From the NCBI RefSeq assembly GCF_000331025.1, contig NC_020055.1, forward strand, positions 919,870 to 983,869: DNA of 64,000 bases, given 5' to 3'. Positions within the stretch are counted from its first letter, which is position 1, and the number at the start of each line of letters is the position of its first letter. Made by a program: the position numbers and the translations under genes. Source of the stretch: Maridesulfovibrio hydrothermalis AM13 = DSM 14728. Lineage in GTDB: Bacteria; Desulfobacterota; Desulfovibrionia; Desulfovibrionales; Desulfovibrionaceae. The notes beneath the pieces were generated by a model. It was not told the origin of the DNA. It saw only the letters and a program-made list of their open reading frames with translations, and made no database searches. Positions 1-64,000 of this stretch are shown one piece after another.

Positions 1-1380
1 TAAGGGGAGAATAAAAAAGAAGTTATTTCCGCCATCCTGAGCTTCATAACCAACTTCACCGCCATGAAGTTCCACAACCTGACGAACAAAAAACAACCCA
101 TGACCGGAACCATACTCATTCCCGACATTTTCACTGCGGAATCCGGGCTGAAAAAGTTTATCCCGATCATCTTCAGACAAATGCGGGCCGGTGGTAAAAA
201 CGTTCAATTTAAGGCCGTCCCAGCCATTTTTAAAATGATCAGGAACATCCTCCCATCCATAAGCTGTAAACTTATCTTTCCGGCCATCCCCCATTGTTGC
301 TTCACGGGTATATTTAACGGCATTCGAAAAAAGATTAGCATAAACTTGCGAAATCAACCCCACATCGGCAACGATAATCACTTCCAGATCGGGCACGCCG
401 CCCATACTGATGTCCAGCCGTATGCCGCGCTCTTCAAACCGTGACCGATACCTCTCCAGTTGTGGTTCGATTATTTTCTTCAGAAGATTGCAAGGACGCT
501 TTTCTACAATGTAACGTCCCTCTTCAAAGTGCTGCCGCCGGAGCAGAGTTTCTAAAAAGAGACTGGTCTGCTCGTAGTGGCTGTGTATTTCATTAAATTG
601 CGAAACCAGACCGGAATAAAGCTGCTCAAGGTCATTACGGAGCTGCTCGGCCGGCTTATTTTCAACTTCACCCTCAAGTTTGTGGATGTTCTCTATTCTG
701 TCGCGCAGTCGATTATAGAAAAGTTTAAAATACATGTTGGGAACAATTACGTTATGGCCCACGTCTTTGACCAGATTACGGACAAAATCAAGATGTTCCT
801 GCCCTTTACGGCGAAGAAGTTTGCTGTGGAGCTGAAACCCGACGCGGTTTACGAATTTTTCAAAAAAGAGAGATTGATGCGGTGAAAGATTTTCTATTTT
901 ATACAGTTCAAAACAGCCTATCACATCTCCGGCCGGCTTAAACGGCAACTGGTCAACCAGTTCGATATTACCACGGATGGGAACGAAAAGGTGCTCTCCC
1001 CGGTATTCTTTCACAAGAGGCACGGCACTGCATACCGGGGCTTTATTTTCAGTTCTTCCCACAGGAACAAACTCGTCAGGACCGATGGCAAGATACAGCC
1101 GGCAATCAAGGTCGAACAAAAATTTAGGAACAGCGGTACAGATGGTAAAAAACTCCTCAAGAGAATCAAACTCCTGAGCCAGATCAAAAAAGATCATCAA
1201 GGCCCGCTTTTCAGTGGCTGAAAAGCTGTAATCCTTGTAATCGTCCATCTTTTCATGGATCCTGCGCTGGATGGATAACAGCTTTTCAGGACCAAGTTCT
1301 GCTGAAAGGTGAAAGCCTTCACCAAGCATGCCTACCGGTTCTAATGAATATACATCTGCACTTTTTTTCCGATTTCCCAT
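1..1380 (-). CDS. Sensor histidine kinase, 3' end beyond the window
   Basis: An open frame of 460 codons runs without a stop from ATG at 1380 to the left edge, so the C-terminus is cut. The start has AGGAA seven bases upstream. Residues about 60-190 form a soluble GAF-like sensor region (inferred from position and hydrophobic pattern); no membrane segment is visible, so it is probably cytoplasmic. A kinase core follows: a candidate phospho-acceptor His209 in a V-G-H-N-V context, which is an unusual H-box, then an N-box (NLFSNAVKYT, near 353) and an ATP-lid motif G-S-G-H-G-L near 428. The ATPase domain is clear; the His is less certain. No response regulator lies nearby in the window. It is divergent from serB, sharing the 163-bp intergenic region. 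Confidence 0.8.
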   Translation of the reverse strand, partial: MGNRKKSADVYSLEPVGMLGEGFHLSAELGPEKLLSIQRRIHEKMDDYKDYSFSATEKRALMIFFDLAQEFDSLEEFFTICTAVPKFLFDLDCRLYLAIGPDEFVPVGRTENKAPVCSAVPLVKEYRGEHLFVPIRGNIELVDQLPFKPAGDVIGCFELYKIENLSPHQSLFFEKFVNRVGFQLHSKLLRRKGQEHLDFVRNLVKDVGHNVIVPNMYFKLFYNRLRDRIENIHKLEGEVENKPAEQLRNDLEQLYSGLVSQFNEIHSHYEQTSLFLETLLRRQHFEEGRYIVEKRPCNLLKKIIEPQLERYRSRFEERGIRLDISMGGVPDLEVIIVADVGLISQVYANLFSNAVKYTREATMGDGRKDKFTAYGWEDVPDHFKNGWDGLKLNVFTTGPHLSEDDRDKLFQPGFRSENVGNEYGSGHGLFFVRQVVELHGGEVGYEAQDGGNNFFFILPL

Positions 1381-1543
1381 AATATATTCCTGAGGTTCAA
1401 AAAGAGGAGACTACTTTCTACCATACGTCCCTGAGCAAAAAGGAGCAAGCTGGAAACATCTTTTTTTTGCTCAATGTTACAATGTTTACTGCGCATGGAT
1501 TTTATGCGAAAGTCCGCCATCATAACCTACCACGGAAATAAAC

Positions 1544-2755
1544 ATGCCTGAAATAATACTTATTCAAATATCCGGCGAAGACAAACCCGGTCTGACCTCC
1601 TCACTTACCGGAGTTCTGGCGGGCTACGGAATTGATATTCTTGATATCGGCCAGAGCGTTATCCACAACCAGCTGGTTCTCGGGGTGCTTATCCGCATAC
1701 CCCCTGAAGCGGAATCAGCACCGGTGCTCAAGGATATAATGTTCAAAGGTTACGAACAAGGCGTTAACGTTAAGTTCAAACCAATTGAAGGTGACAAATA
1801 CATGGACTGGGTCAGTGCGCAAGGCAAACCCAGACACATCATCACTCTGGTGGGCCGTAAAGCCAGCGGAACAGCCATTTCAAAAGTTGCAAATATCATT
1901 GCTGAAAATGGTCTGAACATTGACATGATTCACCGCCTGTCAGGCCGAATCCCCATGAACGGGGAACCGGCTCCGCGTCACGCCTGCGTAGAATTTTCTG
2001 TCCGCGGAGTTCCTACCGATCTTGATCTTATGCGCGCAAGTTTCCTGACGATGGCAACTGAGGAGCAAGTTGATATTGCTTTGCAGGAAGACAATGTTTT
2101 CCGCCGTAACAGAAGGCTGGTCGCTTTTGATATGGACTCCACCCTGATTCAGACCGAAGTTATTGATGAACTGGCTAAAGCAGCAGGGGCAGGAGAACGG
2201 GTCAGTAATATTACTGAATCGGCCATGCGCGGGGAAATAGACTTTAAGGAAAGCCTGCGCCAGAGACTGGCAAGCCTGAAAGGTCTGGATGAATCCGTGA
2301 TGGAGGAAATAGCGCAAAGACTGCCCATCACTGAAGGCGCAGAGCGGCTTATTTCCAATCTCAAAAAATTCGGTTACAAAACCGCCATTATTTCCGGAGG
2401 GTTTACCTACTTCGGCGAAAAGCTGCAGCAGCACCTCGGCGTGGATTACGTATATGCCAACAGGCTGGAAATTAAAAACGGCAAGCTGACCGGAGAAGTC
2501 CTCGGAGATATCGTTGACGGCCCAAAAAAAGCTGAACTGCTGCGCAAGATTGCAGAAAAAGAGCAGATCAGCCTGCAACAGGCCATTGCCGTCGGTGACG
2601 GGGCAAATGATCTGCCGATGCTGTCCATAGCGGGACTTGGAATTGCTTTCCATGCCAAACCCAAAGTTAAAAAGGATGCCCGTCAGTCCATATCCCACTT
2701 CGGGCTGGATTCAATCCTTTATCTGATAGGTCTCAGGGACAGGGATACGGATTAA
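1544..2755 (+). CDS. serB: Phosphoserine phosphatase SerB with N-terminal ACT domains
   Basis: Hydrolyses O-phosphoserine to serine, the last step of serine synthesis, in the cytosol. The 403-residue protein has two ACT-type regulatory regions (about 3-85 and 92-175; the first begins I-S-G-E-D-K-P-G-L-T) followed by a HAD phosphatase domain. HAD motif I is DMDST with nucleophile Asp196 and general acid Asp198; motif II is the S-G-G-F region and motif III/IV is GDGANDLPML near 351. Two ACT domains plus HAD is the long form of SerB seen in several bacteria; ACT domains usually bind serine for feedback control. The ribosome site is weak (CGGAAA). It stands alone, convergent with the diguanylate cyclase gene. 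Confidence 0.95.
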   Translation: MPEIILIQISGEDKPGLTSSLTGVLAGYGIDILDIGQSVIHNQLVLGVLIRIPPEAESAPVLKDIMFKGYEQGVNVKFKPIEGDKYMDWVSAQGKPRHIITLVGRKASGTAISKVANIIAENGLNIDMIHRLSGRIPMNGEPAPRHACVEFSVRGVPTDLDLMRASFLTMATEEQVDIALQEDNVFRRNRRLVAFDMDSTLIQTEVIDELAKAAGAGERVSNITESAMRGEIDFKESLRQRLASLKGLDESVMEEIAQRLPITEGAERLISNLKKFGYKTAIISGGFTYFGEKLQQHLGVDYVYANRLEIKNGKLTGEVLGDIVDGPKKAELLRKIAEKEQISLQQAIAVGDGANDLPMLSIAGLGIAFHAKPKVKKDARQSISHFGLDSILYLIGLRDRDTD

Positions 2756-2780
2756 GCAGTCAATATCTGCTTCCGGTTTT
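2754..2780 (+). terminator. Weak terminator candidate after serB
   Basis: A 6-bp stem AAGCAG/CTGCTT with a 7-base loop is followed within a few bases by a T-run. The stem is short, so this is only a candidate between the two convergent genes. Confidence 0.3.
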
Positions 2781-2799
2781 TAACCATCTTTTCCCCTGT

Positions 2800-5070
2800 T
2801 TAATGAGATTCAGGCTCTCTAGCAAAAACAACCCGGTTGCGTCCTTGCGCCTTTGCAGCGTAGAGGGCGCGGTCTGCGTGTTTCATAAGTTCCGTCAGGG
2901 ATTCAGAATAACTACCGTCAAAAACTGTATAGCCAAAGCTTGCTGTAACTATAATTGATACTCCATGAAACTTAAATTTATAATTTTCTATTTTACCACG
3001 TAACCGCTCAAGCAAAATAAATGCCCCTTCAGCCTCAGTGTCTGGAAGAATCAGAGCAAACTCCTCTCCCCCGATTCTACCAAAAATATCCATCTCCCTT
3101 ATCACGTCCTGAATAAGGGCTGCCATTTCTTTAAGCACAAAATCCCCGAAACCATGACCATAGGTATCGTTTACTCTCTTAAAGTGATCAATATCCAGAA
3201 TAGACACAGACATACTGGATTCCTTCCTTTTGGTACGCCGCATCTCCTGATCGGCCATTTCCATAAAATTACGTCTGTTATTTATTCCGGTAAGCTCATC
3301 AGTCGTTGCCAGTTGCTTAAGAGCCAGCTCTTTTTTCTTAAGCTCCGTAAGATCTTCCTGAATACCTACGTAATTGATTATAGTGCCAAGGTCGTTATAC
3401 ACCGGAGAAATAGAAAGCCTGCACCAGTAATTTTCGCCGAATTTGGTTCTGTTAACCAACTCACCGCGCCAAACCTTACCTGATGAAATGGTTTTCCACA
3501 GATCCTCGTATATGTCCGCTTGCTGAGAATCTGATTTAATCAATTCCGAGGGGTTTTTACCTATAGCTTCCGCTGAAGAATATTTTGTTATCTCCTCAAA
3601 GCTTCTGTTCACATATTCAATCATACCGTCAGTATCAGTAATAACTACAGCTGATGGACTGCTTTCAACAGCCAATGACAGTTTGCGTATTTCCAGTTCT
3701 ATCCTTTTCTTTTCAGTAACATCGGTACGGGTTCCTATCATTCTCTCCGGCTTGCCGCCTTCATCTAAACTGTATATTTTACCCCGATCCAATATCCATT
3801 TATACGAACCGTCCTTACAGCGGACGCGATGCTCGCTTTCATAAAAAGGAGTATTTCCTTGAATATGATTATTTATTGTTTCAGAGACCTTATCAGCATC
3901 GCCGGGATGTACCCGCGACTTCCACTCTTCCACGGAGGCTGTCATTTCCTCCTCCGTAAACCCGAGCATCTCTTTCAAACGCGGAGAAAAGTACACTTCT
4001 GAAGTTTTAATATTCCAGTCCCATATACCATCTCTGTTTCCCTCTAATGCGAGGACTAAACGCCTTCCATTCTCTCTTATTTTCTGTTCGGCCCTCCTGC
4101 GGATAAAAGTATAAAGCCCCAGCCCCAGTGCCAGAAGAACCAATGCATTCGTTAAAAAATAGATGTGCTTAAAGTCAGTAATAATCCCCGTGATCTTAGC
4201 AGCAGGCACAGCAATACAAACCACATATTTCTGACTGCCGATACGGGCAGCATTCCAGCTGATCAGTTTACGTATACTCTTGCCCTTGCGTTTTATGGGC
4301 AGTAAATACTCCGCCTGACCGGAATCCTCTGTGACGAGCCTCCGATCCAGAGCAAGCACTTCCGGATATTCATTATGAATGCCCTGAAATATATTTTTAC
4401 CTATTATCTCAGGATCATGATCATAAATAACTACTCCTCTGGAAGATATCAGAAAACCGGCGCAATGCTCGCCGGAACGCAGCGGGCTGATATACAATTT
4501 AATTAACGGCTTCAGGTTGATAACCTGAATTAAAATTCCTTTGAGCCGGGAATCAACCCGTACCGGAAAAACCAGTCCCAGCAGTTGTTCCTTACTGTTT
4601 GCATGAGAAAAGGTAAGATATGGCTTTGGAGAAGATTTTGAAAATTCAAACCATGCACCCCGATTGAATGACCGGGCTGCATCTTCAATGACTTTTTTCC
4701 GGGAGGCAGAGCGAATGGCTTCCAACTCTATTCTGCCTGAACTGTTAAAATAGACGTAACCGTCAATAGTGTCATGCTGCTTAATCTGTACGCCAAATAA
4801 AGACTCCACTTCCCCGCCTGAAATGGTCCCATTAAAAAAACGGGCCAAAGAAGAATGAGCCAGAACTTGCGAAGTAGATGTCAGGCAGGCCACCTCTCTG
4901 GTCAATGCATCAGCTATGATTCTGGATTGGTCGAATTGGTTATCATTAAACAGCACTTCATTTCTTTTAACTGCCAATTTAATAAAATGCTGAGTGGCAA
5001 AGAAGAGCAAAGCGACCAAACACGCAAAGCACACTGCCAGAATAAATTTATTGTCGGTCCCCTTCTGCAT
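2800..5070 (-). CDS. Membrane diguanylate cyclase with Cache, PAS-PAS and GGDEF domains
   Basis: Makes cyclic di-GMP in response to an extracytoplasmic signal. Order in 756 residues: membrane helix near 8-28, a periplasmic double-Cache-like domain to about 300, second helix about 303-325, two PAS domains with PAC extensions (about 335-455 and 460-585), GGDEF domain about 590-750. The active site reads GGEEF and an R-x-x-D inhibitory site (REMD) lies five residues before it, so product feedback inhibition is expected. The sensor region is unlike any specific ligand binder I can name. GGCGG precedes the ATG. The gene stands alone; a bidirectional terminator lies upstream between it and the DUF4198 gene. 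Confidence 0.92.
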   Translation of the reverse strand: MQKGTDNKFILAVCFACLVALLFFATQHFIKLAVKRNEVLFNDNQFDQSRIIADALTREVACLTSTSQVLAHSSLARFFNGTISGGEVESLFGVQIKQHDTIDGYVYFNSSGRIELEAIRSASRKKVIEDAARSFNRGAWFEFSKSSPKPYLTFSHANSKEQLLGLVFPVRVDSRLKGILIQVINLKPLIKLYISPLRSGEHCAGFLISSRGVVIYDHDPEIIGKNIFQGIHNEYPEVLALDRRLVTEDSGQAEYLLPIKRKGKSIRKLISWNAARIGSQKYVVCIAVPAAKITGIITDFKHIYFLTNALVLLALGLGLYTFIRRRAEQKIRENGRRLVLALEGNRDGIWDWNIKTSEVYFSPRLKEMLGFTEEEMTASVEEWKSRVHPGDADKVSETINNHIQGNTPFYESEHRVRCKDGSYKWILDRGKIYSLDEGGKPERMIGTRTDVTEKKRIELEIRKLSLAVESSPSAVVITDTDGMIEYVNRSFEEITKYSSAEAIGKNPSELIKSDSQQADIYEDLWKTISSGKVWRGELVNRTKFGENYWCRLSISPVYNDLGTIINYVGIQEDLTELKKKELALKQLATTDELTGINNRRNFMEMADQEMRRTKRKESSMSVSILDIDHFKRVNDTYGHGFGDFVLKEMAALIQDVIREMDIFGRIGGEEFALILPDTEAEGAFILLERLRGKIENYKFKFHGVSIIVTASFGYTVFDGSYSESLTELMKHADRALYAAKAQGRNRVVFAREPESH

Positions 5071-5230
5071 TAATCCGCCAGATATATTATTTATGTAATT
5101 TGACTATTTTAAATTGTTCTGAACTTAAAAAAACAATTTCTTCAATAATTAAAACTCTTACTAATACTCATACCAAACAAACCTGCTATGAGAAAGTATA
5201 TATCAAAACTCAAAAATAACATTTTACGCA

Positions 5231-5269
5231 AAAACACCCCGGAAGAAAGAATCTATCCGGGGTGTTTTA
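5231..5269 (-). terminator. Terminator of the feo operon
   Basis: AAACACCCCGG pairs with CCGGGGTGTTT around a 14-base loop. On the minus strand the stem is followed by five T residues, so it best serves the iron operon ending at 5292; on the plus strand no gene ends here. Confidence 0.8.
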
Positions 5270-5291
5270 TTAAACTTTTTGTTGGGAAAAA

Positions 5292-6116
5292 CTACATATC
5301 AACTGCTTTAATCCAAATGACTGCATCCTGTGAAAGTTCCTTGCCTTTGTATTCAGTATCTGGACCGGAACCAAGTGCACAAAAACCCCACCACCCTGCT
5401 TTAGGTGTGGCGAACTCGATGTAACCGTGAGCATCAGTCTTGATTCCCATGGTCACAAATGCATCGTGTGGAGCCTTAGATTTTGCTTTCTTTTCAAAAG
5501 CATTATTTTTCATGTCAGGCTCATGGTTCATATACTCTACTTCCACATCAGCATTAGGTACAGGTTTGCCGTTTGAAAGAAGCTGCGCTTTAAAAACCAT
5601 GCCGGTCCACATTGCATAAGGCTTAACAAGAGGAACCCATTCGGTTTTAAGGCCCGCTGGGGCAGCCCAGTTACCAGGCAGACCGCCAACATTCATGTAG
5701 GTCTTAGTCACCTGCTGGATGTATATATCTTCCTCCCCTTCATAGTAAGGCGCGGGAACCAGTACCAGAGTGTAGTCGCCCATGGAGCGGACAATCTTTT
5801 TGGGCAGAGTTGCTTCGTATGCCTCGCCGGAATTGGTCAGACTTTTCCATGTGATCGGTTTGAGATAGGATTTGAGGTCAACTTTTTTGGTTTTTCCTTC
5901 CTCACCTTTTTGATGCAGCATATAGAATTCCTGCGGCATTCCCATCCCCATAGTATGACCTGCTTCGTAGGGGTGGGTGAAAACCAGCTTGAACTGTGTT
6001 TCAGCTCCCTTGTTTTTCGCAATTTCAGGGGTATAGACCATCTGAAAATGTGCTGAGGCAGGAATTGCAAAAACCATGAGTGCGATCAGATTCAAAAAAG
6101 CAACTTTAAGTTTCAT
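5292..6116 (-). CDS. Secreted DUF4198 protein at the end of the feo operon
   Basis: A 274-residue exported protein: signal peptide 1-22 ending A-S-A before H-F-Q-M. The mature part begins with a His and carries further scattered His residues (HPYEAGHTMGMGMP region near 48-60, HEPD near 190), and its C-terminal half resembles the beta-sandwich DUF4198 fold. DUF4198 proteins often sit beside nickel, cobalt or iron transporters and are thought to be periplasmic metal-handling proteins; no reaction is known. Here it is the last gene of a feoA-feoB-small protein operon, 126 bp after the preceding gene, suggesting a periplasmic role in ferrous iron delivery (inference). Good AAGGAG ribosome site before ATG 6116. 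Confidence 0.8.
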   Translation of the reverse strand: MKLKVAFLNLIALMVFAIPASAHFQMVYTPEIAKNKGAETQFKLVFTHPYEAGHTMGMGMPQEFYMLHQKGEEGKTKKVDLKSYLKPITWKSLTNSGEAYEATLPKKIVRSMGDYTLVLVPAPYYEGEEDIYIQQVTKTYMNVGGLPGNWAAPAGLKTEWVPLVKPYAMWTGMVFKAQLLSNGKPVPNADVEVEYMNHEPDMKNNAFEKKAKSKAPHDAFVTMGIKTDAHGYIEFATPKAGWWGFCALGSGPDTEYKGKELSQDAVIWIKAVDM

Positions 6117-6242
6117 TCTGTAATCTCCTTATTTTTTTGATTTTGACTTTGACCTTCTTTATCAAAGGAAAAGCCCTTCAACAGCACTGACAATAAAAAA
6201 ACCAATGCTGCATTTGTTTTTGACTATTCTTAAAACAACCTT

Positions 6243-6566
6243 TTACTCCACAATATCAGAGCCATCTATTTCAATTGAATGCCCTTCTCCGGCATCAAAA
6301 GTAACCGTGTAAGCTCCGGCCGGTTTTTTAAATTCATATTCACTGTTTTCATCCATCTTTCCTTTAGCCACAACAGATCCGGATTCATCGCGGATAAACA
6401 TCCTGACTCCGGAAGCTGATGATCCATCAGAAAACCCACCTTCGCACATGACTGTTCCGTCACCGTTGTCAAAGCAGCTGCAAAGAGGGGAATGGGCAAA
6501 TGCAGCGGAAGCAGACAAAACAACCAGCCCTGCTGCAACAATAGTTTTGGCAAATATTTTTTTCAT
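6243..6566 (-). CDS. Small secreted cysteine-containing protein of the feo operon
   Basis: I choose ATG 6566, preceded by AAGGAGA, over the longer frame from 6638 because the latter would run into feoB. The 107-residue product has a signal peptide (1-23, ending A-F-A) and then HSPLCSCFDNGDGTVMCEGG, with three Cys and a His at the mature N-terminus. The rest is a short beta-rich domain ending in acidic residues, similar in feel to a carboxypeptidase-regulatory-like fold. I do not recognise a named family. Its place directly after feoB and before a DUF4198 protein suggests a periplasmic metal-related partner; this is inference from context only. Confidence 0.75.
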   Translation of the reverse strand: MKKIFAKTIVAAGLVVLSASAAFAHSPLCSCFDNGDGTVMCEGGFSDGSSASGVRMFIRDESGSVVAKGKMDENSEYEFKKPAGAYTVTFDAGEGHSIEIDGSDIVE

Positions 6567-6594
6567 ATCATTCTCCTTAGTAATATTAATTAAG

Positions 6595-9129
6595 TTAAGG
6601 TTGATGAACGTAAGCAGAAGCTTCTTTATCCGACGCATATTTGTGAAACAGGGCTATCAGCAAGGCTATGCTTAAAGCAAAAAGATAGAATCCTTTCATC
6701 ATAGTTATCCCGCTGGCCCCCAAAGCATTCCCGAGCGTGAAAACAGTTGAAGCCACACCGAATCCAAGTGCAGTTGGAAAAAATATGGCAAAAATCATCC
6801 ATTTCCATGATCCGGTTTGCACTTTAACCATAATAGTCGCTGCAAAGCAGGGAGGATAAAGGGCAAAAAACAAAAGTACCGCCAAGGCGTGAAGCGAGGT
6901 CATACCGGAATGCTTTCCTTCGCTGCCCATACGCTGCTCAAGAGTCTGATTGTCAGCAGCTCCCTGCTGGTAAAGAACTCCCATAGTTGCCACGGACGAT
7001 TCGCGTGCGGCAAACGAACTTATCAGAGCAATATTTACTTTCCAGTCAAATCCGGCAAGCTGGGTTACCGGCTCAAGAGACCTGCCGATCATGCCAAAGA
7101 AAGAAACCTTGATCTTCTCTTCCTTGATTTTACGGCGCAAACTTTTGCGTACCGATGAGACTTTGCGCAAAGCACGGTTTACAAGTTTGGCCTCCTTATT
7201 GCCGCGCGGTTTGAGTATGGTGAACATTTCAGGATTTAATTCCTTGAATTTTGCATCAACTCTGGCAGCACCTGTTTTTCCGGACGAATTCATGCGCGCC
7301 CGTTTGTAATCATCATAAAAGTTAAGCAGAGTCAGCATTGCCGCAGGCTCGGAAACGGCTGCATACCCGGTCCCGGCAACCTTTGCATCAAAAACTGCCA
7401 CGGCTTTACTCATTTCATTTTCATAATAGTCCATGCGCTCTTCCCCCAGTCCGGGGAACTGCAAGAGCGAAAAGACGCAAAGAGAAACTGCCACAACAAT
7501 AGAACCGACTTTTTTGATGTACTCTAAAGTCCGCTCAATTGAACGCTGCATGACTCCAAAGAATGTAGGAGCATGATAATTGGGCATTTCCATGATAAAG
7601 GGGGCCGTCTCCCGTCCTTTAAGAACAGTCGAGGTCAAAAGCTTGGCGACTATCAATGCCATTATGATAGTGATAGTGGATATGAAAAACATAGCCCACG
7701 ATTTATTATCAGCAAAATAAATATTCACCAGCAGGGTATAAAGCGGAATCTTGGCCAGACAATTCATAAACGGAACCGTCAAAATAGTTGCCAGCCGCGA
7801 CCTCTCATCAGGAATCCCCTTAGTGGACATAATTCCGGGAACCGCGCATCCTCCGGCAAAAACTCCACCGAGAATAAATGGAAGTGTAGACTGTCCATGC
7901 AGGCCGAAACTATGAAAGATTCTGTCCAGAATAAATGCAATGCGGGCCATATAGCCAGAATCTTCCAAAATAGCGATCAATGCAAAAAGTATCAAAAAGA
8001 TAGGAACATAGTTGAGCAGGGTATTCGCACTGTCCACCATCCAAAGGCCCATGGACCGCAACAGGGAGTCTTCAATAAGCCCGGCTGAAGGAAGGACGTT
8101 TGCGACAATATCTCTGAACTTGGCTAAAACAGGCCAAGTATACATGGTCAGCTTGTAACCCTGAACAATTGAAAGTTCATAAATGAGATATACAGTTGCC
8201 AGCAAAAAAAACGGAGCCATAGCCCTGTTGAGAACCCAACGGTCTATGCGCTCTGAGATCGGCTGTTTAGTGTCATCTTCTTTTGAAAGACAAGCGTCTA
8301 CAATCTCACCGGCCAGCATATCACGGCAGGCGACAATGTAATCGCCGGTGTCGATATTGGATTTCTCTTCAAAAGCAACCCTTCGGCTGAGAGCCTCTTC
8401 AACTATTCTGCGCCCCTGCGTATGCTTGGTTTCAACAATCCTTCTGACTTCCGCATCATTTTCAAGAAGCTTAATCGCCAGCCAGCGCAATGGATACAAA
8501 ACACCTAAAGATGCCTCTTCTGCCAGCATAGCTTCTAAAGCCTGAACATGTTCTTCAAGCTCTCCATAATCAATAGTCACAGGACGGGCGTAAGTCTCCT
8601 GATTGACAGACTTTCTAATCGCAGCCTTAAGGGCTTGTTTTCCCTTGCCTTTACGCCCGACCGTAGCAACAACATCAACACCGAGACGAGAACTCAGCTC
8701 CTGAAGATCAATTGAAATACCCTGACTTTCTGCCACATCCATCATGTTAAGGGCGACAGTTACCGGAAAATTCATCTCCAGCACCTGAAAGGTAAAGTAC
8801 AGACTGCGACGCAGGCAGGTGGCATCCATTACATTGACTACAACGTCAGGCTTCTCCTCCAGCAAAAATTCACGGGAGACCCTTTCTTCCAATGAAAATG
8901 AAGTCAGGCTGTATGTTCCGGGCAGGTCCACAATCTCGTAACGGGTTTTTCCTTCACGATAACTGCCAACCTTTTTATCAACAGTTACACCGGGATAGTT
9001 GGCCACATGCTGATTGGCTCCGGTAAGCATATTGTAGGTTGTTGATTTCCCTGCATTCTGCTGACCTGCCAGTGCAACAAGAAAATTGTCTTTCAGCATC
9101 TTGTCTTTGTGGCTAGCTTCTTTGCTCAT
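6595..9129 (-). CDS. feoB: Ferrous iron transport protein B
   Basis: Inner-membrane Fe(II) transporter of 844 residues. The N-terminal G domain has G1 GQQNAGKST (about 22-30), G3 DLPG and G4 NMMD; the guanine-dissociation-inhibitor-like spacer follows, then the membrane domain with two Gate regions (G-C-A-V-P-G-I-M and the paired S-F-A-A-R-E-S-S-V motif). A long basic insertion around 640-690 (many K/R) lies between membrane segments and is larger than in the E. coli protein. Start ATG 9129 has GAGGTGG five bases upstream and overlaps the end of feoA by 17 bp, indicating coupled translation. Likely Fur-controlled through the site upstream of feoA. Confidence 0.97.
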   Translation of the reverse strand: MSKEASHKDKMLKDNFLVALAGQQNAGKSTTYNMLTGANQHVANYPGVTVDKKVGSYREGKTRYEIVDLPGTYSLTSFSLEERVSREFLLEEKPDVVVNVMDATCLRRSLYFTFQVLEMNFPVTVALNMMDVAESQGISIDLQELSSRLGVDVVATVGRKGKGKQALKAAIRKSVNQETYARPVTIDYGELEEHVQALEAMLAEEASLGVLYPLRWLAIKLLENDAEVRRIVETKHTQGRRIVEEALSRRVAFEEKSNIDTGDYIVACRDMLAGEIVDACLSKEDDTKQPISERIDRWVLNRAMAPFFLLATVYLIYELSIVQGYKLTMYTWPVLAKFRDIVANVLPSAGLIEDSLLRSMGLWMVDSANTLLNYVPIFLILFALIAILEDSGYMARIAFILDRIFHSFGLHGQSTLPFILGGVFAGGCAVPGIMSTKGIPDERSRLATILTVPFMNCLAKIPLYTLLVNIYFADNKSWAMFFISTITIIMALIVAKLLTSTVLKGRETAPFIMEMPNYHAPTFFGVMQRSIERTLEYIKKVGSIVVAVSLCVFSLLQFPGLGEERMDYYENEMSKAVAVFDAKVAGTGYAAVSEPAAMLTLLNFYDDYKRARMNSSGKTGAARVDAKFKELNPEMFTILKPRGNKEAKLVNRALRKVSSVRKSLRRKIKEEKIKVSFFGMIGRSLEPVTQLAGFDWKVNIALISSFAARESSVATMGVLYQQGAADNQTLEQRMGSEGKHSGMTSLHALAVLLFFALYPPCFAATIMVKVQTGSWKWMIFAIFFPTALGFGVASTVFTLGNALGASGITMMKGFYLFALSIALLIALFHKYASDKEASAYVHQP

Positions 9130-9454
9130 TATCCACCTCTATTTCGCAGGCTTCAGTGCGGCGTAACGTCACACAATAACCGGCCACTTTAAGTTCCAGC
9201 GGACACCCCAGAGTTGCAACCCTGACCACTTCAACCTCACGGCCCGGGACAAAACCCAGATCAAGCAAACGCTGGCGAACAGCCCCTTCTGAATAATGTC
9301 TTTTAATTGTAGCCCTGCTGCCTATGGGGATATCCAAAAGACTTGTCCCCCGCATATTGCAGTTTTTGCCACGTCTTCTGCCGCCACCATGACCGCGCTG
9401 TTTTCTCCTGCCGGAAAAAACTTCACGGTTAAAAAAATCAAATTTGTTGAACAT
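9113..9454 (-). CDS. feoA: FeoA protein with a basic N-terminal extension
   Basis: Small cytosolic SH3-like partner of FeoB, thought to modulate iron transport. I choose ATG 9454 (ribosome site GAGGCGG), giving 113 residues; a longer frame from 9508 would cover the Fur-type operator. Residues 38-110 are a normal FeoA domain (S-L-L-D-I-P-I-G-S then L-L-D-L-G-F-V-P-G). Residues 14-33 are an odd Arg/Gly-rich stretch (GRRKQRGHGGGRRRGK), not part of the usual 75-residue FeoA and possibly an RNA-, membrane- or FeoB-contacting tail. First gene of the operon; overlaps feoB. Confidence 0.92.
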   Translation of the reverse strand: MFNKFDFFNREVFSGRRKQRGHGGGRRRGKNCNMRGTSLLDIPIGSRATIKRHYSEGAVRQRLLDLGFVPGREVEVVRVATLGCPLELKVAGYCVTLRRTEACEIEVDNEQRS

Positions 9455-9483
9455 TTTAAACCGCCTCAATTTAATCTTCTTGA

Positions 9484-9537
9484 TTGTGAAATTGAAATTC
9501 GAAATCAACTAGTATCTAGCTGTTATTTACTTGTCAA
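9484..9537 (-). promoter_or_regulatory. feoA promoter with Fur-type repeat
   Basis: On the minus strand TTGACA (9537-9532) is followed after 17 bases by TACTAG (9514-9509), and directly downstream lies an A/T-rich repeat (9484-9508) built of TGAAAT-like hexamers. The same hexamer repeat recurs before fur and before the ferrosome-type genes, which supports a Fur operator. The remaining bases from 9538 to 9837, up to the next gene, show no gene or clear signal. Confidence 0.6.
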
Positions 9538-9837
9538 CATGAAAAAGAGAAACTTACGTACGGTTATTACTAAGCATCAGGATTTGTATGGGAATCTATT
9601 TTGTCCCCAAAAACATAAATTACCGATTACGGAATTTAAAAAAAGATCTCCTATCCCTGCTATATCATGAATCTTTACAAGCAAAATGGATTAAAACAGC
9701 ATGAAAACAGGCAAATATTTATCTTGATATTGAATATCGTTTTCACTACAGCGATATGAAGAGGTCGCAGTAAAATGCATTAAACTCCTACTAACAACCG
9801 GACATCCGGCGGCACTAAAATCGTGCTGAGGTCAGCT

Positions 9838-10875
9838 ATGAAAAATATATATCAAAAGAACAAGCCTGCTTTTATCTCCATCATGCGGGACAAAATCAAA
9901 GAATCCGCTCCAGTTCGCCTGTTTCAGAATATACTATTGAGGTTTGCCAAAAGCAGTCTCAAAACAAGGGCCGTCATGGCTATTTTGCTGCTTACGGTCA
10001 TACCGGCAGGAACAATACTCGCACTGATGGATAATGTAAGCAAAAGAGAACTGGCCATGTACCTGAGCCTGCACTTCAGCCTGTGCATTGCCTTTTGCCT
10101 CCCGCTTGCCAATTGGCTGAACGAGTGGCTGGTCAACAGAGAACTGCGAAACATGAATAAATTCTGCGTCAGCCTGAAGCATGGCAGGCTGGATCAGCGA
10201 ATTGAACTTTTTGCCAAGAGCGTAGAAGCCGCCCCTGATGAATTGACCCGTCTGCAACAAAACCTTAACTGGCTGGCCCACACTGTTGCTAAACGGGAAT
10301 ACAGCCTGACACGCTCTCTTGCCCAAACTAACAAAGATAAAGAAAGGCTCAATCTGCTCTCCTACACAGACCACCTCACCGGACTGTTCAATAAGCGATT
10401 CTTCGAACTTAAGCTCGTGGAAGCCTGCTCCAAATGCATTTCATGTAAAACACCTCTGCACCTCATGCTAATTGACTGTGATCACTTCAAGGAGGTCAAT
10501 GACCTGTTCGGCCATCAGGAAGGCGATAAGCTTCTTGCCAGACTGGGGCAGATTATAGATTCTTCCGTCCGCGGAGGGACAGACTTCCCTTTCCGGTTCG
10601 GAGGAGATGAATTCGGAGCCATACTTGTCGGCGTTGATTCATCGCGTTGTGAGGAGATTGCCGAACGCATCCGCAGAAGATTTGCGGACCTTAAAGTAGG
10701 AAGAGCCAGCCTGAGTATCGGCATATCCAAGCTTTGCTGTCAGGCCCAGAATCCGGAAACTGAAGCGGAATCACTTATTTCCACGGCTGATAAAGCCCTC
10801 TATTTCGCAAAAAATACCGGACGGGACAAAGTAATAAGTCCCGCCCAGTATAAAGAAATTGCCCCTAATGTCTAA
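9838..10875 (+). CDS. Membrane diguanylate cyclase
   Basis: About 345 residues. ATG 9838 is preferred because GAGGT lies five bases upstream; an in-frame GTG at 9823 lacks a ribosome site. Two membrane helices occupy about 45-65 (A-I-L-L-L-T-V-I-P-A-G) and 72-98, with almost no loop between them, then a linker helix and a GGDEF domain from about 180. The active site is an intact GGDEF (FRFGGDEF). The R-x-x-D inhibitory site is not conserved: the four residues at that place read GGTD, so feedback inhibition by cyclic di-GMP may be absent. A cysteine-rich insert (CSKCISCKTP) lies early in the GGDEF domain. Convergent with the next gene. Confidence 0.88.
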   Translation: MKNIYQKNKPAFISIMRDKIKESAPVRLFQNILLRFAKSSLKTRAVMAILLLTVIPAGTILALMDNVSKRELAMYLSLHFSLCIAFCLPLANWLNEWLVNRELRNMNKFCVSLKHGRLDQRIELFAKSVEAAPDELTRLQQNLNWLAHTVAKREYSLTRSLAQTNKDKERLNLLSYTDHLTGLFNKRFFELKLVEACSKCISCKTPLHLMLIDCDHFKEVNDLFGHQEGDKLLARLGQIIDSSVRGGTDFPFRFGGDEFGAILVGVDSSRCEEIAERIRRRFADLKVGRASLSIGISKLCCQAQNPETEAESLISTADKALYFAKNTGRDKVISPAQYKEIAPNV

Positions 10876-10892
10876 ACTACCTAGAAATAAAA

Positions 10893-11126
10893 TTAAGATT
10901 TAACTCCATTTGCCATATCTGATTTGGCTTCATCCACAAGACGGGCCACCTCATCTTTGGCGCTGGTGTATTTCTTGCCGGCCCAATTGCTCGCCCTGAC
11001 CGAACCTCTGACAACTTTAGTCACTGCGGGCTTTACTCCGCCTGCTTTATAAACAGCATAGGCCGCAACTCCAACCACTGTAGCTGTTGTAGAGACCAAC
11101 AGCAATCTTCCAAGACTAAAACTCAT
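10893..11126 (-). CDS. Small single-helix membrane protein, DUF5132-like
   Basis: A 77-residue protein: hydrophobic helix about 6-25 (VSTTATVVGVAAYAVY), then G-G-V-K-P-A-V-T-K-V-V-R-G and an amphipathic, charged tail. The pattern, a Gly/Ala-rich helix followed by A-x-K-x-x-V-R-G and an acidic helix, resembles small DUF5132-type proteins found beside P-type ATPases, and it echoes the C-terminal halves of the two Q/P-rich proteins at 15.2-16.3 kb. Family assignment is tentative. A Fur-like sequence lies upstream at 11209-11224. Ribosome site is AGGAGG. Possible member of the iron-compartment set, transcribed separately. Confidence 0.65.
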   Translation of the reverse strand: MSFSLGRLLLVSTTATVVGVAAYAVYKAGGVKPAVTKVVRGSVRASNWAGKKYTSAKDEVARLVDEAKSDMANGVKS

Positions 11127-11208
11127 ATATTTTTCCTCCTAATCTTTTATTGTTTAAAATGCACAATTCACAGCTACCCCACCCTGAGTTTAAAATGCAA
11201 ACTCCGCA

Positions 11209-11224
11209 ATTGAAAACGATTTGC
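11209..11224 (-). promoter_or_regulatory. Fur-like site upstream of the 77-residue membrane protein
   Basis: ATTGAAAACGATTTGC matches the left half and core of the Fur-type palindrome found upstream of fur. It abuts the stop codon of fur and lies about 85 bp before the start of the downstream small gene on the minus strand. Confidence 0.4.
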
Positions 11225-11656
11225 TTATGCATCCCGACAACGGGCGCAGATTCCATAAAGAATCATCTTGTGTCTATTTAGCGTAAATCCATGCTTTTGG
11301 GCCAGAGACTCCTGCAAATCTTCAATGCGCTCTTCCACAACTTCAATTTTCATGTTGCAACGCACGCAAACCAGATGGTCATGATGCTGTTTGTTATAAC
11401 GGCATTCAAAACGCGTTACCCCGTCCCCGAAATCTAGGGATTCAGCTATACCGCTTTCCGCCAGAAGCTTTACCGTTCTGTAAACAGTTGCCGGGCTGAT
11501 AGTCGGATCCTGCTTGCAAACCTGCATATATAATTCTTCACATGAATGATGCCCGTCTGTGCCAAGAAAAACTTCCAGTACCACCCGACGCTGTTCAGTG
11601 GCTGCCATATTGTTTTTCGAAAGGTACTCTAAAAAAGCATGCTGAGGACTGAACAC
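11225..11656 (-). CDS. fur: Fur family metal-responsive repressor
   Basis: A 143-residue Fur-family DNA-binding protein. The winged helix occupies about 1-85 (P-A-T-V-Y-R-T-V-K-L-L recognition helix near 58-68). The dimerisation and metal domain carries H-H-D-H-L-V-C-V-R-C (structural Cys pair and metal-site His) and a second C-A-R-C near the C-terminus, which is the usual Fur layout with a Cys4 zinc site. GTG start at 11656 has AGGGGGA close upstream. Its own promoter bears a near-palindromic Fur-type site, suggesting autoregulation. Lying between feoAB and the ferrosome-like genes, it is the natural candidate for controlling both (inference); PerR or Zur specificity cannot be excluded from sequence alone. 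Confidence 0.9.
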   Translation of the reverse strand: MFSPQHAFLEYLSKNNMAATEQRRVVLEVFLGTDGHHSCEELYMQVCKQDPTISPATVYRTVKLLAESGIAESLDFGDGVTRFECRYNKQHHDHLVCVRCNMKIEVVEERIEDLQESLAQKHGFTLNRHKMILYGICARCRDA

Positions 11657-11685
11657 TCTTCCCCCTTTTATTTTAAAATAGAAAA

Positions 11686-11734
11686 TGAATGAAATTGAAA
11701 TTGACGACTATTATCAAGTGAAAACGATTGTCAA
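11686..11734 (-). promoter_or_regulatory. fur promoter with two Fur-type sites
   Basis: TGAAAACGATTGTCAA (11719-11734) is close to the TGA-x-AA-N2-ATT-x-TCA palindrome; its TTGACA on the minus strand can serve as the -35 element. A second site of three TGAAAT-like hexamers spans 11686-11704. Together they suggest autoregulation of fur. Confidence 0.55.
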
Positions 11735-11871
11735 CCCTGAGCGGACACTTTTAATCGCCAAATGATCAAAATTATGCGGCCATTACTATTCAATAAACTC
11801 TAACTGTACATGATTAGGCTTTATAAACAGTGGGTTAGCACAGCCACAGGTCAGGGCAGTATAAAAATGCA

Positions 11872-11884
11872 ATTGAAATTCAAT
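11872..11884 (+). promoter_or_regulatory. Fur-like palindrome upstream of the 115-residue membrane protein
   Basis: ATTGAAATTCAAT is a perfect 13-bp palindrome and sits just after a TATAAA box at 11861-11866. It uses the same hexamers as the sites before feoA and fur, and lies about 120 bp before ATG 12006. Confidence 0.5.
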
Positions 11885-11954
11885 CGTGCAGTTTCCCAAA
11901 AGAATGCTGAAAAGGCTAACTTAGACTCAGGATAAAAAATCACCAACTTTAAAC

Positions 11955-11988
11955 GGGGACAATATCCGGTAAGAACCGGATTATCCCC
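11955..11988 (+). other. Leader hairpin before the 115-residue membrane protein
   Basis: GGGGA-(bulge)-AT-TCCGGT pairs with ACCGGA-TT-A-TCCCC around an AAGA loop, ending four bases before the AAGGAG ribosome site of the gene at 12006. No T-run follows, so it is a 5' leader structure rather than a terminator; it may affect translation or RNA stability. Confidence 0.45.
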
Positions 11989-12005
11989 TGTAAGGAGAAA
12001 CTCAT

Positions 12006-12353
12006 ATGACTACAACAACCACAAGAATTCTTCCCGTCGTTACTGCCTCTGCTGCTGCAACCGGTGCACTGATAGGTGGAACTGTCGCAGCTGTGCGGGG
12101 AACCATTGCAGTTAAAGAAGGAAAAATGACTAAATGTGAAGCTGCCAAAGCTGTGGCTACAGAATCCGCCGGAACAGGGCTGGCTACTGCTGCCGGAATT
12201 GCTGTAACCGGACTGCTCGGAATTGGCGGAATTGTCGGCATTCTGGGATTTACTGTAGTTGCTACCGGAGCAAAAATGGCATGGGACAAGGCAGTTCCAG
12301 CATTTTCCACTGAGAATAAACCGGTAGCACTGTGTTCTGCTGAAAACAAATAA
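12006..12353 (+). CDS. Glycine-rich membrane protein, ferrosome-associated candidate
   Basis: A 115-residue hydrophobic protein with two Gly/Ala-rich helices (about 10-32, A-S-A-A-A-T-G-A-L-I-G-G, and 55-85, G-L-A-T-A-A-G-I-A-V-T-G-L-L-G-I-G-G) joined by a basic loop (K-E-G-K-M-T-K-C-E-A). Repeated G-x-x-x-G spacing suggests tight helix packing, as in magnetosome MamC-like and ferrosome-associated small proteins; I see no definite family. AAGGAG eight bases before ATG. It has its own Fur-like site, leader hairpin and terminator, so it is a separate transcript beside the ATPase operon. Role proposed from context: a compartment membrane protein. Confidence 0.7.
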   Translation: MTTTTTRILPVVTASAAATGALIGGTVAAVRGTIAVKEGKMTKCEAAKAVATESAGTGLATAAGIAVTGLLGIGGIVGILGFTVVATGAKMAWDKAVPAFSTENKPVALCSAENK

Positions 12354-12399
12354 GCTGCCCTGAGTAAAATGAAAGGGATTTACCCTTTAAACCGTATAA

Positions 12400-12444
12400 A
12401 AAGCATCAGGCCCGCCGCCGCTAGGCAGGTGAGCCTGATGCTTT
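12400..12444 (+). terminator. Terminator after the 115-residue membrane protein
   Basis: A 12-bp stem AAAGCATCAGGC/GCCTGATGCTTT with a GC-rich loop closes the transcript of the gene ending at 12353. The T-tract after it is short. Confidence 0.65.
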
Positions 12445-12546
12445 CAAATAAACACGCTGCCGGATAATCGTGATCCTGCTTTACCTGCAATGACCTCAAT
12501 CATTCATCATTTTACCTGAGAGCTTATGATTAAAATCAAATTTTCG

Positions 12547-12614
12547 TTGACAAAGAGTTTTCTCATTTGTATCTAGCATTTTCATGGTGTTGAGATTCAA
12601 TTTCAATATCAATA
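12547..12614 (+). promoter_or_regulatory. Promoter and Fur-like site of the ATPase operon
   Basis: TTGACA (12547-12552), 17-base spacer, TATCTA (12570-12575), then an A/T repeat at 12590-12614 containing ATTCAATTTCAATATCAAT, the reverse of the hexamers seen before feoA. The layout, promoter followed closely by the repeat, is the same as at feoA and suits Fur repression. Confidence 0.6.
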
Positions 12615-12656
12615 AATACTGATACAAAGTTCCAACAAAAAATCAGGACTAACAAA

Positions 12657-14855
12657 TTGAAAAAACAGCATAAAAAAGCCAGCATCAAGCATTCAATACC
12701 GGGTAGAATCAGGATTAAAATTCCGGATCTGAAAAAGAATCTTCTGCTTTGCAGCACCCTTGAACGGGGGCTTGAAAGAGTTGAAGGCATCAGACATACA
12801 AGAAGCAACGAAAAGTGTGCCTGCCTTATTATTCGCTACAATTCCAAATATATTTCACCTGAAATCGTCACCGAAACCGTCCTTGAGCTGGTTGGGATAC
12901 ACACCACTGAGACCTGCCCCATAAAGGGCAAAAGCGAATGCGGCTGCCCGCAGGTAAAGAGTGCCCTGCGTTACTTTTCATTTGTATCTGCTGTTGGAGG
13001 CGCAGTTCTCATAAGTGAATCACTGCTGGGACTGACCATCGCACAGACCCTTTTCAGTCCTCTTGGATTTTTAACTGTCCTCGCTGCCGCTCCGCTGGTT
13101 AAGGAGGCCGTGCAAAAAGCAAGAGAAAAGAAATTCGGCCTAGAAGGCATTCTGGCAGGTGGAATTATGGCTGCGGTCATTGCCGGAGAAGCCATGACCG
13201 CCTTTGAAATTCTGTGGATCAATGCAGGGGCGGAACTGCTGACGGCCTGGATTACCGAACGCTCCCGACAGGCCATTTCAGGTATTCTGGATAACACCAC
13301 CCATCATACTTTTGTCCTCAAAGACGGTGTTGAAGTCGAGGTTGAACTTAACAATGTACAAAAAGGTGATGTGGTCGTCCTGCACACCGGAGAGAAAATC
13401 TGCGTTGACGGCACTATTGTAGACGGTCAAGGGCTGATCAATGAAGCCCCTATCACCGGACGCGCCGATTTCATTCACAAAAAAATTGACGATCAGGTTT
13501 TTGCCGGAACCTTTGTGCGCGAAGGAGTCATATACGTAAAGGCCGAAGAAGTCGGTGACCGCACCTATCTGGCCCGCATACTTTATAAAGTTGAAGACTC
13601 CCTTGAAAATAAGACCGCTATTGAGTCCACTGCCGACAAACTTTCCGTACGTCTTGTTAAAATAGGTCTTGCCGCAACCATCGGGACTCTGCTGCTTACC
13701 CGTGATCCGTGGCGGGCATTTACGGTACTGCTGGTCATGGCCTGCCCCTGCGCGACCATTCTTTCCGCCTCCACTCCCATCAGTGCAGCAATTAACACCG
13801 CTGCCAGACACAATATCCTCATCAAAGGCGGTCGCTACCTCGAAGAGGTCGGAAGCTGCAACGTTGCCTGTTTTGATAAAACCGGAACTTTAACCGGAAA
13901 CGAGCCAAGTCTTGAGCAACTGCACACAATTAAAGGAATCGAAGAAAAAGAGATCCTGACTTATGCTTTCTCGGTTGAAACACACAACCACCACCCTCTT
14001 GCGCAGGCCATCAAGACCGAGGCTGACAAGCGTGATATAGTCCCGCTTCCTCATACGGTATGCGAATACTTTCTAGGTAAAGGCATGCGCGCCGAACTGC
14101 CGGGTCACAACGGTGATTCAATTGAAATTCTGGTCGGTAACAAAAAACTTACCGAACAGTTCGGTGTCCGCATCGGCTCTTTAAGCAGACAGGTCTCAGC
14201 CCTTAAACGCAAAGGACTGACTGTTCTCTACGTAATCAAAGATAAAGAACCCATCGGCCTCATGGCCTTTGCCAACACAGTCAGGGAAGGCTCCTATGAA
14301 GTACTTGCCTCTCTGGAGCAAAACGGTGTGGAGCGGACTGTCATGGTCACGGGCGACGAACCAGCCTCGGCAGCAAATCTTGCAGAGTCGCTGGGCATAA
14401 GCGAAATCCACGCCTCTGCCATGCCCGAAGAAAAAGCACAACTTGTACGCACCCTGCAAAAGGATGGCGGAAAAGTCATGATGGTCGGCGACGGCATCAA
14501 CGATGCTTTAGCCCTTGCGCAGGCCGATGTAGGCATTGCTATGGGAACCGGCGGAGCTGAAGTTGCGGTTGAAGCAGCAGATATCGCGCTGATTAACGAT
14601 GATCTGAACGGCCTGACTTATGTACAGCGTCTAAGTCAAGATACTGTAAAAATCGCTTATCAAAATTTCTGGCTGGCAACTGGATCAAATATTGTCGGAG
14701 TCGTTATGGGAGCCACCGGAGTTTTATCCCCGGTCATGGCTGGATTTCTGCACATTATCCATACCATAGGAGTCATTGCGAACTCCTCAAGACTGCTCAG
14801 TCATTCACCCAAAGCTATCGAACTTAACACAGGTAAAACAAATGAACTTTCATAA
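12657..14855 (+). CDS. P1B-type ATPase 1 with R-I-R motif, FezB-like
   Basis: Metal-pumping ATPase of 732 residues, from a TTG start (no better start upstream of the conserved N-terminus). The N-terminal HMA-like domain lacks C-x-x-C and carries H12-S-I-P-G-R17-I-R19-I-K; a Cys-rich linker (CPIKGKSECGCP, near 91-102) follows. Membrane site CPC at 363-365, phosphorylated Asp407 in DKTGTLT, HP locus H-H-P-L, and GDGIND are intact. The actuator loop that normally reads T-G-E is T-G-R here, an unusual change at the residue needed for dephosphorylation. R-x-R type N-termini are known from the ferrosome ATPases (P1B6, FezB), so iron loading of an internal compartment is the proposed job. First gene of the operon. 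Confidence 0.88.
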   Translation: MKKQHKKASIKHSIPGRIRIKIPDLKKNLLLCSTLERGLERVEGIRHTRSNEKCACLIIRYNSKYISPEIVTETVLELVGIHTTETCPIKGKSECGCPQVKSALRYFSFVSAVGGAVLISESLLGLTIAQTLFSPLGFLTVLAAAPLVKEAVQKAREKKFGLEGILAGGIMAAVIAGEAMTAFEILWINAGAELLTAWITERSRQAISGILDNTTHHTFVLKDGVEVEVELNNVQKGDVVVLHTGEKICVDGTIVDGQGLINEAPITGRADFIHKKIDDQVFAGTFVREGVIYVKAEEVGDRTYLARILYKVEDSLENKTAIESTADKLSVRLVKIGLAATIGTLLLTRDPWRAFTVLLVMACPCATILSASTPISAAINTAARHNILIKGGRYLEEVGSCNVACFDKTGTLTGNEPSLEQLHTIKGIEEKEILTYAFSVETHNHHPLAQAIKTEADKRDIVPLPHTVCEYFLGKGMRAELPGHNGDSIEILVGNKKLTEQFGVRIGSLSRQVSALKRKGLTVLYVIKDKEPIGLMAFANTVREGSYEVLASLEQNGVERTVMVTGDEPASAANLAESLGISEIHASAMPEEKAQLVRTLQKDGGKVMMVGDGINDALALAQADVGIAMGTGGAEVAVEAADIALINDDLNGLTYVQRLSQDTVKIAYQNFWLATGSNIVGVVMGATGVLSPVMAGFLHIIHTIGVIANSSRLLSHSPKAIELNTGKTNELS

Positions 14856-15159
14856 ACTGGTCGAGCTGGAAAAATATCTCGATGTAGCCCACCACGTACC
14901 GGGACGCATCCGGGTAAAATTCAGTCCATTAATCTTAACCAAACCCGCAGCTCTTGCTGCCATGCGGGACCATTGCGAACTCCCCGCAGCAATTCTCAGT
15001 GCAAGGCTCAACACCGCAGCCCGTTCAGTAGTAATCGAATACAATCCGGACGAAATTCTCCCCGAGGTCATTGAAGAATTAATCCAGGGACAAGATAAAA
15101 GCAAAAAAGTTGAAATCATCAGTGAACTGTATGGCAGGCTGATGAACCACCCCACATAA
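14842..15159 (+). CDS. Stand-alone HMA-like domain protein with R-I-R motif
   Basis: 105 residues from ATG 14842, which overlaps the end of the ATPase gene by 14 bp. It corresponds to the N-terminal domain of the two ATPases without the pump: HHVPGR22-I-R24-VK, then a beta-alpha-beta stretch (A-R-L-N-T-A-A-R-S-V-V-I-E-Y-N-P-D) that matches the HMA fold order. It has a single Cys (in H-C-E-L) and no metal-binding Cys pair, so a normal copper/zinc chaperone role is unlikely. Most simply it is an adaptor that docks on the same partner as the ATPase N-termini (inference). A longer in-frame start at 14776 lies inside the ATPase gene and is rejected. Confidence 0.75.
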   Translation: MNFHKLVELEKYLDVAHHVPGRIRVKFSPLILTKPAALAAMRDHCELPAAILSARLNTAARSVVIEYNPDEILPEVIEELIQGQDKSKKVEIISELYGRLMNHPT

Positions 15160-15192
15160 AAACATAAAAGTTTTAAAAATAAGGAGCATATG

Positions 15193-15924
15193 ATGTCTAC
15201 CGAACACACAGAGACAGAACAGCAGCCTCAGGAAACAACCGCGCCCCAGCAGCCCTATACTGCGCAGCCGGTAATGGGTCCAGACATGGGCCAGCCGCAT
15301 TTTTCCTATACAACTCCCGGTGATCCGTATCAGGGTGCTCCGGTTTCCGGTTACGTCCAGACCGATATATACGGTCAACCAGTAATGGGACAACCCGTTC
15401 AACAGCCAGTTCAGCAACCTGTTCAGCAGCCAGTTCAGCAACCAGCGCAGCAGCCAATGCAACAGCCGGTTTATTACGGTCAGCCGGCTTATCAGCAGCC
15501 CGTCTACCAGCAGCCGATATATCAGCAGCCGATGCAGCAGCCGATATATCAGCAGCCGTTGCAACAGCCAATACAGCAACCTTTACAGCAGCCGACACAA
15601 CAGGTTCCTCCGGCAGCTCCCAGTGCGTCTGAAGATCAGGTCAAACAATTTGTAGATCTGGTTAAAGATACAGCTGAAGGAAAGGCTGATCCGTCAAGTT
15701 TTATTAATTTTTTCAATGGAATTGATGACAGCTTCTGGAAAGGACTTCTCGTAGGTGCTGGCATTACCTTTGTATGCACCAGCAAAACGGTAAGATCCAT
15801 CTTCACCTCCGGTGGAACCGAGGAAATGTCAGCCGAAGAAGCCGAGAGACTCGAAGATCTCAAGGCAGAACAAGAATATAAAGCAGCTCAGGCAGCCAAA
15901 ACAGCCGAAGCTGAGAAGGAGTAA
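15193..15924 (+). CDS. Q/P-rich low-complexity protein with a C-terminal membrane motif
   Basis: About 243 residues; AAGGAG lies six bases before ATG 15193 (ATG 15190 is also possible). Residues about 1-60 are polar; 60-140 form an array of short P-V-Q-Q / Q-Q-P units rich in Gln, Pro and Tyr and surely disordered. Then comes an acidic helix, a hydrophobic segment with W-K-G-L-L-V-G-A-G (near 188-196), and an acidic E/A/K-rich tail that may form a coiled coil. I know no named family. The next gene has the same architecture in shorter form. Proposed role, from context, is a scaffold or surface coat of an iron compartment. Confidence 0.75.
   Translation: MSTEHTETEQQPQETTAPQQPYTAQPVMGPDMGQPHFSYTTPGDPYQGAPVSGYVQTDIYGQPVMGQPVQQPVQQPVQQPVQQPAQQPMQQPVYYGQPAYQQPVYQQPIYQQPMQQPIYQQPLQQPIQQPLQQPTQQVPPAAPSASEDQVKQFVDLVKDTAEGKADPSSFINFFNGIDDSFWKGLLVGAGITFVCTSKTVRSIFTSGGTEEMSAEEAERLEDLKAEQEYKAAQAAKTAEAEKE
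15379..15603 (+). repeat. Coding tandem repeat of Gln-Gln-Pro units
   Basis: Imperfect 12-base units such as GTTCAGCAGCCA encode P-V-Q-Q and Y-Q-Q-P repeats. The array is degenerate, lies in frame within the gene, and probably varies in length between strains. Confidence 0.85.
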
Positions 15925-15928
15925 TTAA

Positions 15929-16276
15929 ATGAGCCAAGACTACAACAACGACTACACATATTATTATCAGGATCCACGCATCACTGCACAGCAGCAGGTA
16001 GATACCTACCAGCAGGTCCAGCCCGTTCAATCTGTTCAGCCCGTTCAACAGGTCGAACCACCATCCACAGTACAAAGCTGGGTGGATGTAAAAGATTCAC
16101 GTTATCTTAAAGGGTTCTTAGTCGGTGCTGGAGTAGCACTGGTGGCATCCAACCCGACTGTGCAGAAAGCAGTGGTATCCGGCACTGTAAAGCTCTGGTC
16201 TGCGCTGCAGGGCGGAATCGAAGAAGCTAAAGAGAAAATTCAGGACATCAAAGCCGAAGTAAACGAGACTGAATAG
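15929..16276 (+). CDS. Short Q/P-rich protein with the same membrane motif, DUF5132-like
   Basis: 115 residues, four bases after the preceding stop. N-terminus is Tyr/Asn/Gln-rich (DYTYYYQDP), followed by V-Q-P-V-Q repeats to about 48. Residues 60-80 read L-K-G-F-L-V-G-A-G-V-A-L-V-A-S, matching position by position the motif of the previous gene, followed by A-V-V-S-G-T and an acidic amphipathic tail. The C-terminal half resembles small DUF5132-type proteins. It is almost certainly a shortened paralogue of its neighbour. Function unknown; location in the ATPase operon suggests the same compartment. Confidence 0.75.
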   Translation: MSQDYNNDYTYYYQDPRITAQQQVDTYQQVQPVQSVQPVQQVEPPSTVQSWVDVKDSRYLKGFLVGAGVALVASNPTVQKAVVSGTVKLWSALQGGIEEAKEKIQDIKAEVNETE

Positions 16277-16294
16277 TTAAGATAGCCTATTACA

Positions 16295-16329
16295 GGAGTG
16301 GCGGAGGGCCGCAGGCTCTTTGCCACTCC
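16295..16329 (+). other. Intra-operon hairpin
   Basis: GGAGTGGC (16295-16302) pairs with GCCACTCC (16322-16329), with an inner stem AGGGCC/GGCTCT. No T-run follows. It lies between two genes of the ATPase operon and may set differential expression by RNA processing or masking of a ribosome site. Confidence 0.55.
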
Positions 16330-16348
16330 GGAGGTTTCTGCAAAAGAG

Positions 16349-16606
16349 ATGAACACTTTCCCGGAACAGACACAAACAAAAGAGAAAAAAACTTTCCGCC
16401 AGTGCAAAGACTGTCCACTTGTGCCCAGTAAGACTAAGACAGCAGCCAAAGTTGGAATGGTTGCCACTCTCGGCGCATCAGCGGCTTCAGGAATATTGAA
16501 ATTCAAAGGAGCAAGAGCACTGCACATTTGGGCTTCTTTTGCCTTTGTCGGCTTTACAGCGTTGCACTATGCGGTCTCCCGCAAACCGAAAAGGACTGCA
16601 AAATGA
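16349..16606 (+). CDS. Small membrane protein with C-x-x-C and paired His
   Basis: 85 residues from ATG 16349; the longer GTG 16298 frame begins inside the hairpin and has no spaced ribosome site. It has a polar N-terminus with C-K-D-C-P, then a Gly/Ala helix (V-G-M-V-A-T-L-G-A-S-A-A-S-G) and a second helix H-I-W-A-S-F-A-F-V-G-F-T-A-L-H-Y. Two His about 16 residues apart in a helix are reminiscent of one helix pair of small haem-binding DUF4405-like membrane proteins; this is only a resemblance. Its stop overlaps the next start as ATGA, so it is translationally coupled to the second ATPase. Confidence 0.65.
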   Translation: MNTFPEQTQTKEKKTFRQCKDCPLVPSKTKTAAKVGMVATLGASAASGILKFKGARALHIWASFAFVGFTALHYAVSRKPKRTAK

Positions 16607-18732
16607 TTGGAATTCCCCATAGAAGAAAGCGGTTTGAGATTATTCACGAACTGCCGCGCAGGATCAGATTTAAATCACTGATCATGCTGACTCCGACTCT
16701 GGACCTCAACTATCTGCAAGCCAGTGTTGAGTCTTTGTCAGGAGTTAAGTCGGTCAGAATTAACGGACCTGCTTTTACCCTCGTTGTAGAGTATGACGGG
16801 TCGCCAGCAGTCAGGGCTGCAATTATTAAGACCCTGCAATTCATACCAGATGAAGCTTTTCTTGATAACAACGAAAAGAAGCATGATGTTGATCTTTTTG
16901 ATGTAGGAGCCAGAACCGCGGTGGCTGCCGCTACTCCATTTCTACCCGTTCCTGTACAGGCTGCAACCAGCTGGATGCTGGCCATTCCCGGTATTGTCCA
17001 AGGGCTTGAAACACTTTTTACCAGAGGCGTAAAAATTGAAGTGCTGGATGGAACGGTCAAAACCCTGTCCATGCTTCGCGGCGACTATTTCACTTCAAAC
17101 TCTGTAGGAGCCTTGCTCAGCCTCGGCGAATACCTTGAAGATCAGTCTGAACAAAAATCTACCGATCTGCTGAAAACTCTTTTAAAACCGCAAGTTGATA
17201 AAATATGGATTGAACAGGACGGACGCGAAATTGAAATAGACTTCAAAGACTTAAAGGTCGGCAACATTGTGATTTGCGGCCCCGGTGAATTGATCCCCAT
17301 TGAAGGGACTATTATTGAAGGTGACGGATCTATCAACCAAAGCTCCATTACCGGAGAATCTGTTCCGGTTCATCTACAACCCGGTGACGCAACACTTTCC
17401 GGAGCTGTTGTCGAAGAAGGAACCCTTAAAATAAGGGCAGACAAAGTCGGAGCGGAAACAGGCATGGCCCGTATCAACCGCTTCCTTGAAAGTTCTCTGC
17501 GCTCTCAATCCAAAAGTCAGGTTAAGTCCGCTGAACTTGCCGACAAATTAGTTCCGCTCACTTTCGGGGCCGGTCTTGGCGTTTATGCTCTGACCAGAGA
17601 CGCCGCCCGCGCCGCATCGGTTTTAACAGTCGATTACTCCTGCGCTATCAAACTTTCAACTCCTGTTGCCACCAGAACATCCATGTACACCGCAAGTCAG
17701 GCCGGCGTGCTGCTAAAAGGCGGTCAGGCTCTTGATAATCTTGCCGCCATCGATACTCTCGTTTTTGACAAAACCGGAACACTGACCAAAGGTGAGCTGA
17801 AAGTAACCGACCTTGTACCCATGCCGCTTTTCTCCGAAGAGGAACTGCTCTCTATAGCGGCCGGCGCGGAAGAACATTATGCTCATCCCGTTGCCAGAGC
17901 TGTTGTCAATGAAGCAAAAGAACGCGATATTGCCCTGCCGGATGTCGGGGGTGTTGACTTCATCGTAGCCCACGGCGTTTCTGCATATGTTGACGGGAAG
18001 CGCGTTCTTGTCGGCAGCCAGCATTTCGTTGAAGAAGATGAGAAAGTAAATTGCGCATTCATGAAGAAAAAAGCACAGCAGCTCAGAAATGCCGGAAAAA
18101 ATCTTCTGTTTGTCGCCATGAATGAAAAACTTATCGGCCTTATTGCCATGCGTGATGAACTCCGTCCTGAAGCTTTGGAGGCTCTGGAAGCTTTCAAGGC
18201 GGCAGGTATCAAACGAATTGAAATACTTACCGGAGATCACCGCTCAACAGCACTGGCCCTTGCCGCTCAGCTTCCCCCTGTGGACGCCGTTCATTGGGAA
18301 CTGAAACCGGAAGATAAGGCTGCCATCGTAAAAGATCTTAAAAAAGGCGGCGCGAAAGTAGGATTTGCCGGAGACGGAGTAAATGACACTCCCGCTCTGG
18401 TCTGCGCAGATGTAGGTATCTGCATGCCGTCCGGAGCCGATCTGGCCAGAGAATCAGCTCAGGTTATTATGTTGAATGAAGATATGCGCACCCTCGTGGA
18501 AGCACGCCGCATAGCCGTCAACAACCGCGAAACCCTCTCCTCCTGCCTGTGGTCCGCTGTAGTCATCAACTCCGCAACCCTGCTTCTGGCAGGCATGGGC
18601 AAAATCTCCACTCTTGCGGCTGCCATGACTCATAATTTGAGCACCGTTGGAATTCTCGGATACGCAGCTCTCAAAACGTCAAATACTACCTACAAAGCTG
18701 AACCACTAGAGTCTGCAAAGGAGACCACATAA
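16603..18732 (+). CDS. P1B-type ATPase 2 with R-I-R motif and SCA membrane site
   Basis: 709 residues from ATG 16603 (ATGA overlap with the preceding stop). N-terminus HELPRR20-I-R22-FK matches the first ATPase and the small domain protein. The catalytic machinery is complete: TGES in the actuator, phosphorylated Asp389 in DKTGTLT, H-P-V-A HP motif, GDGVND. The metal-site motif in the central helix reads S346-C-A348 instead of the common CPC or SPC, so the metal coordination differs from that of ATPase 1. It has no Cys-rich linker. Best guess is a FezB/P1B6-type iron pump; it may work with, or as a heteromer of, ATPase 1. The TAATG overlap at its end couples it to the FeoA-like gene. Confidence 0.88.
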   Translation: MIGIPHRRKRFEIIHELPRRIRFKSLIMLTPTLDLNYLQASVESLSGVKSVRINGPAFTLVVEYDGSPAVRAAIIKTLQFIPDEAFLDNNEKKHDVDLFDVGARTAVAAATPFLPVPVQAATSWMLAIPGIVQGLETLFTRGVKIEVLDGTVKTLSMLRGDYFTSNSVGALLSLGEYLEDQSEQKSTDLLKTLLKPQVDKIWIEQDGREIEIDFKDLKVGNIVICGPGELIPIEGTIIEGDGSINQSSITGESVPVHLQPGDATLSGAVVEEGTLKIRADKVGAETGMARINRFLESSLRSQSKSQVKSAELADKLVPLTFGAGLGVYALTRDAARAASVLTVDYSCAIKLSTPVATRTSMYTASQAGVLLKGGQALDNLAAIDTLVFDKTGTLTKGELKVTDLVPMPLFSEEELLSIAAGAEEHYAHPVARAVVNEAKERDIALPDVGGVDFIVAHGVSAYVDGKRVLVGSQHFVEEDEKVNCAFMKKKAQQLRNAGKNLLFVAMNEKLIGLIAMRDELRPEALEALEAFKAAGIKRIEILTGDHRSTALALAAQLPPVDAVHWELKPEDKAAIVKDLKKGGAKVGFAGDGVNDTPALVCADVGICMPSGADLARESAQVIMLNEDMRTLVEARRIAVNNRETLSSCLWSAVVINSATLLLAGMGKISTLAAAMTHNLSTVGILGYAALKTSNTTYKAEPLESAKETT

Positions 18733-19448
18733 TGCTCATTCCGTTAAGCAAAGCTCCCATCGAAACAATGCTGACCCTGAAATCCATAAGTTGCAGCAAT
18801 CTTAAAAACCGCCTGCAACGCATGGGACTGCACACTGGAACCGAATTGGAAATCATGTCCGAAGATTCCATACAGCATCCTGTCAGGGTTAAAGGACCGA
18901 AGGGTGAAGTTCTTCTCGCCGCCGGCATGGCCTCTAAAGTTATAACCCATCATGATGACGGGCACATCACCCCGGTATTTGAAATGAATCCCGGAGAAAC
19001 CGGGCATATCGAAGGTTTGACCGCAGGGTCACATCTGGAAAAAAGCCTTAAAATACTAGGCATCAGCGAAGGTGACAACATTGAGCTGGTTCGTTGTCTG
19101 CCCCCAATGGAATACAAAACAGTGGTCGACGGCAGACAAACCAGCCTGACCGAAGGTATGGCTGCAAAGATATGGGGAGACTGCGATAACACCCCCTGCC
19201 AACTGGCAACCTGCGGCAAGGGGCGGCTTTTCAAGGTAAAAAATATTCTTGGAGGACCCAGAGCAGTCCAGACTATATCAGCAGCGGGAATCCGCCCCGG
19301 TTCGACCATAACTCTCGAATCAGTGCAACCAGCAAAAGATATCCGCATGGACAACGGCGAACGAATTATCATCCGCACCAAGGATGGACTCAGACTGCAC
19401 CTGCGGATTGATCAGGCAGACACTTTACTTGTCGAGCAGATTCAGTAG
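18732..19448 (+). CDS. Protein of three tandem FeoA-like domains
   Basis: 238 residues starting in a TAATG overlap with the ATPase stop. Three SH3-like FeoA units are visible: about 8-78 (L-K-N-R-L-Q-R-M-G-L-H-T-G), 84-155 (L-K-I-L-G-I-S-E-G-D, M-A-A-K-I-W-G-D) and 163-236 (I-S-A-A-G-I-R-P-G-S, L-H-L-R-I-D-Q-A-D). Each carries the [ML]-G-[ILF]-x-x-G hairpin typical of FeoA. A short Cys cluster (C-D-N-T-P-C-Q-L-A-T-C) links units 2 and 3. FeoA domains normally act on FeoB or on DtxR-type repressors; a triple form next to iron-type ATPases suggests a regulator of the pumps (inference). Last gene of the operon, convergent with rlmN. Confidence 0.85.
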   Translation: MLIPLSKAPIETMLTLKSISCSNLKNRLQRMGLHTGTELEIMSEDSIQHPVRVKGPKGEVLLAAGMASKVITHHDDGHITPVFEMNPGETGHIEGLTAGSHLEKSLKILGISEGDNIELVRCLPPMEYKTVVDGRQTSLTEGMAAKIWGDCDNTPCQLATCGKGRLFKVKNILGGPRAVQTISAAGIRPGSTITLESVQPAKDIRMDNGERIIIRTKDGLRLHLRIDQADTLLVEQIQ

Positions 19449-19466
19449 GCAGAAGAAAGAATTACC

Positions 19467-20504
19467 TTAACTATCCAGCCTGTCGGCCTTAAGCTGCCCA
19501 CAGGCTGCTTTGATATCCTGTCCCATAGACCTGCGGATAGTTGCGGTTATCTTTTTGTCCCAGAGATATTTTTCAAAGGCAAGCACCTTTTCCCGCGCCG
19601 GAGCTTCATAAAGCGGGCGGTCACCGGGATTGTAGGCAATGAGATTAACCTTGCACTTGCGATGCCCCAGAATGCGTACAAGCTGTCTGGCATGTTCGAT
19701 AGAGTCGTTCACTCCGCCAAGAAGCAGGTATTCGTAGGTCACTCTTTCTCTGGGCTTTAGTGGAAATTTGTCCATTGCTGCCAGCAGATCATCTATATGA
19801 GTCTTGGCAGCCTTGGGCATTATCTTTTCACGCAACTCCTGAGTGGGAGCATGAAGAGATATCGCCGGAAGCGTCAAACCTGTTTCACCTAATATTTCCA
19901 ACGGCTTAATGAATCCCACGGATGAAACTGTTATACGTCTGGGTACAAAACTCAACCCTTCAGGATTATTGAGTGTCTTCAGAGATTTGATAAGATTATC
20001 AAGATTGAGCAAAGGTTCGCCCATCCCCATGAAAACCAGATTCTTCAACGGATTTAAGTTGTTATCCTGTAGATATTTTCTGCCGGCCAAAACCTGCCCC
20101 AATATTTCGGACATGGTCATGTTGCGCTCAAAGCCCATAAGTCCGGTATTGCAGAACGTGCACCCCATAGCACAGCCGACCTGAGTGGAAAGACACTGGG
20201 TATAGCGGCTTTCCATAGGAATAAGGACCGTTTCAACCAAAGCTCCGTCAGCAAGACGCAGCAGTAGCTTGATGGTTCCATCTTTACTGGTTTGAACAAC
20301 GTCGACTTGCGGATGCGTTAGAACAGCCTTGTTTTTAAGCTCATCGCGCAACTTTTTAGCAAGATTGGTCATCTCATCAAAATCGCATACGCCCTTCTGC
20401 CAAAGCCATTGCCAGATCTGCTTGGTTCTGAACTTGGGAGCCTTAAGCTCTTTCACTACAAAATTCTCAAGCTCACCATAATCTAAATTAAGTATATCTA
20501 TCAT
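19467..20504 (-). CDS. rlmN: 23S rRNA/tRNA adenine C2-methyltransferase RlmN
   Basis: Radical-SAM enzyme that methylates A2503 of 23S rRNA and A37 of some tRNAs. The 345-residue protein has the three-Cys cluster motif C-A-M-G-C-T-F-C near 115-122, the G-M-G-E-P SAM motif, and the N-terminal helical RNA-binding domain with W-Q-W-L-W. The resolving Cys near the end (K-A-A-C-G-Q-L) is present. Length is normal. ATG 20504 directly follows the stop of the upstream glycosyltransferase gene, so they are probably co-transcribed. Confidence 0.96.
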   Translation of the reverse strand: MIDILNLDYGELENFVVKELKAPKFRTKQIWQWLWQKGVCDFDEMTNLAKKLRDELKNKAVLTHPQVDVVQTSKDGTIKLLLRLADGALVETVLIPMESRYTQCLSTQVGCAMGCTFCNTGLMGFERNMTMSEILGQVLAGRKYLQDNNLNPLKNLVFMGMGEPLLNLDNLIKSLKTLNNPEGLSFVPRRITVSSVGFIKPLEILGETGLTLPAISLHAPTQELREKIMPKAAKTHIDDLLAAMDKFPLKPRERVTYEYLLLGGVNDSIEHARQLVRILGHRKCKVNLIAYNPGDRPLYEAPAREKVLAFEKYLWDKKITATIRRSMGQDIKAACGQLKADRLDS

Positions 20505-22445
20505 TTACTTCATCTTCCTGGGGTTAAAGCGGACAATGCGCACTCTATGCTCCACCCATTTAACGGTCAAAACATCCAGTTCTTCAATTTCAATCATTTT
20601 TCTAATCATAGGCGGGAGAGATTCAAAAAACTTATTGAACTCATTAAAATCATGTGAAGCAAGCAGAAGAACCGCACTTTTGAATTTAGTATTTTTAAAG
20701 TAACTGTATGAAGGGTACTTTTCCGCGTCAGAATACTCTTTCTTGAAAAGATCAGCGGCAATATACGGCGTTGCCAGAGCCTGTACGACCTCTGCGGGAC
20801 GCGCACTCGAACCGAGCGAGTACATGCACCTGCCGCCGTTATCAAGCTTTTTCAGATAGTAGACCACATCAGGAAAAGTCTTGATAAAAAAGGGCCGATG
20901 AAGAACAAGCGTCTCTCCGTCAACCATTTCATTAATCTTATCTGCAACAGCCTGCCCCATCACCGGCAGAGGCCTGTTTTCAGTAAGTGATGCATACGAC
21001 GGAAGAGCATTGTAATAAAAAGGCATTACCGCAACCATCCCCAGTGAAGCCCCTATGATATGCAAAGCCGGACGTTCATACTGCTTGATACTGACCACAA
21101 GCAAAATAACGAAAAAGCAGGCAAGGGCGATAAAAAAAGGAATCATAAATTCCATATATTGACCAACAGCCACCCCGTCAGCGAGATTGACCGAGACATT
21201 TCCTGACTTGAAAGAGCGGTAGCCAAGCAATGCCGCCATAGAGCACAGCCAGATAAACCCCATTTCAAAAAAAGTTCTATAAGCTTTGTCCCGCTTGGCA
21301 TTAACCAGCCAGTCGCAGACAAGAATTGCGAGTATGGGAAGAACGGGAAGCATATACCGATTAGACTTAAGCTTGAAAAGTAAGGTGAATATCAGCAGGT
21401 AGACTATAAAAATACAAACCATGAAAATATACTTTTCATCAAATTTCTCTTTAACTGCCCGCCAGATTCCAAACACCGTACCGAACACATAACCGCCCCA
21501 GGGAAAAAAGATAACGGTCAGAGTATCGAAATAAGGATCAAGACGGGTCAACTTGTCTAAGGCTTTTGTGCCAGTCGTTGAGGTGTTATGAAAAAACTGC
21601 CCCACCAGACCTTGCGAGTAATCAAAACCGCTATTAATCCAGGCAGCATAAAGCCAAAGGAAAAAAGGAATACATCCCGCCAGAAACCACAGAAAAAGTA
21701 TTTTGCGGTCATTCCACTTGGCAATGATCAGACCGCCGGGACTCAGTGAAGATAAAAATGAAGCAGACTCGCCTAGTTCGTGTTTTCTGTTCACATTATA
21801 GCGGATACCTACCGCCAGCACATACCCGGCCAAAGGCAGGAAGGCAAAAGGCCCTTTAGCCAGCACTCCCAGAGCAGTGAGTATTGCCCCGCCGGCGGCT
21901 ACGCCTTCACTCCTGTCGCCCAGATACCGGAGCAGATAAAAAAAACAGGCCCATGTTACGCAGCACGCAAAAACAACGTCCACTTTGATCATCACGGACA
22001 TAAATTTAAAAAGAACAGAGCTTTGCAGCATCATACCGGCAAGCAGACCGGTTGCCGCTCCGAAAAGCTTCCTGCCCATCAAAGCAGTACCCAAGACCAT
22101 AAATACAGAGCAGATAACGGTGGGCATACGCAGCAGAAAAAGAGCATTGCCGCTGAAATCACTGAACGAAGCTATCCATGCAAAAGGATACATAGCCCAA
22201 TAAGCAAGAGGAGGCTTCTCCATACGGGGAATACCATCAAACATTGGGGCAAAGAAATTGCCCTGCGTAACCATTTCGTAGACAGCGCGGGCATATTTCG
22301 GCTCGTCAATATCATAAAAATAATTCAGCCCCGTGCCATAAAAAGAGACTGCGGCCGAAAAAATAAGCAATAATCCTAGCAGGAGAGGCCAGTGTTTTTG
22401 ACAAAAAGAATTCAAATTCAAACCGGGTTCACTTTGATTGTTCAT
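20505..22445 (-). CDS. GT39-family membrane glycosyltransferase (ArnT-like)
   Basis: 646 residues with about a dozen membrane helices and the GT39/PMT signature early in the protein: D-I-D-E-P-K-Y-A-R near 40, then R-M-E-K-P-P-L-A-Y-W. This family moves sugars from undecaprenyl-phosphate donors on the periplasmic face, for example to lipid A or protein; the acceptor here is unknown. A soluble C-terminal domain of about 150 residues follows the helices. AGGAA lies nine bases before the ATG. In operon with rlmN (zero spacing), which has no functional link to it. A second ArnT-like gene is present at 59.6-61.2 kb. Confidence 0.85.
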   Translation of the reverse strand: MNNQSEPGLNLNSFCQKHWPLLLGLLLIFSAAVSFYGTGLNYFYDIDEPKYARAVYEMVTQGNFFAPMFDGIPRMEKPPLAYWAMYPFAWIASFSDFSGNALFLLRMPTVICSVFMVLGTALMGRKLFGAATGLLAGMMLQSSVLFKFMSVMIKVDVVFACCVTWACFFYLLRYLGDRSEGVAAGGAILTALGVLAKGPFAFLPLAGYVLAVGIRYNVNRKHELGESASFLSSLSPGGLIIAKWNDRKILFLWFLAGCIPFFLWLYAAWINSGFDYSQGLVGQFFHNTSTTGTKALDKLTRLDPYFDTLTVIFFPWGGYVFGTVFGIWRAVKEKFDEKYIFMVCIFIVYLLIFTLLFKLKSNRYMLPVLPILAILVCDWLVNAKRDKAYRTFFEMGFIWLCSMAALLGYRSFKSGNVSVNLADGVAVGQYMEFMIPFFIALACFFVILLVVSIKQYERPALHIIGASLGMVAVMPFYYNALPSYASLTENRPLPVMGQAVADKINEMVDGETLVLHRPFFIKTFPDVVYYLKKLDNGGRCMYSLGSSARPAEVVQALATPYIAADLFKKEYSDAEKYPSYSYFKNTKFKSAVLLLASHDFNEFNKFFESLPPMIRKMIEIEELDVLTVKWVEHRVRIVRFNPRKMK

Positions 22446-22734
22446 TATATATCATTCCTGATAAGATTAGTTCTAAACAGCCCGCTACGCTGTACGGGGG
22501 TCAACTACTATCAAAGTTTTTCCGCCAAGTCGAAAGTAAGTCGAACACTCTTTTTGAAAATTACGTATGATGCTGAAATAAATCGACATGAAAATTCTCT
22601 CAAATAGATTCCGGTATTTCCGCACTGTATACTTAATTTTACGGGCCTGCAGAAGCATACTTGAATGCTGGATTAAATCGGCGTGATAGGTTAACTAGTA
22701 TTTACAAACACATCCCACATATAAAGAGGCTGAC

Positions 22735-25464
22735 ATGCGTTTTTCATTTTCAGTAAAACTGCTTTTCCTGCTTATAGTCTTAACAGCACTCCCCCATGCT
22801 GCGGCAGCTTCTTTGACCTCAATCAGCATCGGGGACTTTAAAGACCAGTCCGGTAAACCTGCACCGGAATTTAAATCTTTTCTGTCTGCCGCCCTCACAG
22901 AGGCAGGATTCACCGTCTCAAACAGCACAAAGCCATCATTACGCTATACCCTTTCCGGGCTGGTTAAAAAAAACAGAAAAGAAACATCCTTCTCCGCCAT
23001 GCTGAGCGATAATTATAACCTTGAACCGGAGGTTTTCATTGAAGGCAGACAGACCGGCGGAAAAAATTCACAGCCAGCAGCCAGACAACTTGCCAAATCT
23101 GTAACCCGACTTCTATCCAATCAGACTATTACATCCATTGAGGTCACCGGAGACTTACGGCTGACCCCCAATGCAATCATGGCTCTTGCCCAGATACTTC
23201 CCGGTGAAACAGCCAGTCCGGAAAAAGTCATTGCCGCGCGGATCATTCTTGAAAATTGCGGGCTGTTTTCACAGTCGCAGCTTTATCTCACCCCCGGACC
23301 AAACGGACGTAAACTCAAAATTTCCGTGAAAGAAAAAGAAATGATCATTGCCGGAAATATGCCCGGCCCCGGAAAGGCCGTTCTGGACAATATCCTCGGG
23401 CCGCCAACAAATGACCTGCCTGAATTTCCGGTAACTCCTCCTGCATCCGGACAGAACCACTTTAACGCCAACAGCACCGGATATCTGGCATATCAGGCCG
23501 GAATGGTACTGGAAAAATTTACTCGCGCGGAAAACCGCCCTACACCTGATGGAATAGAAAAGCTTGTCAGCATTGCCGCGGCAATCAGAAACAAAATTTA
23601 TTCATACGATAAATCCTGCCTGAATATGTGCGTTATCCTGATGAAAATGTGTTCAGTGCTTGATTCAAAAACAGTAAAATGCATCACTGAAGAGTTGCAG
23701 AGCAATATGGAAATCAACTCCACCGACCCTTCAGTGATGGAAGCAACTCTCAGCCGTATTGAATTTATATCGCAGGCATACACCGCCGCCCGCGAAGCGC
23801 AATTACTGCTTGCCTCCCGCCTGTATACAAATAAAATACATTCCCCCATCATTCCCTGGGTTTTGTTTTCTCTGGGAGAACAATCACTCAAAGCTGAGGA
23901 CATGACAAAAGCAGCTCCTCTGCTTGCCGGAGCCATATCAATCTCATCACTGCCTGTAGCCCCGGAAATGCTGATTACAACGGCAAAAGCACAGTACAGC
24001 AACCTTGCCCCTGCCAAAGGTGATGCAGCAACACAGCTGCTGCGACCGCTTCTTGCCGAAACACATCTGCGCTCCGAGCTGCGCAAAGAAATCCATGAAC
24101 TATCCAGCTGGGCATCTCTTTGTGAAACAGTAAATTCAATAACCAACTCCGACAGCTTTGAGCTGCAACTAAAAAAAGGGAATGCACTGATCCTGCTGGA
24201 CAGGCCGGATCTTGCTGAACCTCTATTTCATGAACTGCACAGCACACACCCCGATGATGCACGTCCTTTTTCCGGTTTTGCACGCCTTGCTTTCCAGAGA
24301 ACAGGGAACCTGCTCTCCTCAAGGCCTTATATTGAGAGGGCCGTCCATCTTTCCCACAAGGATCGCTTTTTCTACGAAATGGCTCTGGCTTACAAACTTG
24401 AAAGGATCACCGGAGAAGCTCTGCCCACAATCAATATTGATGGACGCAATTCCGAAGAAGCTGCTGCCACGCGTTTTCTATTACCGCGCGCTGCAGAATA
24501 TGCTGCGGGATATAAAAATTTTAATAAAGGGCAAGCCGCACTTTTGACTGGAGGGATTGAAGTTCTTGATCACTGGCTCGCCTACCCATCCATGCGCGAT
24601 GATCAGGCTTTAGAGTACATGTTCCAAAAGACAACACTGTATAGGGATCAGATGCCTGATCACCCGGGAATCATTTCAGCCAACTGCTATTTTTCAATTT
24701 TCTCATCCAATCGAGCCGCAGCCAAAAGACAGATCAGCCTGCCGCTTTCCGGGAAAATAGGATTGGCCCCAAGATTCCTGCAACTGAACCTCCTCTTACG
24801 CGAAATGGCTCTGGCCCCGTCTGCTGATATTGCCCAAAGTCTGGAATATGCGGCAAGTTCAACATTTTCAGATACCCGCAGCAGAAGTGAAGCCGTAGCA
24901 CTACAGGCTGACGCACTTGCGGTTCTGGGACTTTATCACAACTCAACCCAAGAACTGGAACGGGCCAAATCCCTTTATGACCTTGCTATAGATTTAAGTG
25001 AAAACAAGGAAAAGGCCCGCCTGCTTAATAATCAGGCCTGCGTATATCTGACACTGGGTAAAAAAAGTGAAGCGGACGACCTCTACGATGAATCATTAGA
25101 CAGTGCCGCTGTTTTTAAGGAAGCCGTTGAACTGGGAGCAATTATGTCTTCCCTTACCGGTGAAGAACAAAAGCAGGCTTTGTCAAGCCTTGCCGAAACA
25201 ACGGAGTCAGAACAGATAAAGGCTGTGGCCTGTAAGCTGGGCGCAATAGAAACAATTCAGACTCCAGACGCAACAGATCAGCCCCCCGCAACAAACAATA
25301 CTGTTGCAAAACAAAACGAAAGCCCAGCTACCGGTATGCGGGAAATACTGCTCAGGGAAGAATCAGACCTAAAAGCGAAGTATGACAATTACGAAGGGTT
25401 ACAACTGATATTTGCATACGAAAGCAACCTCTGGCTGCTTCCATCAACCGCAAGAGCAAACTAA
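22735..25464 (+). CDS. Large secreted protein with POTRA-like and TPR-like regions
   Basis: 909 residues with a cleavable signal peptide (1-25, ending A-A-A-A). Residues about 27-125 look like a small alpha/beta domain that begins S-I-S-I-G-D-F-K-D-Q-S-G, as in CsgG/FlgO-type lipoproteins. Residues about 130-205 match a POTRA pattern (I-T-S-I-E-V-T-G-D-L-R-L-T-P, then A-R-I-I-L-E-N-C-G-L-F). The remaining ~650 residues are helical with TPR-like spacing (A-x-x-x-Y-x-x-A-L-x-L clusters near 745-800). No beta-barrel is seen, so it is not a BamA-type insertase; it probably sits in the periplasm and holds protein partners. Domain calls are by pattern only. Confidence 0.65.
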   Translation: MRFSFSVKLLFLLIVLTALPHAAAASLTSISIGDFKDQSGKPAPEFKSFLSAALTEAGFTVSNSTKPSLRYTLSGLVKKNRKETSFSAMLSDNYNLEPEVFIEGRQTGGKNSQPAARQLAKSVTRLLSNQTITSIEVTGDLRLTPNAIMALAQILPGETASPEKVIAARIILENCGLFSQSQLYLTPGPNGRKLKISVKEKEMIIAGNMPGPGKAVLDNILGPPTNDLPEFPVTPPASGQNHFNANSTGYLAYQAGMVLEKFTRAENRPTPDGIEKLVSIAAAIRNKIYSYDKSCLNMCVILMKMCSVLDSKTVKCITEELQSNMEINSTDPSVMEATLSRIEFISQAYTAAREAQLLLASRLYTNKIHSPIIPWVLFSLGEQSLKAEDMTKAAPLLAGAISISSLPVAPEMLITTAKAQYSNLAPAKGDAATQLLRPLLAETHLRSELRKEIHELSSWASLCETVNSITNSDSFELQLKKGNALILLDRPDLAEPLFHELHSTHPDDARPFSGFARLAFQRTGNLLSSRPYIERAVHLSHKDRFFYEMALAYKLERITGEALPTINIDGRNSEEAAATRFLLPRAAEYAAGYKNFNKGQAALLTGGIEVLDHWLAYPSMRDDQALEYMFQKTTLYRDQMPDHPGIISANCYFSIFSSNRAAAKRQISLPLSGKIGLAPRFLQLNLLLREMALAPSADIAQSLEYAASSTFSDTRSRSEAVALQADALAVLGLYHNSTQELERAKSLYDLAIDLSENKEKARLLNNQACVYLTLGKKSEADDLYDESLDSAAVFKEAVELGAIMSSLTGEEQKQALSSLAETTESEQIKAVACKLGAIETIQTPDATDQPPATNNTVAKQNESPATGMREILLREESDLKAKYDNYEGLQLIFAYESNLWLLPSTARAN

Positions 25465-25474
25465 CAGTAAACTT

Positions 25475-25717
25475 TTAATCAGAGGACTCGACAGTACAAT
25501 CAAGCTCTTCTGCCATAAGTTTAAGAAGATCAACTCCTCCGGTAATACGCATTATCTCCACCAGAGTTTCCGCTCCGAGCTTTGCCTTTTTATCATCGGG
25601 GTTGACTTCCCGAATCAAGGTTTTCGGGCTTTTATCTAACTTTTGAGCGAGGTCTTCTACGGGCATAGGCCCGTTGATTACGAGATCCTGAATTGCTTTT
25701 TCAATTTTTTCTGACAT
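25475..25717 (-). CDS. Small CII-like regulatory protein
   Basis: 80 residues from ATG 25717 (AAGGCTG upstream; the longer frame to 25756 lacks a ribosome site). The sequence K-S-P-K-T-L-x-R-E-x-N-P-D-D-x-x-A-K-L-G resembles the phage regulatory CII/Cox family of the P2-like kind, which are small helix-turn-helix DNA binders, and ends with an acidic tail. No other phage gene is near, so it is either a domesticated regulator or a host family of the same fold. It is convergent with the preceding gene, only 10 bp apart, and its 5' side faces the phosphate genes. Confidence 0.6.
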   Translation of the reverse strand: MSEKIEKAIQDLVINGPMPVEDLAQKLDKSPKTLIREVNPDDKKAKLGAETLVEIMRITGGVDLLKLMAEELDCTVESSD

Positions 25718-25895
25718 TTGTATCAGCCTTTTATGGTTATCAGATTGCCGAAACAACTACCCTTTTCTTAGCCCAAATCAAGTAAACTCTCAACTTCCAT
25801 ACCTGTCCTTTGACCTTTTTTTGCGAAAATTTCAAACATAGCCCCTTTTTTTAATTATAACTTTCATCAACACCCCGTTTACTGACAAAAAGCAA

Positions 25896-25913
25896 TTGTA
25901 ACTGTATTGTAAC
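25896..25913 (+). promoter_or_regulatory. Pho-box-like direct repeat
   Basis: TTGTAAC occurs twice with an 11-bp period (25896-25902 and 25907-25913), the spacing of PhoB operators; a third TTGTAAC lies at 25992-25998, nearer the gene. The position before a PhoR-like kinase and phosphate transporter fits phosphate control. No other signal is seen in 25718-26098. Confidence 0.55.
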
Positions 25914-26098
25914 AATAAGTGATTCAAAGATCCGTTGCTTTAAAATCATTCTTTACTAATATTTTCAACATGATAGTTACATATATCCGTTTTGTAACAA
26001 AACTTGACCTAACTTAGTTTACATGCTTGATACTCGTTTGTGACAAACCGGAGAGTTCAAGAATTTTACCTGACCTGTGTTTTGGGAGGAATTTTTTT

Positions 26099-27907
26099 TT
26101 GCCTAGCAAGTCATTACATATGAAAATTCTGCTTTGGGGATGGACGATTATGCTCTGTGCCCTGATGCTGACTTTTTGGTTTTACTATGAAACCGTTTCT
26201 GAAGAGTTGACTAGCTCCGGCAGACAAAACACCACTAGATTAATGAAATTTGTGCGCTGGAAAATCAGCCATAGTGATGAATCTCCCGGCACATCTGCAT
26301 TCCAGAAGGAAGTCACCGAACTGGGACAGCATCTCGGAGTCAGAATTACATATATAAAGGATGGAAGGGTTCTGGCTGACTCTGATGTTGAAGAAGACAG
26401 ACTTCCTGAACTTGACGACCATTCTGACCGCCCGGAAGTCATTGCCGCCGAAGCCAGCGGCACAGGCAAAGACACCCGCTACAGCAAAACCCTGCAAACC
26501 CGCATGCTATACGTAGCCAAAACCATGAATAAAGATGGAGAATTTATCCGTCTTGCCATGCCCTATTCTGTTATCGGGGAAAGACTGAACCGGGTTAAAC
26601 TCCATTTTTCAATCTTACTTCTACTCATTGCCGCCGGTTCTGCCCTTACACTTAGGTTTATCGGCAAACGCACCAGTTCAGCAGTTAAAGAAGTTTCATC
26701 CACCGCTCAGGCCATTGGGGAAGGCGACTATAACAAGCGCATCAGAGTCATCCCCGGCGGTGAATATCAAATGATGGCTGACTCCATTAATAATATGGCC
26801 AGCAAAATTCAGGGTCATATCCGCATTATCGAAGACCAGAGAAATCAACTTGATGCCATGTTTGAAAACATGAAAGAAGGCATCATGGTTCTTGATCCTG
26901 AAGGAAAAATTGAATCCGTTAACCGCTCCATGACCGAAATAGCTCCGCAAACTCAGGAATACATAGGCCGGATGCCTCTGGAAATTCTGACCCGCCATGA
27001 AATTCAGGATGCGGTTGATAAAATCCTTAAGCAAAACAGCGGTAATGATTCCGACTCACTTATTCTGGACTTTGCTGACGGCCGGTCCATGAACGTAACC
27101 ATCTGCCCCTACGAAGACTACAAAAGCCGGCGCAAACTCATTCTTGTTTTTCACGACATCAGTGACGTGCGCCGCATCGAAAAAGTGCTTAGAGACTTTG
27201 TATCTAATGCATCGCATCAACTGCGCACCCCGCTGACCAGCATTAAAGGCTACGCGGAAACCCTTATCGACAATCCTCCGGAAGACAAAAAGGTTCTCAA
27301 AAATTTCCTCGGCACTATTCTTGATAATGCCAACCATATGTCCAAAGTCATTACCGGAATGTTTGCCTTGGCGCGCAGTGAATATTCGGGCAGGAAGCTG
27401 CGCACAAAACCGACGGACCTGCAAAAATGCATGGCTCACAGCATCAGTAACCTCAACTCTTTTGCAGCAAAAAAAAATATCAGGATTCAGAAAGACCATA
27501 TCCCTCAAGTTATGGTTAGCGGAACCGCCGAAGGGCTGGTTCAGGTTTTCGACAACCTGATTGAAAACGGTGTGAAATATGCTCCTGAAAACAGCACCAT
27601 CCGAATTCAGGCTGAACTTAAAGACGGATTTGCAGTCACTAGAATTGTTGACGAAGGACCGGGTATTGCCGAAGCTGACCGGGACCGGATATTTGAAAGA
27701 TTTTTCAAGCTTGATGAAAACGCTGTGGGAAACGGCAGTTCAGGACTTGGACTTGCCTTATGCCGCAGCCTCGTACGTAACTTCAACGGCGACATCTGGG
27801 TGGAAAGCCCCGCTGACGCAGAAAATGCAACCGGATCTTCATTCTGTGTAAAGCTTCTTTTAACAGAAGATACAAGACCGGACGCACAAACGAAAAATGG
27901 TTCATAA
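26099..27907 (+). CDS. phoR: PhoR-like membrane sensor histidine kinase
   Basis: About 602 residues from TTG 26099, chosen because GGGAGG lies ten bases upstream; the longer frame from 26027 and the ATG at 26120 lack good sites. Order: helix near 8-30, periplasmic loop of about 130 residues, helix near 165-190, HAMP, PAS (about 255-350), HisKA with His373 in A-S-H-Q-L-R-T-P-L-T-S-I, and HATPase with N-box and G-L-G-L-A-L motif. PhoR normally phosphorylates PhoB when phosphate is scarce; no phoB is seen nearby. The phosphate transporter and DUF47 genes follow at once (17 bp), and TTGTAAC repeats lie upstream. The large periplasmic loop is longer than in E. coli PhoR. Confidence 0.85.
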   Translation: MPSKSLHMKILLWGWTIMLCALMLTFWFYYETVSEELTSSGRQNTTRLMKFVRWKISHSDESPGTSAFQKEVTELGQHLGVRITYIKDGRVLADSDVEEDRLPELDDHSDRPEVIAAEASGTGKDTRYSKTLQTRMLYVAKTMNKDGEFIRLAMPYSVIGERLNRVKLHFSILLLLIAAGSALTLRFIGKRTSSAVKEVSSTAQAIGEGDYNKRIRVIPGGEYQMMADSINNMASKIQGHIRIIEDQRNQLDAMFENMKEGIMVLDPEGKIESVNRSMTEIAPQTQEYIGRMPLEILTRHEIQDAVDKILKQNSGNDSDSLILDFADGRSMNVTICPYEDYKSRRKLILVFHDISDVRRIEKVLRDFVSNASHQLRTPLTSIKGYAETLIDNPPEDKKVLKNFLGTILDNANHMSKVITGMFALARSEYSGRKLRTKPTDLQKCMAHSISNLNSFAAKKNIRIQKDHIPQVMVSGTAEGLVQVFDNLIENGVKYAPENSTIRIQAELKDGFAVTRIVDEGPGIAEADRDRIFERFFKLDENAVGNGSSGLGLALCRSLVRNFNGDIWVESPADAENATGSSFCVKLLLTEDTRPDAQTKNGS

Positions 27908-27924
27908 AAAAAGGATTATCTCTA

Positions 27925-29160
27925 ATGGATATCTATGATCTGTTCTTTTACATGTCCCTGTTTGCAGGGTTCATGATGGCATTCAACCTCGGTGCCAATG
28001 ATGTGGCCAACTCCATGGCCTCCGCCGTAGGTGCGAAAGCTATCAGTATCAAACAGGCTGTGTTCATTGCAGGAACACTTAACTTCGTGGGCGCGGTTTT
28101 TCTAGGCTCGCAAGTTACTGCAACTGTAAGTAAAGGTATTATCAACCCTGCTGCAATCGCTGACCCAAAGATCATAATGATCGGGATGTTTTCAGCACTG
28201 CTTGCTGCCGGTGTATGGGTGCTGATATCGACCCTTACAGCTCTGCCCGTATCCTCCACCCACTCCATTGTGGGTGCTATTCTCGGATTCGGACTGGTTG
28301 CCGGAGGTCCTGATGTCGTCAACTGGCTGAAAATGGTCGGCATTGTAATGTCCTGGATTATTTCGCCGTTTTTTGCAGCAACCATTGCATTCCTGATCTT
28401 CTCACATATCAGAAAGACTATTCTATTTAAGAAAGACTTCATACATCAGGCCAAAAAATGGGCTCCGATCTGGATGGGAATGACTGTTCTTCTTATTTCC
28501 CTTTCCTTTTTATACAAAACCCCGGTAGGAAAAGATTTACACTTACCCTTTTTAGGGTCACTTGCCCTGGGCTTTGCCATTTCCGGGGTTGTATGGTTCA
28601 TTGGAAGGATTGCAATGAACAAAATGGTCGGCGATCCTGAGGAAGGTGCTGAAGCTGTGGAAAGAACCTTCCGCAAACTTCAGGTTGGAACATCCTGTTA
28701 TGTCGCCCTGTCACAGGGAGCCAATGATGTTGCCAACGCCATCGGACCAGTTGCTGCAATTTATCTGATCTCAAAAGAGCATGTACTGCTTGCCAATGCC
28801 GATGTCCCTCTTGAACTTTTAGTTATGGGCGGACTCGGTATTGCTATCGGTATTTCCCTGCTGGGCCATAAGGTTATGGGGACTGTGGGATCAAAGATAA
28901 CCGTACTGACCAACACCAGAGGATTTGCCGTTGACTTCGGAGCGGCTTCCACTGTACTGGCAGCGTCCAATCTGGGACTGCCTGTTTCATCTACCCACGC
29001 TGCGGTAGGTGCTGTTGTCGGTGTAGGACTTGCCCGAGGATTTTCAGCTGTAAACTTTAAAATCCTCGGTCGGATAGTTCTGTACTGGGTTCTGACAGTT
29101 CCCATTGCAGCACTGACAAGTATTGTAATATTCAGCCTGCTCAGATGGGCTTTCATCTAA
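27925..29160 (+). CDS. pit: PiT-family inorganic phosphate transporter
   Basis: 411-residue inner-membrane transporter with about ten helices. The paired family signatures are present: GANDVANS near 24-31 in the first repeat and GANDVANAIGP near 265-275 in the second. Each half also has a V-S-S-T-H-[SA] motif. PiT proteins take up phosphate, or metal phosphate complexes, by ion symport. It lies between the PhoR-like kinase and a DUF47 adaptor, the usual pit-DUF47 pair of many bacteria. Confidence 0.93.
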   Translation: MDIYDLFFYMSLFAGFMMAFNLGANDVANSMASAVGAKAISIKQAVFIAGTLNFVGAVFLGSQVTATVSKGIINPAAIADPKIIMIGMFSALLAAGVWVLISTLTALPVSSTHSIVGAILGFGLVAGGPDVVNWLKMVGIVMSWIISPFFAATIAFLIFSHIRKTILFKKDFIHQAKKWAPIWMGMTVLLISLSFLYKTPVGKDLHLPFLGSLALGFAISGVVWFIGRIAMNKMVGDPEEGAEAVERTFRKLQVGTSCYVALSQGANDVANAIGPVAAIYLISKEHVLLANADVPLELLVMGGLGIAIGISLLGHKVMGTVGSKITVLTNTRGFAVDFGAASTVLAASNLGLPVSSTHAAVGAVVGVGLARGFSAVNFKILGRIVLYWVLTVPIAALTSIVIFSLLRWAFI

Positions 29161-29179
29161 TATAAACAAGGAGAGCACT

Positions 29180-29857
29180 ATGAATTTTCGTATTCCTTTT
29201 CTAGGTCTTATTGTGAACAAGAATCCCATGGACGGACTGGTTAAACATTATGACAAAATCGCTGAGTGCATTCAGATTATCAACGATTCCGTTGAATGCT
29301 ATGTAGTCGGAAACAATACCTGCAAAGAATTCGGTGACCTCATCGAACAGATCGACACTGTTGAGAGCCAGGCTGACAAGATCAAAAGATCTATCCGTAA
29401 TCACCTGCCGCACTCCATGTTCATGTCTGTGGATAAAACCCTGTTCTTCAACTACACCCGCAGTCAGGATAACGTTCTGGACAACGCTCAGGAAGCTCTG
29501 CACTGGCTCGCCATGCGCAAAGTTGCCATCCCTGAAGAATACCAGAAAGACCTGATTCTGCTGTTGTCTGAAGTCAATGACACAACCACAAATCTAGGTC
29601 CGGCTCTTAAGGCTACCATCGACCTGATTGACGGCAAATCAATTGACCGCGAAGCAACCAAGAACAAGTTCAGAAGAGTCCGCAAACATTACGCCAGAGC
29701 AGTGGAGCTAAGAAAAGAACTGACCAACAAAATCTATAATTCCGATATGGATTTCAAAGATATCTACCAGCTTATGCATTTCGTAGACTGCCTGAACGAA
29801 ATGGCACACGAAGCAGAAGGATGCGCAGATATCCTCAGAGCCATGATTGCCAGATAA
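29180..29857 (+). CDS. DUF47 PhoU-like phosphate adaptor
   Basis: 225 residues, almost wholly helical, with the PhoU-like three-helix repeats (H-Y-D-K-I-A-E-C-I near 24-32; Y-Q-L-M-H-F-V-D near the end, each with the E/D-rich metal-binding ridges). DUF47 proteins (TIGR00153 type) are coupled to Pit transporters and probably gate them. Ribosome site AAGGAGAG; 19 bp after the pit stop, so co-transcribed. Confidence 0.9.
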   Translation: MNFRIPFLGLIVNKNPMDGLVKHYDKIAECIQIINDSVECYVVGNNTCKEFGDLIEQIDTVESQADKIKRSIRNHLPHSMFMSVDKTLFFNYTRSQDNVLDNAQEALHWLAMRKVAIPEEYQKDLILLLSEVNDTTTNLGPALKATIDLIDGKSIDREATKNKFRRVRKHYARAVELRKELTNKIYNSDMDFKDIYQLMHFVDCLNEMAHEAEGCADILRAMIAR

Positions 29858-29875
29858 AATGATGTCACGGAAAAA

Positions 29876-29922
29876 GGCGGGCGGTTTTGACTGTAATCAG
29901 TCGAAACCGCCCGCCTTCTTTT
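29876..29922 (+). terminator. Strong terminator of the phosphate operon
   Basis: Long near-perfect hairpin: GGCGGGCGGTTT and AAACCGCCCGCC, with an inner stem TGACTG/CAGTCG, followed by TTCTTTTTT. Confidence 0.95.
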
Positions 29923-30066
29923 TTCTACAGTAATTCCCTCTCCAGTCAAATTCAGTAAGCCCTCCATCCTTCAAATCAGACAATCATAGTTTCACAGCCT
30001 GCTGCATCAGCCTAAAGTTACAGCCTGTTAATACATCTCATTTAAGGACAAACAGCTGGCGGTATC

Positions 30067-31950
30067 CTACTTCAGTGCAGATCTTTTTATCTTACCGCTG
30101 GAGGTCTTGGGCAGTTCATCAAGAAATTCAATGCTGCGAATAATTACAATAGGACCGAGTTCGCGGTGGATATGACTTTTAAGTTCGCTATGCAGTTCGT
30201 CATCGGTTTCGACCACATCATAATTTAAAGTCACAAAAGCCTTGGCAACCTGTCCCTTAATCTTATCCGCCACCCCGACAACAACAGCTTCGGCAACATG
30301 CGGATGGCTGGTCAGCGCGCTTTCCACCTCGGCAGTACCGATGCGATGACCGGAAATATTAAGCACATCATCCGCCCTGCCCTGAATCCAGAAATATCCG
30401 TCCTCATCCTTACGGGCCACATCCCCGGCATAAAACATCCCCGGAAAACGCCCCCAATAATGATCCCTGATCACATGCTCGTCACCGAGAACCCCGATAA
30501 ACATGGCCGGCCAAGGCTTTTTGATCACAAGAAAGCCGCCCTTTCCTTCAGGTACGGACTTGCCTTCAATGTCCACGATATCAGCATCGATACCGGGCAG
30601 CGGCCTAGTGACCGAACCTGGTTTAAGCACTGACACGGGCATGGGGCTGATCATGATCATACCGGTTTCCGTCTGCCACCATGTATCAAGCACCGGACAC
30701 TGGCCCTTGCCGATATTCTTGTGCAGCCAGATCCAGGCCTCAGGGTTGAACGGTTCGCCCACCGCTCCTAAAATACGCAGGGTGGAAAGGTCGTGCTGTT
30801 CGGGGTAACGGTGACCGAAACGCATCAATGTCCTGACCTGAGTGGGGGAAGTATAAAAAATCGTGACCCCGTATTTGGAAATAATATTCCACATGCGGTC
30901 AGCCTGAGGATACAGGGAGTGCCCCTCATACATAACCGTGGTTGTTCCGGCCAGAAGCGGACCGTAAACAAGATAACTGTGCCCTGTAATCCAGCCCGGA
31001 TCGGCAGCGCACCAGAAAATATCTGTCGGCTTGAGGTCAAAAACCCATTTGAAAGTCCGGTGCACGCCCACCATATAGCCACCGTGTGAATGGATCACAC
31101 CCTTAGACTTACCGCTGGTGCTGGAAGTATGCAGGATAAAAAGCGGATCATCTGCCGCCATGATTTCAGCGGGAGCATGGGGCCTTTCATGACGGACTAA
31201 ATCCTCATACCAATAGTCTCGGGCGGAATCCATATCCACGTCAACATTGGCGCGATGAACCACAACAACAGATTCAAGTATTTCTGCCGGAGTATCAATA
31301 AGGGCGCGGTCAACTTCCTCTTTTAAGCGGATGACCTGACCGTTTCGGTAAAACCCGTCCACGGTAACCACAACCTTAGGATGTATTTCACGGACTCTTT
31401 CCCGCAGAAGTCGTGCAGAAAATCCCGAAAAGACAAGAGAATGCACAGCTCCGATACGGGCGCAGGCCAGCATGGATATAACCGTTTCAGGGAGCTGCGG
31501 CATATACAGGACCACGCGATCACCTTTGCTTACCCCGAGAGATTTAAGTCCATTGGCAAACCGGTTCACAGCCCGGTAAAGTTCATAATATGTAAACTGG
31601 CGTGAATCGCCCGGCTCACCTTCCCATATAAGGGCAAGGCGGTTTTTATTTACCGTTTCAATGTGACGGTCAAGGGCGTTGTAGACAATATTACAGCGCG
31701 CTCCGGTGAACCACCGGTAATCCGGCGGCTCGGAGTCATCAAGGACTTTTTCCCACTTGGTAAACCAGTCCAGCTCTTCGGCGGCTTCTTCCCAATAGGC
31801 ACTGAGATCAGTATCCGCAAGTTCACGGGCGGCGCGTAGATCCTGCGGATTAACACCAGCCTCAATCATCATTTGCGGCAGAGGTCTGAAAACCCGTTCT
31901 TCGTGCAGCAGGCTGTCCAGTGTTTCGTTATGATCCACGGAGCCCTCCAT
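30067..31950 (-). CDS. acsA: Acetyl-CoA synthetase
   Basis: Converts acetate, ATP and CoA to acetyl-CoA through acetyl-AMP. The 627-residue sequence has the family ATP/AMP motif T-S-S-T-S-G-K-S-K-G-V near 270-280, the core motif D-T-W-W-Q-T-E-T-G near 399-407, the A8 hinge Y-F-W-I-Q-G-R-A-D-D and the C-terminal acetylatable Lys in P-K-T-S-S-G-K-I-K-R. Length is a little below the common 650. An alternative start is GTG 31938, where GGAGGG lies close upstream, but ATG 31950 is kept. Downstream of the LytTR regulator gene in the same direction, 159 bp away. Use is acetate activation, common in sulfate reducers. Confidence 0.95.
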   Translation of the reverse strand: MEGSVDHNETLDSLLHEERVFRPLPQMMIEAGVNPQDLRAARELADTDLSAYWEEAAEELDWFTKWEKVLDDSEPPDYRWFTGARCNIVYNALDRHIETVNKNRLALIWEGEPGDSRQFTYYELYRAVNRFANGLKSLGVSKGDRVVLYMPQLPETVISMLACARIGAVHSLVFSGFSARLLRERVREIHPKVVVTVDGFYRNGQVIRLKEEVDRALIDTPAEILESVVVVHRANVDVDMDSARDYWYEDLVRHERPHAPAEIMAADDPLFILHTSSTSGKSKGVIHSHGGYMVGVHRTFKWVFDLKPTDIFWCAADPGWITGHSYLVYGPLLAGTTTVMYEGHSLYPQADRMWNIISKYGVTIFYTSPTQVRTLMRFGHRYPEQHDLSTLRILGAVGEPFNPEAWIWLHKNIGKGQCPVLDTWWQTETGMIMISPMPVSVLKPGSVTRPLPGIDADIVDIEGKSVPEGKGGFLVIKKPWPAMFIGVLGDEHVIRDHYWGRFPGMFYAGDVARKDEDGYFWIQGRADDVLNISGHRIGTAEVESALTSHPHVAEAVVVGVADKIKGQVAKAFVTLNYDVVETDDELHSELKSHIHRELGPIVIIRSIEFLDELPKTSSGKIKRSALK

Positions 31951-32109
31951 CTGTTATAGCAACCAAGCACACCTCAATAAAATAAAATTCGTCTTTACAC
32001 AGAATATTCGCCCGGTCTGCGTATTCTCCATTTTGAGATTTACACCCCTTTATGAAAGGATGCATTCCATATTCGGCAAACGGTGTAAGGGTATCGGTAA
32101 GCGGCATAA

Positions 32110-32976
32110 TCACATCCCCAGAATCTGTTTGAGTTTGCCGATACGCCTTCTGCTGATAGGCAGTTCAATTCGGGTACGCCCTGCGGTTCTGAGCATGAAG
32201 TTACTGCCCGGCAGGGAAGCAATTTCGGTAACCATTTCCAGATTAACCAGATACTTGCGATGTACTCTGAAAAAACTGTGAGGTTCAAGGCGTTCTTCGA
32301 GGTTCTTTAATCTATGGGAAGTCAGAAACTTCTGGTTAGCCGTATGTACATAGGAATAATCTTCGTAGGCTTCCACAAATATGATCTGAGTGTAGGGGAT
32401 GAGAATCATGCGCCCGTCCTGATTGACCGGAAGCTTTTCTATCTCCGGCTGGCGGGTCTGGGAAAAATCCCATGCATTTTTAAGAGCGGAAAGAAAGCGG
32501 TCCTGTTCATCTTCTCCGAGAGAGAGCTGCAAAGTCTCCTCTCCGATCTCAACGCCGCTACCGGAATCCTTCCAGTCAGACGGCTCCGGAACTTCCCTGA
32601 AATGACTTTTAAACCTTAAAATACGCTCAATAGTCTTGGCCATGCGGTCTTCGTCAGGCGGCCAGATAAGATAATCAACTGCACCGAGTTCAAAGGCCAG
32701 ATATGCCTTGGTCTCATCCTCAGCTATGAAAATCAGACCCGGTTTATGCTTACTGGAACCTAAAGCTTGAGCCAATTCGATTCCACTGATACCTTCTTCA
32801 TATTCAAGGCCCAGAAAGATAATACCGTAGCCCACTGCTTTATGCAGTTCAAGAGCTTCATCGGCGTTGACCGTTTCGCCCAGCACACGGACAATTTTCT
32901 CTCCGCTCAGACTTTTGCGGATAGTAGAGCGGACTTCCGCATCCATATGAAGAATAAGAGTCTTAAGACTGGGCAA
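32110..32976 (-). CDS. LytTR regulator with a degenerate receiver domain
   Basis: 288 residues: N-terminal receiver-like domain (about 4-120) and C-terminal LytTR DNA-binding domain (about 185-285, ending R-R-I-G-K-L-K). The receiver lacks the acceptor Asp: the expected F-L-D-[IL]-E position reads F-L-G-L-E, and the conserved Lys near the end (D-Y-L-x-K-P) is Trp (D-Y-L-I-W-P-P). The acidic pair at the start is reduced to H-M-D. Phosphorylation is therefore improbable; it may bind a ligand or act constitutively. The LytTR part looks whole (V-H-R-K-Y-L-V-N-L). It is on the same strand as acsA and 159 bp before it, so control of acsA is possible but unproven. Confidence 0.85.
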   Translation of the reverse strand: MPSLKTLILHMDAEVRSTIRKSLSGEKIVRVLGETVNADEALELHKAVGYGIIFLGLEYEEGISGIELAQALGSSKHKPGLIFIAEDETKAYLAFELGAVDYLIWPPDEDRMAKTIERILRFKSHFREVPEPSDWKDSGSGVEIGEETLQLSLGEDEQDRFLSALKNAWDFSQTRQPEIEKLPVNQDGRMILIPYTQIIFVEAYEDYSYVHTANQKFLTSHRLKNLEERLEPHSFFRVHRKYLVNLEMVTEIASLPGSNFMLRTAGRTRIELPISRRRIGKLKQILGM

Positions 32977-33151
32977 GGCAACTCCAAATTACAATTAAGC
33001 TAATTATTCTAAGGATAGCTTGAAACCTTGCCGACCGCAAGGAACTATTTTACTCAACTGTTTCATACAGAAATTGTTTTTACAAAACAGCATTAAATGA
33101 CTTTCAACTACAGACACCATGAATATTCTTTCATCATAATTTTATTTAATC

Positions 33152-33183
33152 TTGACTAAAACAAGAACTATTACTATTAATAG
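33152..33183 (+). promoter_or_regulatory. perR promoter with inverted-repeat operator
   Basis: TTGACT (33152-33157), 17-base spacer, TATTAA (33175-33180); the -10 overlaps an inverted repeat CTATTA-N4-TAATAG (33168-33183). An A/T-rich repeat over the -10 of a Fur/PerR-family gene suggests autoregulation. Confidence 0.55.
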
Positions 33184-33197
33184 ATTCAGAGGTCATT

Positions 33198-33587
33198 ATG
33201 AAAGTAGGACAAAGAAGATCAAAGCAAAGGGAACTCATCCTTGAGGAACTCAAAGGATTAACCTGCCATCCCACAGCCGATGAGCTGTATGAGCTGGTTC
33301 GTAAAAGGATTACTAATATCAGTCTCGGTACTGTATACAGAAACCTTGAGCTGCTCGCGGCTAACGGAGTTATTCTCAAAATTGAGACCGGTGGAAAAAA
33401 CAGGTTTGACGGGACTGCTGAGCCGCATCCCCATATCAGGTGCACTCAGTGCGGACGGGTTGCAGATGTCAAACATCATATAGAAGCGCCGAGTCTGGAC
33501 GAGTCCCAATCCAGAGGATATCAGGTTCAGGGGTGCTCTATTGAGTATTTCGGGCTTTGTCCCGACTGCAAAATGAGCAGCCACTAA
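33198..33587 (+). CDS. perR: PerR-like Fur-family repressor
   Basis: 129-residue peroxide-sensing-type regulator. Winged helix about 5-75 (S-L-G-T-V-Y-R-N-L-E-L-L recognition helix), then metal domain with P-H-P-H-I-R-C-T-Q-C and C-terminal C-P-D-C, a complete Cys4 zinc site. The His and Asp residues of the regulatory site (H-P-H and D-V-K-H-H) are present. It opens the oxygen-defence island, 160 bp before rubrerythrin, which fits PerR rather than iron Fur; the separate Fur at 11.2 kb serves iron. Sequence alone does not prove peroxide sensing. Confidence 0.85.
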   Translation: MKVGQRRSKQRELILEELKGLTCHPTADELYELVRKRITNISLGTVYRNLELLAANGVILKIETGGKNRFDGTAEPHPHIRCTQCGRVADVKHHIEAPSLDESQSRGYQVQGCSIEYFGLCPDCKMSSH

Positions 33588-33746
33588 ACACCATTACACT
33601 TTTCCCGGTGCGTAAGATAACTGATATTATCTACCGGATTATTTTTTTTACAAAACAAACTGACATTAATGCTGTTAGTTGATACTTTATAGTACTGCTA
33701 TCTGAACATGCAGGTATCAAAAAACAATTCTTAAGGAGAAACGAAC

Positions 33747-34322
33747 ATGTCCGGACTTAAAGGTTCACGTACAGAAAAAAACATTCTGACCGCGTTTGCA
33801 GGTGAGTCTCAGGCCCGCAACCGCTACACCTATTTCGCCTCTCAGGCTAAAAAAGAAGGCTTTGTACAAATTTCTAAAGTCTTTGAAGAAACAGCCAATC
33901 AAGAAAAAGAACATGCAAAACGCCTCTTTAAACTCCTTGAAGGCGGCGAAGTTGAAGTCAGTGCATCTTTTCCTGCCGGCGTAGTCGGCACAACAGTTGA
34001 GAACCTGATGGCAGCAGCAGGCGGAGAGAGAGAAGAATGGGAACACATGTATCCCGGATTCGCAAAAATTGCTGAAGAGGAAGGCTTTACTTCCATTGCC
34101 GCTATATTCAGAGCAATCGCAGTTGCAGAAGAATTTCACGAAAAACGTTACCTCGCCCTCGCTAAGAACATCGAAGATGGTAAGGTTTTTAAAAAGGACA
34201 CACCAGTGATGTGGCAATGTCAGAACTGTGGTTACATCCATCAGAATGACACAGCTCTCAAACAATGTCCTGCATGCGCTCATGCACAAGCACACTTCCA
34301 GCTGGTCTGTGAGAACTGGTAG
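33747..34322 (+). CDS. rbr: Rubrerythrin
   Basis: 191-residue cytosolic NADH- or rubredoxin-linked peroxidase. The N-terminal four-helix diiron domain has E-x-x-R-x-x-Y-x-Y ([11 protein letters not shown]) and E-x-x-H pairs (Q-E-K-E-H-A-K and A-E-E-F-H-E-K). The C-terminal rubredoxin domain has C-Q-N-C-G-Y and C-P-A-C, both spaced normally. AAGGAGA before ATG. First of a run of oxygen-defence genes and likely PerR-controlled. Confidence 0.97.
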
Positions 34323-34348
34323 AACAACTTATTCCTGTGGAGGGCAAA

Positions 34349-34732
34349 ATGGCTGAATTATACGAAGTTTATAAATGTGAAGGATGCGGAAATATCACTA
34401 TGGTTATTCATGACGGCGCGGGCAACCTTGCCTGTTGCGGCTCTGATATGATCCTCATGACTGAAAATACTGTAGATGCTGCAAAAGAAAAACACGTTCC
34501 GGTCATCAAAAAAACTGATGACGGCTACCTCGTCAAAGTCGGCGAAGTTGCACATCCAATGGACGAAAAGCACTACATAGAATGGATTGAGCTTACCTGC
34601 GGCCAAGCCCGCTATTTTAAACAGCTCAGCCCGGGAGATACTCCCGAAGCAGAATTCTGTGCATGTAAAACTTGCAGCGGACCGGTAGTTGCACGTGCAT
34701 ACTGTAACCTGCACGGCCTCTGGAAAGCGTAA
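34349..34732 (+). CDS. dfx: Desulfoferrodoxin, superoxide reductase
   Basis: Reduces superoxide to hydrogen peroxide using electrons from rubredoxin. 127 residues from ATG 34349 (GGAGGG upstream). Two-centre form: centre I Cys in C-E-G-C-G and the pair C-C near 29-30; centre II ligands in K-H-V-P-V, H-P-M-D-E-K-H and the C-terminal C-N-L-H. An additional C-A-C-K-T-C segment near 106-112 is not in the standard protein, so the C-terminal half is slightly more Cys-rich than usual. Followed in 17 bp by the first rubredoxin. Confidence 0.95.
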
Positions 34733-34749
34733 CCTTAAAAGGGGGAAAT

Positions 34750-34929
34750 ATGGCTGAACCTAAAGATATGTACCAGTGTCAGGTAAGTAACTGCGGCTTT
34801 ATCTACAACCCTGATAAAGGTGACAGGAAAGGCAAAATCCCCAAAGGTGTTCCATTTGCAGAGCTGCCCGAGGATTGGAAATGTCCGATCTGCGGAGCAA
34901 CCAAAAAATCATTTAAATCACTAGGTTAA
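34750..34929 (+). CDS. Rubredoxin with C-x4-C first motif
   Basis: A 59-residue electron carrier not long enough for usual ORF cut-offs. The first Cys pair is C-Q-V-S-N-C, a four-residue spacer instead of the standard two; the second is C-P-I-C. The spacer is a known feature of type II rubredoxins from Desulfovibrio, and it changes the loop and redox potential. The rest (G-F-I-Y-N-P-D-x-G-D, L-P-E-D-W-K) is typical. Placed between desulfoferrodoxin and a standard rubredoxin, it probably supplies electrons to desulfoferrodoxin or rubrerythrin. Confidence 0.9.
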   Translation: MAEPKDMYQCQVSNCGFIYNPDKGDRKGKIPKGVPFAELPEDWKCPICGATKKSFKSLG

Positions 34930-34955
34930 TATAAGAATACTCACGGAGATTCCAA

Positions 34956-35114
34956 ATGAAATACGTATGTACTCTTTGCGGATGGGTATATGACCCCGCT
35001 GAAGGTGACGCTGACGGCGGCATCGCTCCCGGAACTAAATTTGAAGATCTTCCTGATGATTGGGAATGCCCGGTCTGCGGGGCTTCCAAGGAAGATTTCG
35101 ATCCTGAGGATTAG
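34956..35114 (+). CDS. rub: Rubredoxin
   Basis: A 52-residue standard rubredoxin: C-T-L-C-G near 5-9, [16 protein letters not shown], ending acidic. Its iron-sulfur-free Fe(Cys)4 site passes electrons to rubredoxin:oxygen oxidoreductase, whose gene follows. ACGGAG precedes ATG. A hairpin downstream separates it from ROO. Confidence 0.95.
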
Positions 35115-35143
35115 GAACACGGAATTAATAAATTGTTTGTAAT

Positions 35144-35170
35144 GAAAGCCGGGTTATATTCCCGGCTTTC
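35144..35170 (+). terminator. Terminator-like hairpin after rubredoxin
   Basis: Perfect 10-bp stem GAAAGCCGGG/CCCGGCTTTC with a 7-base loop. The U-tract is short (TTTC), so read-through into the ROO gene is possible. Confidence 0.6.
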
Positions 35171-35207
35171 TCATCAGTAACTTTAAATAATATTAGGATA
35201 CATAATA

Positions 35208-36413
35208 GTGAGACCTGTTGAAATTAAAGATGGAGTGCATTGGATTGGAGCTGTAGATTGGAATTGCCGTAACTTTCACGGCTACGCCCTTTCCTCCAAA
35301 GGAACCACCTACAATGCCTTTTATATTGAAGATGAGAAAAAAGTTCTGGTGGACACTGTTCCAGCAGAATTTGAGAGCCAGTTCATCTGCTCACTCTCAC
35401 ACCTCACCAAACTTGAAGAGATCGACTACATTGTAGTCAATCACCTTGAGCCGGACCACGCAGGCTGCCTTGCACGCATGGTTGAACTCTGTAAGCCTGA
35501 GAAAATTTTCGTATCCCCCATGGGCGGCAAGGCATTGAATACTTTCTTCAACTGCGAAGACTGGCCTGTGCATGTAATCAAGCCCGGTGAAGAGGTTTCC
35601 ATCGGTAAAAGAACCCTGCGTTTCTACGAAACCAGAATGCTGCACTGGCCTGATAACATGTTCACATATGTTCCCGAGGAGAAAATACTCTTCACCAGTG
35701 ATGCATTCGGTCAGAACTGGGCCACAAGTGAACGCTTTGCCGATGAAGTAAGCAAAGAAGTTGTTGACGACCTCATGACTCAGTACTTTGCCAACATCAT
35801 CACTCCCTATGCACCCAAAGTTGCAAAGACCATTGAAACATTTCAGGGCCTCAACCTTGAACTGGACATGGTCTGCCCTGATCACGGTCTCATGTTCAGA
35901 GGTGATGATGTAGGCTACGCTCTTGAAAAATACAAAGAGCTGGCTGCGCAGATTCCCAAAAACAAGGCTGTCATTTTCTACGACTCCATGTGGAAATCCA
36001 CCGAGCGCATGGCTAACGCCATTGCCTCCGGAATTGCATCTGAAGGCGTAAGCGTCCGTGTCATGTCTGTCAAAGCCAACCATCACAGCGATATCATGAG
36101 CGAAGTTTTTGAATCTGCTGCTGTTGTCATCGGTTCACCGACTCACAACAACGGCATTCTGCCCGGCATGGCTGACGCTCTCACTTATGTGAAGGGACTC
36201 AGACCACAGGGTAAAATCGGTGCCTGCTTCGGTTCATTCGGCTGGTCCGGCGAGTGTGTTAAAATTCTCGGCGACTGGCTTGAAAAGATGAATATGGAGA
36301 TTATCGAACCCGGCATCAAAGCAAAGAACCGTCCTGATCACGACACTCTTAAAGATTGTTTTGAAATGGGCGTTAACATTGCCAAAGCTGTTAAAGAAAA
36401 AACCGGTAAATAG
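35208..36413 (+). CDS. roo: Rubredoxin:oxygen oxidoreductase (flavodiiron protein)
   Basis: Reduces oxygen to water without radicals, using rubredoxin. 401 residues from GTG 35208 (AGGATA upstream). The N-terminal beta-lactamase-like diiron domain has H-L-E-P-D-H near 84-89 and further ligands in L-H-W-P-D and P-D-H-G; the C-terminal flavodoxin domain (from about 255) has Y-D-S-M-W-K-S-T-E-R-M and G-S-P-T-H-N-N. Typical class A flavodiiron length. Its neighbours, rubredoxin before and bd oxidase after, make one of the clearest oxygen-removal gene sets. Confidence 0.97.
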   Translation: MRPVEIKDGVHWIGAVDWNCRNFHGYALSSKGTTYNAFYIEDEKKVLVDTVPAEFESQFICSLSHLTKLEEIDYIVVNHLEPDHAGCLARMVELCKPEKIFVSPMGGKALNTFFNCEDWPVHVIKPGEEVSIGKRTLRFYETRMLHWPDNMFTYVPEEKILFTSDAFGQNWATSERFADEVSKEVVDDLMTQYFANIITPYAPKVAKTIETFQGLNLELDMVCPDHGLMFRGDDVGYALEKYKELAAQIPKNKAVIFYDSMWKSTERMANAIASGIASEGVSVRVMSVKANHHSDIMSEVFESAAVVIGSPTHNNGILPGMADALTYVKGLRPQGKIGACFGSFGWSGECVKILGDWLEKMNMEIIEPGIKAKNRPDHDTLKDCFEMGVNIAKAVKEKTGK

Positions 36414-36421
36414 CCTTTTAC

Positions 36422-36458
36422 GCAGCGGACGGATACACCTTGTCCGTCCGCTGCTTTT
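36422..36458 (+). terminator. Terminator of the ROO transcript
   Basis: GCAGCGGACGGA pairs with TCCGTCCGCTGC (12 bp) around a short loop, followed by TTTT. Confidence 0.9.
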
Positions 36459-36675
36459 AAAGTTTGTTCCAAACAACCAAACCAATTCTATTTGTGAGTG
36501 GAATCGTGAATAGATTAAAGAACTTCCTCAGATAATATATTATACCTCTCCACCTTCTTATTGATTGATTTTGTGCCCAAATAACGCTAATGATTACTCT
36601 TATGAGTGACCCTTTGCAAAAACTATTTTTGGTGTTCCGCAGCTACTACTTGTGATACAAAGGAGACTCTACCCA

Positions 36676-37386
36676 ATGGCAGTAGGACGAAAGATTAAAA
36701 AAACTGTAATGGAAGCCCTCACAGCTGAAAACTGGGAACAGGAATTTTCGCATCTCATGGAAGTCCATTCCATGCAGACTCTTATTGCTCCTCTTTTTTC
36801 ATCTCTTTGTGCTTCCACTGTGATAGCGCGCTGGCACGGTATCACATGCTTCGGAAAAGTAGTTTCCCGCATGGTTGCAGAAGATACGCCGCGGGCTAGA
36901 ATTGTCATGCGCCGAATGACATGGATGCTGAACGAAGAATCGGGAGGATGTGCATGGGGAGCGCCTGAAGCAATGGGAGAGATCACCGCTGCAAGTGATC
37001 TTATGGCCGATGAATACGGAAGAATCCTTTTAAGTTACATTCACGAAGCAGAAGGCAGACCGGAAAACTACCTTGAATTCACGACCCTGCTCAGGGGAGC
37101 GTTGTGGGGAGTGGCAAGGCTGGCTCAAGACAGGCCCGACATAGCTGCACCTGCCACTGATGACCTGATAGGTTTTCTGCAAAACCCTGACGCTGTGATT
37201 GTCGGTACTGCCTGCTGGGGACTTGGTGGATTAAAGTCTTCAAAATCTGTCAAACCTCTTGAAGGTTTGGTAGATAATGATACTGTTATTGAAATTTATA
37301 AAGACTGCTCGCTGCAATCAGTAACAGTCGGAAAGATGGCACAGGATGCCCTGGATGAAATTTCTCAGGGAATAAACAAAACTTAA
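36676..37386 (+). CDS. HEAT-like repeat protein upstream of cydAB
   Basis: 236 residues from ATG 36676 (AAGGAG ten bases upstream; an earlier GTG at 36652 is rejected). Mostly helical, with repeated A-x-x-x-L-x-x-L patterns and a G-T-A-C-W-G-L-G-G-L segment near 182-191 typical of HEAT-type repeats. I do not recognise a named family. It precedes cydA by 15 bp, so it is in the same transcript and may be an assembly or regulatory factor for bd oxidase (inference). Confidence 0.6.
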   Translation: MAVGRKIKKTVMEALTAENWEQEFSHLMEVHSMQTLIAPLFSSLCASTVIARWHGITCFGKVVSRMVAEDTPRARIVMRRMTWMLNEESGGCAWGAPEAMGEITAASDLMADEYGRILLSYIHEAEGRPENYLEFTTLLRGALWGVARLAQDRPDIAAPATDDLIGFLQNPDAVIVGTACWGLGGLKSSKSVKPLEGLVDNDTVIEIYKDCSLQSVTVGKMAQDALDEISQGINKT

Positions 37387-37400
37387 GAACAAGGAGAGGA

Positions 37401-38714
37401 ATGATGGATGTTCTAATGCTGTCAAGGCTGCAATTTGCCATGGCAACTATGTTCCACTTCATTTTCGTACCACTCACACTGGGACTTTCCGTGCTGGTTG
37501 CCGTAATGGAAACCACATACGTCCTCACTAAAAAAGACATTTACCTGAGGATGACCAAATTTTGGGGGAAGCTTTTTGTCATCAACTTTGTTCTCGGAAT
37601 CGTCACAGGCATCACCCTTGAATTTCAGTTTGGAACCAACTGGTCCCGCTATTCTGAATACGTAGGGGACATCTTCGGCTCACTGCTGGCTATTGAAGCT
37701 ACAGTAGCCTTTTTTATGGAATCAACATTTCTGGCTGCATGGATTTTCGGATGGAAAAAACTTTCCCCGAAAATGCACGCTGCATGTATCTGGATCGTTG
37801 CAATCGCTTCTAACATTTCCGCAATTTGGATTATCCTTGCCAATGGCTGGATGCAGAATCCGGTCGGATATGTAATCAGAAACGGCCGCGCGGAACTGGA
37901 TAATTTTTTAGAAGTTATCTCCAACCCGTTCGCATGGGGACAGCTTTTCCACAACGGCTTTGCAGCCTTTGTCGTGGCCAGCTTCTTCATTATGGGCATC
38001 AGTGCCTATCACCTGCTCCGTAAGAATGAAGTAGAATTTTTCACCAAATCATTTCAGATGGGTATGATCACAGCCTTAATCTTTTCCTGTGCTGTTGCCG
38101 TTCAGGGTCATGGTCATGCTCAGATGGTTGCTGCGAAGCAACCCCAGAAGCTTGCTGCCATGGAAGCTCTTTGGGAAACATCAGACAGCGCACCCATGTA
38201 TCTTTTCCTCATTCCTGACGAAGAAAAAGCCGAAAACTCAATTGAGCTTATGGGCATCCCCGGAGGACTCAGTTTCCTCGCTTTCAACAGCTTTGATGCT
38301 CCGGTTAAAGGACTCAAAGAATGGCCCAAAGAGGACCGTCCTCCTGTGACTGTCACCTTTCTGGCCTTCAGAATTATGGTGGGGCTTGGAACCCTGCTTC
38401 CGCTCCTGTGCATCTGGGGCTGGCTGAAAAGGAAAAATCTCACTGAAAACAAACTTTACCTGCGGATAATGCTCTATGCTATCCCCTTGCCTTACATTGC
38501 AGTGTGGGCCGGCTGGGCAGTTGCCGAGGTCGGACGTCAGCCGTGGATTGTATACGGCATCATGAAAACAAGTGATGCGGTTTCACCCATTGCGACCAGT
38601 CAGGTGGCTTTTTCCTTTATCGCCCTTACGACTCTTTACACCCTGCTGGGCGGTGTGGAAATCTTTCTGCTGGCAAAATTTGCCCGCAAGGGACCCCAAC
38701 CTGAGAAGGCTTAG
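37401..38714 (+). CDS. cydA: Cytochrome bd oxidase subunit I
   Basis: 437 residues with about nine membrane helices. Early M-L-S-R-L-Q-F-A and F-H-F-I-F-V-P-L with haem His, then the Q-loop region (about 220-310) and the conserved G-R-Q-P-W motif near 379. The Q-loop is short compared with the E. coli long type. Carries haems b558, b595 and d; it oxidises quinol or menaquinol and reduces oxygen to water with high affinity. AAGGAGAGG before ATG. Co-transcribed with cydB. Confidence 0.96.
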   Translation: MMDVLMLSRLQFAMATMFHFIFVPLTLGLSVLVAVMETTYVLTKKDIYLRMTKFWGKLFVINFVLGIVTGITLEFQFGTNWSRYSEYVGDIFGSLLAIEATVAFFMESTFLAAWIFGWKKLSPKMHAACIWIVAIASNISAIWIILANGWMQNPVGYVIRNGRAELDNFLEVISNPFAWGQLFHNGFAAFVVASFFIMGISAYHLLRKNEVEFFTKSFQMGMITALIFSCAVAVQGHGHAQMVAAKQPQKLAAMEALWETSDSAPMYLFLIPDEEKAENSIELMGIPGGLSFLAFNSFDAPVKGLKEWPKEDRPPVTVTFLAFRIMVGLGTLLPLLCIWGWLKRKNLTENKLYLRIMLYAIPLPYIAVWAGWAVAEVGRQPWIVYGIMKTSDAVSPIATSQVAFSFIALTTLYTLLGGVEIFLLAKFARKGPQPEKA

Positions 38715-38738
38715 AGCCTGTAAGACAAGGAGATTATT

Positions 38739-39752
38739 ATGCTAGAATCCATATGGTTCTTGTTGTGGGGCTTGCTTTGGGCCATTTATTTCATGCTCGA
38801 CGGGTATGATCTAGGTCTAGGTTCAGTGATGCCCTTTCTTGCCAAAAATGAGAAAGACAGAAAAATTATCTATAACTCCATGGGGCCGTTCTGGGACGGC
38901 AACGAAGTATGGCTCATCACCGCAGGTGGTGTAACCTTTGCCGCATTCCCCAAAGCGTATGCTGTTATGTTCAGCGGTCTTTACACTGCACTTATGCTGC
39001 TGCTTATCGCGCTTATTATTCGCGGTGTATCCATTGAATTCAGAAGCCTTGTTGAAAGCGACTGGGCGCGTAAATTCTGGGACGGAGCAATGGTTGTCGG
39101 CAGTTTCCTGCCCGGACTGCTGCTCGGCGTAGCATTTGCAAACATCTTCATGGGCATCCCCATTGATGCTGAAGGCGTATTTCAGGGTGGACTGCTGACT
39201 CTGCTCAACCCTTACGGTCTGGCAGGCGGTGTCCTTTTTGTACTTCTTTTCGCCCAGCATGGCTGCCTCTGGCTTGCAGTGCGCACAACCGGCGACATTA
39301 ATGAACGCGCAGGAAACCTTGCTACTGTGATCTGGCCGATACTGGTGGCTGTTTATGTTGCCTTTCTGGTCCTCACCAGTATATACACAAAGCTGCTCAG
39401 CAACTTCCTGATGTATCCGGCTCTGTTGCTGTTCCTGCTGATTCCGATCTTTTCGATCGTCAAGGTCCGCACCCTTATATCTGACCGCAAGTGGTGGAAA
39501 GCATGGGCTTGCTCTGCAACCCTTATTGTTTCCACAACTCTCTTCGGTGTGATCGGACTGTATCCGGCTCTGCTGCCTTCAAGCATTAATCCGGCTTACT
39601 CCGTCACCATCTACAACGGATCTTCAAGTCAGATGACCCTCAAGATCATGTTGACTGTTGCTTTAATCATGGTCCCCATCATTATCGCTTATCAGTTCTG
39701 GATGCATAAGGTTTTTGCTACCAAGATCACCGATGAAGATCTGGGTTACTAA
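38739..39752 (+). CDS. cydB: Cytochrome bd oxidase subunit II
   Basis: 337 residues with about eight membrane helices and the conserved start W-F-L-L-W-G-L-L-W-A-I-Y-F-M-L-D-G-Y-D-L-G and N-E-V-W-L near 55. Pairs with CydA to form the oxidase. 24 bp after cydA with AAGGAGA. No cydX-like small gene is seen between it and the ferritin gene. Confidence 0.96.
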   Translation: MLESIWFLLWGLLWAIYFMLDGYDLGLGSVMPFLAKNEKDRKIIYNSMGPFWDGNEVWLITAGGVTFAAFPKAYAVMFSGLYTALMLLLIALIIRGVSIEFRSLVESDWARKFWDGAMVVGSFLPGLLLGVAFANIFMGIPIDAEGVFQGGLLTLLNPYGLAGGVLFVLLFAQHGCLWLAVRTTGDINERAGNLATVIWPILVAVYVAFLVLTSIYTKLLSNFLMYPALLLFLLIPIFSIVKVRTLISDRKWWKAWACSATLIVSTTLFGVIGLYPALLPSSINPAYSVTIYNGSSSQMTLKIMLTVALIMVPIIIAYQFWMHKVFATKITDEDLGY

Positions 39753-39781
39753 AACTAAATCCAATTACGGAGAATAATTAA

Positions 39782-40291
39782 ATGTCCAATAAAGTTCTTG
39801 AAAAAGCACTTAATGAACAGCTCAATGCTGAGCTTTACTCTGCTTACCTCTACCTTTCCATGTCCGCTTATTTCAGCGACATCGGGCTGAACGGTTTTGC
39901 AAACTGGATGAGGGTGCAGGCTAAAGAAGAACAGTTCCATGCCATGAAGTTCTACGACTACATTATCGAACGCGGCGGCCGTGTAGTACTCACAGCCATT
40001 GAAGCCCCTCAGGTTGAGTGGGACGGCCCGTTGAATGTAGTTGAAGAAGTACTTGTCCATGAAAAGAAAGTTACTTCTCTTACGAACGGCATCATGGATC
40101 TGGCAATTGCCGAAAAAGACCACGCTGCCAACATCTTCATGCAGTGGTTTATCACTGAGCAGGTTGAAGAGGAAAGCAATGTCAACGACGTTCTGAGTAA
40201 ACTGAAGCTCACCGGCGGAGAAGGCAACGGCATGTTCATTCTGGACAAGGAACTGAGCACCCGCGTTTTCAACGCACCCGCTGCTGAATAA
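39782..40291 (+). CDS. ftn: Ferritin
   Basis: 169-residue iron-storage protein of the ferritin type (no haem-binding Met of bacterioferritin). Ferroxidase residues appear as E-L-Y-S-A-Y, E-E-Q-F-H-A-M near 49-54, and E-K-D-H-A-A; the B-helix and long C-helix pattern is normal. It ends the oxygen-defence island, directly after cydB (30 bp). The organism also has a ferrosome-like locus, so it may store iron in two ways. Confidence 0.95.
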   Translation: MSNKVLEKALNEQLNAELYSAYLYLSMSAYFSDIGLNGFANWMRVQAKEEQFHAMKFYDYIIERGGRVVLTAIEAPQVEWDGPLNVVEEVLVHEKKVTSLTNGIMDLAIAEKDHAANIFMQWFITEQVEEESNVNDVLSKLKLTGGEGNGMFILDKELSTRVFNAPAAE

Positions 40292-40316
40292 TTACCTCTC
40301 CGGTCACGGATAATTT

Positions 40317-40350
40317 AAGACCCCTGAAGCTTACGCTTCAGGGGTCTTTC
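40317..40350 (+). terminator. Terminator after ferritin
   Basis: AAGACCCCTGAAGC and GCTTCAGGGGTCTT form a 14-bp perfect stem with a four-base loop TTAC, followed by a short T-rich tail. Confidence 0.92.
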
Positions 40351-40573
40351 TCGTTTGTAATTATAATCTCAACTCAAATAAAATACTATTTTGTTAACAA
40401 GGTTCATTAAATGCTATATTCTTTTAAATAAACTTACATGACAGACTCTTCCTACGGCAGGCATGCAGGCTTCAGTCATACCTACCCATTATGGAACTAT
40501 ATAAATTTGTTATAAAATCTGTCGCAGGATAGACAGAAAGAGCTTCAGGTTAATTTTCAAAAGTGACAGGCAA

Positions 40574-43327
40574 ATGAAAAAAAAAGGCAGCCTCCATAAA
40601 AGAGTAGTAGCAGGACTTGTACTGCTTTCCATTTTTACGGCAACACTTATTTTCGTAGGCAACGCACACCTGAGCAAAAAAGTCATGAATGATATTTCCA
40701 GACGCAATTTAGGACTTGCTCATTCTATCGGGATGCAAGCCGGATATATTTTACGGCAACCGGCCGAAAGCCTGAAAGAATTAAGCACCTATATTGCGAC
40801 AGAACCGGATGCTCAAAAGAGCAGAAACCGCATCAGCGCACTCCTTTCTTTTTCCAAACTGCTCGAAATGATACAGGTCATGGACAGCTCCGGACGGGTT
40901 ACAGAAGTCTTCCCTGCCAATAAAGAGCAAGTCGGTATGGACCTTTCAAATCAGCCTTTTTTTATCAAAGCAAAATCAGAAAAAGGACTGCACTGGACAG
41001 ACGCATTTCATTCAGGCAGGGCAGAATCACCGCTAGTGACTCTTTCAACAGCTTATCCCGGCGGAGTTCTGGCCGGACATCTAAATCTTAGAATAGTCAG
41101 TGAAATCACCAGAGTTTCATTTCCTGATTCAAAACAATTCGTATGTATCGTTGACCGGTGCGGAACGGTCATTGCTCACTCCGGATCACAGGAGACAGGT
41201 ACAGGAGCCAACCTCCTTGACATGAAATCTGTCAAGAAAGGACTATCGGGAGAAACAGGCACTTTCTCCGACAGCTACAAGTCGATAAAAGGACTTGCCA
41301 GCGTAGCTCCGGTCCCCGGCACAGGCTGGACAGCAATGGTCTTTCAACCGGAAAGTGAAGCTCTCGCCTCAATCCATACTCTCCGTGCATACGGCCTTAT
41401 TTCTGTGATGATGGTTACTCTGGCCGGCATTGCGGCCATCGCCTTTTTCCGTGATATACTTTTCAGACCCATTGAAACCCTGACAGAACGCACTGAGGCA
41501 GTCTCTTTGGGAGAGTATGATGTTCGCCTTGTCCCAGAGTACAAGGAGTTTGAAGCTCTGGCAGCCAGCTTTAATAATATGGCTGAAACAATAGGTGAAC
41601 GTGAACAGGAGATTTTCTACGAAGCGCAGGTCAATAAAGCTCAGGCTGAAATTGTCCGCACAATTACCGAAACCAATTCAATCGAAACATTATCACGGGT
41701 GGTTCACGAATGGGCCGTCAATCTGACAATCAGTTCCCATGGAATTGTTAAAATTCTCAATCTCGGACAAACAGAGAACAGTACAGGAGCTGAAGGAGCT
41801 GCAAATTGCGGATCAGGGTATACCTGCTATTTCCATGATGATAAAAGCTTCGACTTTCCGGACAGTTCAATCAATCACGGCAAACTCTGGGAATCAGTTT
41901 TTAAAAGCTCCAAAAGCTTTTTATCGAACGACATAGGCAAGCTCTCAAAGAAAAACAATCTGCCCGAAAATCATTTTTCACTGCGCCGTGTAATGTCCGC
42001 TCCGGCAATATATCATGGGGAGCAGGTCGGACAGATAGTCGTAGTTAACAGTGAACTGGACTATACAGACAAGGACCTTAAGACATTACAAGTTCTCGCT
42101 GACCTGCTGGCAGTTGCAGTCAACCGTATCAGGGCGGATCAGGCTTTAATCAATAATGAAAGCAACATGCGCAAGCTGCGCAACTATCTTTCCAATATAA
42201 TCAACTCCATGCCTTCCATGCTTATCGGCGTAGATATAAAAGGCAATATTACCCAGTGGAACAAGAAAGCGGAACAGGTTGCCGGACTGACTCATGATGA
42301 GGCACTAGGCCGGCCCCTGCGCAAAGTCGTACCTCACCTAGCTGATGAGATGAAGCGGGTACAGCTGGCCATCAAAACCAAACAGGAGCAGGTTGACCCT
42401 AAAAGAAGCAGGTATGAAAACGGGCGAACCAAATACGAAGATCTCACAATTTATCCCCTGATCTCCAACAAGGTTGAAGGGGCTGTTATCCGCATCGATG
42501 ATGTTACAGATAGAGTCAGCCTTGAACAGATGATGGTGCAGTCGGAAAAAATGATGTCCGTCGGGGGACTTGCAGCAGGCATGGCTCATGAAATTAACAA
42601 CCCTCTTGCCGCAATACTGGGCCAGAACCGCAATTTACAACGCAGATTGCTTGAAAAGCTGCCAAAAAATATTTCCGCAGCCAAAGAGTGCGGAATAGAT
42701 CTAGATGCGCTATATGGATATCTGGGGAAAAGAGATATCCCCCGGATGCTGGAGAGCATTGATGAATCTGGAAACCGGGCTGCAACCATTGTCAGCAATA
42801 TGCTCAGCTTCAGCCGCAAAAGCGAAAAACGCTTAGGCTACCACGACATTTCCAAACTCATGGACAAGACTCTGGAACTGGCCTCCAACGACTACGACCT
42901 CAAAAAGGAATACGACTTCCGCAAGATCGAAATTATCCGTAAATACGACCCCGATCTTCCTGAAGTTCTCTGTGAAGGCAATGAGGTACAGCAGGTTTTC
43001 CTTAACCTGCTGAAAAACGGCGCTGAAGCTATGACAGAAAAAAATTATGACAGCGGACACCCCTGCTTCACAGTAAGCACGTATACCCAGAAAGGATATG
43101 CTGTTGTAGAAATTGAAGACAACGGCCCGGGTGTTGATGAAGCTTCCCGCATACGCATTTTCGAACCCTTTTTCACCACCAAAGAAGTAGGCAAGGGAAC
43201 CGGACTTGGACTTTCTGTTTCATATTTCATTATCACCGACCAGCACAGTGGATCTATGAAAGTTGAATCCGCCCCCGGAGAATGGACTCGATTCATCATC
43301 AAACTTCCAGCCAATGGATTGAAGTAA
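40574..43327 (+). CDS. Large membrane histidine kinase with Cache, HAMP, GAF and PAS domains
   Basis: 917 residues. Helix near 9-30, periplasmic double-Cache-like domain to about 270 (Y-S-like D-S-S-G-R-V and G-x-D-L-S-N-Q-P-F patterns), second helix about 272-295, HAMP, GAF (about 365-515), PAS (about 540-650), HisKA with His672 in M-A-H-E-I-N-N-P-L, and HATPase ending G-K-G-T-G-L-G-L-S-V. Its long periplasmic domain suggests a small-molecule signal. No response regulator is next to it. Upstream 40351-40573 shows no clear promoter. Confidence 0.9.
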   Translation: MKKKGSLHKRVVAGLVLLSIFTATLIFVGNAHLSKKVMNDISRRNLGLAHSIGMQAGYILRQPAESLKELSTYIATEPDAQKSRNRISALLSFSKLLEMIQVMDSSGRVTEVFPANKEQVGMDLSNQPFFIKAKSEKGLHWTDAFHSGRAESPLVTLSTAYPGGVLAGHLNLRIVSEITRVSFPDSKQFVCIVDRCGTVIAHSGSQETGTGANLLDMKSVKKGLSGETGTFSDSYKSIKGLASVAPVPGTGWTAMVFQPESEALASIHTLRAYGLISVMMVTLAGIAAIAFFRDILFRPIETLTERTEAVSLGEYDVRLVPEYKEFEALAASFNNMAETIGEREQEIFYEAQVNKAQAEIVRTITETNSIETLSRVVHEWAVNLTISSHGIVKILNLGQTENSTGAEGAANCGSGYTCYFHDDKSFDFPDSSINHGKLWESVFKSSKSFLSNDIGKLSKKNNLPENHFSLRRVMSAPAIYHGEQVGQIVVVNSELDYTDKDLKTLQVLADLLAVAVNRIRADQALINNESNMRKLRNYLSNIINSMPSMLIGVDIKGNITQWNKKAEQVAGLTHDEALGRPLRKVVPHLADEMKRVQLAIKTKQEQVDPKRSRYENGRTKYEDLTIYPLISNKVEGAVIRIDDVTDRVSLEQMMVQSEKMMSVGGLAAGMAHEINNPLAAILGQNRNLQRRLLEKLPKNISAAKECGIDLDALYGYLGKRDIPRMLESIDESGNRAATIVSNMLSFSRKSEKRLGYHDISKLMDKTLELASNDYDLKKEYDFRKIEIIRKYDPDLPEVLCEGNEVQQVFLNLLKNGAEAMTEKNYDSGHPCFTVSTYTQKGYAVVEIEDNGPGVDEASRIRIFEPFFTTKEVGKGTGLGLSVSYFIITDQHSGSMKVESAPGEWTRFIIKLPANGLK

Positions 43328-43415
43328 TTTTGTCTGCATAGTAGTACTGGGATGTTACCACTATACTTTTGCAAAAGGGTATAAGGAGTAAATTTCAATA
43401 TCAAGGAGAAACAAA

Positions 43416-43979
43416 ATGTCTAAGAAGATTCTGATGATCGTTGGTGATTTCGTTGAAGATTATGAAGTAATGGTCCCTTTTCAGGCTTTACAGGCTATGG
43501 GATTTGAAGTGGACGCTGTCTGCCCGGACAAAAAAAGCGGAGAGCAGATTGCCACCGCTGTTCATGACTTTGAAACACATCAGACCTATCTCGAAAAACC
43601 CGGCCACAACTTTACTCTTAATGCCGACTTTGACAACATTAAAACAGCAGATTATGCTGCACTGGTAGTTCCCGGCGGCAGAGCACCCGAATACCTCCGT
43701 CTTAACGAAAAAGTGCTTGATCTGGTTCGCGCTTTTTCCGACCGCCCAATTGCAGCAATCTGCCACGGACCGCAACTGTTGGCTGCTGCCGGAGCACTTG
43801 AAGGCAAAAAAGTTTCCGCCTACCCTGCATGCGCACCCGAAGTACGCCTTTCAGGCGGTGAATATGTAGAAATTGAACTTGATGACGCTATTTGCGACGG
43901 CAACCTTATCACCGCTCCCGCATGGCCTGCACACCCTAAATGGTTGCGCCTGCTGGTTGACCGCATTAATCAGAGCTAA
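43416..43979 (+). CDS. DJ-1/PfpI family protein
   Basis: 187 residues of the class I glutamine amidotransferase-like fold. The nucleophile Cys is in A-I-C-H-G-P near 108-112 and a conserved acidic residue lies early (V-G-D-F-V-E-D-Y-E). Members act as deglycases, chaperones or proteases against carbonyl stress; substrate here unknown. AAGGAGA precedes ATG. A terminator-like palindrome follows. Confidence 0.88.
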
Positions 43980-44020
43980 GTCAGCTTTGATGCATTACGC
44001 GCTTTTGATATAAGATTTCG

Positions 44021-44060
44021 CCTCAGGCGGCTAAAGGGGGCCGGCCCCCTTTAGCAACCC
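44021..44060. repeat. Intergenic palindromic element
   Basis: A perfect 26-bp palindrome: GCTAAAGGGGGCC then its complement GGCCCCCTTTAGC (44030-44055), flanked by a CGCCTCAGGCG stem (44020-44029 area). It resembles REP-type dispersed elements in Desulfovibrio genomes; copy number cannot be judged in one window. It is not followed by a T-run. Confidence 0.5.
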
Positions 44061-44141
44061 CGAATAAAAGAAAGGGTTTTTCTTAAGTTAAAAGTTCTAC
44101 TGACGGGAGCAGTACTTGTATTTTCTATGAGGATACTCCCC

Positions 44142-44402
44142 ATGTGCGAAATATATTCATCAACCCCGCCCGCAGAGTATGAGCAAATTACCCGATCAGT
44201 GCGCATCAACGGCGTAGTGAGCAGCATAAGACTCGAACGCAGGTTCTGGAATATTCTAGACGAGCTTGCTGCTGCGGAAAAAACTTCAACAGGTAAGTTT
44301 ATCTCTACACTGCACAACGAAGCGTATATCCTGCACGGTGAAATATCCAATTTCGCATCTCTGCTGCGGGTAGTCTGCACAACTTATCTGGTGAACAGAT
44401 AA
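44142..44402 (+). CDS. Small ribbon-helix-helix protein
   Basis: 86 residues from ATG 44142 (GAGGAT upstream; an in-frame ATG at 44127 has none). The pattern R-S-V-R-I-N-G-x-x-S-S-I-R-L-E-R-R-F-W, then L-x-E-L-A-A, then L-R-V matches the RHH_4 family of DNA-binding proteins, usually about 70-90 residues. Target unknown. A terminator follows at once. Confidence 0.75.
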   Translation: MCEIYSSTPPAEYEQITRSVRINGVVSSIRLERRFWNILDELAAAEKTSTGKFISTLHNEAYILHGEISNFASLLRVVCTTYLVNR

Positions 44403-44406
44403 AGCC

Positions 44407-44433
44407 GGAAAAAGGAAAAACAGCCTTTTTCTG
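44407..44433 (+). terminator. Terminator of the ribbon-helix-helix gene
   Basis: GAAAAAGG pairs with CCTTTTTC around an A-rich loop; the 3' arm itself gives the T-run. Confidence 0.7.
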
Positions 44434-44510
44434 CTACCTGCATCTATGGATTTTTCTGGATAAAGTGCCTCCCTGACGACGAAATAAACTACTCTTAAAT
44501 AGTATAGATC

Positions 44511-44545
44511 AATCCCGCTGACATCTGTCGGCGGGATTTTCTATT
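44511..44545 (+). terminator. Second terminator before the ABC operon
   Basis: AATCCCGCTGACA and TGTCGGCGGGATT pair over 12-13 bp with one wobble, followed by TTTCTATTT. It insulates the downstream metal transporter genes. Confidence 0.8.
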
Positions 44546-44587
44546 TCATCCAAAACACCCATAGACTCCCTGCGTTTTCAGATTTTA

Positions 44588-44615
44588 TTGACACGTTTTT
44601 TTATTACGTATACGT
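44588..44615 (+). promoter_or_regulatory. Promoter and palindromic operator of the metal ABC operon
   Basis: TTGACA (44588-44593) is followed by a perfect palindrome ACGTATACGT (44606-44615) at the place of the -10. It is a good operator candidate for a metal-responsive repressor; the regulator is not identified. Confidence 0.5.
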
Positions 44616-44679
44616 CAAACGGGTATTTATCAAAAATATATCTATACCCAAAGACTATAAAATTAAATTTGAGGCCGTC

Positions 44680-45789
44680 ATGAACAAGCTTTACTTTTCC
44701 TTTCTGTCGCTGTTGCTTGCCCTGTGCATTTCACTGCCCGCTCTGGCTGGAACACGGACCATAGTCGATATGGCCGGCCGTACAGTTACTGTGCCGGACA
44801 AAGTGGACAAAGTTATCTGCTCCGGTCCGGGAAGCCTGCGCTATCTTACATACCTGCAAGGTCAGAACCTTGTAGTCGGTGTAGATTCCATTGAGCACCG
44901 TGTAACCAGATTTGATGCGCGCCCTTATGCCATTGCCAACCAGCAATTCAAAAAGATGCCGCTCATCGGTGAATTCAGGGGACATGATAATCCAGAGCTT
45001 ATTCTCAGCCTTGAACCCCAGCCGCAGGTGATATTTAAGACCTACAAAGACATGGGCTATGATCCTGATGAGTTACAGGCTAAAACCGGAATTCCGGTAG
45101 TCTGCCTGTCCTATGCAAGCCTGACAGCCCAGCGCGAGACTATCTACAAATCTCTGAAACTCATGGCTGAGATAATCGGCAAGTCTGAACGGGCCACAGC
45201 GGTATGCAACTTTATGGAAGAGAAAATCACCGACCTGCAAAAGAGGACTGCTGATGTTGCGCAGGCAGACCGCAAAACCTGCTACGTAGGCGGCATTGCC
45301 AAGAAAGGCCCTCATGGACTGCAATCAACTGAACCGGCCTACCCTCCCTTTGCCTTTATAAATGCCAACAACGTTGCCTGTCCCCCCAAGGGAGAAGGTA
45401 AACCTTTGCAGCACGCCAATGTTTCCAAAGAACAGATTGTTGCCTGGAATCCGGAAATCCTGTTTGTGGATATCTCCACCTGCCAGCTGGGCGAAAAAGC
45501 CGGTGCTGTATACGAAATTAAAACCGACCCTGCATACCTAAGTCTTGACGCAGTTGTGAACGATCAGGTTTTCACAGTACTGCCCTACAACTGGTATTCC
45601 CGTAACTACGGCTCCATCATTGCGGATGCCTATTACATCGGAACGGTTCTTTATCCGGAACAGTTCAAAGATGTTAATCCCAAAGCCGAAGCGGATGAAA
45701 TATACAGTTTCATGGTAGGTAAACCTGTATTCGAAATCATGAATAACGCATTCAGTGAAAAAGCCTTCGGCAAACTTAAACTGAGGTAA
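44680..45789 (+). CDS. Periplasmic metal-complex binding protein of an ABC importer
   Basis: 369 residues with signal peptide 1-23 and the FecB/TroA-type fold: I-V-D-M-A-G-R-T-V-T-V-P early, then a helical linker and the second lobe. The lobe carries Y-N-W-Y-S-R-N-Y-G near 305-313, typical of the group linked to FmdE. Ligand is an iron chelate, corrinoid or an oxyanion; the sequence alone does not decide. First gene of a four-gene unit: binding protein, permease, ATPase, FmdE. Confidence 0.87.
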   Translation: MNKLYFSFLSLLLALCISLPALAGTRTIVDMAGRTVTVPDKVDKVICSGPGSLRYLTYLQGQNLVVGVDSIEHRVTRFDARPYAIANQQFKKMPLIGEFRGHDNPELILSLEPQPQVIFKTYKDMGYDPDELQAKTGIPVVCLSYASLTAQRETIYKSLKLMAEIIGKSERATAVCNFMEEKITDLQKRTADVAQADRKTCYVGGIAKKGPHGLQSTEPAYPPFAFINANNVACPPKGEGKPLQHANVSKEQIVAWNPEILFVDISTCQLGEKAGAVYEIKTDPAYLSLDAVVNDQVFTVLPYNWYSRNYGSIIADAYYIGTVLYPEQFKDVNPKAEADEIYSFMVGKPVFEIMNNAFSEKAFGKLKLR

Positions 45790-45792
45790 TCA

Positions 45793-46860
45793 GTGCACTT
45801 TGACGACGGACAGGTTCCAGCTGAATATTCAAAGCATATCCGGCGGAAGTTATTTTTCATATTCGCAGGGATTTTTCTGACAGCGGCAATGCTTATTATC
45901 TCGATCGGCATGGGGCCGGTCTCTATATCCGCGCCGGAAACGCTGTTTACTTTACTGGGAGACACCATTTCCAGACGGTTTGATCTCATCATCTGGAATA
46001 TCCGGTTGCCGCAGGCTTTAACCGCCCTTGTCGCCGGAGCGGGACTGTCTGTCTCCGGAGCCGTCATGCAAGCCATTTTGCGTAACCCATTGGGTTCCCC
46101 GTTTACGCTGGGAATCTCTCATGCGGCAGCATTCGGGGCTGCGGTATCAGTCATGCTCCTTGACCTTGGAACTATGGCCAGCTCCAATGTCGGAGCGGTG
46201 ACCATCAACAGCCCCTACATGACCACCGCCATTGCTTTCGGGTTCAGCCTGATAGCCACCTTTGCAATTATCGCCATCTCGCGGCTGCGCAGAGCCACGC
46301 CGGAAGTTATGGTCTTAACCGGAGTTGCTCTGGGAGCACTTTTCACTGCCGGAACCATGTTTCTGCAATACTTTGCAGATGATGTGCAGCTTGCCGCAAT
46401 GGTTTTCTGGACCTTCGGTGATGTTGCAAGAGCCACCTGGACTGAGCTGGGAATAATCAGTGTGGTGACTGCCGCTGCCTATATATGGTTCACCCTGAAC
46501 CGCTGGAATTTCAACGCCATTGAGGCCGGAGACGAAACAGCCAAGGGGCTGGGCGTAAAAGTTGAACAGATCAGGTTGACCGGAATGCTGCTTGCTTCAC
46601 TGGTTACCTCGGTCATTGTCTCCTTTCTGGGCATCATCGGCTTTGTGGGACTTGTCTGTCCGCATATGGTCCGCCGACTGATCGGGGATGACTACAGATT
46701 TCTACTTCCCGCCTCCTGCATTCTCGGCGCGGTATTACTGCTGGCAGCCGACACTGCCGCCCGGCTCATGCTGGCTCCCAACGTACTGCCCGTCTCGGTG
46801 CTTACGGCCTTCCTTGGTGCTCCCATATTCATCTGGCTGATCATAAAGGGGAACAAATGA
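45793..46860 (+). CDS. FecCD-family ABC permease
   Basis: 355 residues with about ten membrane helices, FecCD family: I-R-L-P-Q-A-L-T-A-L near 72, G-A-x-L-S-V-S-G near 85, and the G-L-V-C-P-H coupling motif near 283. Start is GTG 45793 with GAGG upstream. It ends in an ATGA overlap with the ATPase gene. Confidence 0.93.
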   Translation: MHFDDGQVPAEYSKHIRRKLFFIFAGIFLTAAMLIISIGMGPVSISAPETLFTLLGDTISRRFDLIIWNIRLPQALTALVAGAGLSVSGAVMQAILRNPLGSPFTLGISHAAAFGAAVSVMLLDLGTMASSNVGAVTINSPYMTTAIAFGFSLIATFAIIAISRLRRATPEVMVLTGVALGALFTAGTMFLQYFADDVQLAAMVFWTFGDVARATWTELGIISVVTAAAYIWFTLNRWNFNAIEAGDETAKGLGVKVEQIRLTGMLLASLVTSVIVSFLGIIGFVGLVCPHMVRRLIGDDYRFLLPASCILGAVLLLAADTAARLMLAPNVLPVSVLTAFLGAPIFIWLIIKGNK

Positions 46861-47681
46861 ACCTTTCCGTAAACGGCATCAACTTCAGCTACAACGGCAC
46901 TCCGATCCTCGAAGGTGTGGACTTTTGTGTTGATAAAGGTGAACTGCTGGCGATTCTCGGACCCAACGGAGCGGGTAAGACCACTTTGCTGAAATGCATA
47001 AACGCTATCCACAAACCCCGTTCAGGAAGTGTACTGGTCAAGGACAGGGATGTTTTCAAACTCAGTTCTGACGATATTGCCAAACTGCTGGGCTATGTGC
47101 CGCAACGGGTGGAATCGGCCAGATTAACGGTTTTTGATGCAGTACTCATGGGCCGCAAACCCCATATTAAATGGCGGGTCCGTGATAAGGACATCTGTAT
47201 CGTCGATGCTGCTCTTAAACGCTTATCACTGAGCCACTTATCCTTGCGCTATATTGACAATTTAAGCGGCGGAGAGTTGCAGAAGGTCAGCATTGCCAGA
47301 GCCTTGGTTCAAGAGCCGGATGTACTCCTGCTGGATGAACCGACCAGCAGCCTAGACCTGAAAAACCAGCTTGAAATCCTGCGCACGGTGCTGGCTGTGG
47401 TCAAAGGACACCATGTTTCGGCAGTCATGACCATGCATGACTTAAACACGGCCCTTCGCTATGCTGATAAATTTATTTTTCTCAAGAACGGAACGGTCTT
47501 CGGATGCGGAGGCAAGGAATGCGTCACTCCTGAGATAATTGAAGGCGTATACGGAGTTGAGGTCGAAATAGAAATGCGTAAAGGCTGTCCGGTTATCCAT
47601 CCTGTAGAAGATCTGAATTCAATTGACTATGGACATGAGCATTACCGCAGCCACAACCATGAAGCAAGGCAAAACCAGTAG
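46857..47681 (+). CDS. ABC transporter ATP-binding protein
   Basis: 274 residues, FecE-like. Walker A G-P-N-G-A-G-K-T-T near 39-47, signature L-S-G-G-E near 139, Walker B V-L-L-L-D-E-P-T, H-loop M-T-M-H-D. The His-rich tail (G-H-E-H-Y-R-S-H-N-H-E) is unusual and may bind metal ions. ATGA overlap with the permease gene. Confidence 0.95.
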   Translation: MNLSVNGINFSYNGTPILEGVDFCVDKGELLAILGPNGAGKTTLLKCINAIHKPRSGSVLVKDRDVFKLSSDDIAKLLGYVPQRVESARLTVFDAVLMGRKPHIKWRVRDKDICIVDAALKRLSLSHLSLRYIDNLSGGELQKVSIARALVQEPDVLLLDEPTSSLDLKNQLEILRTVLAVVKGHHVSAVMTMHDLNTALRYADKFIFLKNGTVFGCGGKECVTPEIIEGVYGVEVEIEMRKGCPVIHPVEDLNSIDYGHEHYRSHNHEARQNQ

Positions 47682-47690
47682 GAACCGTAA

Positions 47691-48302
47691 ATGAACACAA
47701 TCTTCTCCAATGAACAGATTAAAAAAGTCATCGAATTTCACGGTCATCAATGCCCCGGCCTTGCCATCGGTATCAGAGCCTCTGAACTCTGCCTTAAAGA
47801 GTTAGGGCATAACAGTGAATCGCCTCTTGTTGCCATCTGCGAAACCGATATGTGCGGCGTTGATGCAATCCAGTTTCTGACCGGATGCTCAGTAGGCAAA
47901 GGAAACCTGATCCTTAAAGACCACGGTAAAATGGCTTTCACTTTTTTCCGGCGCAAAGATGAAAAGGGATTCCGGGCCTTGCTTAACCATAGCTTTATGA
48001 CTGAGCAGCGCAAAGAAATGAGCAGACTTATGGGAATTGTTGCCGAAGGAACTGCTTCAGAAACTGAAAAAAAAGAATGCAAAGAAATTCGTGAAGAGTG
48101 CGAAAACAGCTACCTTGATGCTGATCTGAACGAACTTTTTCTCATAGAGAAACCGCAGGTATCAGTGCCCCGTCCTGCAAAAATATTGCAGTCTCTAACC
48201 TGTGAAGATTGCGGTGAAGTTCATATGGAATCTCGCTCCAGAAGATTTGCAGGGCAGACGCTGTGCATTCCGTGTTTTAAAAAGGTTGAACAGAAAATCT
48301 AG
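47691..48302 (+). CDS. FmdE-type protein with C-terminal zinc ribbon
   Basis: 203 residues. The FmdE domain has F-H-G-H-Q-C-P-G near 16-23 (conserved Cys-His metal site) and E-T-D-M-C-G-V-D-A-I-Q. A zinc ribbon follows with C-E-D-C-G and C-I-P-C-F. FmdE proteins are found beside molybdenum or tungsten formylmethanofuran dehydrogenase genes and beside metal ABC transporters; the present partner is the ABC importer, 9 bp upstream. This supports a metal-handling role, perhaps molybdate or tungstate, but that is inference. Confidence 0.85.
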   Translation: MNTIFSNEQIKKVIEFHGHQCPGLAIGIRASELCLKELGHNSESPLVAICETDMCGVDAIQFLTGCSVGKGNLILKDHGKMAFTFFRRKDEKGFRALLNHSFMTEQRKEMSRLMGIVAEGTASETEKKECKEIREECENSYLDADLNELFLIEKPQVSVPRPAKILQSLTCEDCGEVHMESRSRRFAGQTLCIPCFKKVEQKI

Positions 48303-48396
48303 GCTGCATGATGCATTAAGCCTTGACAAAAACTTGCTGAAAAGTGCTAGATCCCAGTTCACGCATTCATATCAAATTTATATCAGGGACAAAACC

Positions 48397-49113
48397 TTGC
48401 GGATTTTTATTTTCTGTTCAACATTTATTATACTCCTTACTCTTACGCTCAAAGCATATGCTCACTCTAAAACAGTGACCCTTGCCACCCACAACTTATG
48501 CCCTTACGGCTGTTATGACGAGCATGGCGAATTCAGCGGTACGGCGGTAAATGTCGTTAAATACGCTATGGCGCAGATGAACTTTGATTTACGAATTGAA
48601 GTTGTCCCCTGGAAAAGGGCGCAGCGTATGAGCTATGAAGGTGATGCAGACGGATTCTTTGCGGCGTCGCACAGTGAAAAACGAGATCGCAACGGGGTCA
48701 TGTCAGCAACTATCGCCGGACAGATATGGAAGTGGTATCAGCTCAAAACAAACACCCTTGACCCTAAGTCAGACAATTTTAAATCAGAAGCCAAAGTAGC
48801 CGCTTTCAGCGGTTCCAATATGCTCCACTGGCTTAAGATGAACAACTATAACGTTGTAGCCGAACCACCATCGACAAAACATTTGATGAATATGCTTTTA
48901 TATGAACGTTTCGATGCCATGCTGGGCAACAATCTGACCATGAAACGATACATAGCCAAACAAAATCTGGCAGGACAAATAAAAAGCACCGCTTACAAAA
49001 ATAAGCCGGTAGGAGTATACTTTTCCAACCGGTTTATTGAGGCACACCCCGGTTTCATTACTGAATTTAATAAACATGTGAATGAATACCGTAAACAACC
49101 AGCCAGCCCATAA
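48397..49113 (+). CDS. Orphan periplasmic solute-binding protein
   Basis: About 238 residues from TTG 48397, chosen because a signal peptide (hydrophobic stretch ending A-Y-A-H) follows and AGGG lies eight bases upstream; the longer open frame begins inside the FmdE gene. The mature part is of the SBP family 3 type (T-L-A-T-H-N-L-C-P-Y-G near 27-37, V-V-P-W-K-R-A near 65). No permease or ATPase is next to it, so it may serve a distant transporter or sense ligands. Ligand unknown. Confidence 0.7.
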   Translation: MRIFIFCSTFIILLTLTLKAYAHSKTVTLATHNLCPYGCYDEHGEFSGTAVNVVKYAMAQMNFDLRIEVVPWKRAQRMSYEGDADGFFAASHSEKRDRNGVMSATIAGQIWKWYQLKTNTLDPKSDNFKSEAKVAAFSGSNMLHWLKMNNYNVVAEPPSTKHLMNMLLYERFDAMLGNNLTMKRYIAKQNLAGQIKSTAYKNKPVGVYFSNRFIEAHPGFITEFNKHVNEYRKQPASP

Positions 49114-49119
49114 AAAAGA

Positions 49120-49160
49120 AGGTCTTCTGAAAATATTTTTCCAGAAGACCTATTTATTTT
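49120..49160. terminator. Bidirectional terminator
   Basis: AGGTCTTCTG pairs with CAGAAGACCT; T-rich tails lie on both sides (TTTATTTT on plus, TTCTTTTTT on minus), serving the solute-binding gene and the OmpA-family gene. Confidence 0.8.
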
Positions 49161-49238
49161 CTACCAGATCAAGCCTGATTCTCCACTATATACAAAAGCG
49201 CACCAACAAGCGTTTTTATTCAAACTTATCCTGAAAAG

Positions 49239-49766
49239 CTACCAGAGACTCTTAGTGTCCAAAGCTGGAGCAGCTTTTTTAAGCTCAAGGGCTTTCTCCT
49301 CGGCTTTGGGGCTGATATTTATGACTTCAACCCTGCGGTTAAGTGCTCTGCCCTGTGCGGTATTATTTGGCGCAACAGGCTTGTCTTCCCCCATGCCTGC
49401 AACCTTGATGCGTGAGGCACTTATTTTAAAATGATCTGCAAGATACTTCTTAACCGCGACAGCCCTGTCAAGACTCAGCTTGCGGTTATATTCTTTCTTT
49501 CCGGCAGAATCAGTATGACCGATAAGCTTAACTTCCATTGAATCTGCAGAAATAAGAGCTGAGCCAAGAGCATCCACAAGGGAAAGAGCACTTTTACTTA
49601 TCTTTGCGGAACCGACTTCAAATTCAATTTTAAGATAAACCTTACCACCGGAGCCGGTAAGCATGCTGAGCATATCTTTAGAACTGCTGGCAAAGCCGTT
49701 ACCCTGCGCCATAGCAGTTGACGCGCTAACTAAAATCAGAAGCAAGCTTAATAATACTTTTTTCAT
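49239..49766 (-). CDS. OmpA-family peptidoglycan-binding protein
   Basis: 175 residues from ATG 49766 (GGAGGG upstream). Signal peptide 1-20 ending A-M-A, a short linker, then an OmpA C-terminal domain about 50-160: G-H-T-D-S-A-G near 95-101, N-x-x-L-S-x-x-R-A (here R-K-L-S-L-D-R-A), and G-x-G-E-x-x-P. It lacks a beta-barrel, so it is a soluble or lipid-free periplasmic anchor protein that binds peptidoglycan. Confidence 0.9.
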   Translation of the reverse strand: MKKVLLSLLLILVSASTAMAQGNGFASSSKDMLSMLTGSGGKVYLKIEFEVGSAKISKSALSLVDALGSALISADSMEVKLIGHTDSAGKKEYNRKLSLDRAVAVKKYLADHFKISASRIKVAGMGEDKPVAPNNTAQGRALNRRVEVINISPKAEEKALELKKAAPALDTKSLW

Positions 49767-49882
49767 GAAGCCCTCCGGTATAGAAAAAAAGGATATCTTA
49801 TTAAATAACAACATTTCCCAATTTATAAATCAATACTGCACGGCCAAAAGTTTTGAAAGTTTTCCCGGACCCCGGAAAAATA

Positions 49883-50299
49883 TTAATAATCCGGTCTGGA
49901 ACGGTTTTTTTTCACGTTTGCACGTTTTTTCTTTCCATTAATCCGCTTTACTTTTGTAGAGTAAGGAACTTTGGTTTTACGTCTGACTTTAGGCGGTTTC
50001 AGCCCGTCTAACAGCAACTTCCGAAACCGCTCAACGACCTCCTCCTTATTGCGGAACTGGCTGCGATGCTCTTCACAGGAAAGATGCAACTCCCCTTTTG
50101 AATTGATTCTATTGGCCAGCTTCCCGCGAATCAGATATTTCTGATGAAAACTCAGGGCTGTGGACTTTTCCAGATTAAACACAAGAGTGACCTTGGAAGA
50201 AGTCTTATTGACATGCTGCCCACCGGGGCCGGAACTGCGGCTGGTGATGAAATTTATTTCATTGTCGGGTATGGACAATGCTGAGGTGATACTTATCAT
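49883..50299 (-). CDS. arfB: Ribosome rescue factor ArfB
   Basis: 138-residue peptidyl-tRNA hydrolase that frees stalled ribosomes. The GGQ motif is in S-S-G-P-G-G-Q-H-V-N-K-T near 21-32. The C-terminal tail is very basic (R-K-T-K-V-P then K-K-R-A-N-V-K-K), the part that enters the mRNA tunnel. Normal length. Confidence 0.93.
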   Translation of the reverse strand: MISITSALSIPDNEINFITSRSSGPGGQHVNKTSSKVTLVFNLEKSTALSFHQKYLIRGKLANRINSKGELHLSCEEHRSQFRNKEEVVERFRKLLLDGLKPPKVRRKTKVPYSTKVKRINGKKKRANVKKNRSRPDY

Positions 50300-50406
50300 A
50301 GCTTCGGCTGGATTGTTCTGTCTTTTATATGGTTTTAAATACGTATTTCTAAGCGCGATGCATTGGGTCTTGCATCGTTCTTACTTATTTTTCAAGGAGA
50401 AAAATT

Positions 50407-50766
50407 ATGAAAATTGCACTTCCTTCAAGAGATGGAGTGATTGACGGTCATTTCGGACATTGTGAAGCTTTTACCATCTTCACCCTCGATGAGTCCAAGA
50501 ATATTATCGAAGAAGAACAACTTACCCCCCCTTCCGGATGTGGATGCAAATCCAACATCGTACCTACTCTGGCTGAAATGGGCGTTAAAGTCCTGCTGGC
50601 CGGCAACATGGGGCAGGGCGCAGTGAATCTCTTGCAGAACAACGGAATTCAGGTTATCCGCGGTTGCAGCGGTGATCTTAAAAAGGCAGTCCAGCAGTGG
50701 GCAGCCGGAGAAGCAGTTGACTCTGCCACTGTCTGTGACGATCACGGATCCTGCGGCAACCACTAG
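50407..50766 (+). CDS. NifX/NifB-type dinitrogenase cofactor-like protein
   Basis: 119 residues of the dinitrogenase iron-molybdenum cofactor biosynthesis fold: M-K-I-A-L-P-S-R-D-G then G-H-F-G-H-C-E near 16-22 and a G-C-G-C-K cysteine segment near 44-48. C-terminal C-D-D-H-G-S-C-G-N-H is a possible metal site. Such proteins carry FeS or FeMo clusters in and outside nitrogen fixation; no nif genes are near. AAGGAGA upstream. Confidence 0.85.
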   Translation: MKIALPSRDGVIDGHFGHCEAFTIFTLDESKNIIEEEQLTPPSGCGCKSNIVPTLAEMGVKVLLAGNMGQGAVNLLQNNGIQVIRGCSGDLKKAVQQWAAGEAVDSATVCDDHGSCGNH

Positions 50767-50821
50767 GCCGTTCGCTGTCTAAGCGTCCAAGGGCAAAATA
50801 AACTATCTGGAGTTAAGAAAC

Positions 50822-51304
50822 ATGAATGAATGTCCCTGCGGTTCCGGCAGTGCTTATGAAAGCTGCTGCGAACCATACATCACAGGAAAAGAGCCTGCAC
50901 CTACCGCCGAAGCACTGATGCGTTCCCGCTATACTGCATTTGCAGTTAAGCAGGTGGACTACTTAGGTGACACTCTTGCACCTGAAAGCAAGCATGATTA
51001 TGACGAAGCACAGGTGCAGAACTGGGCGGAAACATCCACATGGCTCGGCCTGACTATTGTTTCAACCTCCGACGGTCAGCCCGGGGACGAAAAAGGCGAG
51101 GTTGAATTCATTGCTAAATTCAAGCAACAGGGAGCACTTCACACTCACCACGAAGCCAGCAAGTTTGAAAAAAGAGACGGCATCTGGCTTTACATTGACG
51201 GTGATATCGTGCCCCCCATGCCTATCAAAAAAGATAAGAAAATCGGACGCAACGAACCTTGCCCCTGCGGCAGCGGTAAGAAATACAAAAAGTGCTGCGC
51301 GTAA
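50822..51304 (+). CDS. YchJ-family SEC-C motif protein
   Basis: 160 residues with a Cys-rich metal-binding motif at both ends: [13 protein letters not shown] at the start and the SEC-C motif [14 protein letters not shown] at the end. Between them is the YchJ-type NTF2-like domain. SEC-C binds zinc and often aids protein or nucleic acid contacts; the cellular role of YchJ is not known. Confidence 0.88.
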
Positions 51305-51341
51305 TATCTCTACACTCTTTAAGTCTGAGCTACTGAACATA

Positions 51342-51380
51342 AAATCACCCCGGCAGAGTTATCTGCCGGGGTGATTTATT
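51342..51380. terminator. Bidirectional terminator
   Basis: AAATCACCCCGGCAGA and its complement form a 16-bp perfect stem with loop GTTA, between convergent ychJ-like and cyclophilin genes. Confidence 0.93.
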
Positions 51381-51412
51381 ATTTATGACCTTCCTGACGG
51401 CAGAATAAAAAC

Positions 51413-52000
51413 TTACTGTTTAACTTCTTCTGCTTTTATAATGACAACAGGCTTAACCGGAACATCATCATAACGACCTTTGCGGAAGGTTACGGTTTTG
51501 GCTATTTTATCAACAACTTTTTTGCCGCCGATAACTTTCCCGAAGACCGCATACCCCCAGCCGGAACCGCTCGGCGACTTGAAGTTCAGAAAATTATTAT
51601 CAATAACATTGATAAAGAACTGGTCAGTTGCAGAATGCGGATTATTTGTCCGCGCCATGGCAACTGTATATTTGTCATTGTAAAGACCGTTACGTGCTTC
51701 ATTCTCAATAGGTTCATGGGTATCACGCGGTTTCATATTTTTATCCATGTTCCCACCTTGAATCATGAATCCGTCGATAACACGATGAAAAATAGTTCCA
51801 TCGTAATGCCCTTCATTTACATAACGCAGAAAATTCTCCACGGATTTAGGAGCCTTATCTCTATCCAGCTCAAGAACAATATTTCCCATCGTGGTCTGAA
51901 CCTTTACAAACACCTTGGAATTAGCAGCACTTGCAACGCTGACAGCAAACAAAACCATACAAAAAAGGGCCGCAACTAATAATATTCTGGTTCTTTTCAT
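51413..52000 (-). CDS. Periplasmic cyclophilin-type peptidyl-prolyl isomerase
   Basis: 195 residues from ATG 52000 (AAGGAGG upstream; a longer frame to 52078 is rejected). Signal peptide 1-25. Cyclophilin motifs: F-H-R-V-I-D-G-F-M-I-Q-G-G, F-F-I-N-V, and V-F-G-K-V. It speeds proline isomerisation in exported proteins. Most like PpiA of Gram-negative periplasm. Confidence 0.92.
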   Translation of the reverse strand: MKRTRILLVAALFCMVLFAVSVASAANSKVFVKVQTTMGNIVLELDRDKAPKSVENFLRYVNEGHYDGTIFHRVIDGFMIQGGNMDKNMKPRDTHEPIENEARNGLYNDKYTVAMARTNNPHSATDQFFINVIDNNFLNFKSPSGSGWGYAVFGKVIGGKKVVDKIAKTVTFRKGRYDDVPVKPVVIIKAEEVKQ

Positions 52001-52208
52001 TGTTAAAATATCCTCCTTAAAGGGTTTAAAGCCGTCTACCAGAAACAACCGGTACGGGCAAATATTAACAGATTCCACGTCTGTTAAAGGCGTGCTTTAG
52101 CAAACTCTGAAATTTCACTGTTATCCCGCGAAAACAACTCTGCATTTAATCCTCTTGAACCGAATTTTAAAAACATATACAATTTTATAAACAAGAAAAG
52201 GAGTTATT

Positions 52209-52619
52209 ATGTCAATTTTGACATGGAAAGATGAATATTCCGTTGGTGTTAGAATAATCGACAACGAGCACAAGCAACTCATCGCAATGATAAATAAAGC
52301 TTATGACTCAGTTGAAAAAATGGAAGAAGAGAAAGTCCTGCTTGAGCTTGTTGATGAAATGCGAAAGTATGCCATGACTCATTTTGCCACTGAAGAGAAA
52401 TTGATGGAGATACATAACTACCCTGAAACTGCAGAGCAGAAAAAACAGCATAACGATTTCATGATCAAAGCTGCATCATCAGACAATATGCTCAGCTCAG
52501 ACAACGGCGCAGTTGATCCTATCAAGGTCTTCAAATATCTTGCAGACTGGCTGCGCGGTCATATTATGGGTACTGATAAGAAGCTGGGAATATTCTTGAA
52601 TGAAAAAGGCATCAAATAA
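52209..52619 (+). CDS. Bacteriohemerythrin
   Basis: 136-residue oxygen-binding diiron protein. Iron ligands: N-E-H-K-Q-L near 22-27, H-F-A-T-E-E near 60-65, the H-N-D-F and H-I-M-G-T-D motifs later; all seven expected ligands seem present. Used for oxygen storage or delivery, or for sensing. A stand-alone gene, adding to the oxygen-handling set of the window. Confidence 0.94.
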   Translation: MSILTWKDEYSVGVRIIDNEHKQLIAMINKAYDSVEKMEEEKVLLELVDEMRKYAMTHFATEEKLMEIHNYPETAEQKKQHNDFMIKAASSDNMLSSDNGAVDPIKVFKYLADWLRGHIMGTDKKLGIFLNEKGIK

Positions 52620-52645
52620 GAGACATACAAGATTATATATCCAAT

Positions 52646-52680
52646 AAAAAAGGCCCCTTATTCATGTAAGGGGCCTTTTT
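52646..52680. terminator. Bidirectional terminator
   Basis: AAAAAGGCCCCTTA and TAAGGGGCCTTTTT form a 14-bp perfect stem with loop TTCATG and T-runs on both strands, between hemerythrin and the Hsp20 pair. Confidence 0.93.
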
Positions 52681-52702
52681 AAATCAACCAGTCTGCCAAT
52701 GA

Positions 52703-53065
52703 TCATCCGCTGGTGATCTGAATTTTACGTGGTTTAAGTTCCTGTTTTTTAGGCAGGAAAAGCTCAAGTACACCGTTTTTAAGATTTGCTTTGATATTTT
52801 CCCGGTCAACGGCATCAGAGATTGTGAAGCTGCGGCTGTACCCGCCTTCACAAAATTCCTGCTCAATGTATTTTTCACCTTCGGCAAGAGTAGGGGCTGC
52901 TTTACCGCTCACCACAAGGGTATTCTCATCAAGGTCTATTTCAAGAGCTTCACGGCTCACCCCGGGTAAATCCATATACAGAGAAAAACCAAGCTCGCTC
53001 TCCACAATATCTGTTGCGGGGCTGAATTTATCAATCTTTCTTTCATTACTCTGTCTGTTATGCAT
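52703..53065 (-). CDS. Hsp20-family small heat-shock protein (second of pair)
   Basis: 120 residues with the alpha-crystallin domain: D-L-P-G-V-S-R-E-A-L near 35-44 and the C-terminal G-V-L-E-L-F-L-P-K with the I-x-I-like tail (K-I-Q-I). It is an ATP-independent holdase. The start overlaps no gene; 14 bp after the first Hsp20 stop, so co-transcribed with it. Confidence 0.93.
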   Translation of the reverse strand: MHNRQSNERKIDKFSPATDIVESELGFSLYMDLPGVSREALEIDLDENTLVVSGKAAPTLAEGEKYIEQEFCEGGYSRSFTISDAVDRENIKANLKNGVLELFLPKKQELKPRKIQITSG

Positions 53066-53079
53066 GATTGTCCCCTCCT

Positions 53080-53493
53080 TTATTCTATTGCAATTTCAAC
53101 TTTTTTAGGGATTGAACTCTCCGATTTCGGAAGTACAACATTCAGAATTCCATCTTTAATTGTTGCAGAAACATTATCTTCGTCTACAATTGTATTGATG
53201 GATATAAGTCTTTGAAACACTCCGGACGGTCTTTCCTGCCGAAAGTATCTTCCTTCAGGAAGTTTACGTTCACCCTTTATAACAAGATTCTTTGCAGTGA
53301 TGGTTATTTCCATATCATCAATGGTGAGTCCGGGAACTTCCGCACGGATATAGATATTCTTTTCATCCTCAACTATATTTAAAGGAGGGTATGAAGCTTT
53401 CTTCCTTCTATAGTGATGAGGATTAAAGACATCTTGAAATATTTTATCAAACTCATACGGCAAATTATTAAAAGAACCAAAGTCAATGACCAT
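53080..53493 (-). CDS. Hsp20-family small heat-shock protein (first of pair)
   Basis: 137 residues. Alpha-crystallin domain from about 45 (A-E-V-P-G-L-T-I-D-D-M-E-I), ending G-I-L-N-V-V-L-P-K and V-E-I tail. The N-terminal region has hydrophobic F/Y clusters used to bind clients. AGGAGG upstream. The two proteins differ enough to form hetero-oligomers, as other paired Hsp20 do. Confidence 0.93.
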   Translation of the reverse strand: MVIDFGSFNNLPYEFDKIFQDVFNPHHYRRKKASYPPLNIVEDEKNIYIRAEVPGLTIDDMEITITAKNLVIKGERKLPEGRYFRQERPSGVFQRLISINTIVDEDNVSATIKDGILNVVLPKSESSIPKKVEIAIE

Positions 53494-53619
53494 ATTAAAC
53501 CTCCTGTATTATTTGTTTAACTTAAAATATGTATTCAGATATAGTTGTCAACATCTAAAACGCACTTTTTTATAACAGCTAATTCTGATTTCAGTACAAT
53601 TTGTTAATTTATAAAACAA

Positions 53620-53652
53620 AATCCCCCTCAGGCTGACGCCCAAGGAGGATTC
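53620..53652 (-). terminator. Terminator of the FKBP gene
   Basis: On the minus strand AATCC-TCCTTGGGC pairs imperfectly with GCCTGAGG-GGGATT, followed by TTTTGTTTTAT. Imperfect stem. Confidence 0.6.
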
Positions 53653-53702
53653 GGATCTTTTGAAAAGCAGGAGGCCGGATAAGGGCATCCTGAATCTATG
53701 AA

Positions 53703-54131
53703 CTAGAGAATTTCAACCAGTTCAATCTCAAAAATCATGGTCTGCCCTGCGAGAGGATGGTTGCCGTCAAGAACAACCTTTTCTTCGCTTACAGATTTAA
53801 TAGTAACATTGGTAACACCCTGATCAGTGTTAACCTGAAGCATCATGCCTACTTCTGGCTTGATTTCCGGCGGGATCTGATTTGGCTCAACTTCAAAGGT
53901 GTGCTCTTCATGGTAAGGGCCGTAACCTTCTTCAGGGCTGATAGTAGTTTTAACTTTCTCGCCTGCAGCAAGACCGATGACAGCATCTTCAAAACCCTTA
54001 ATAAGCATTCCCTGACCGAGAACTATCTCAAGAGGCTCGCCCCTTTTGTAAGAGGAATCGAATTCTGTACCATCTTCGAGAGAACCGGCATAATGAACGC
54101 GGATTTTGTCGCCATCTTTGGCTTGAGACAT
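53703..54131 (-). CDS. FKBP-type isomerase, SlyD-like without His tail
   Basis: 142 residues. FKBP half with V-H-Y-x-G-S-L-E-D-G-T-E-F-D-S-S near 12-27, then an inserted IF chaperone domain (about 70-125) and return to the FKBP end (F-E-I-E-L-V). It lacks the His/Cys-rich metal tail of E. coli SlyD. Folding helper with chaperone activity; near two Hsp20 genes. Confidence 0.92.
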   Translation of the reverse strand: MSQAKDGDKIRVHYAGSLEDGTEFDSSYKRGEPLEIVLGQGMLIKGFEDAVIGLAAGEKVKTTISPEEGYGPYHEEHTFEVEPNQIPPEIKPEVGMMLQVNTDQGVTNVTIKSVSEEKVVLDGNHPLAGQTMIFEIELVEIL

Positions 54132-54201
54132 GGAAACTCCTTGTGTGTTGCGGGATAACCTATTCAGGTCAGCTACCGCATAGTTTAATAATTAAATAAA
54201 T

Positions 54202-54387
54202 TTACTTCTTTTCCCACTCAGCTGCGGGAATAGCTTCGTCTACAAGCATAATAGGTATTTCATCCTTAACAGGATAAACAACTTCGCAGGCACTGCACTT
54301 AAGGCCGGTTTCACCGTCCAGAAGATTCAGCTCGCCCTTACACTTAGGGCAGACGAGAATATCCACCAATTCTTTATTAAGAGCCAT
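54202..54387 (-). CDS. Trm112-like zinc-binding protein
   Basis: 61 residues from ATG 54387 (AAGGAGT upstream). Zinc site C-P-K-C near 13-16 and C-S-A-C near 32-35, then V-Y-P-V-K-D-E-I-P typical of the Trm112 family. In bacteria its partner and function are usually unknown; eukaryotic Trm112 activates methyltransferases. The longer frame to 54450 is not used. Confidence 0.85.
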   Translation of the reverse strand: MALNKELVDILVCPKCKGELNLLDGETGLKCSACEVVYPVKDEIPIMLVDEAIPAAEWEKK

Positions 54388-54520
54388 AAAAGGTACTCCT
54401 TGCACATTGTCTGATCTGTATCTTATAACTATAGAAAACAAATTCCTCAAGTCCGCATTTTAGCCGACGCTGCATGGATAGATATCTATCAATTAACACA
54501 CACTTTTTCCGGAGAAGCTT

Positions 54521-55378
54521 ATGCCTGCAATCGACCTGCACACCCACTCAACCGCCTCAGACGGCACGTTTACCCCTGCTGAACTGGTCAAAGCTGCCAA
54601 AGAAGCCGGACTTGTTGCTATCGCCCTTACTGATCACGATACTATGGACGGACTTCCCGAAGCCCTTGAGGCTGGAGTTAAACATGGAATCGAAGTCATA
54701 CCCGGATGCGAACTCAGTGTGCGGTCAAAAACCGGCGTGCTGCACATTGTAGGACTATGGGTTGATCCATATTCAGAGACTTTAAAAAGAGCCTTTAACG
54801 AAGTGCGTAACAGGCGCATATCCCGGAATGAGGGTATGGTTGCCAATCTTCAAAAACTCGGCATTGATATCACAATGGAAGAAATCCGGACAGAAGCTCC
54901 CGGAACTGTGGGCCGTCCGCACATGGCCAGAATTCTGGTTGCAAAAAAAGTTGTCAAAAATTTCGAGGAAGCTTTCAACGATTACTTAGGCAGCAACGGG
55001 AAGGCATACATTCCTAAAAATAATATTTCACCGGAAGAAGCTTTTGAGCTGCTGAAATCCACAAATGCCACATCTATTTTAGCCCATCCTTTCCTGCTCA
55101 GCAGCGATGAGGAAGTGCTGGACCGCGAAGTTGCCAAACTCAAAAATTACGGGCTTGAAGGTATTGAAGTCTATTACAATTCACACTCTATTGAAATGAC
55201 CGGAATCTGTAAAAGACTCGCCCGTAAATACGACCTGATGCCCAGTGGCGGATCTGATTTTCACGGCTTCGTAAAGCCGGACATCATGATAGGCAAGGGT
55301 ACTGGAAATCTCTTCGTGCATCACAGCGTGCTTGACGACCTCAAATCCTTCAGGCAGTCCAAAGGACTCAAAATTTAA
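54521..55378 (+). CDS. PHP-domain metal phosphoesterase
   Basis: 285 residues. PHP motifs: D-L-H-T-H-S near 5-10, T-D-H-D near 37-40, then H-I-V-G, A-H-P-F and G-S-D-F-H near 243. Resembles bacterial 3',5'-nucleoside bisphosphate phosphatases, which remove pAp and similar products; the substrate is not proven. Followed by the U32 gene in 20 bp. Confidence 0.88.
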   Translation: MPAIDLHTHSTASDGTFTPAELVKAAKEAGLVAIALTDHDTMDGLPEALEAGVKHGIEVIPGCELSVRSKTGVLHIVGLWVDPYSETLKRAFNEVRNRRISRNEGMVANLQKLGIDITMEEIRTEAPGTVGRPHMARILVAKKVVKNFEEAFNDYLGSNGKAYIPKNNISPEEAFELLKSTNATSILAHPFLLSSDEEVLDREVAKLKNYGLEGIEVYYNSHSIEMTGICKRLARKYDLMPSGGSDFHGFVKPDIMIGKGTGNLFVHHSVLDDLKSFRQSKGLKI

Positions 55379-55398
55379 ATTTCTTGCCGGACTAAAAT

Positions 55399-56682
55399 AT
55401 GAAGAAGACAAACATTAAAAATACAACTCATAATAACAAATCAATGCGGCCTATCCTTGGAGAAATGCCTGAACTTCTCTGCCCTGCCGGAAACATGGAA
55501 AAGCTTGAAACAGCAGTGATTTATGGCGCGGATGCTGTTTATCTTGGTGCGGGCGACCTTAATCTGCGCTCTGCCGGAGCAGGTTTTAAGTGGGATAAAC
55601 TGCCGCAGGCTTTTGAACTGACCAGAAAAAATAACGTACAGGCTTATTTCTGTATCAATGCCTATCCCAGAGAAAAAGACCTTGATGCGGTAAAAGCTGA
55701 TATGGAGCAACTTGCAGCATGCCCCCCGGACGGGCTGATCATTGCCGATCCCGGCGTACTGATGCTGGCATCTGAATATCTGCCGGACCTTCCGGTGCAT
55801 ATCAGCACTCAGGCCAATACCGGAAACAGCCAATCTGCAAAATTCTGGAAAAAATTCGGAGCCTCAAGGGTTAACCTTGCCCGTGAACTGTCTGCAACAG
55901 ACATTGTGGATATTGCGGAGAAATGTCCGGAAATTGAACTTGAACTTTTCGTGCACGGGGCCATGTGCATGGCTATTTCCGGACGGTGCTTCCTCAGTTC
56001 ATGGTTAAATGACCGCTCTGCAAATATGGGCCGCTGCACTCATCCCTGCCGTTTTGAATACAAAGCGACAGGACTTCGGGTTGAAGAAAAAACCCGCCCC
56101 GGTCAGGACGTCTGGGAAGCTTTGGAGCATGACGGGCATACTGAATTTTTTGCCGCCGAAGATCTCTGTCTGGTTCATTACGTGCGCATGCTCTCGAAAC
56201 TGGGCATTGCCTCGCTCAAAATTGAAGGACGCACTAAAAGCTCCTCATACCTTGCGCAGGTTGTTGATGTTTACCGCACCGTCATTGACGGTGCAAAGAA
56301 AGGCTACAGCCTGCCTGAGACGGCAATGTCTGAACTTATCAATACTGCCACCCGACCTCTCAGTACCGCTTTTTTTAAAAAATCTGGCCCCTCCACTATT
56401 GCCCAGCCTCCTGCAGAACAGCAGCGCAAGCCGGTGGTAGCCCGGATTATGGAAAAAACCAGTAGCGACGGCTGGCTCCTTTCGGTCAAATCACGCTGGG
56501 AAAATGACCGGAATGCTGAAATAATTGTACCGGGACTGCAAAGACCCGTCCTGCCGGCCGGAACCTACAGCTTTGAAGCACCAAACGGTGAAGTCAGAGA
56601 TACGGTGCATTCGGGAACGCAGGCCATTTTACGCACAGATCATCCTGAGATAAAAACAGGACTTTTCATCCGCAAAGCATAG
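55399..56682 (+). CDS. Peptidase U32-family protein
   Basis: 427 residues. U32 signature near 174-185: E-L-F-V-H-G-A-M-C-M-A; Cys-rich C-x-x-x-C (C-T-H-P-C) near 212-216 follows. Family members such as TrhP/RlhA hydroxylate tRNA or rRNA, others are listed as collagenase-like peptidases; the mechanism here is undecided. The C-terminal domain (from about 340) is variable. Close behind the PHP gene; probably co-transcribed. Confidence 0.88.
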   Translation: MKKTNIKNTTHNNKSMRPILGEMPELLCPAGNMEKLETAVIYGADAVYLGAGDLNLRSAGAGFKWDKLPQAFELTRKNNVQAYFCINAYPREKDLDAVKADMEQLAACPPDGLIIADPGVLMLASEYLPDLPVHISTQANTGNSQSAKFWKKFGASRVNLARELSATDIVDIAEKCPEIELELFVHGAMCMAISGRCFLSSWLNDRSANMGRCTHPCRFEYKATGLRVEEKTRPGQDVWEALEHDGHTEFFAAEDLCLVHYVRMLSKLGIASLKIEGRTKSSSYLAQVVDVYRTVIDGAKKGYSLPETAMSELINTATRPLSTAFFKKSGPSTIAQPPAEQQRKPVVARIMEKTSSDGWLLSVKSRWENDRNAEIIVPGLQRPVLPAGTYSFEAPNGEVRDTVHSGTQAILRTDHPEIKTGLFIRKA

Positions 56683-56933
56683 CTGGCATCACGGAATGAA
56701 TCCAAAGAATATAAGACCTCTCCGAAGAATCTTTTTACTTCAATGGATATTGACCGCAGAGATTTGTTTATATAATAATATTATGTAGAAAAATGAAGAG
56801 GTTCAGTATCAGCTGACACGAACTGCATTACTTTGCAGATCTTTTTTATAAAAACATCACAGGCAGAGCCGGCAACCGGCAGTAAAAAGCCCACTACCGG
56901 CATGGCTGACAGCCAGATTCACGGAGGTTCCAT

Positions 56934-57611
56934 ATGCTCGTTAAGAACTGGATGACCAAAGAAGTTATTACACTCACTCATGATCGTTCCATGATGAAAG
57001 CTGCCAAGCTTATGAAAGACAATGCGATCAGCAGACTGCCCATCGTCGATGATGACGGCGTGCTTGTAGGTATTATCTCTGACCGCGATATCAAAGAGGC
57101 ATCCCCTTCCAAGGCGACAACCCTTGATATGCATGAGCTTTACTACCTGCTCTCCGAAATCAAAGTTAAAGACATCATGTCCCGCAAGGTCATTACTGTC
57201 TCCATTGAAGAGACCGTTGAAAAGGCTGCGGTAGTGATGGATGAAAACAAAATCGGCGGTATTCCGGTGGTAGATACTGAAAACAAATGCGTCGGCATCA
57301 TCACCAACACAGATGTTTTCAAAGTACTCATTCAGATAACCGGCGTAATGCACGGCGGTGTACAGATCGGCCTTGCTCTTTCTAACGAACCAGGCTCCCT
57401 TAACGGAGTGCTGGACTACCTGAAAGACAACAATGCCCGCGTAATGTCTATTCTGACCTCATACGAGCCGGAGCAGGAAAACATGCGCCATGTCTTTATC
57501 CGCATCAATGATATGGACAAGGCAGACCTCAATAAAATCAAAGCCGGCATTGCCGAGAACTTCAACATGATGTTCTGGGTACGTGACTCTGTTCACGGCC
57601 TTACTTCTTAA
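56934..57611 (+). CDS. CBS-CBS-ACT domain protein
   Basis: 225 residues: CBS 1 about 8-60 (M-T-K-E-V-I-T-L), CBS 2 about 80-138 (I-M-S-R-K-V-I-T-V), C-terminal ACT-like domain about 147-215 (L-S-N-E-P-G-S-L-N-G-V-L). CBS pairs bind adenine nucleotides and ACT binds amino acids, so it is probably an energy or metabolite sensor. AcuB-like. GGAGG upstream. Partner unknown. Confidence 0.9.
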   Translation: MLVKNWMTKEVITLTHDRSMMKAAKLMKDNAISRLPIVDDDGVLVGIISDRDIKEASPSKATTLDMHELYYLLSEIKVKDIMSRKVITVSIEETVEKAAVVMDENKIGGIPVVDTENKCVGIITNTDVFKVLIQITGVMHGGVQIGLALSNEPGSLNGVLDYLKDNNARVMSILTSYEPEQENMRHVFIRINDMDKADLNKIKAGIAENFNMMFWVRDSVHGLTS

Positions 57612-57635
57612 TACTGGAAAAGATTGTCATTTATC

Positions 57636-57668
57636 AGGCCCCGACATATTTGTGTCGGGGCCTTTCTT
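57636..57668 (+). terminator. Terminator of the CBS-ACT gene
   Basis: AGGCCCCGACA pairs with TGTCGGGGCCT (11 bp) around a six-base loop, then TTCTT. Confidence 0.9.
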
Positions 57669-57810
57669 ATGCGTCCGCCCGAAACGGGGTCGGCTGCATG
57701 AATTGGGATGCACCAAACTCTCCCCCCCTTTTGACAACCCGTCCCCGAACTCCTATGTAAAGACATGCTGTGCAAGCACAGCTTTTTAAATCATCTCCGG
57801 AGGAATTTTA

Positions 57811-58470
57811 ATGGACTTTAAGCGCACTTTTGCCTGTTCTCTTATCCTGGTGGCTCTCACACTGGCTATGTCCGGCTGTCAGTCTGCCTATTACAAGACC
57901 ATGGAGAGCTTCGGCTACCACAAACGGGATATTCTGGTCAGCAATGTTGAAAAAGCCCGCGAATCTCAGGAAGAAGCCAGTGAGCAGTTTAAAAGTGCTC
58001 TGGAAAAATTCAGCGCTCTGACTGGATTTCACGGCGGCGATCTTCAGGAAGTGTATGAACGCTTAAACGACGAATTTGAAGACAGCGAAGCAGCTGCACA
58101 GAAAGTAACCAAGCGCATCAATGCCGTTGAAGATGTGGGGAATGATCTTTTTGATGAATGGAAGGATGAACTTGCCCAGTATACAAATAAAAAGCTTAGA
58201 AATGAAAGCCGGGTCAAACTTTCCAAGACCAAAAGTAAATTTAAAAGACTTGTATCCGCCATGCGCAGGGCTGAAAAGAAGATTGATCCGGTCCTTGATG
58301 TATTCCGGGATCAGGTTCTCTACCTTAAGCATAACCTGAATGCACAGGCCATTGCTTCCCTCAAATCTGAATTGAATACCCTTGAAGCTGACATCGGACG
58401 GCTGATCAAAGAAATGCAGAAATCCATCGATGAGGCTGATGCTTTCATCAAAGAGCTTAAAAAAAGCTGA
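57811..58470 (+). CDS. DUF2959 lipoprotein
   Basis: 219 residues. Lipobox L-A-M-S-G-C places the lipid Cys at 23. The mature protein is wholly helical and coiled-coil-like (E-S-Q-E-E-A-S-E-Q-F-K near 50-62, then V-S-A-M-R-R-A-E-K-K), which matches DUF2959. Its function is unknown; it is anchored to a membrane facing the periplasm. GGAGGA upstream. Confidence 0.85.
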   Translation: MDFKRTFACSLILVALTLAMSGCQSAYYKTMESFGYHKRDILVSNVEKARESQEEASEQFKSALEKFSALTGFHGGDLQEVYERLNDEFEDSEAAAQKVTKRINAVEDVGNDLFDEWKDELAQYTNKKLRNESRVKLSKTKSKFKRLVSAMRRAEKKIDPVLDVFRDQVLYLKHNLNAQAIASLKSELNTLEADIGRLIKEMQKSIDEADAFIKELKKS

Positions 58471-58506
58471 AATTTCAATGTACCAACTGAAATAAATATT
58501 CAAGAG

Positions 58507-58540
58507 AAAAGCCCCGATGCATACCGCATCGGGGCTTTGT
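58507..58540. terminator. Bidirectional terminator
   Basis: AAAGCCCCGATGC pairs with GCATCGGGGCTTT (13 bp) around a short loop, between convergent genes. Confidence 0.9.
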
Positions 58541-58602
58541 TTATCCAAAATTTGAGGGCAAGTCCTCTTAGCCGGATTAATGAATCCTGACCAGAATACC
58601 TG

Positions 58603-58986
58603 CTATCCGTTAACCACTTTCAACTGCTTCTTAACGTACTCAAGTTCATTCTCAGAAAGGCTCTCTGCCTGCTCCGCAAGGGCCGCGGCAAAAAAAGTAA
58701 GCATGTTGTCAGTTTCCAACCCCAGCAAGATGGAACCATTGGAAACCATACAGGTTTCACCCTGATCTTCCAGCAGATAGGCCCTTCTTTCGCGCTTAAA
58801 ACCGTCTCCGGTTACAACGCTGTAGCCTGTACGCCCCTGCTCGGTCATGTATATCTTTTCAGATACCAGCTCACCGCTGCCTTCATTGTAGTTCAGGGTT
58901 TCGTTATCAAGCTTTCCGGTAAAGGAAATCTGACCACCGAAATCATTTTCCAGAGTCACCCGTTTCAGAGCAGCCGACTTTTTCAT
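58603..58986 (-). CDS. Conserved-looking hypothetical protein
   Basis: About 127 residues from ATG 58986 (GGTGG nine bases upstream; ATG 58992 is an alternative). First half is beta-rich (F-G-G-Q-I-S-F-T-G-K-L), second half helical (T-F-F-A-A-A-L-A-E-Q). No signal, helix or motif I recognise. It follows the HTH gene on the same strand with only about 22 bp between, so the two probably form a unit. Confidence 0.6.
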   Translation of the reverse strand: MKKSAALKRVTLENDFGGQISFTGKLDNETLNYNEGSGELVSEKIYMTEQGRTGYSVVTGDGFKRERRAYLLEDQGETCMVSNGSILLGLETDNMLTFFAAALAEQAESLSENELEYVKKQLKVVNG

Positions 58987-59008
58987 GATCATAGTCCACC
59001 GATATTTT

Positions 59009-59266
59009 TCAAATGGGCAGTTTCAATTGTTTTGGACCTTTCTTATCGTCCTTCCCTTTATTACGGGGAGCCTGCAAGCCGGACTCAATGTATTCAAGCA
59101 ACGAGCTTTCCGGCACACGCCACTGGCTGCCGACTTTAATACCCCGAATCTTACCCTCCTGAATCAGCCGGTAGGCTGTCCGTGGATGGATTCTGAGCGT
59201 GTCAGCGATCTCACGCACCGTGTAAAGTGTAGGCGAGGGAGTCAAAGACTTGTCCTGATTTTTCAA
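59009..59266 (-). CDS. Excisionase-like helix-turn-helix protein
   Basis: 85 residues with an HTH_17 fold: Y-T-V-R-E-I-A-D-T-L-R-I-H-P-R-T-A-Y near 15-32, then R-G-I-K-V-G-S-Q-W-R-V wing. The start is TTG: 59266 gives the longest frame, while TTG 59245 has AGGAC upstream and may be the real start. TGTCA direct repeats lie upstream, perhaps its operator. A Lys/Pro-rich tail ends it. No integrase is near, so it is more likely a transcription regulator. Confidence 0.7.
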   Translation of the reverse strand: MKNQDKSLTPSPTLYTVREIADTLRIHPRTAYRLIQEGKIRGIKVGSQWRVPESSLLEYIESGLQAPRNKGKDDKKGPKQLKLPI

Positions 59267-59272
59267 AATTAC

Positions 59273-59330
59273 ACTACGATGTAGTCGTTATGACACTATT
59301 TGTCAAAAAATGTCAAAGAATGTCATCGCT
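59273..59330 (-). promoter_or_regulatory. Repeated operator-like sites upstream of the HTH gene
   Basis: Three TGTCA repeats with exact 10-bp period (59301, 59311, 59321), phased with one helical turn, and a palindrome ACTAC-GAT-GTAGT at 59273-59285. Candidate autoregulatory operator. No other gene is seen in 59331-59506. Confidence 0.5.
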
Positions 59331-59506
59331 GTGCATTGTTATCTGCCACAACACTCCAACAAGCATCAAATTGACTAGAATTACAGTACAAATAATCAGA
59401 AAGCCTTTCCCTCAAGGGGTCGAACTACAAGTGACGGACAAAAAAGAAATTATTTTTTTTCATCTTTTTTATGATCTGAAAGGATTTTTAAGCGCAAAAC
59501 ATCAAA

Positions 59507-59541
59507 AATCCGCCCCGGTTTCATTAACCGGAGCGGATTCT
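59507..59541 (-). terminator. Terminator of the second GT39 gene
   Basis: AATCCGC-CCGGTT pairs with AACCGG-GCGGATT with one mismatch; on the minus strand TTTTTGATGTTTT follows. Confidence 0.8.
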
Positions 59542-59588
59542 GACATCTTGTTAAATTACAGCTGTTACGCCGGATGCAGCCTTAAATA

Positions 59589-61181
59589 CTAAAAGCGCAA
59601 CCTTTCATCTTTCGGCCAGTAACCGTTATAATCGTAGCACAGATAAATGGTAAACTTCCGTGCAGGTTTGCCCCGGAAAGTTGTCTGAATATGAATTGGC
59701 GGACTTATGCGCTTGAACATTTTTTTCAACTCATCATCAGGTGCTTCTTTATATTTTTTAAGCACATAGATGGAATCCCACCCCTCTTTTCCTTCAGGGC
59801 CGGGCCAGAGATCGTATTGATTCATACGTCTGTCAATCCATGCGCAGTATGTACGGGGTTGTCCCGGCACATAAAATGCCAGAGCCGCAGTCATGTCATA
59901 CTGCTCGCTCATGATGAAAACCTTGGACGGGTCTTTAAACTGAGTCTTTTCAAGCTCTACTACTTGCTGCCCCAAATCATTCCACCCCTTCAAACGATGG
60001 GTAGGATTGAGATTATCAGGAAGAGGAACAAGGTTTTGAAAATGCAGCACCACAAAGATGAAGATACTTAAAAACATCCACAGATAGCGGAAACGCCCTT
60101 TTCTGGTCCAGAAATATTCAAAAGAAAATCCTGCAATCATCACCCCGCTGACATAGGAGATAACCGCCCAGTTTCCATGAACCTTGGCATGGAAACTCCA
60201 AAGCAAAAAGAAAAACCATGCAGGAAGAAAAAAGACTGAAAGGAGTGCAGACTGCTTATTGTTAAGATCCAGCTTGTTGCGTGCTTTTTTCTTCAAAACA
60301 ACAGCAAGCGCGCCAAAGCCGCCAATCAGCATAAAGACCAGCCACCAAGGGGTAGCCATGCCGATCTGTTCACCCAGATAAGGCAGAACTCTATCAAGCC
60401 GGATAAGGTGCGAAGCTTTATCACCGGATGCTCCGATAAGATAAAAAACATGCTTATAGCCTACAAAGTCATTTTGCAGATTCCAGATAAGAGTAGGCAG
60501 GAAACCTATAAAAACACCACCACCAAGAGAAAGGAGCAGCTTGCGCCAAAACCCGCGCGGCAACCTTTCCTTGCGCATAAGCACCAGAGCGTAAATTACG
60601 GCCAGTCCGGTGAAGCCGAGCATGGTGTATTTAGCAAGAATTCCCAGTGCCAGAAAGAATGTAATAAAGAAAAAAGGCTTGCTGCGGGACTCATTAGAAT
60701 CACGGTCAAGCCCCGGAGGATGGGGAACAGTCGCTTCATAAAGGGCAAAAACAGCACAGGTCCAGCAAAGTATAAACGGATTATCTGTAGTCATCAGAAT
60801 TCCAAGGGCCAGAAAAACCGGCATGGAATTATAGATAATCAAGGTCCAGATTGCCGCGCCGGGTCTTTTCCACAGCTTGCTCATACCCCAAAATAAAACG
60901 ACCTGCGTTAGAAATGATCCCACAATAGAGCCGAAGCGCACCCCGAATTCAGTATTGCCGAAAATGGAGGTGCTGGTGGAGATAATCCACGCAATCAATG
61001 GTCCTTTGGAATAATAAGTAAGCTGCATATGCCGGGTCCAGTCCCAGTACTGGGCCTCATCCTGCACAAGGTTAAGCTGACCTGTTCCCAGAAACCAGAG
61101 ACGGGCAAATGTGCTGAAAATAATTATGATAAAAGCCCACATAACGGGCTTGTTCTTAAACGAATCAGTTAATGATGACAC
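59589..61181 (-). CDS. GT39-family membrane glycosyltransferase (second copy)
   Basis: 530 residues with about eleven helices. GT39 motif V-Q-D-E-A-Q-Y-W-D-W near 38-47 and S-K-G-P-L-I-A-W. It is shorter than the copy at 20.5-22.4 kb and differs through most of its length; both probably decorate lipid A or surface glycans. GGAGG upstream. It follows the FliN gene in the same direction with a terminator between. Confidence 0.85.
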   Translation of the reverse strand: MSSLTDSFKNKPVMWAFIIIIFSTFARLWFLGTGQLNLVQDEAQYWDWTRHMQLTYYSKGPLIAWIISTSTSIFGNTEFGVRFGSIVGSFLTQVVLFWGMSKLWKRPGAAIWTLIIYNSMPVFLALGILMTTDNPFILCWTCAVFALYEATVPHPPGLDRDSNESRSKPFFFITFFLALGILAKYTMLGFTGLAVIYALVLMRKERLPRGFWRKLLLSLGGGVFIGFLPTLIWNLQNDFVGYKHVFYLIGASGDKASHLIRLDRVLPYLGEQIGMATPWWLVFMLIGGFGALAVVLKKKARNKLDLNNKQSALLSVFFLPAWFFFLLWSFHAKVHGNWAVISYVSGVMIAGFSFEYFWTRKGRFRYLWMFLSIFIFVVLHFQNLVPLPDNLNPTHRLKGWNDLGQQVVELEKTQFKDPSKVFIMSEQYDMTAALAFYVPGQPRTYCAWIDRRMNQYDLWPGPEGKEGWDSIYVLKKYKEAPDDELKKMFKRISPPIHIQTTFRGKPARKFTIYLCYDYNGYWPKDERLRF

Positions 61182-61274
61182 TTAATGTGACCTCCTTGCG
61201 AGGAAACTTTTAGCTGAGCCTGCCTGAGAAAACAACCTGTGAGCACTCAGTGCAGCAAAATTTAATTGGACAAA

Positions 61275-61303
61275 AATAAAACCCCCGAACAACGGGGGCT
61301 ACA
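61275..61303 (-). terminator. Terminator of the fliN-like gene
   Basis: CCCCCG and CGGGGG form a GC-rich stem with a 5-base loop; on the minus strand TTTTATTTTTG follows. Confidence 0.9.
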
Positions 61304-61351
61304 AATTCGTTGAGTGATGCCCGCAAAAGAGTGAGGCTTCCACTTATTATT

Positions 61352-61621
61352 TTATAAACCGAGACGTTTAATTCTGTCCTCAGGTTTAATAATCTGGGTA
61401 ATTCTGAAACCGAAATTTTCATTGATAACAACCAATTCCCCGCGCGCAACAATACTTCCCTCAACGTACATGTCAAGAGGTTCGCCTGCCAGCTTATGCA
61501 GTTCGATAACAGTACCCTGACCGAACTGAATGATTTCGTTAACCAGAAGTTTTGTACGCCCCATCTCGACCTTGATCTCAAGAGGGATGTCCAGAATTCG
61601 TTTCAAACTTTGATCGGACAT
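61352..61621 (-). CDS. fliN: FliN-type flagellar motor switch protein
   Basis: 89 residues consisting of the SpoA (FliN C-terminal) domain: I-P-L-E-I-K-V-E-M-G-R-T near 12-24, then L-D-M-Y-V-E-G-S-I-V-A-R-G-E-L-V. This is the shortest FliN form, about the length of other Desulfovibrio proteins. It sits in the C-ring and helps reverse the motor. No other flagellar gene is in the window, so it is separated from the main cluster. Confidence 0.9.
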   Translation of the reverse strand: MSDQSLKRILDIPLEIKVEMGRTKLLVNEIIQFGQGTVIELHKLAGEPLDMYVEGSIVARGELVVINENFGFRITQIIKPEDRIKRLGL

Positions 61622-61749
61622 ATATTACTCCGCAAAAATTCTTATTTAACCTGCTGTTAATCTACCCCAAAAAAAACAAAACAACCAGTAAAACCCCGTG
61701 AACCAATCTTTTCATAAACAAATTCTATAAATATGAAAAAAAGCCGAAC

Positions 61750-62400
61750 CTATTTGACCCGCTTGATCTTAACTCCCCGCTCCTTTTCCGGCTCCAAAGC
61801 AAGAATGGAATCAGCGCATCCGGCAAACAGATCAAGAGGATGATGGCTGATTACCAGCACCTGAAAACCCAGCCTATGGGAAATTGTACTTATCAGCTCC
61901 ATAAAACGGGGAACAAGATCCGGCCGCAACCAGCAATCCTGCTCATCAAGCACCAGAAACGGACGATGCGCTTCGGGGTTGAGCCGAGATAAAGCAATCA
62001 GTCTAAGCCCCACAGATAAAATATTGCAGACCGAACCGCCCTGACCGACCATAATATCCTCTTCTCCACCCTGATTGAGGATCTGAAAATCAACCTGCAG
62101 CTTCTTATCCCTGATGGATGCAACAGCCTTGACTTCACGGTCCTGACCTAAAATTTCTCTTATGGCATGGGTCAGGTTTGTTTCCAGTTCACTTAGAAGT
62201 TCACCAAACAAGGCCGTAGACAGCTCTTCCAGCTTTGTAGCTGCAACAGGAGCAAGCTCTAAAAATTCATCCACAGCTTGATATTCCTGCCGCAAAGACA
62301 GCCAGTCATCCACCCGCGACGATGCACGGGCCGCAATACGGTCAGCCCTGCGCTCCAAAGCTTCTAAAGCCGGAAGTTCTGATGTGCTGTTATGTTCCAT
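61750..62400 (-). CDS. C-terminal half of a split Rad50/SbcC-like ATPase
   Basis: 216 residues with the C-terminal parts of an SMC/Rad50 head only: signature-like G-Q-G-G-S-V-C-N-I-L-S-V-G-L-R-L near 120-135, Walker B F-L-V-L-D-E-Q-D, and H-loop V-I-S-H-H near 190. Walker A is missing, so it must pair with a partner supplying the N-terminal lobe. A coiled-coil stretch precedes the signature. ATG 62400 overlaps the upstream gene end. The downstream half of the Rad50 coil and head is thus a separate polypeptide here. Confidence 0.75.
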   Translation of the reverse strand: MEHNSTSELPALEALERRADRIAARASSRVDDWLSLRQEYQAVDEFLELAPVAATKLEELSTALFGELLSELETNLTHAIREILGQDREVKAVASIRDKKLQVDFQILNQGGEEDIMVGQGGSVCNILSVGLRLIALSRLNPEAHRPFLVLDEQDCWLRPDLVPRFMELISTISHRLGFQVLVISHHPLDLFAGCADSILALEPEKERGVKIKRVK

Positions 62401-62752
62401 TATTCAGCTCCGCAGACTTGGCGGGGCGTGAGGTTTGATGCGCTTCAAGCTTTTGAAGGCCGTCCATGATGGAGGTGATATGCGCACGATACTCGGCAAC
62501 AAGTCTGGCGTTGCCTGCCTTTTTTTCTTCGAGAAGTCGGCCAAGCTCCTGCGGGTCGGCTGTGCCGTACTGCGTTTTTGCCTGTGCTTCAAGCTCTGCA
62601 AGCTGACGTCCGATATTGTCAAGGTTCTGTTCAGTGCGCACTTTATCTTCACGCAGCCGTTCGTACTGCTGTTTGAGCTGAGCCAGTTCACGCTCTAAGC
62701 CGTTTCCGCCCTGATTCATGCTGTTTCCGTTTGCTCCATTACCCATTACCAT
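62390..62752 (-). CDS. Coiled-coil protein of the split Rad50 operon
   Basis: 120 residues from ATG 62752 (GGAGG six bases upstream; overlaps the nuclease gene end). After a Gly/Asn-rich start (G-N-G-A-N-G-N-S) come about 90 residues of coiled coil (L-E-R-E-L-A-Q-L-K-Q-Q, R-T-E-Q-N-L-D-N-I-G-R-Q). It lies where the second coil of a Rad50 protein would be. No other motif is seen. Confidence 0.7.
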   Translation of the reverse strand: MVMGNGANGNSMNQGGNGLERELAQLKQQYERLREDKVRTEQNLDNIGRQLAELEAQAKTQYGTADPQELGRLLEEKKAGNARLVAEYRAHITSIMDGLQKLEAHQTSRPAKSAELNNGT

Positions 62753-63695
62753 CGGTAACCTCCGTATATAAATCCCAGATGAGTTTGCTTTCCGGTTCAT
62801 CCGGATCAATATTTTCTTCCAGAAATTGTTTCAGCCCTGCGCCTTCATGAGTGCGTTTCCATGCAAGGCGTTCTAAACCCAGCAAAAATTTTGACTCAGC
62901 AGCCTCGGCATCTTCCAGTTCAAGCGGAAAGTCCTGATCCGGAAAAACATCATAAAAATCACGGTGCGGTATGTCCCATTTTTCAAGATCTTTACAATCA
63001 GGAGTCCAGATTGCTCCTTGCGGACTGCGCTCAAAAGACCTTTGCGAAAAGACCATACGACTGATGTTTCCCGGATTGGCCCATGTTGTCATACCCTCAG
63101 TTACGGTCGATCGCGGCCCGTGAATATGTCCGTTGATAATCCAGTCAATTCCCGGTTTTTCCTTAATCGTATGCTGCTGTTTTTTGCAGTCAGGGAATGA
63201 AATATTATGATGAGTCAGCCATACTACTTTTATATACTGACCATCATCACGCTCAAATTTCCCGGGAATTGGAAACCCGTCAGGGGAAGCGGCGACAAGC
63301 ACCAGCCCCTGCGGAGTTTGCAGTTCAAAGGCCGGTCCGCCTTCACTCAACAGGCCGATTACTCCGGCAGCTTCAAGCACAGCCAGAGATACGTCAGAGG
63401 TAAAACGAGCCTGATATTTATCGTGATTACCTACCAGAACAAAAGGCTTATACCGGCCGAAAAGAGCAATCATATCCACCAGCAGGCTGTTTCCGTTATC
63501 ACGAGGCCAGTGAAACAGATCGCCGAGAATGACCGGAACCAGATCAAGCTTTACAGAATGCGCAAAGCAGGCTTCCAGCTTATTCAGAACATCCCCAGCA
63601 TAATCACCAAGACGCTGTCCCGGCGGAGTCGAAGCTATATGGGGATCGCCGATAAGAAAAAGTCCGTTCCCCTCTACTTTATCAAGATAACTCAT
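62739..63695 (-). CDS. Mre11/SbcD-like metallophosphoesterase
   Basis: 318 residues from ATG 63695 (GGGAGG upstream). The full calcineurin-like metal site is present: G-D-P-H near 16-19, G-D-L-F-H-W, G-N-H-D near 92-95, H-H-N, and G-H-I-H-G near 192-196. Such nucleases cut DNA ends together with Rad50-type ATPases. Start overlaps the end of the upstream hook gene by 14 bp, so translation is coupled. The larger frame from 63839 is rejected. Confidence 0.85.
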   Translation of the reverse strand: MSYLDKVEGNGLFLIGDPHIASTPPGQRLGDYAGDVLNKLEACFAHSVKLDLVPVILGDLFHWPRDNGNSLLVDMIALFGRYKPFVLVGNHDKYQARFTSDVSLAVLEAAGVIGLLSEGGPAFELQTPQGLVLVAASPDGFPIPGKFERDDGQYIKVVWLTHHNISFPDCKKQQHTIKEKPGIDWIINGHIHGPRSTVTEGMTTWANPGNISRMVFSQRSFERSPQGAIWTPDCKDLEKWDIPHRDFYDVFPDQDFPLELEDAEAAESKFLLGLERLAWKRTHEGAGLKQFLEENIDPDEPESKLIWDLYTEVTDGNG

Positions 63696-64000
63696 AAGCA
63701 GCCTCCCCGAGCAACTTATCCGCTTCAAGATCACCGCCGCACAGGGGGCAGTTGCCGATCTCGGCAAGCCGCTGCCCGATACGTTTTTTAAGCCGTTCAC
63801 TTGCCAAATCAAGATCGGCAAGACGCTTACGCATCTCATCCTGTGAAAGTTTCAGGGACGAAATATTATTTACAACCTGCATCAGCTGTGAATCTTCAAA
63901 AAGCTCAGGCGGAGAGGCAAGCGGAGCCAGCAGCGTTGCCCTTTTAGAAATATTATCCCTGAGAAAACGATTGCGGGACACATTGCTGATGGTTGCAGAC
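63682..64000 (-). CDS. N-terminal half of a split Rad50/SbcC-like protein, 5' beyond the window
   Basis: Open to the right edge in this frame. The visible 105 residues are coiled coil ending in a zinc-hook motif C-P-L-C-G-G-D, only 15-20 residues before the stop codon. In normal Rad50 or SbcC the hook sits mid-protein between two long coils, so the chain is broken just after the hook. The N-terminal head with Walker A should lie outside the window. Overlaps the nuclease start by 14 bp. Confidence 0.7.
   Translation of the reverse strand, partial: SATISNVSRNRFLRDNISKRATLLAPLASPPELFEDSQLMQVVNNISSLKLSQDEMRKRLADLDLASERLKKRIGQRLAEIGNCPLCGGDLEADKLLGEAAYELS

Follow-up and report, generated by a model that had tools for sequence, protein, structure and literature searches.

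Positions 10893–19448 of the window, the stretch of 64,000 nucleotides of Maridesulfovibrio hydrothermalis AM13 analysed here, probably constitute an extended ferrosome (fez) locus, as predicted from its genes alone. A Fur regulator and conserved sites resembling Fur boxes accompany a compact operon with homologues of FezB, of both halves of FezC, and probably of FezA, and the block is probably an iron-storage compartment locus in an extended form, larger than the best-known ferrosome gene set. Beyond fezABC, it encodes a MamC-like protein, a triple-FeoA protein, and a further P1B ATPase (ATP1). A ferrosome-type locus had already been proposed in a first-pass annotation of this DNA, as had its being a distinct type; the first proposal agrees with the homologues above, and the second with the two ATPases, the MamC-like protein, the triple FeoA, the split FezC, and the cluster types that occupy different species in two genera. 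The elements that it named lie at, or close to, the positions it gave. The small Gly/Ala-rich and Q/P-rich proteins that it listed are present among the open reading frames of the window, while the YtxH-like gene (10893–11126), the separate HMA_2 protein (14842–15159), and the MamC and DUF4405 resemblances go beyond its list.

Two divergent P1B ATPases with R-x-R N-termini, as the first-pass annotation had described, are encoded in the block. ATP2 (16603–18732, plus strand; TIGR01525, 2e-135), which is the FezB-type enzyme, carries the TM4 stretch DYSCAIKLSTP and an intact TGE motif, and its N-terminal PRRIR stretch matches Pfam HMA_2 below the cutoff (2.4e-4). ATP1 (12657–14855, plus strand; TIGR01525, 1e-144) carries the TM4 stretch ACPCATILSASTP, and its N-terminal PGRIR stretch matches HMA_2 above the cutoff (9.6e-15). 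In a tree of 102 rows from loci of our own choosing, ATP2 and the FezB of Desulfovibrio magneticus RS-1 form one clade (support 100), and ATP1 forms a clade of its own (support 100) adjoining the FezB clade. The ATP2 HMM scores RS-1 FezB at 520 bits, and the two proteins are 37% identical over 557 aligned ATP2 residues. At the C-P-C position of TM4, serine replaces proline in 55 of 56 ATP2 rows and in 72 of 72 FezB-type rows, the class that we take to be P1B-6. A tree against copper, zinc, and cobalt clades had been suggested as a check; neither ATPase falls in the copper and zinc clades sampled, and the tree holds no P1B-4 (cobalt) reference, none having been obtained from the stretches of pMOL30 and two roseobacter plasmids in which one was sought. 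A copper/zinc efflux pair was rejected, since both enzymes stand apart from CopA, CopF, FixI, ZntA, CadA, and Nia, where the labels CopF, FixI, and Nia are our own, in part read from motifs, and the classes are presumably Cu (P1B-1), Zn/Cd (P1B-2), and Nia (P1B-5).

Homologues of the two halves of FezC are encoded by separate genes. HMA2s (14842–15159, plus strand), a free HMA_2 domain protein of 105 residues with the stretch HHVPGRIRVK, matches Pfam HMA_2 below the cutoff (E = 5e-6) and matches the N-terminal half of FezC in a profile comparison (P = 97%, E = 1.6e-10). C4405 (16349–16606, plus strand), a small DUF4405-like protein of 85 residues (102 from a GTG at 16298; DUF4405 E = 0.0012, below the cutoff), matches the heme half of FezC (P = 94%), and its HMM finds RS-1 FezC at 34 bits (E = 4e-8). 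Two histidine residues, 14 apart, are invariant in C4405 (37/37) and in FezC (21/21), and heme binding is predicted; FezC is described as a heme b cytochrome related to DUF4405 in the portion of the source available to us (PMC10979944). Two small proteins are likely FezA homologues: QP2 (15929–16276, plus strand), which is FezA/YtxH-like with a Q-rich N-terminus and matches the fezABC-type FezA profile modestly (P = 84%, E = 8e-6), and a YtxH-like membrane protein of 77 residues (10893–11126, minus strand), which matches the same profile (P = 91%, E = 1e-6), whose HMM finds RS-1 FezA at 18 bits (E = 2e-3), and whose gene is kept beside fur in the genus. QP1 (15190–15924, plus strand), with a Q/P-rich N-terminus and a C-terminal membrane segment, matches QP2 (P = 98%, E = 7e-14) and shows no match to the FezA profile (P = 3.6%); four unlike pairs gave P = 0.2–15.5%.

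Strain RS-1 belongs to the same bacterial family and makes ferrosomes, according to the accessible part of one report (PMC12748827). Its fezABC, in which the names were assigned from gene order and profiles and all three proteins were found by profiles built without them, resembles the locus in its FezB-type ATPase of the ATP2 clade and its FezA-like and FezC-like proteins. It differs in having three genes with a fused FezC, whereas the window has a split FezC together with ATP1, the MamC-like protein, QP1, and the triple FeoA. In Rhodopseudomonas palustris, RPA2333–2338 are given as six fez genes in the part of the source at hand (PMC12016538), and we infer that the six-gene fez-type clusters of two other alphaproteobacteria, Rhodobium orientis (locus L079) and an Azospirillum brasilense plasmid (locus L132), are equal to that operon. 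Both contain HMA_2-type proteins and a FezB-type ATPase, as in the window, and the fetched stretches of both, unlike the window, contain neither ATP1 nor FeoA3. L079 encodes two MamC-like proteins, one QP1-like protein, and one QP2-like protein; L132 encodes a YtxH/QP2-like protein, as in the window, and a single protein joining HMA_2 to a weak DUF4405 match (E = 0.046), and no MamC match was found in its stretch. In the literature on ferrosomes and on MamC outside magnetotactic bacteria, as far as it was covered and partly through excerpts, we found no ferrosome cluster with two ATPases or with MamC, and an earlier description is possible.

Control of the locus by Fur is predicted from conserved Fur-like sites. 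The Fur family regulator (11225–11656, minus strand; Pfam FUR, 7.2e-34), which is conserved in position, and the Fur-like sites had both been noted in the first-pass annotation, and both are borne out. The region between fur and the gene for the MamC-like protein holds Fur-box-like elements (11702–11733), with an exact TGANAANNATTNTCA at 11719–11733 and a copy with one mismatch at 11702–11716. With up to one mismatch, TGANAANNATTNTCA has 13 matches over the whole window, where 2.5 would be expected, and none of 100 shuffles reached 13, palindromic sites being scored on both strands in the window and in the shuffles alike. Upstream of the ATP1 operon, a TTGAGATTCAATTTCAATATCAA element (12590–12612, plus strand), a possible Fur site, sits behind a TTGACA. 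Both are kept in an alignment of the window with 10 orthologous loci (11 in all), which shows conserved blocks in both intergenic regions. A second pattern, derived from this promoter, has 3 matches against 0.57 expected and is weaker than TGANAANNATTNTCA, because 4 of 100 shuffles reached as many. In Clostridioides difficile, fezA and fezB are repressed by Fur, according to the accessible part of PMC12574912.

ATP2 is followed by FeoA3 (18732–19448, plus strand; Pfam FeoA, 5.5e-25), a multi-FeoA protein, as previously proposed, with three FeoA-domain stretches, and FeoA3 follows ATP2 even in two loci in which other cluster genes were not found. Nearby on the minus strand, the open reading frames of FeoB and FeoA for ferrous iron import (6595–9508), named from reading the sequence rather than from a family search of window proteins, are conserved neighbours in the genus. 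The gene order is conserved. Across 41 loci, each with an ATP2 preceded by 7.5 kb or more of sequence, with thresholds set by us, some genomes entered twice under two identifiers, and 6 loci reached through the MamC search, ATP2 is accompanied by ATP1 in 36, HMA2s in 34, QP1, the MamC-like protein, QP2, and C4405 in 37 each, and FeoA3 in 39. Among 288 genomes, with at most three candidates scored per genome and tallied by hand from the score table, 43 have this cluster only, 136 have other FezB loci only, 1 has both, and 108 have neither, a tendency towards mutual exclusion of the cluster types (Fisher p = 1e-12, kinship ignored), for which shared descent may be partly responsible. Within two genera, species that carry this cluster (12 genomes) are distinct from those that carry other FezB loci (13 genomes), none having been found with both, and a search with RS-1 FezB for a second fezABC-like locus in 12 cluster-bearing genomes found none, every match at 1e-90 lying at the known place of this cluster.

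The first-pass annotation had spoken of two pumps, and although two P1B ATPases are indeed present, a second pump is doubtful, given that in ATP1 arginine (TGR; codon 13461–13463) takes the place of the TGE glutamate, the dephosphorylation residue. The glutamate is absent in 42 of 42 readable ATP1 rows, with arginine in 38, and every one of the 144 other rows in the alignment retains it; the rows include genomes entered under two identifiers, and a recount on 40 distinct ATP1 proteins gave 36 R, 1 N, 1 V, 1 Q, and 1 that ends before the site. All 24 non-fez P1B proteins encoded in the studied loci retain the glutamate as well; 7 of them are references already counted. As ATP1 lacks this glutamate but retains an intact CPC metal site and, in 43 of 43 rows, the phosphorylation Asp (DKTGT), HP, and GDGxND motifs, a long-lived phosphoenzyme is expected; it is probably not an ordinary cycling pump and may instead be a P-type ATPase that runs slowly or is locked. 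It is quite possible, though we lean against it, that ATP1 is a normal second pump in which the acid of TGR-x-D/E took over dephosphorylation and CPC carries another metal or serves another step, such as iron release. Aspartate or glutamate does lie two places past the lost residue in 38 of 39 readable distinct rows and could replace it, the remaining catalytic motifs are kept, and the spread of the clade across several groups argues against decay. Against a normal pump stand the retention of the glutamate in every other row, the ATP1 of one locus (L149), which has neither the glutamate nor the acid at +2, and KdpB, where a change of Glu to Gln at the same position abolished ATPase activity and left the phosphoenzyme stable, according to the excerpt available (PMC7535926). 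KdpB E161Q resembles ATP1 in having this position altered with the other motifs intact, but it is a laboratory change, whereas that of ATP1 is natural and conserved through the whole clade.

The MamC-like membrane protein (12006–12353, plus strand; 115 residues) is a predicted helical hairpin with a short loop and matches NCBIfam MamC (NF038051) over 82 of 97 model positions at 42.8 bits (E = 4.7e-11), below the equivalog cutoff of 100. In an AlphaFold model, helices span residues 3–37, 43–71, and 76–96 (mean pLDDT 73.8), and magnetosome MamC (Mms13) is described as a helical hairpin with a short loop in the part of PMC6206293 at hand; the likeness is a weak but steady one at the level of profiles, and the window protein differs in its score and its fez-type setting. 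A chance likeness of Gly/Ala-rich hairpins unrelated to magnetosomes, which the low score, the simple composition, and the absence of matches above the curated cutoff among 395 genomes of the phylum would favor, is improbable. All 22 aligned members match the MamC model (best 3.2e-20) and a single other family matches any of them, and the gene occurs in 12 of the 395 genomes, adjoining fez-type genes in 11, and in none of 14 control genomes; chance was rejected on the family matches and this neighborhood. The top-scoring gene of the phylum search (L147) has no fez neighbor on its 7.5 kb contig, and another (L156), at a contig end, has only QP1- and QP2-like neighbors. Searches with the window protein gave chance-level matches only in PDB sequences and no match in plasmids. 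That the locus is instead a magnetosome-like or magnetite-making island, as a MamC-like protein close to FeoAB might suggest, is exceedingly unlikely and was rejected, since no further magnetosome family came up when 10 proteins of block 10893–19448 were scanned against NCBIfam and Pfam. It is also unlikely that the operon serves iron efflux or detoxification at the cytoplasmic membrane and makes no organelle: P1B ATPases mostly export, and Fur governs iron export in some bacteria, but the FezA- and FezC-like partners QP2 and C4405 accompany ATP2 in 37 of 41 loci, and RS-1, which carries a related fezABC, is reported to make ferrosomes (PMC12748827).

For the extended ferrosome locus, a working scheme can be proposed. 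When iron is short, Fur would release the operon, and the small hairpin or tailed proteins QP1, QP2, and MamC-like would sit in the vesicle membrane; ferrous iron imported by FeoB would be loaded into vesicles by ATP2, with FeoA3 tuning ATP2, and the heme of C4405 would shift iron between redox states so that it can be stored or released. The loop of the MamC-like protein would face the lumen and limit or template the mineral, and ATP1, through its expected long-lived phosphoenzyme, would be a partner that works slowly, is gated, or has a regulatory role. We tentatively suggest, as possible rather than probable, that the locus represents a ferrosome type of its own. In it, a MamC-family protein would help to shape the stored iron mineral, reflecting a common descent of ferrosomes and magnetosomes, and ATP1 would control the FezB pump as a metal sensor or gate locked by phosphorylation, without itself being a pump.

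To our knowledge, how ferrosome vesicles form and what retains the iron inside them are open questions, and a wide-ranging second cluster type that replaces other FezB loci in close relatives offers natural comparisons. A MamC-type protein in a fez setting makes a shared origin of the two iron organelles testable, and a whole P1B clade without the TGE glutamate provides a natural test of a P-type ATPase that is unable to reset as usual.

The genes for the P1B ATPase ATP1 (12657–14855), the free HMA_2 protein HMA2s (14842–15159), the Q/P-rich proteins QP1 (15190–15924) and QP2 (15929–16276), the DUF4405-like protein C4405 (16349–16606), the FezB-type P1B ATPase ATP2 (16603–18732), and FeoA3 (18732–19448), a protein with three FeoA stretches, lie consecutively on the plus strand (12657–19448), overlapping or separated by short gaps. 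A MamC-like gene (12006–12353) lies 5′ of this run on the same strand, and beyond it, on the opposite strand, are fur (11225–11656), a YtxH-like gene (10893–11126), and then a GGDEF gene and feoAB. The first-pass annotation had described this block from a Fur regulator, two P1B ATPases, and a multi-FeoA protein, and Pfam and NCBIfam recovered Fur, both P1B ATPases, HMA_2 domains, and all three FeoA stretches in a compact gene run. The 3.7 Mb genome has three E1–E2 ATPase matches at E 0.001, namely ATP1, ATP2, and one outside the block that is CopA-like by motif. Read by eye, an inverted repeat (GGAGTGGC/GCCACTCC, 16295–16329) with a possible GTG start within it lies between QP2 and C4405.

A tree of both ATPases against other P1B groups had been proposed as a check; among 102 proteins (quick search, SH-aLRT support), a single clade (support 100) unites ATP2 with FezB, the six-gene type, and the third ATPase of relatives (ATP2b), and ATP1 forms a clade apart (support 100). 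These two clades, together with rows L061 and L150, constitute a group supported at 99, with CopA, CopF, FixI, ZntA, CadA, and Nia outside, in a tree from which P1B-4 references are missing and in which FixI and Nia sit on long branches. The TM4 motif is DYSCA in ATP2 and CPC in ATP1 (43/43 rows). At the position of the glutamate of the A-domain TGE motif, the 42 readable ATP1 rows carry Arg (38), Val (2), Asn (1), or Gln (1), and the glutamate is kept in 144/144 other rows (72 FezB-type, 56 ATP2, 9 ATP2b, and 7 references, which include the genome's own CopA-like protein). Counted as distinct proteins, it is missing in 39/39 readable ATP1 and present in 24/24 non-fez P1B ATPases, 7 of which are references. 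All 43 ATP1 rows retain the DKTGT and GDGxND aspartates and the HP motif. The TGE motif of ATP7A serves dephosphorylation (PMC5428812), and changing the same Glu to Gln in KdpB abolishes activity and leaves a stable phosphoenzyme (PMC7535926). Asp or Glu stands two places after the lost Glu in 38/39 ATP1 proteins, which speaks against a simple reading of the loss.

In G664, which we take to be Desulfovibrio magneticus RS-1, the sole FezB-like match scoring above the other P1B ATPases lies in a three-gene locus (L179), whose products of 86, 743, and 146 aa were named FezA, FezB, and FezC in this analysis; fezABC-like profiles from other genomes match RS-1 FezA and FezC with 98 and 93 bits. FezC is fused in the three-gene RS-1 locus and split in the window, with HMA2s and C4405 matching its two halves: profile–profile comparison gave 97% for the FezC N-half and HMA2s and 94% for the heme half and C4405, four unlike-family pairs giving 0.2–15.5%, and the C4405 profile matches RS-1 FezC with 34 bits (4e-8). 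Two histidines, 14 residues apart, are invariant in C4405 (37/37) and in FezC-type proteins (21/21); FezC is a published heme b cytochrome, related to DUF4405 (PMC10979944). The C4405 of the window genus carries a CKDCP (C-x2-C) stretch ahead of the membrane part, which is absent from most other C4405. By the same comparison, FezA matches QP2 (84%) and the YtxH-like protein (91%), and QP2 matches QP1 (98%) and the YtxH-like protein (74%). QP1 and FezA match at only 3.6%, within the range of the unlike pairs, which speaks against QP1 as FezA.

The MamC-like protein matches NCBIfam MamC with E=4.7e-11, below the cutoff, and is the sole MamC match in its genome at 0.01. At 1e-5, MamC matches occur in 12/395 phylum genomes, this one included, and in 0/14 control genomes; 22/22 members of one alignment match MamC. 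The gene adjoins fez-type genes in 11 of the 12 genomes, counting one (L156) at a contig end, where the only neighbours are QP1- and QP2-like. The exception, L147 (2776–3153), has the top score of the phylum search and lies on a 7.5 kb contig in which no fez gene was found; upstream is a 451 aa protein, coiled-coil-like by eye. AlphaFold predicts a helical hairpin with moderate confidence, similar to the published topology of MamC (PMC6206293). The fez-type cluster of Rhodobium orientis encodes two MamC-like proteins.

An ATP2-level match is present in 12/17 genomes of the genus, this one included, and one more genus genome (L025) retains the ATP1-side part of the cluster, at a contig end. Nine other loci that closely resemble that of the window preserve the complete gene order. 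Two of these genomes, G003 and G008, have a second version with ATP2b besides the full cluster, and two others, G002 and G015, have that version only. A scan of named genomes yielded 181 sequences related to the TM4 region of FezB, of which the best 80 were kept. The two-ATPase cluster occurs in Desulfovibrionales, Desulfarculaceae (Dethiosulfatarculus, Desulfocarbo), Desulfonema, Desulfatirhabdium, and a KSB3 bin. The 41 ATP2 loci with enough upstream sequence contain ATP1 in 36, HMA2s in 34, FeoA3 in 39, and QP1, QP2, C4405, and the MamC-like gene in 37 each. The four loci without the latter genes are all from Chromatiaceae (L052, L053, L055, L060): L053 and L055 have a FezC-like match near ATP2, and in L052 and L060 (Halochromatium, Thiohalocapsa) the only cluster genes found were ATP2 and FeoA3, as a pair, which suggests that FeoA3 works with the pump. 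ATP2 and FeoA3 are also present on a 5 kb contig labelled Heimdallarchaeota (L071), perhaps misbinned. ATP2b, whose TM4 reads DFACAVKFPAP or alike, forms a separate clade adjoining ATP2 and lies close behind FeoA3 in relatives (L032:12329–14413, L034:12644–14728, L042, L043, L050, L051, L054).

A match at 1e-105 is found in 180/288 family genomes; by hand count, 44 are ATP2-level and 136 are not, both occurring in one (G222), and the two cluster types tend to exclude each other (Fisher p=1e-12, uncorrected for descent). The ratio of ATP2-level to other FezB is 5 to 7 in genus g293 and 7 to 6 in genus g5. Searched a second time, with RS-1 FezB as query, these 12 ATP2-level genomes gave matches at 1e-90 at the positions of ATP2, ATP2b, or ATP1 and nowhere else; at that threshold, none of them has a fezABC-like locus. 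The six other g5 genomes have HMA2s, FezA-like, and FezB genes with a FezC-like gene on the opposite strand, and five of the six show a weak MamC-like match (17–23 bits). A six-gene fez-type cluster adjoins annotated iron ABC transporter genes on the 0.7 Mb plasmid p3 of Azospirillum brasilense (L132).

Fur-box-like sites occur above chance, a second pattern less clearly so. In 11 loci, conserved blocks lie in the gap between fur and the MamC-like gene and, next to a TTGACA, ahead of ATP1; a general search of the region for promoters and terminators gave nothing above shuffled sequence. A hairpin noted by eye (GCATCAGGC/GCCTGATGC, 12403–12441), absent from the terminator scan, lies 3′ of the MamC-like gene and is possibly a terminator or attenuator ahead of the ATP1 operon.

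The first-pass annotation had read the block as a probable ferrosome locus, perhaps of a distinct type, and both parts are supported by sequence comparison. For the window locus we infer the ferrosome organelle, the metal handled, and the role of ATP1. Judged by homology, the locus groups with ferrosome loci and is a new form of them, marked by a MamC-like protein, a split FezC, three FeoA stretches in one protein, and a partner ATPase that lacks the TGE glutamate.
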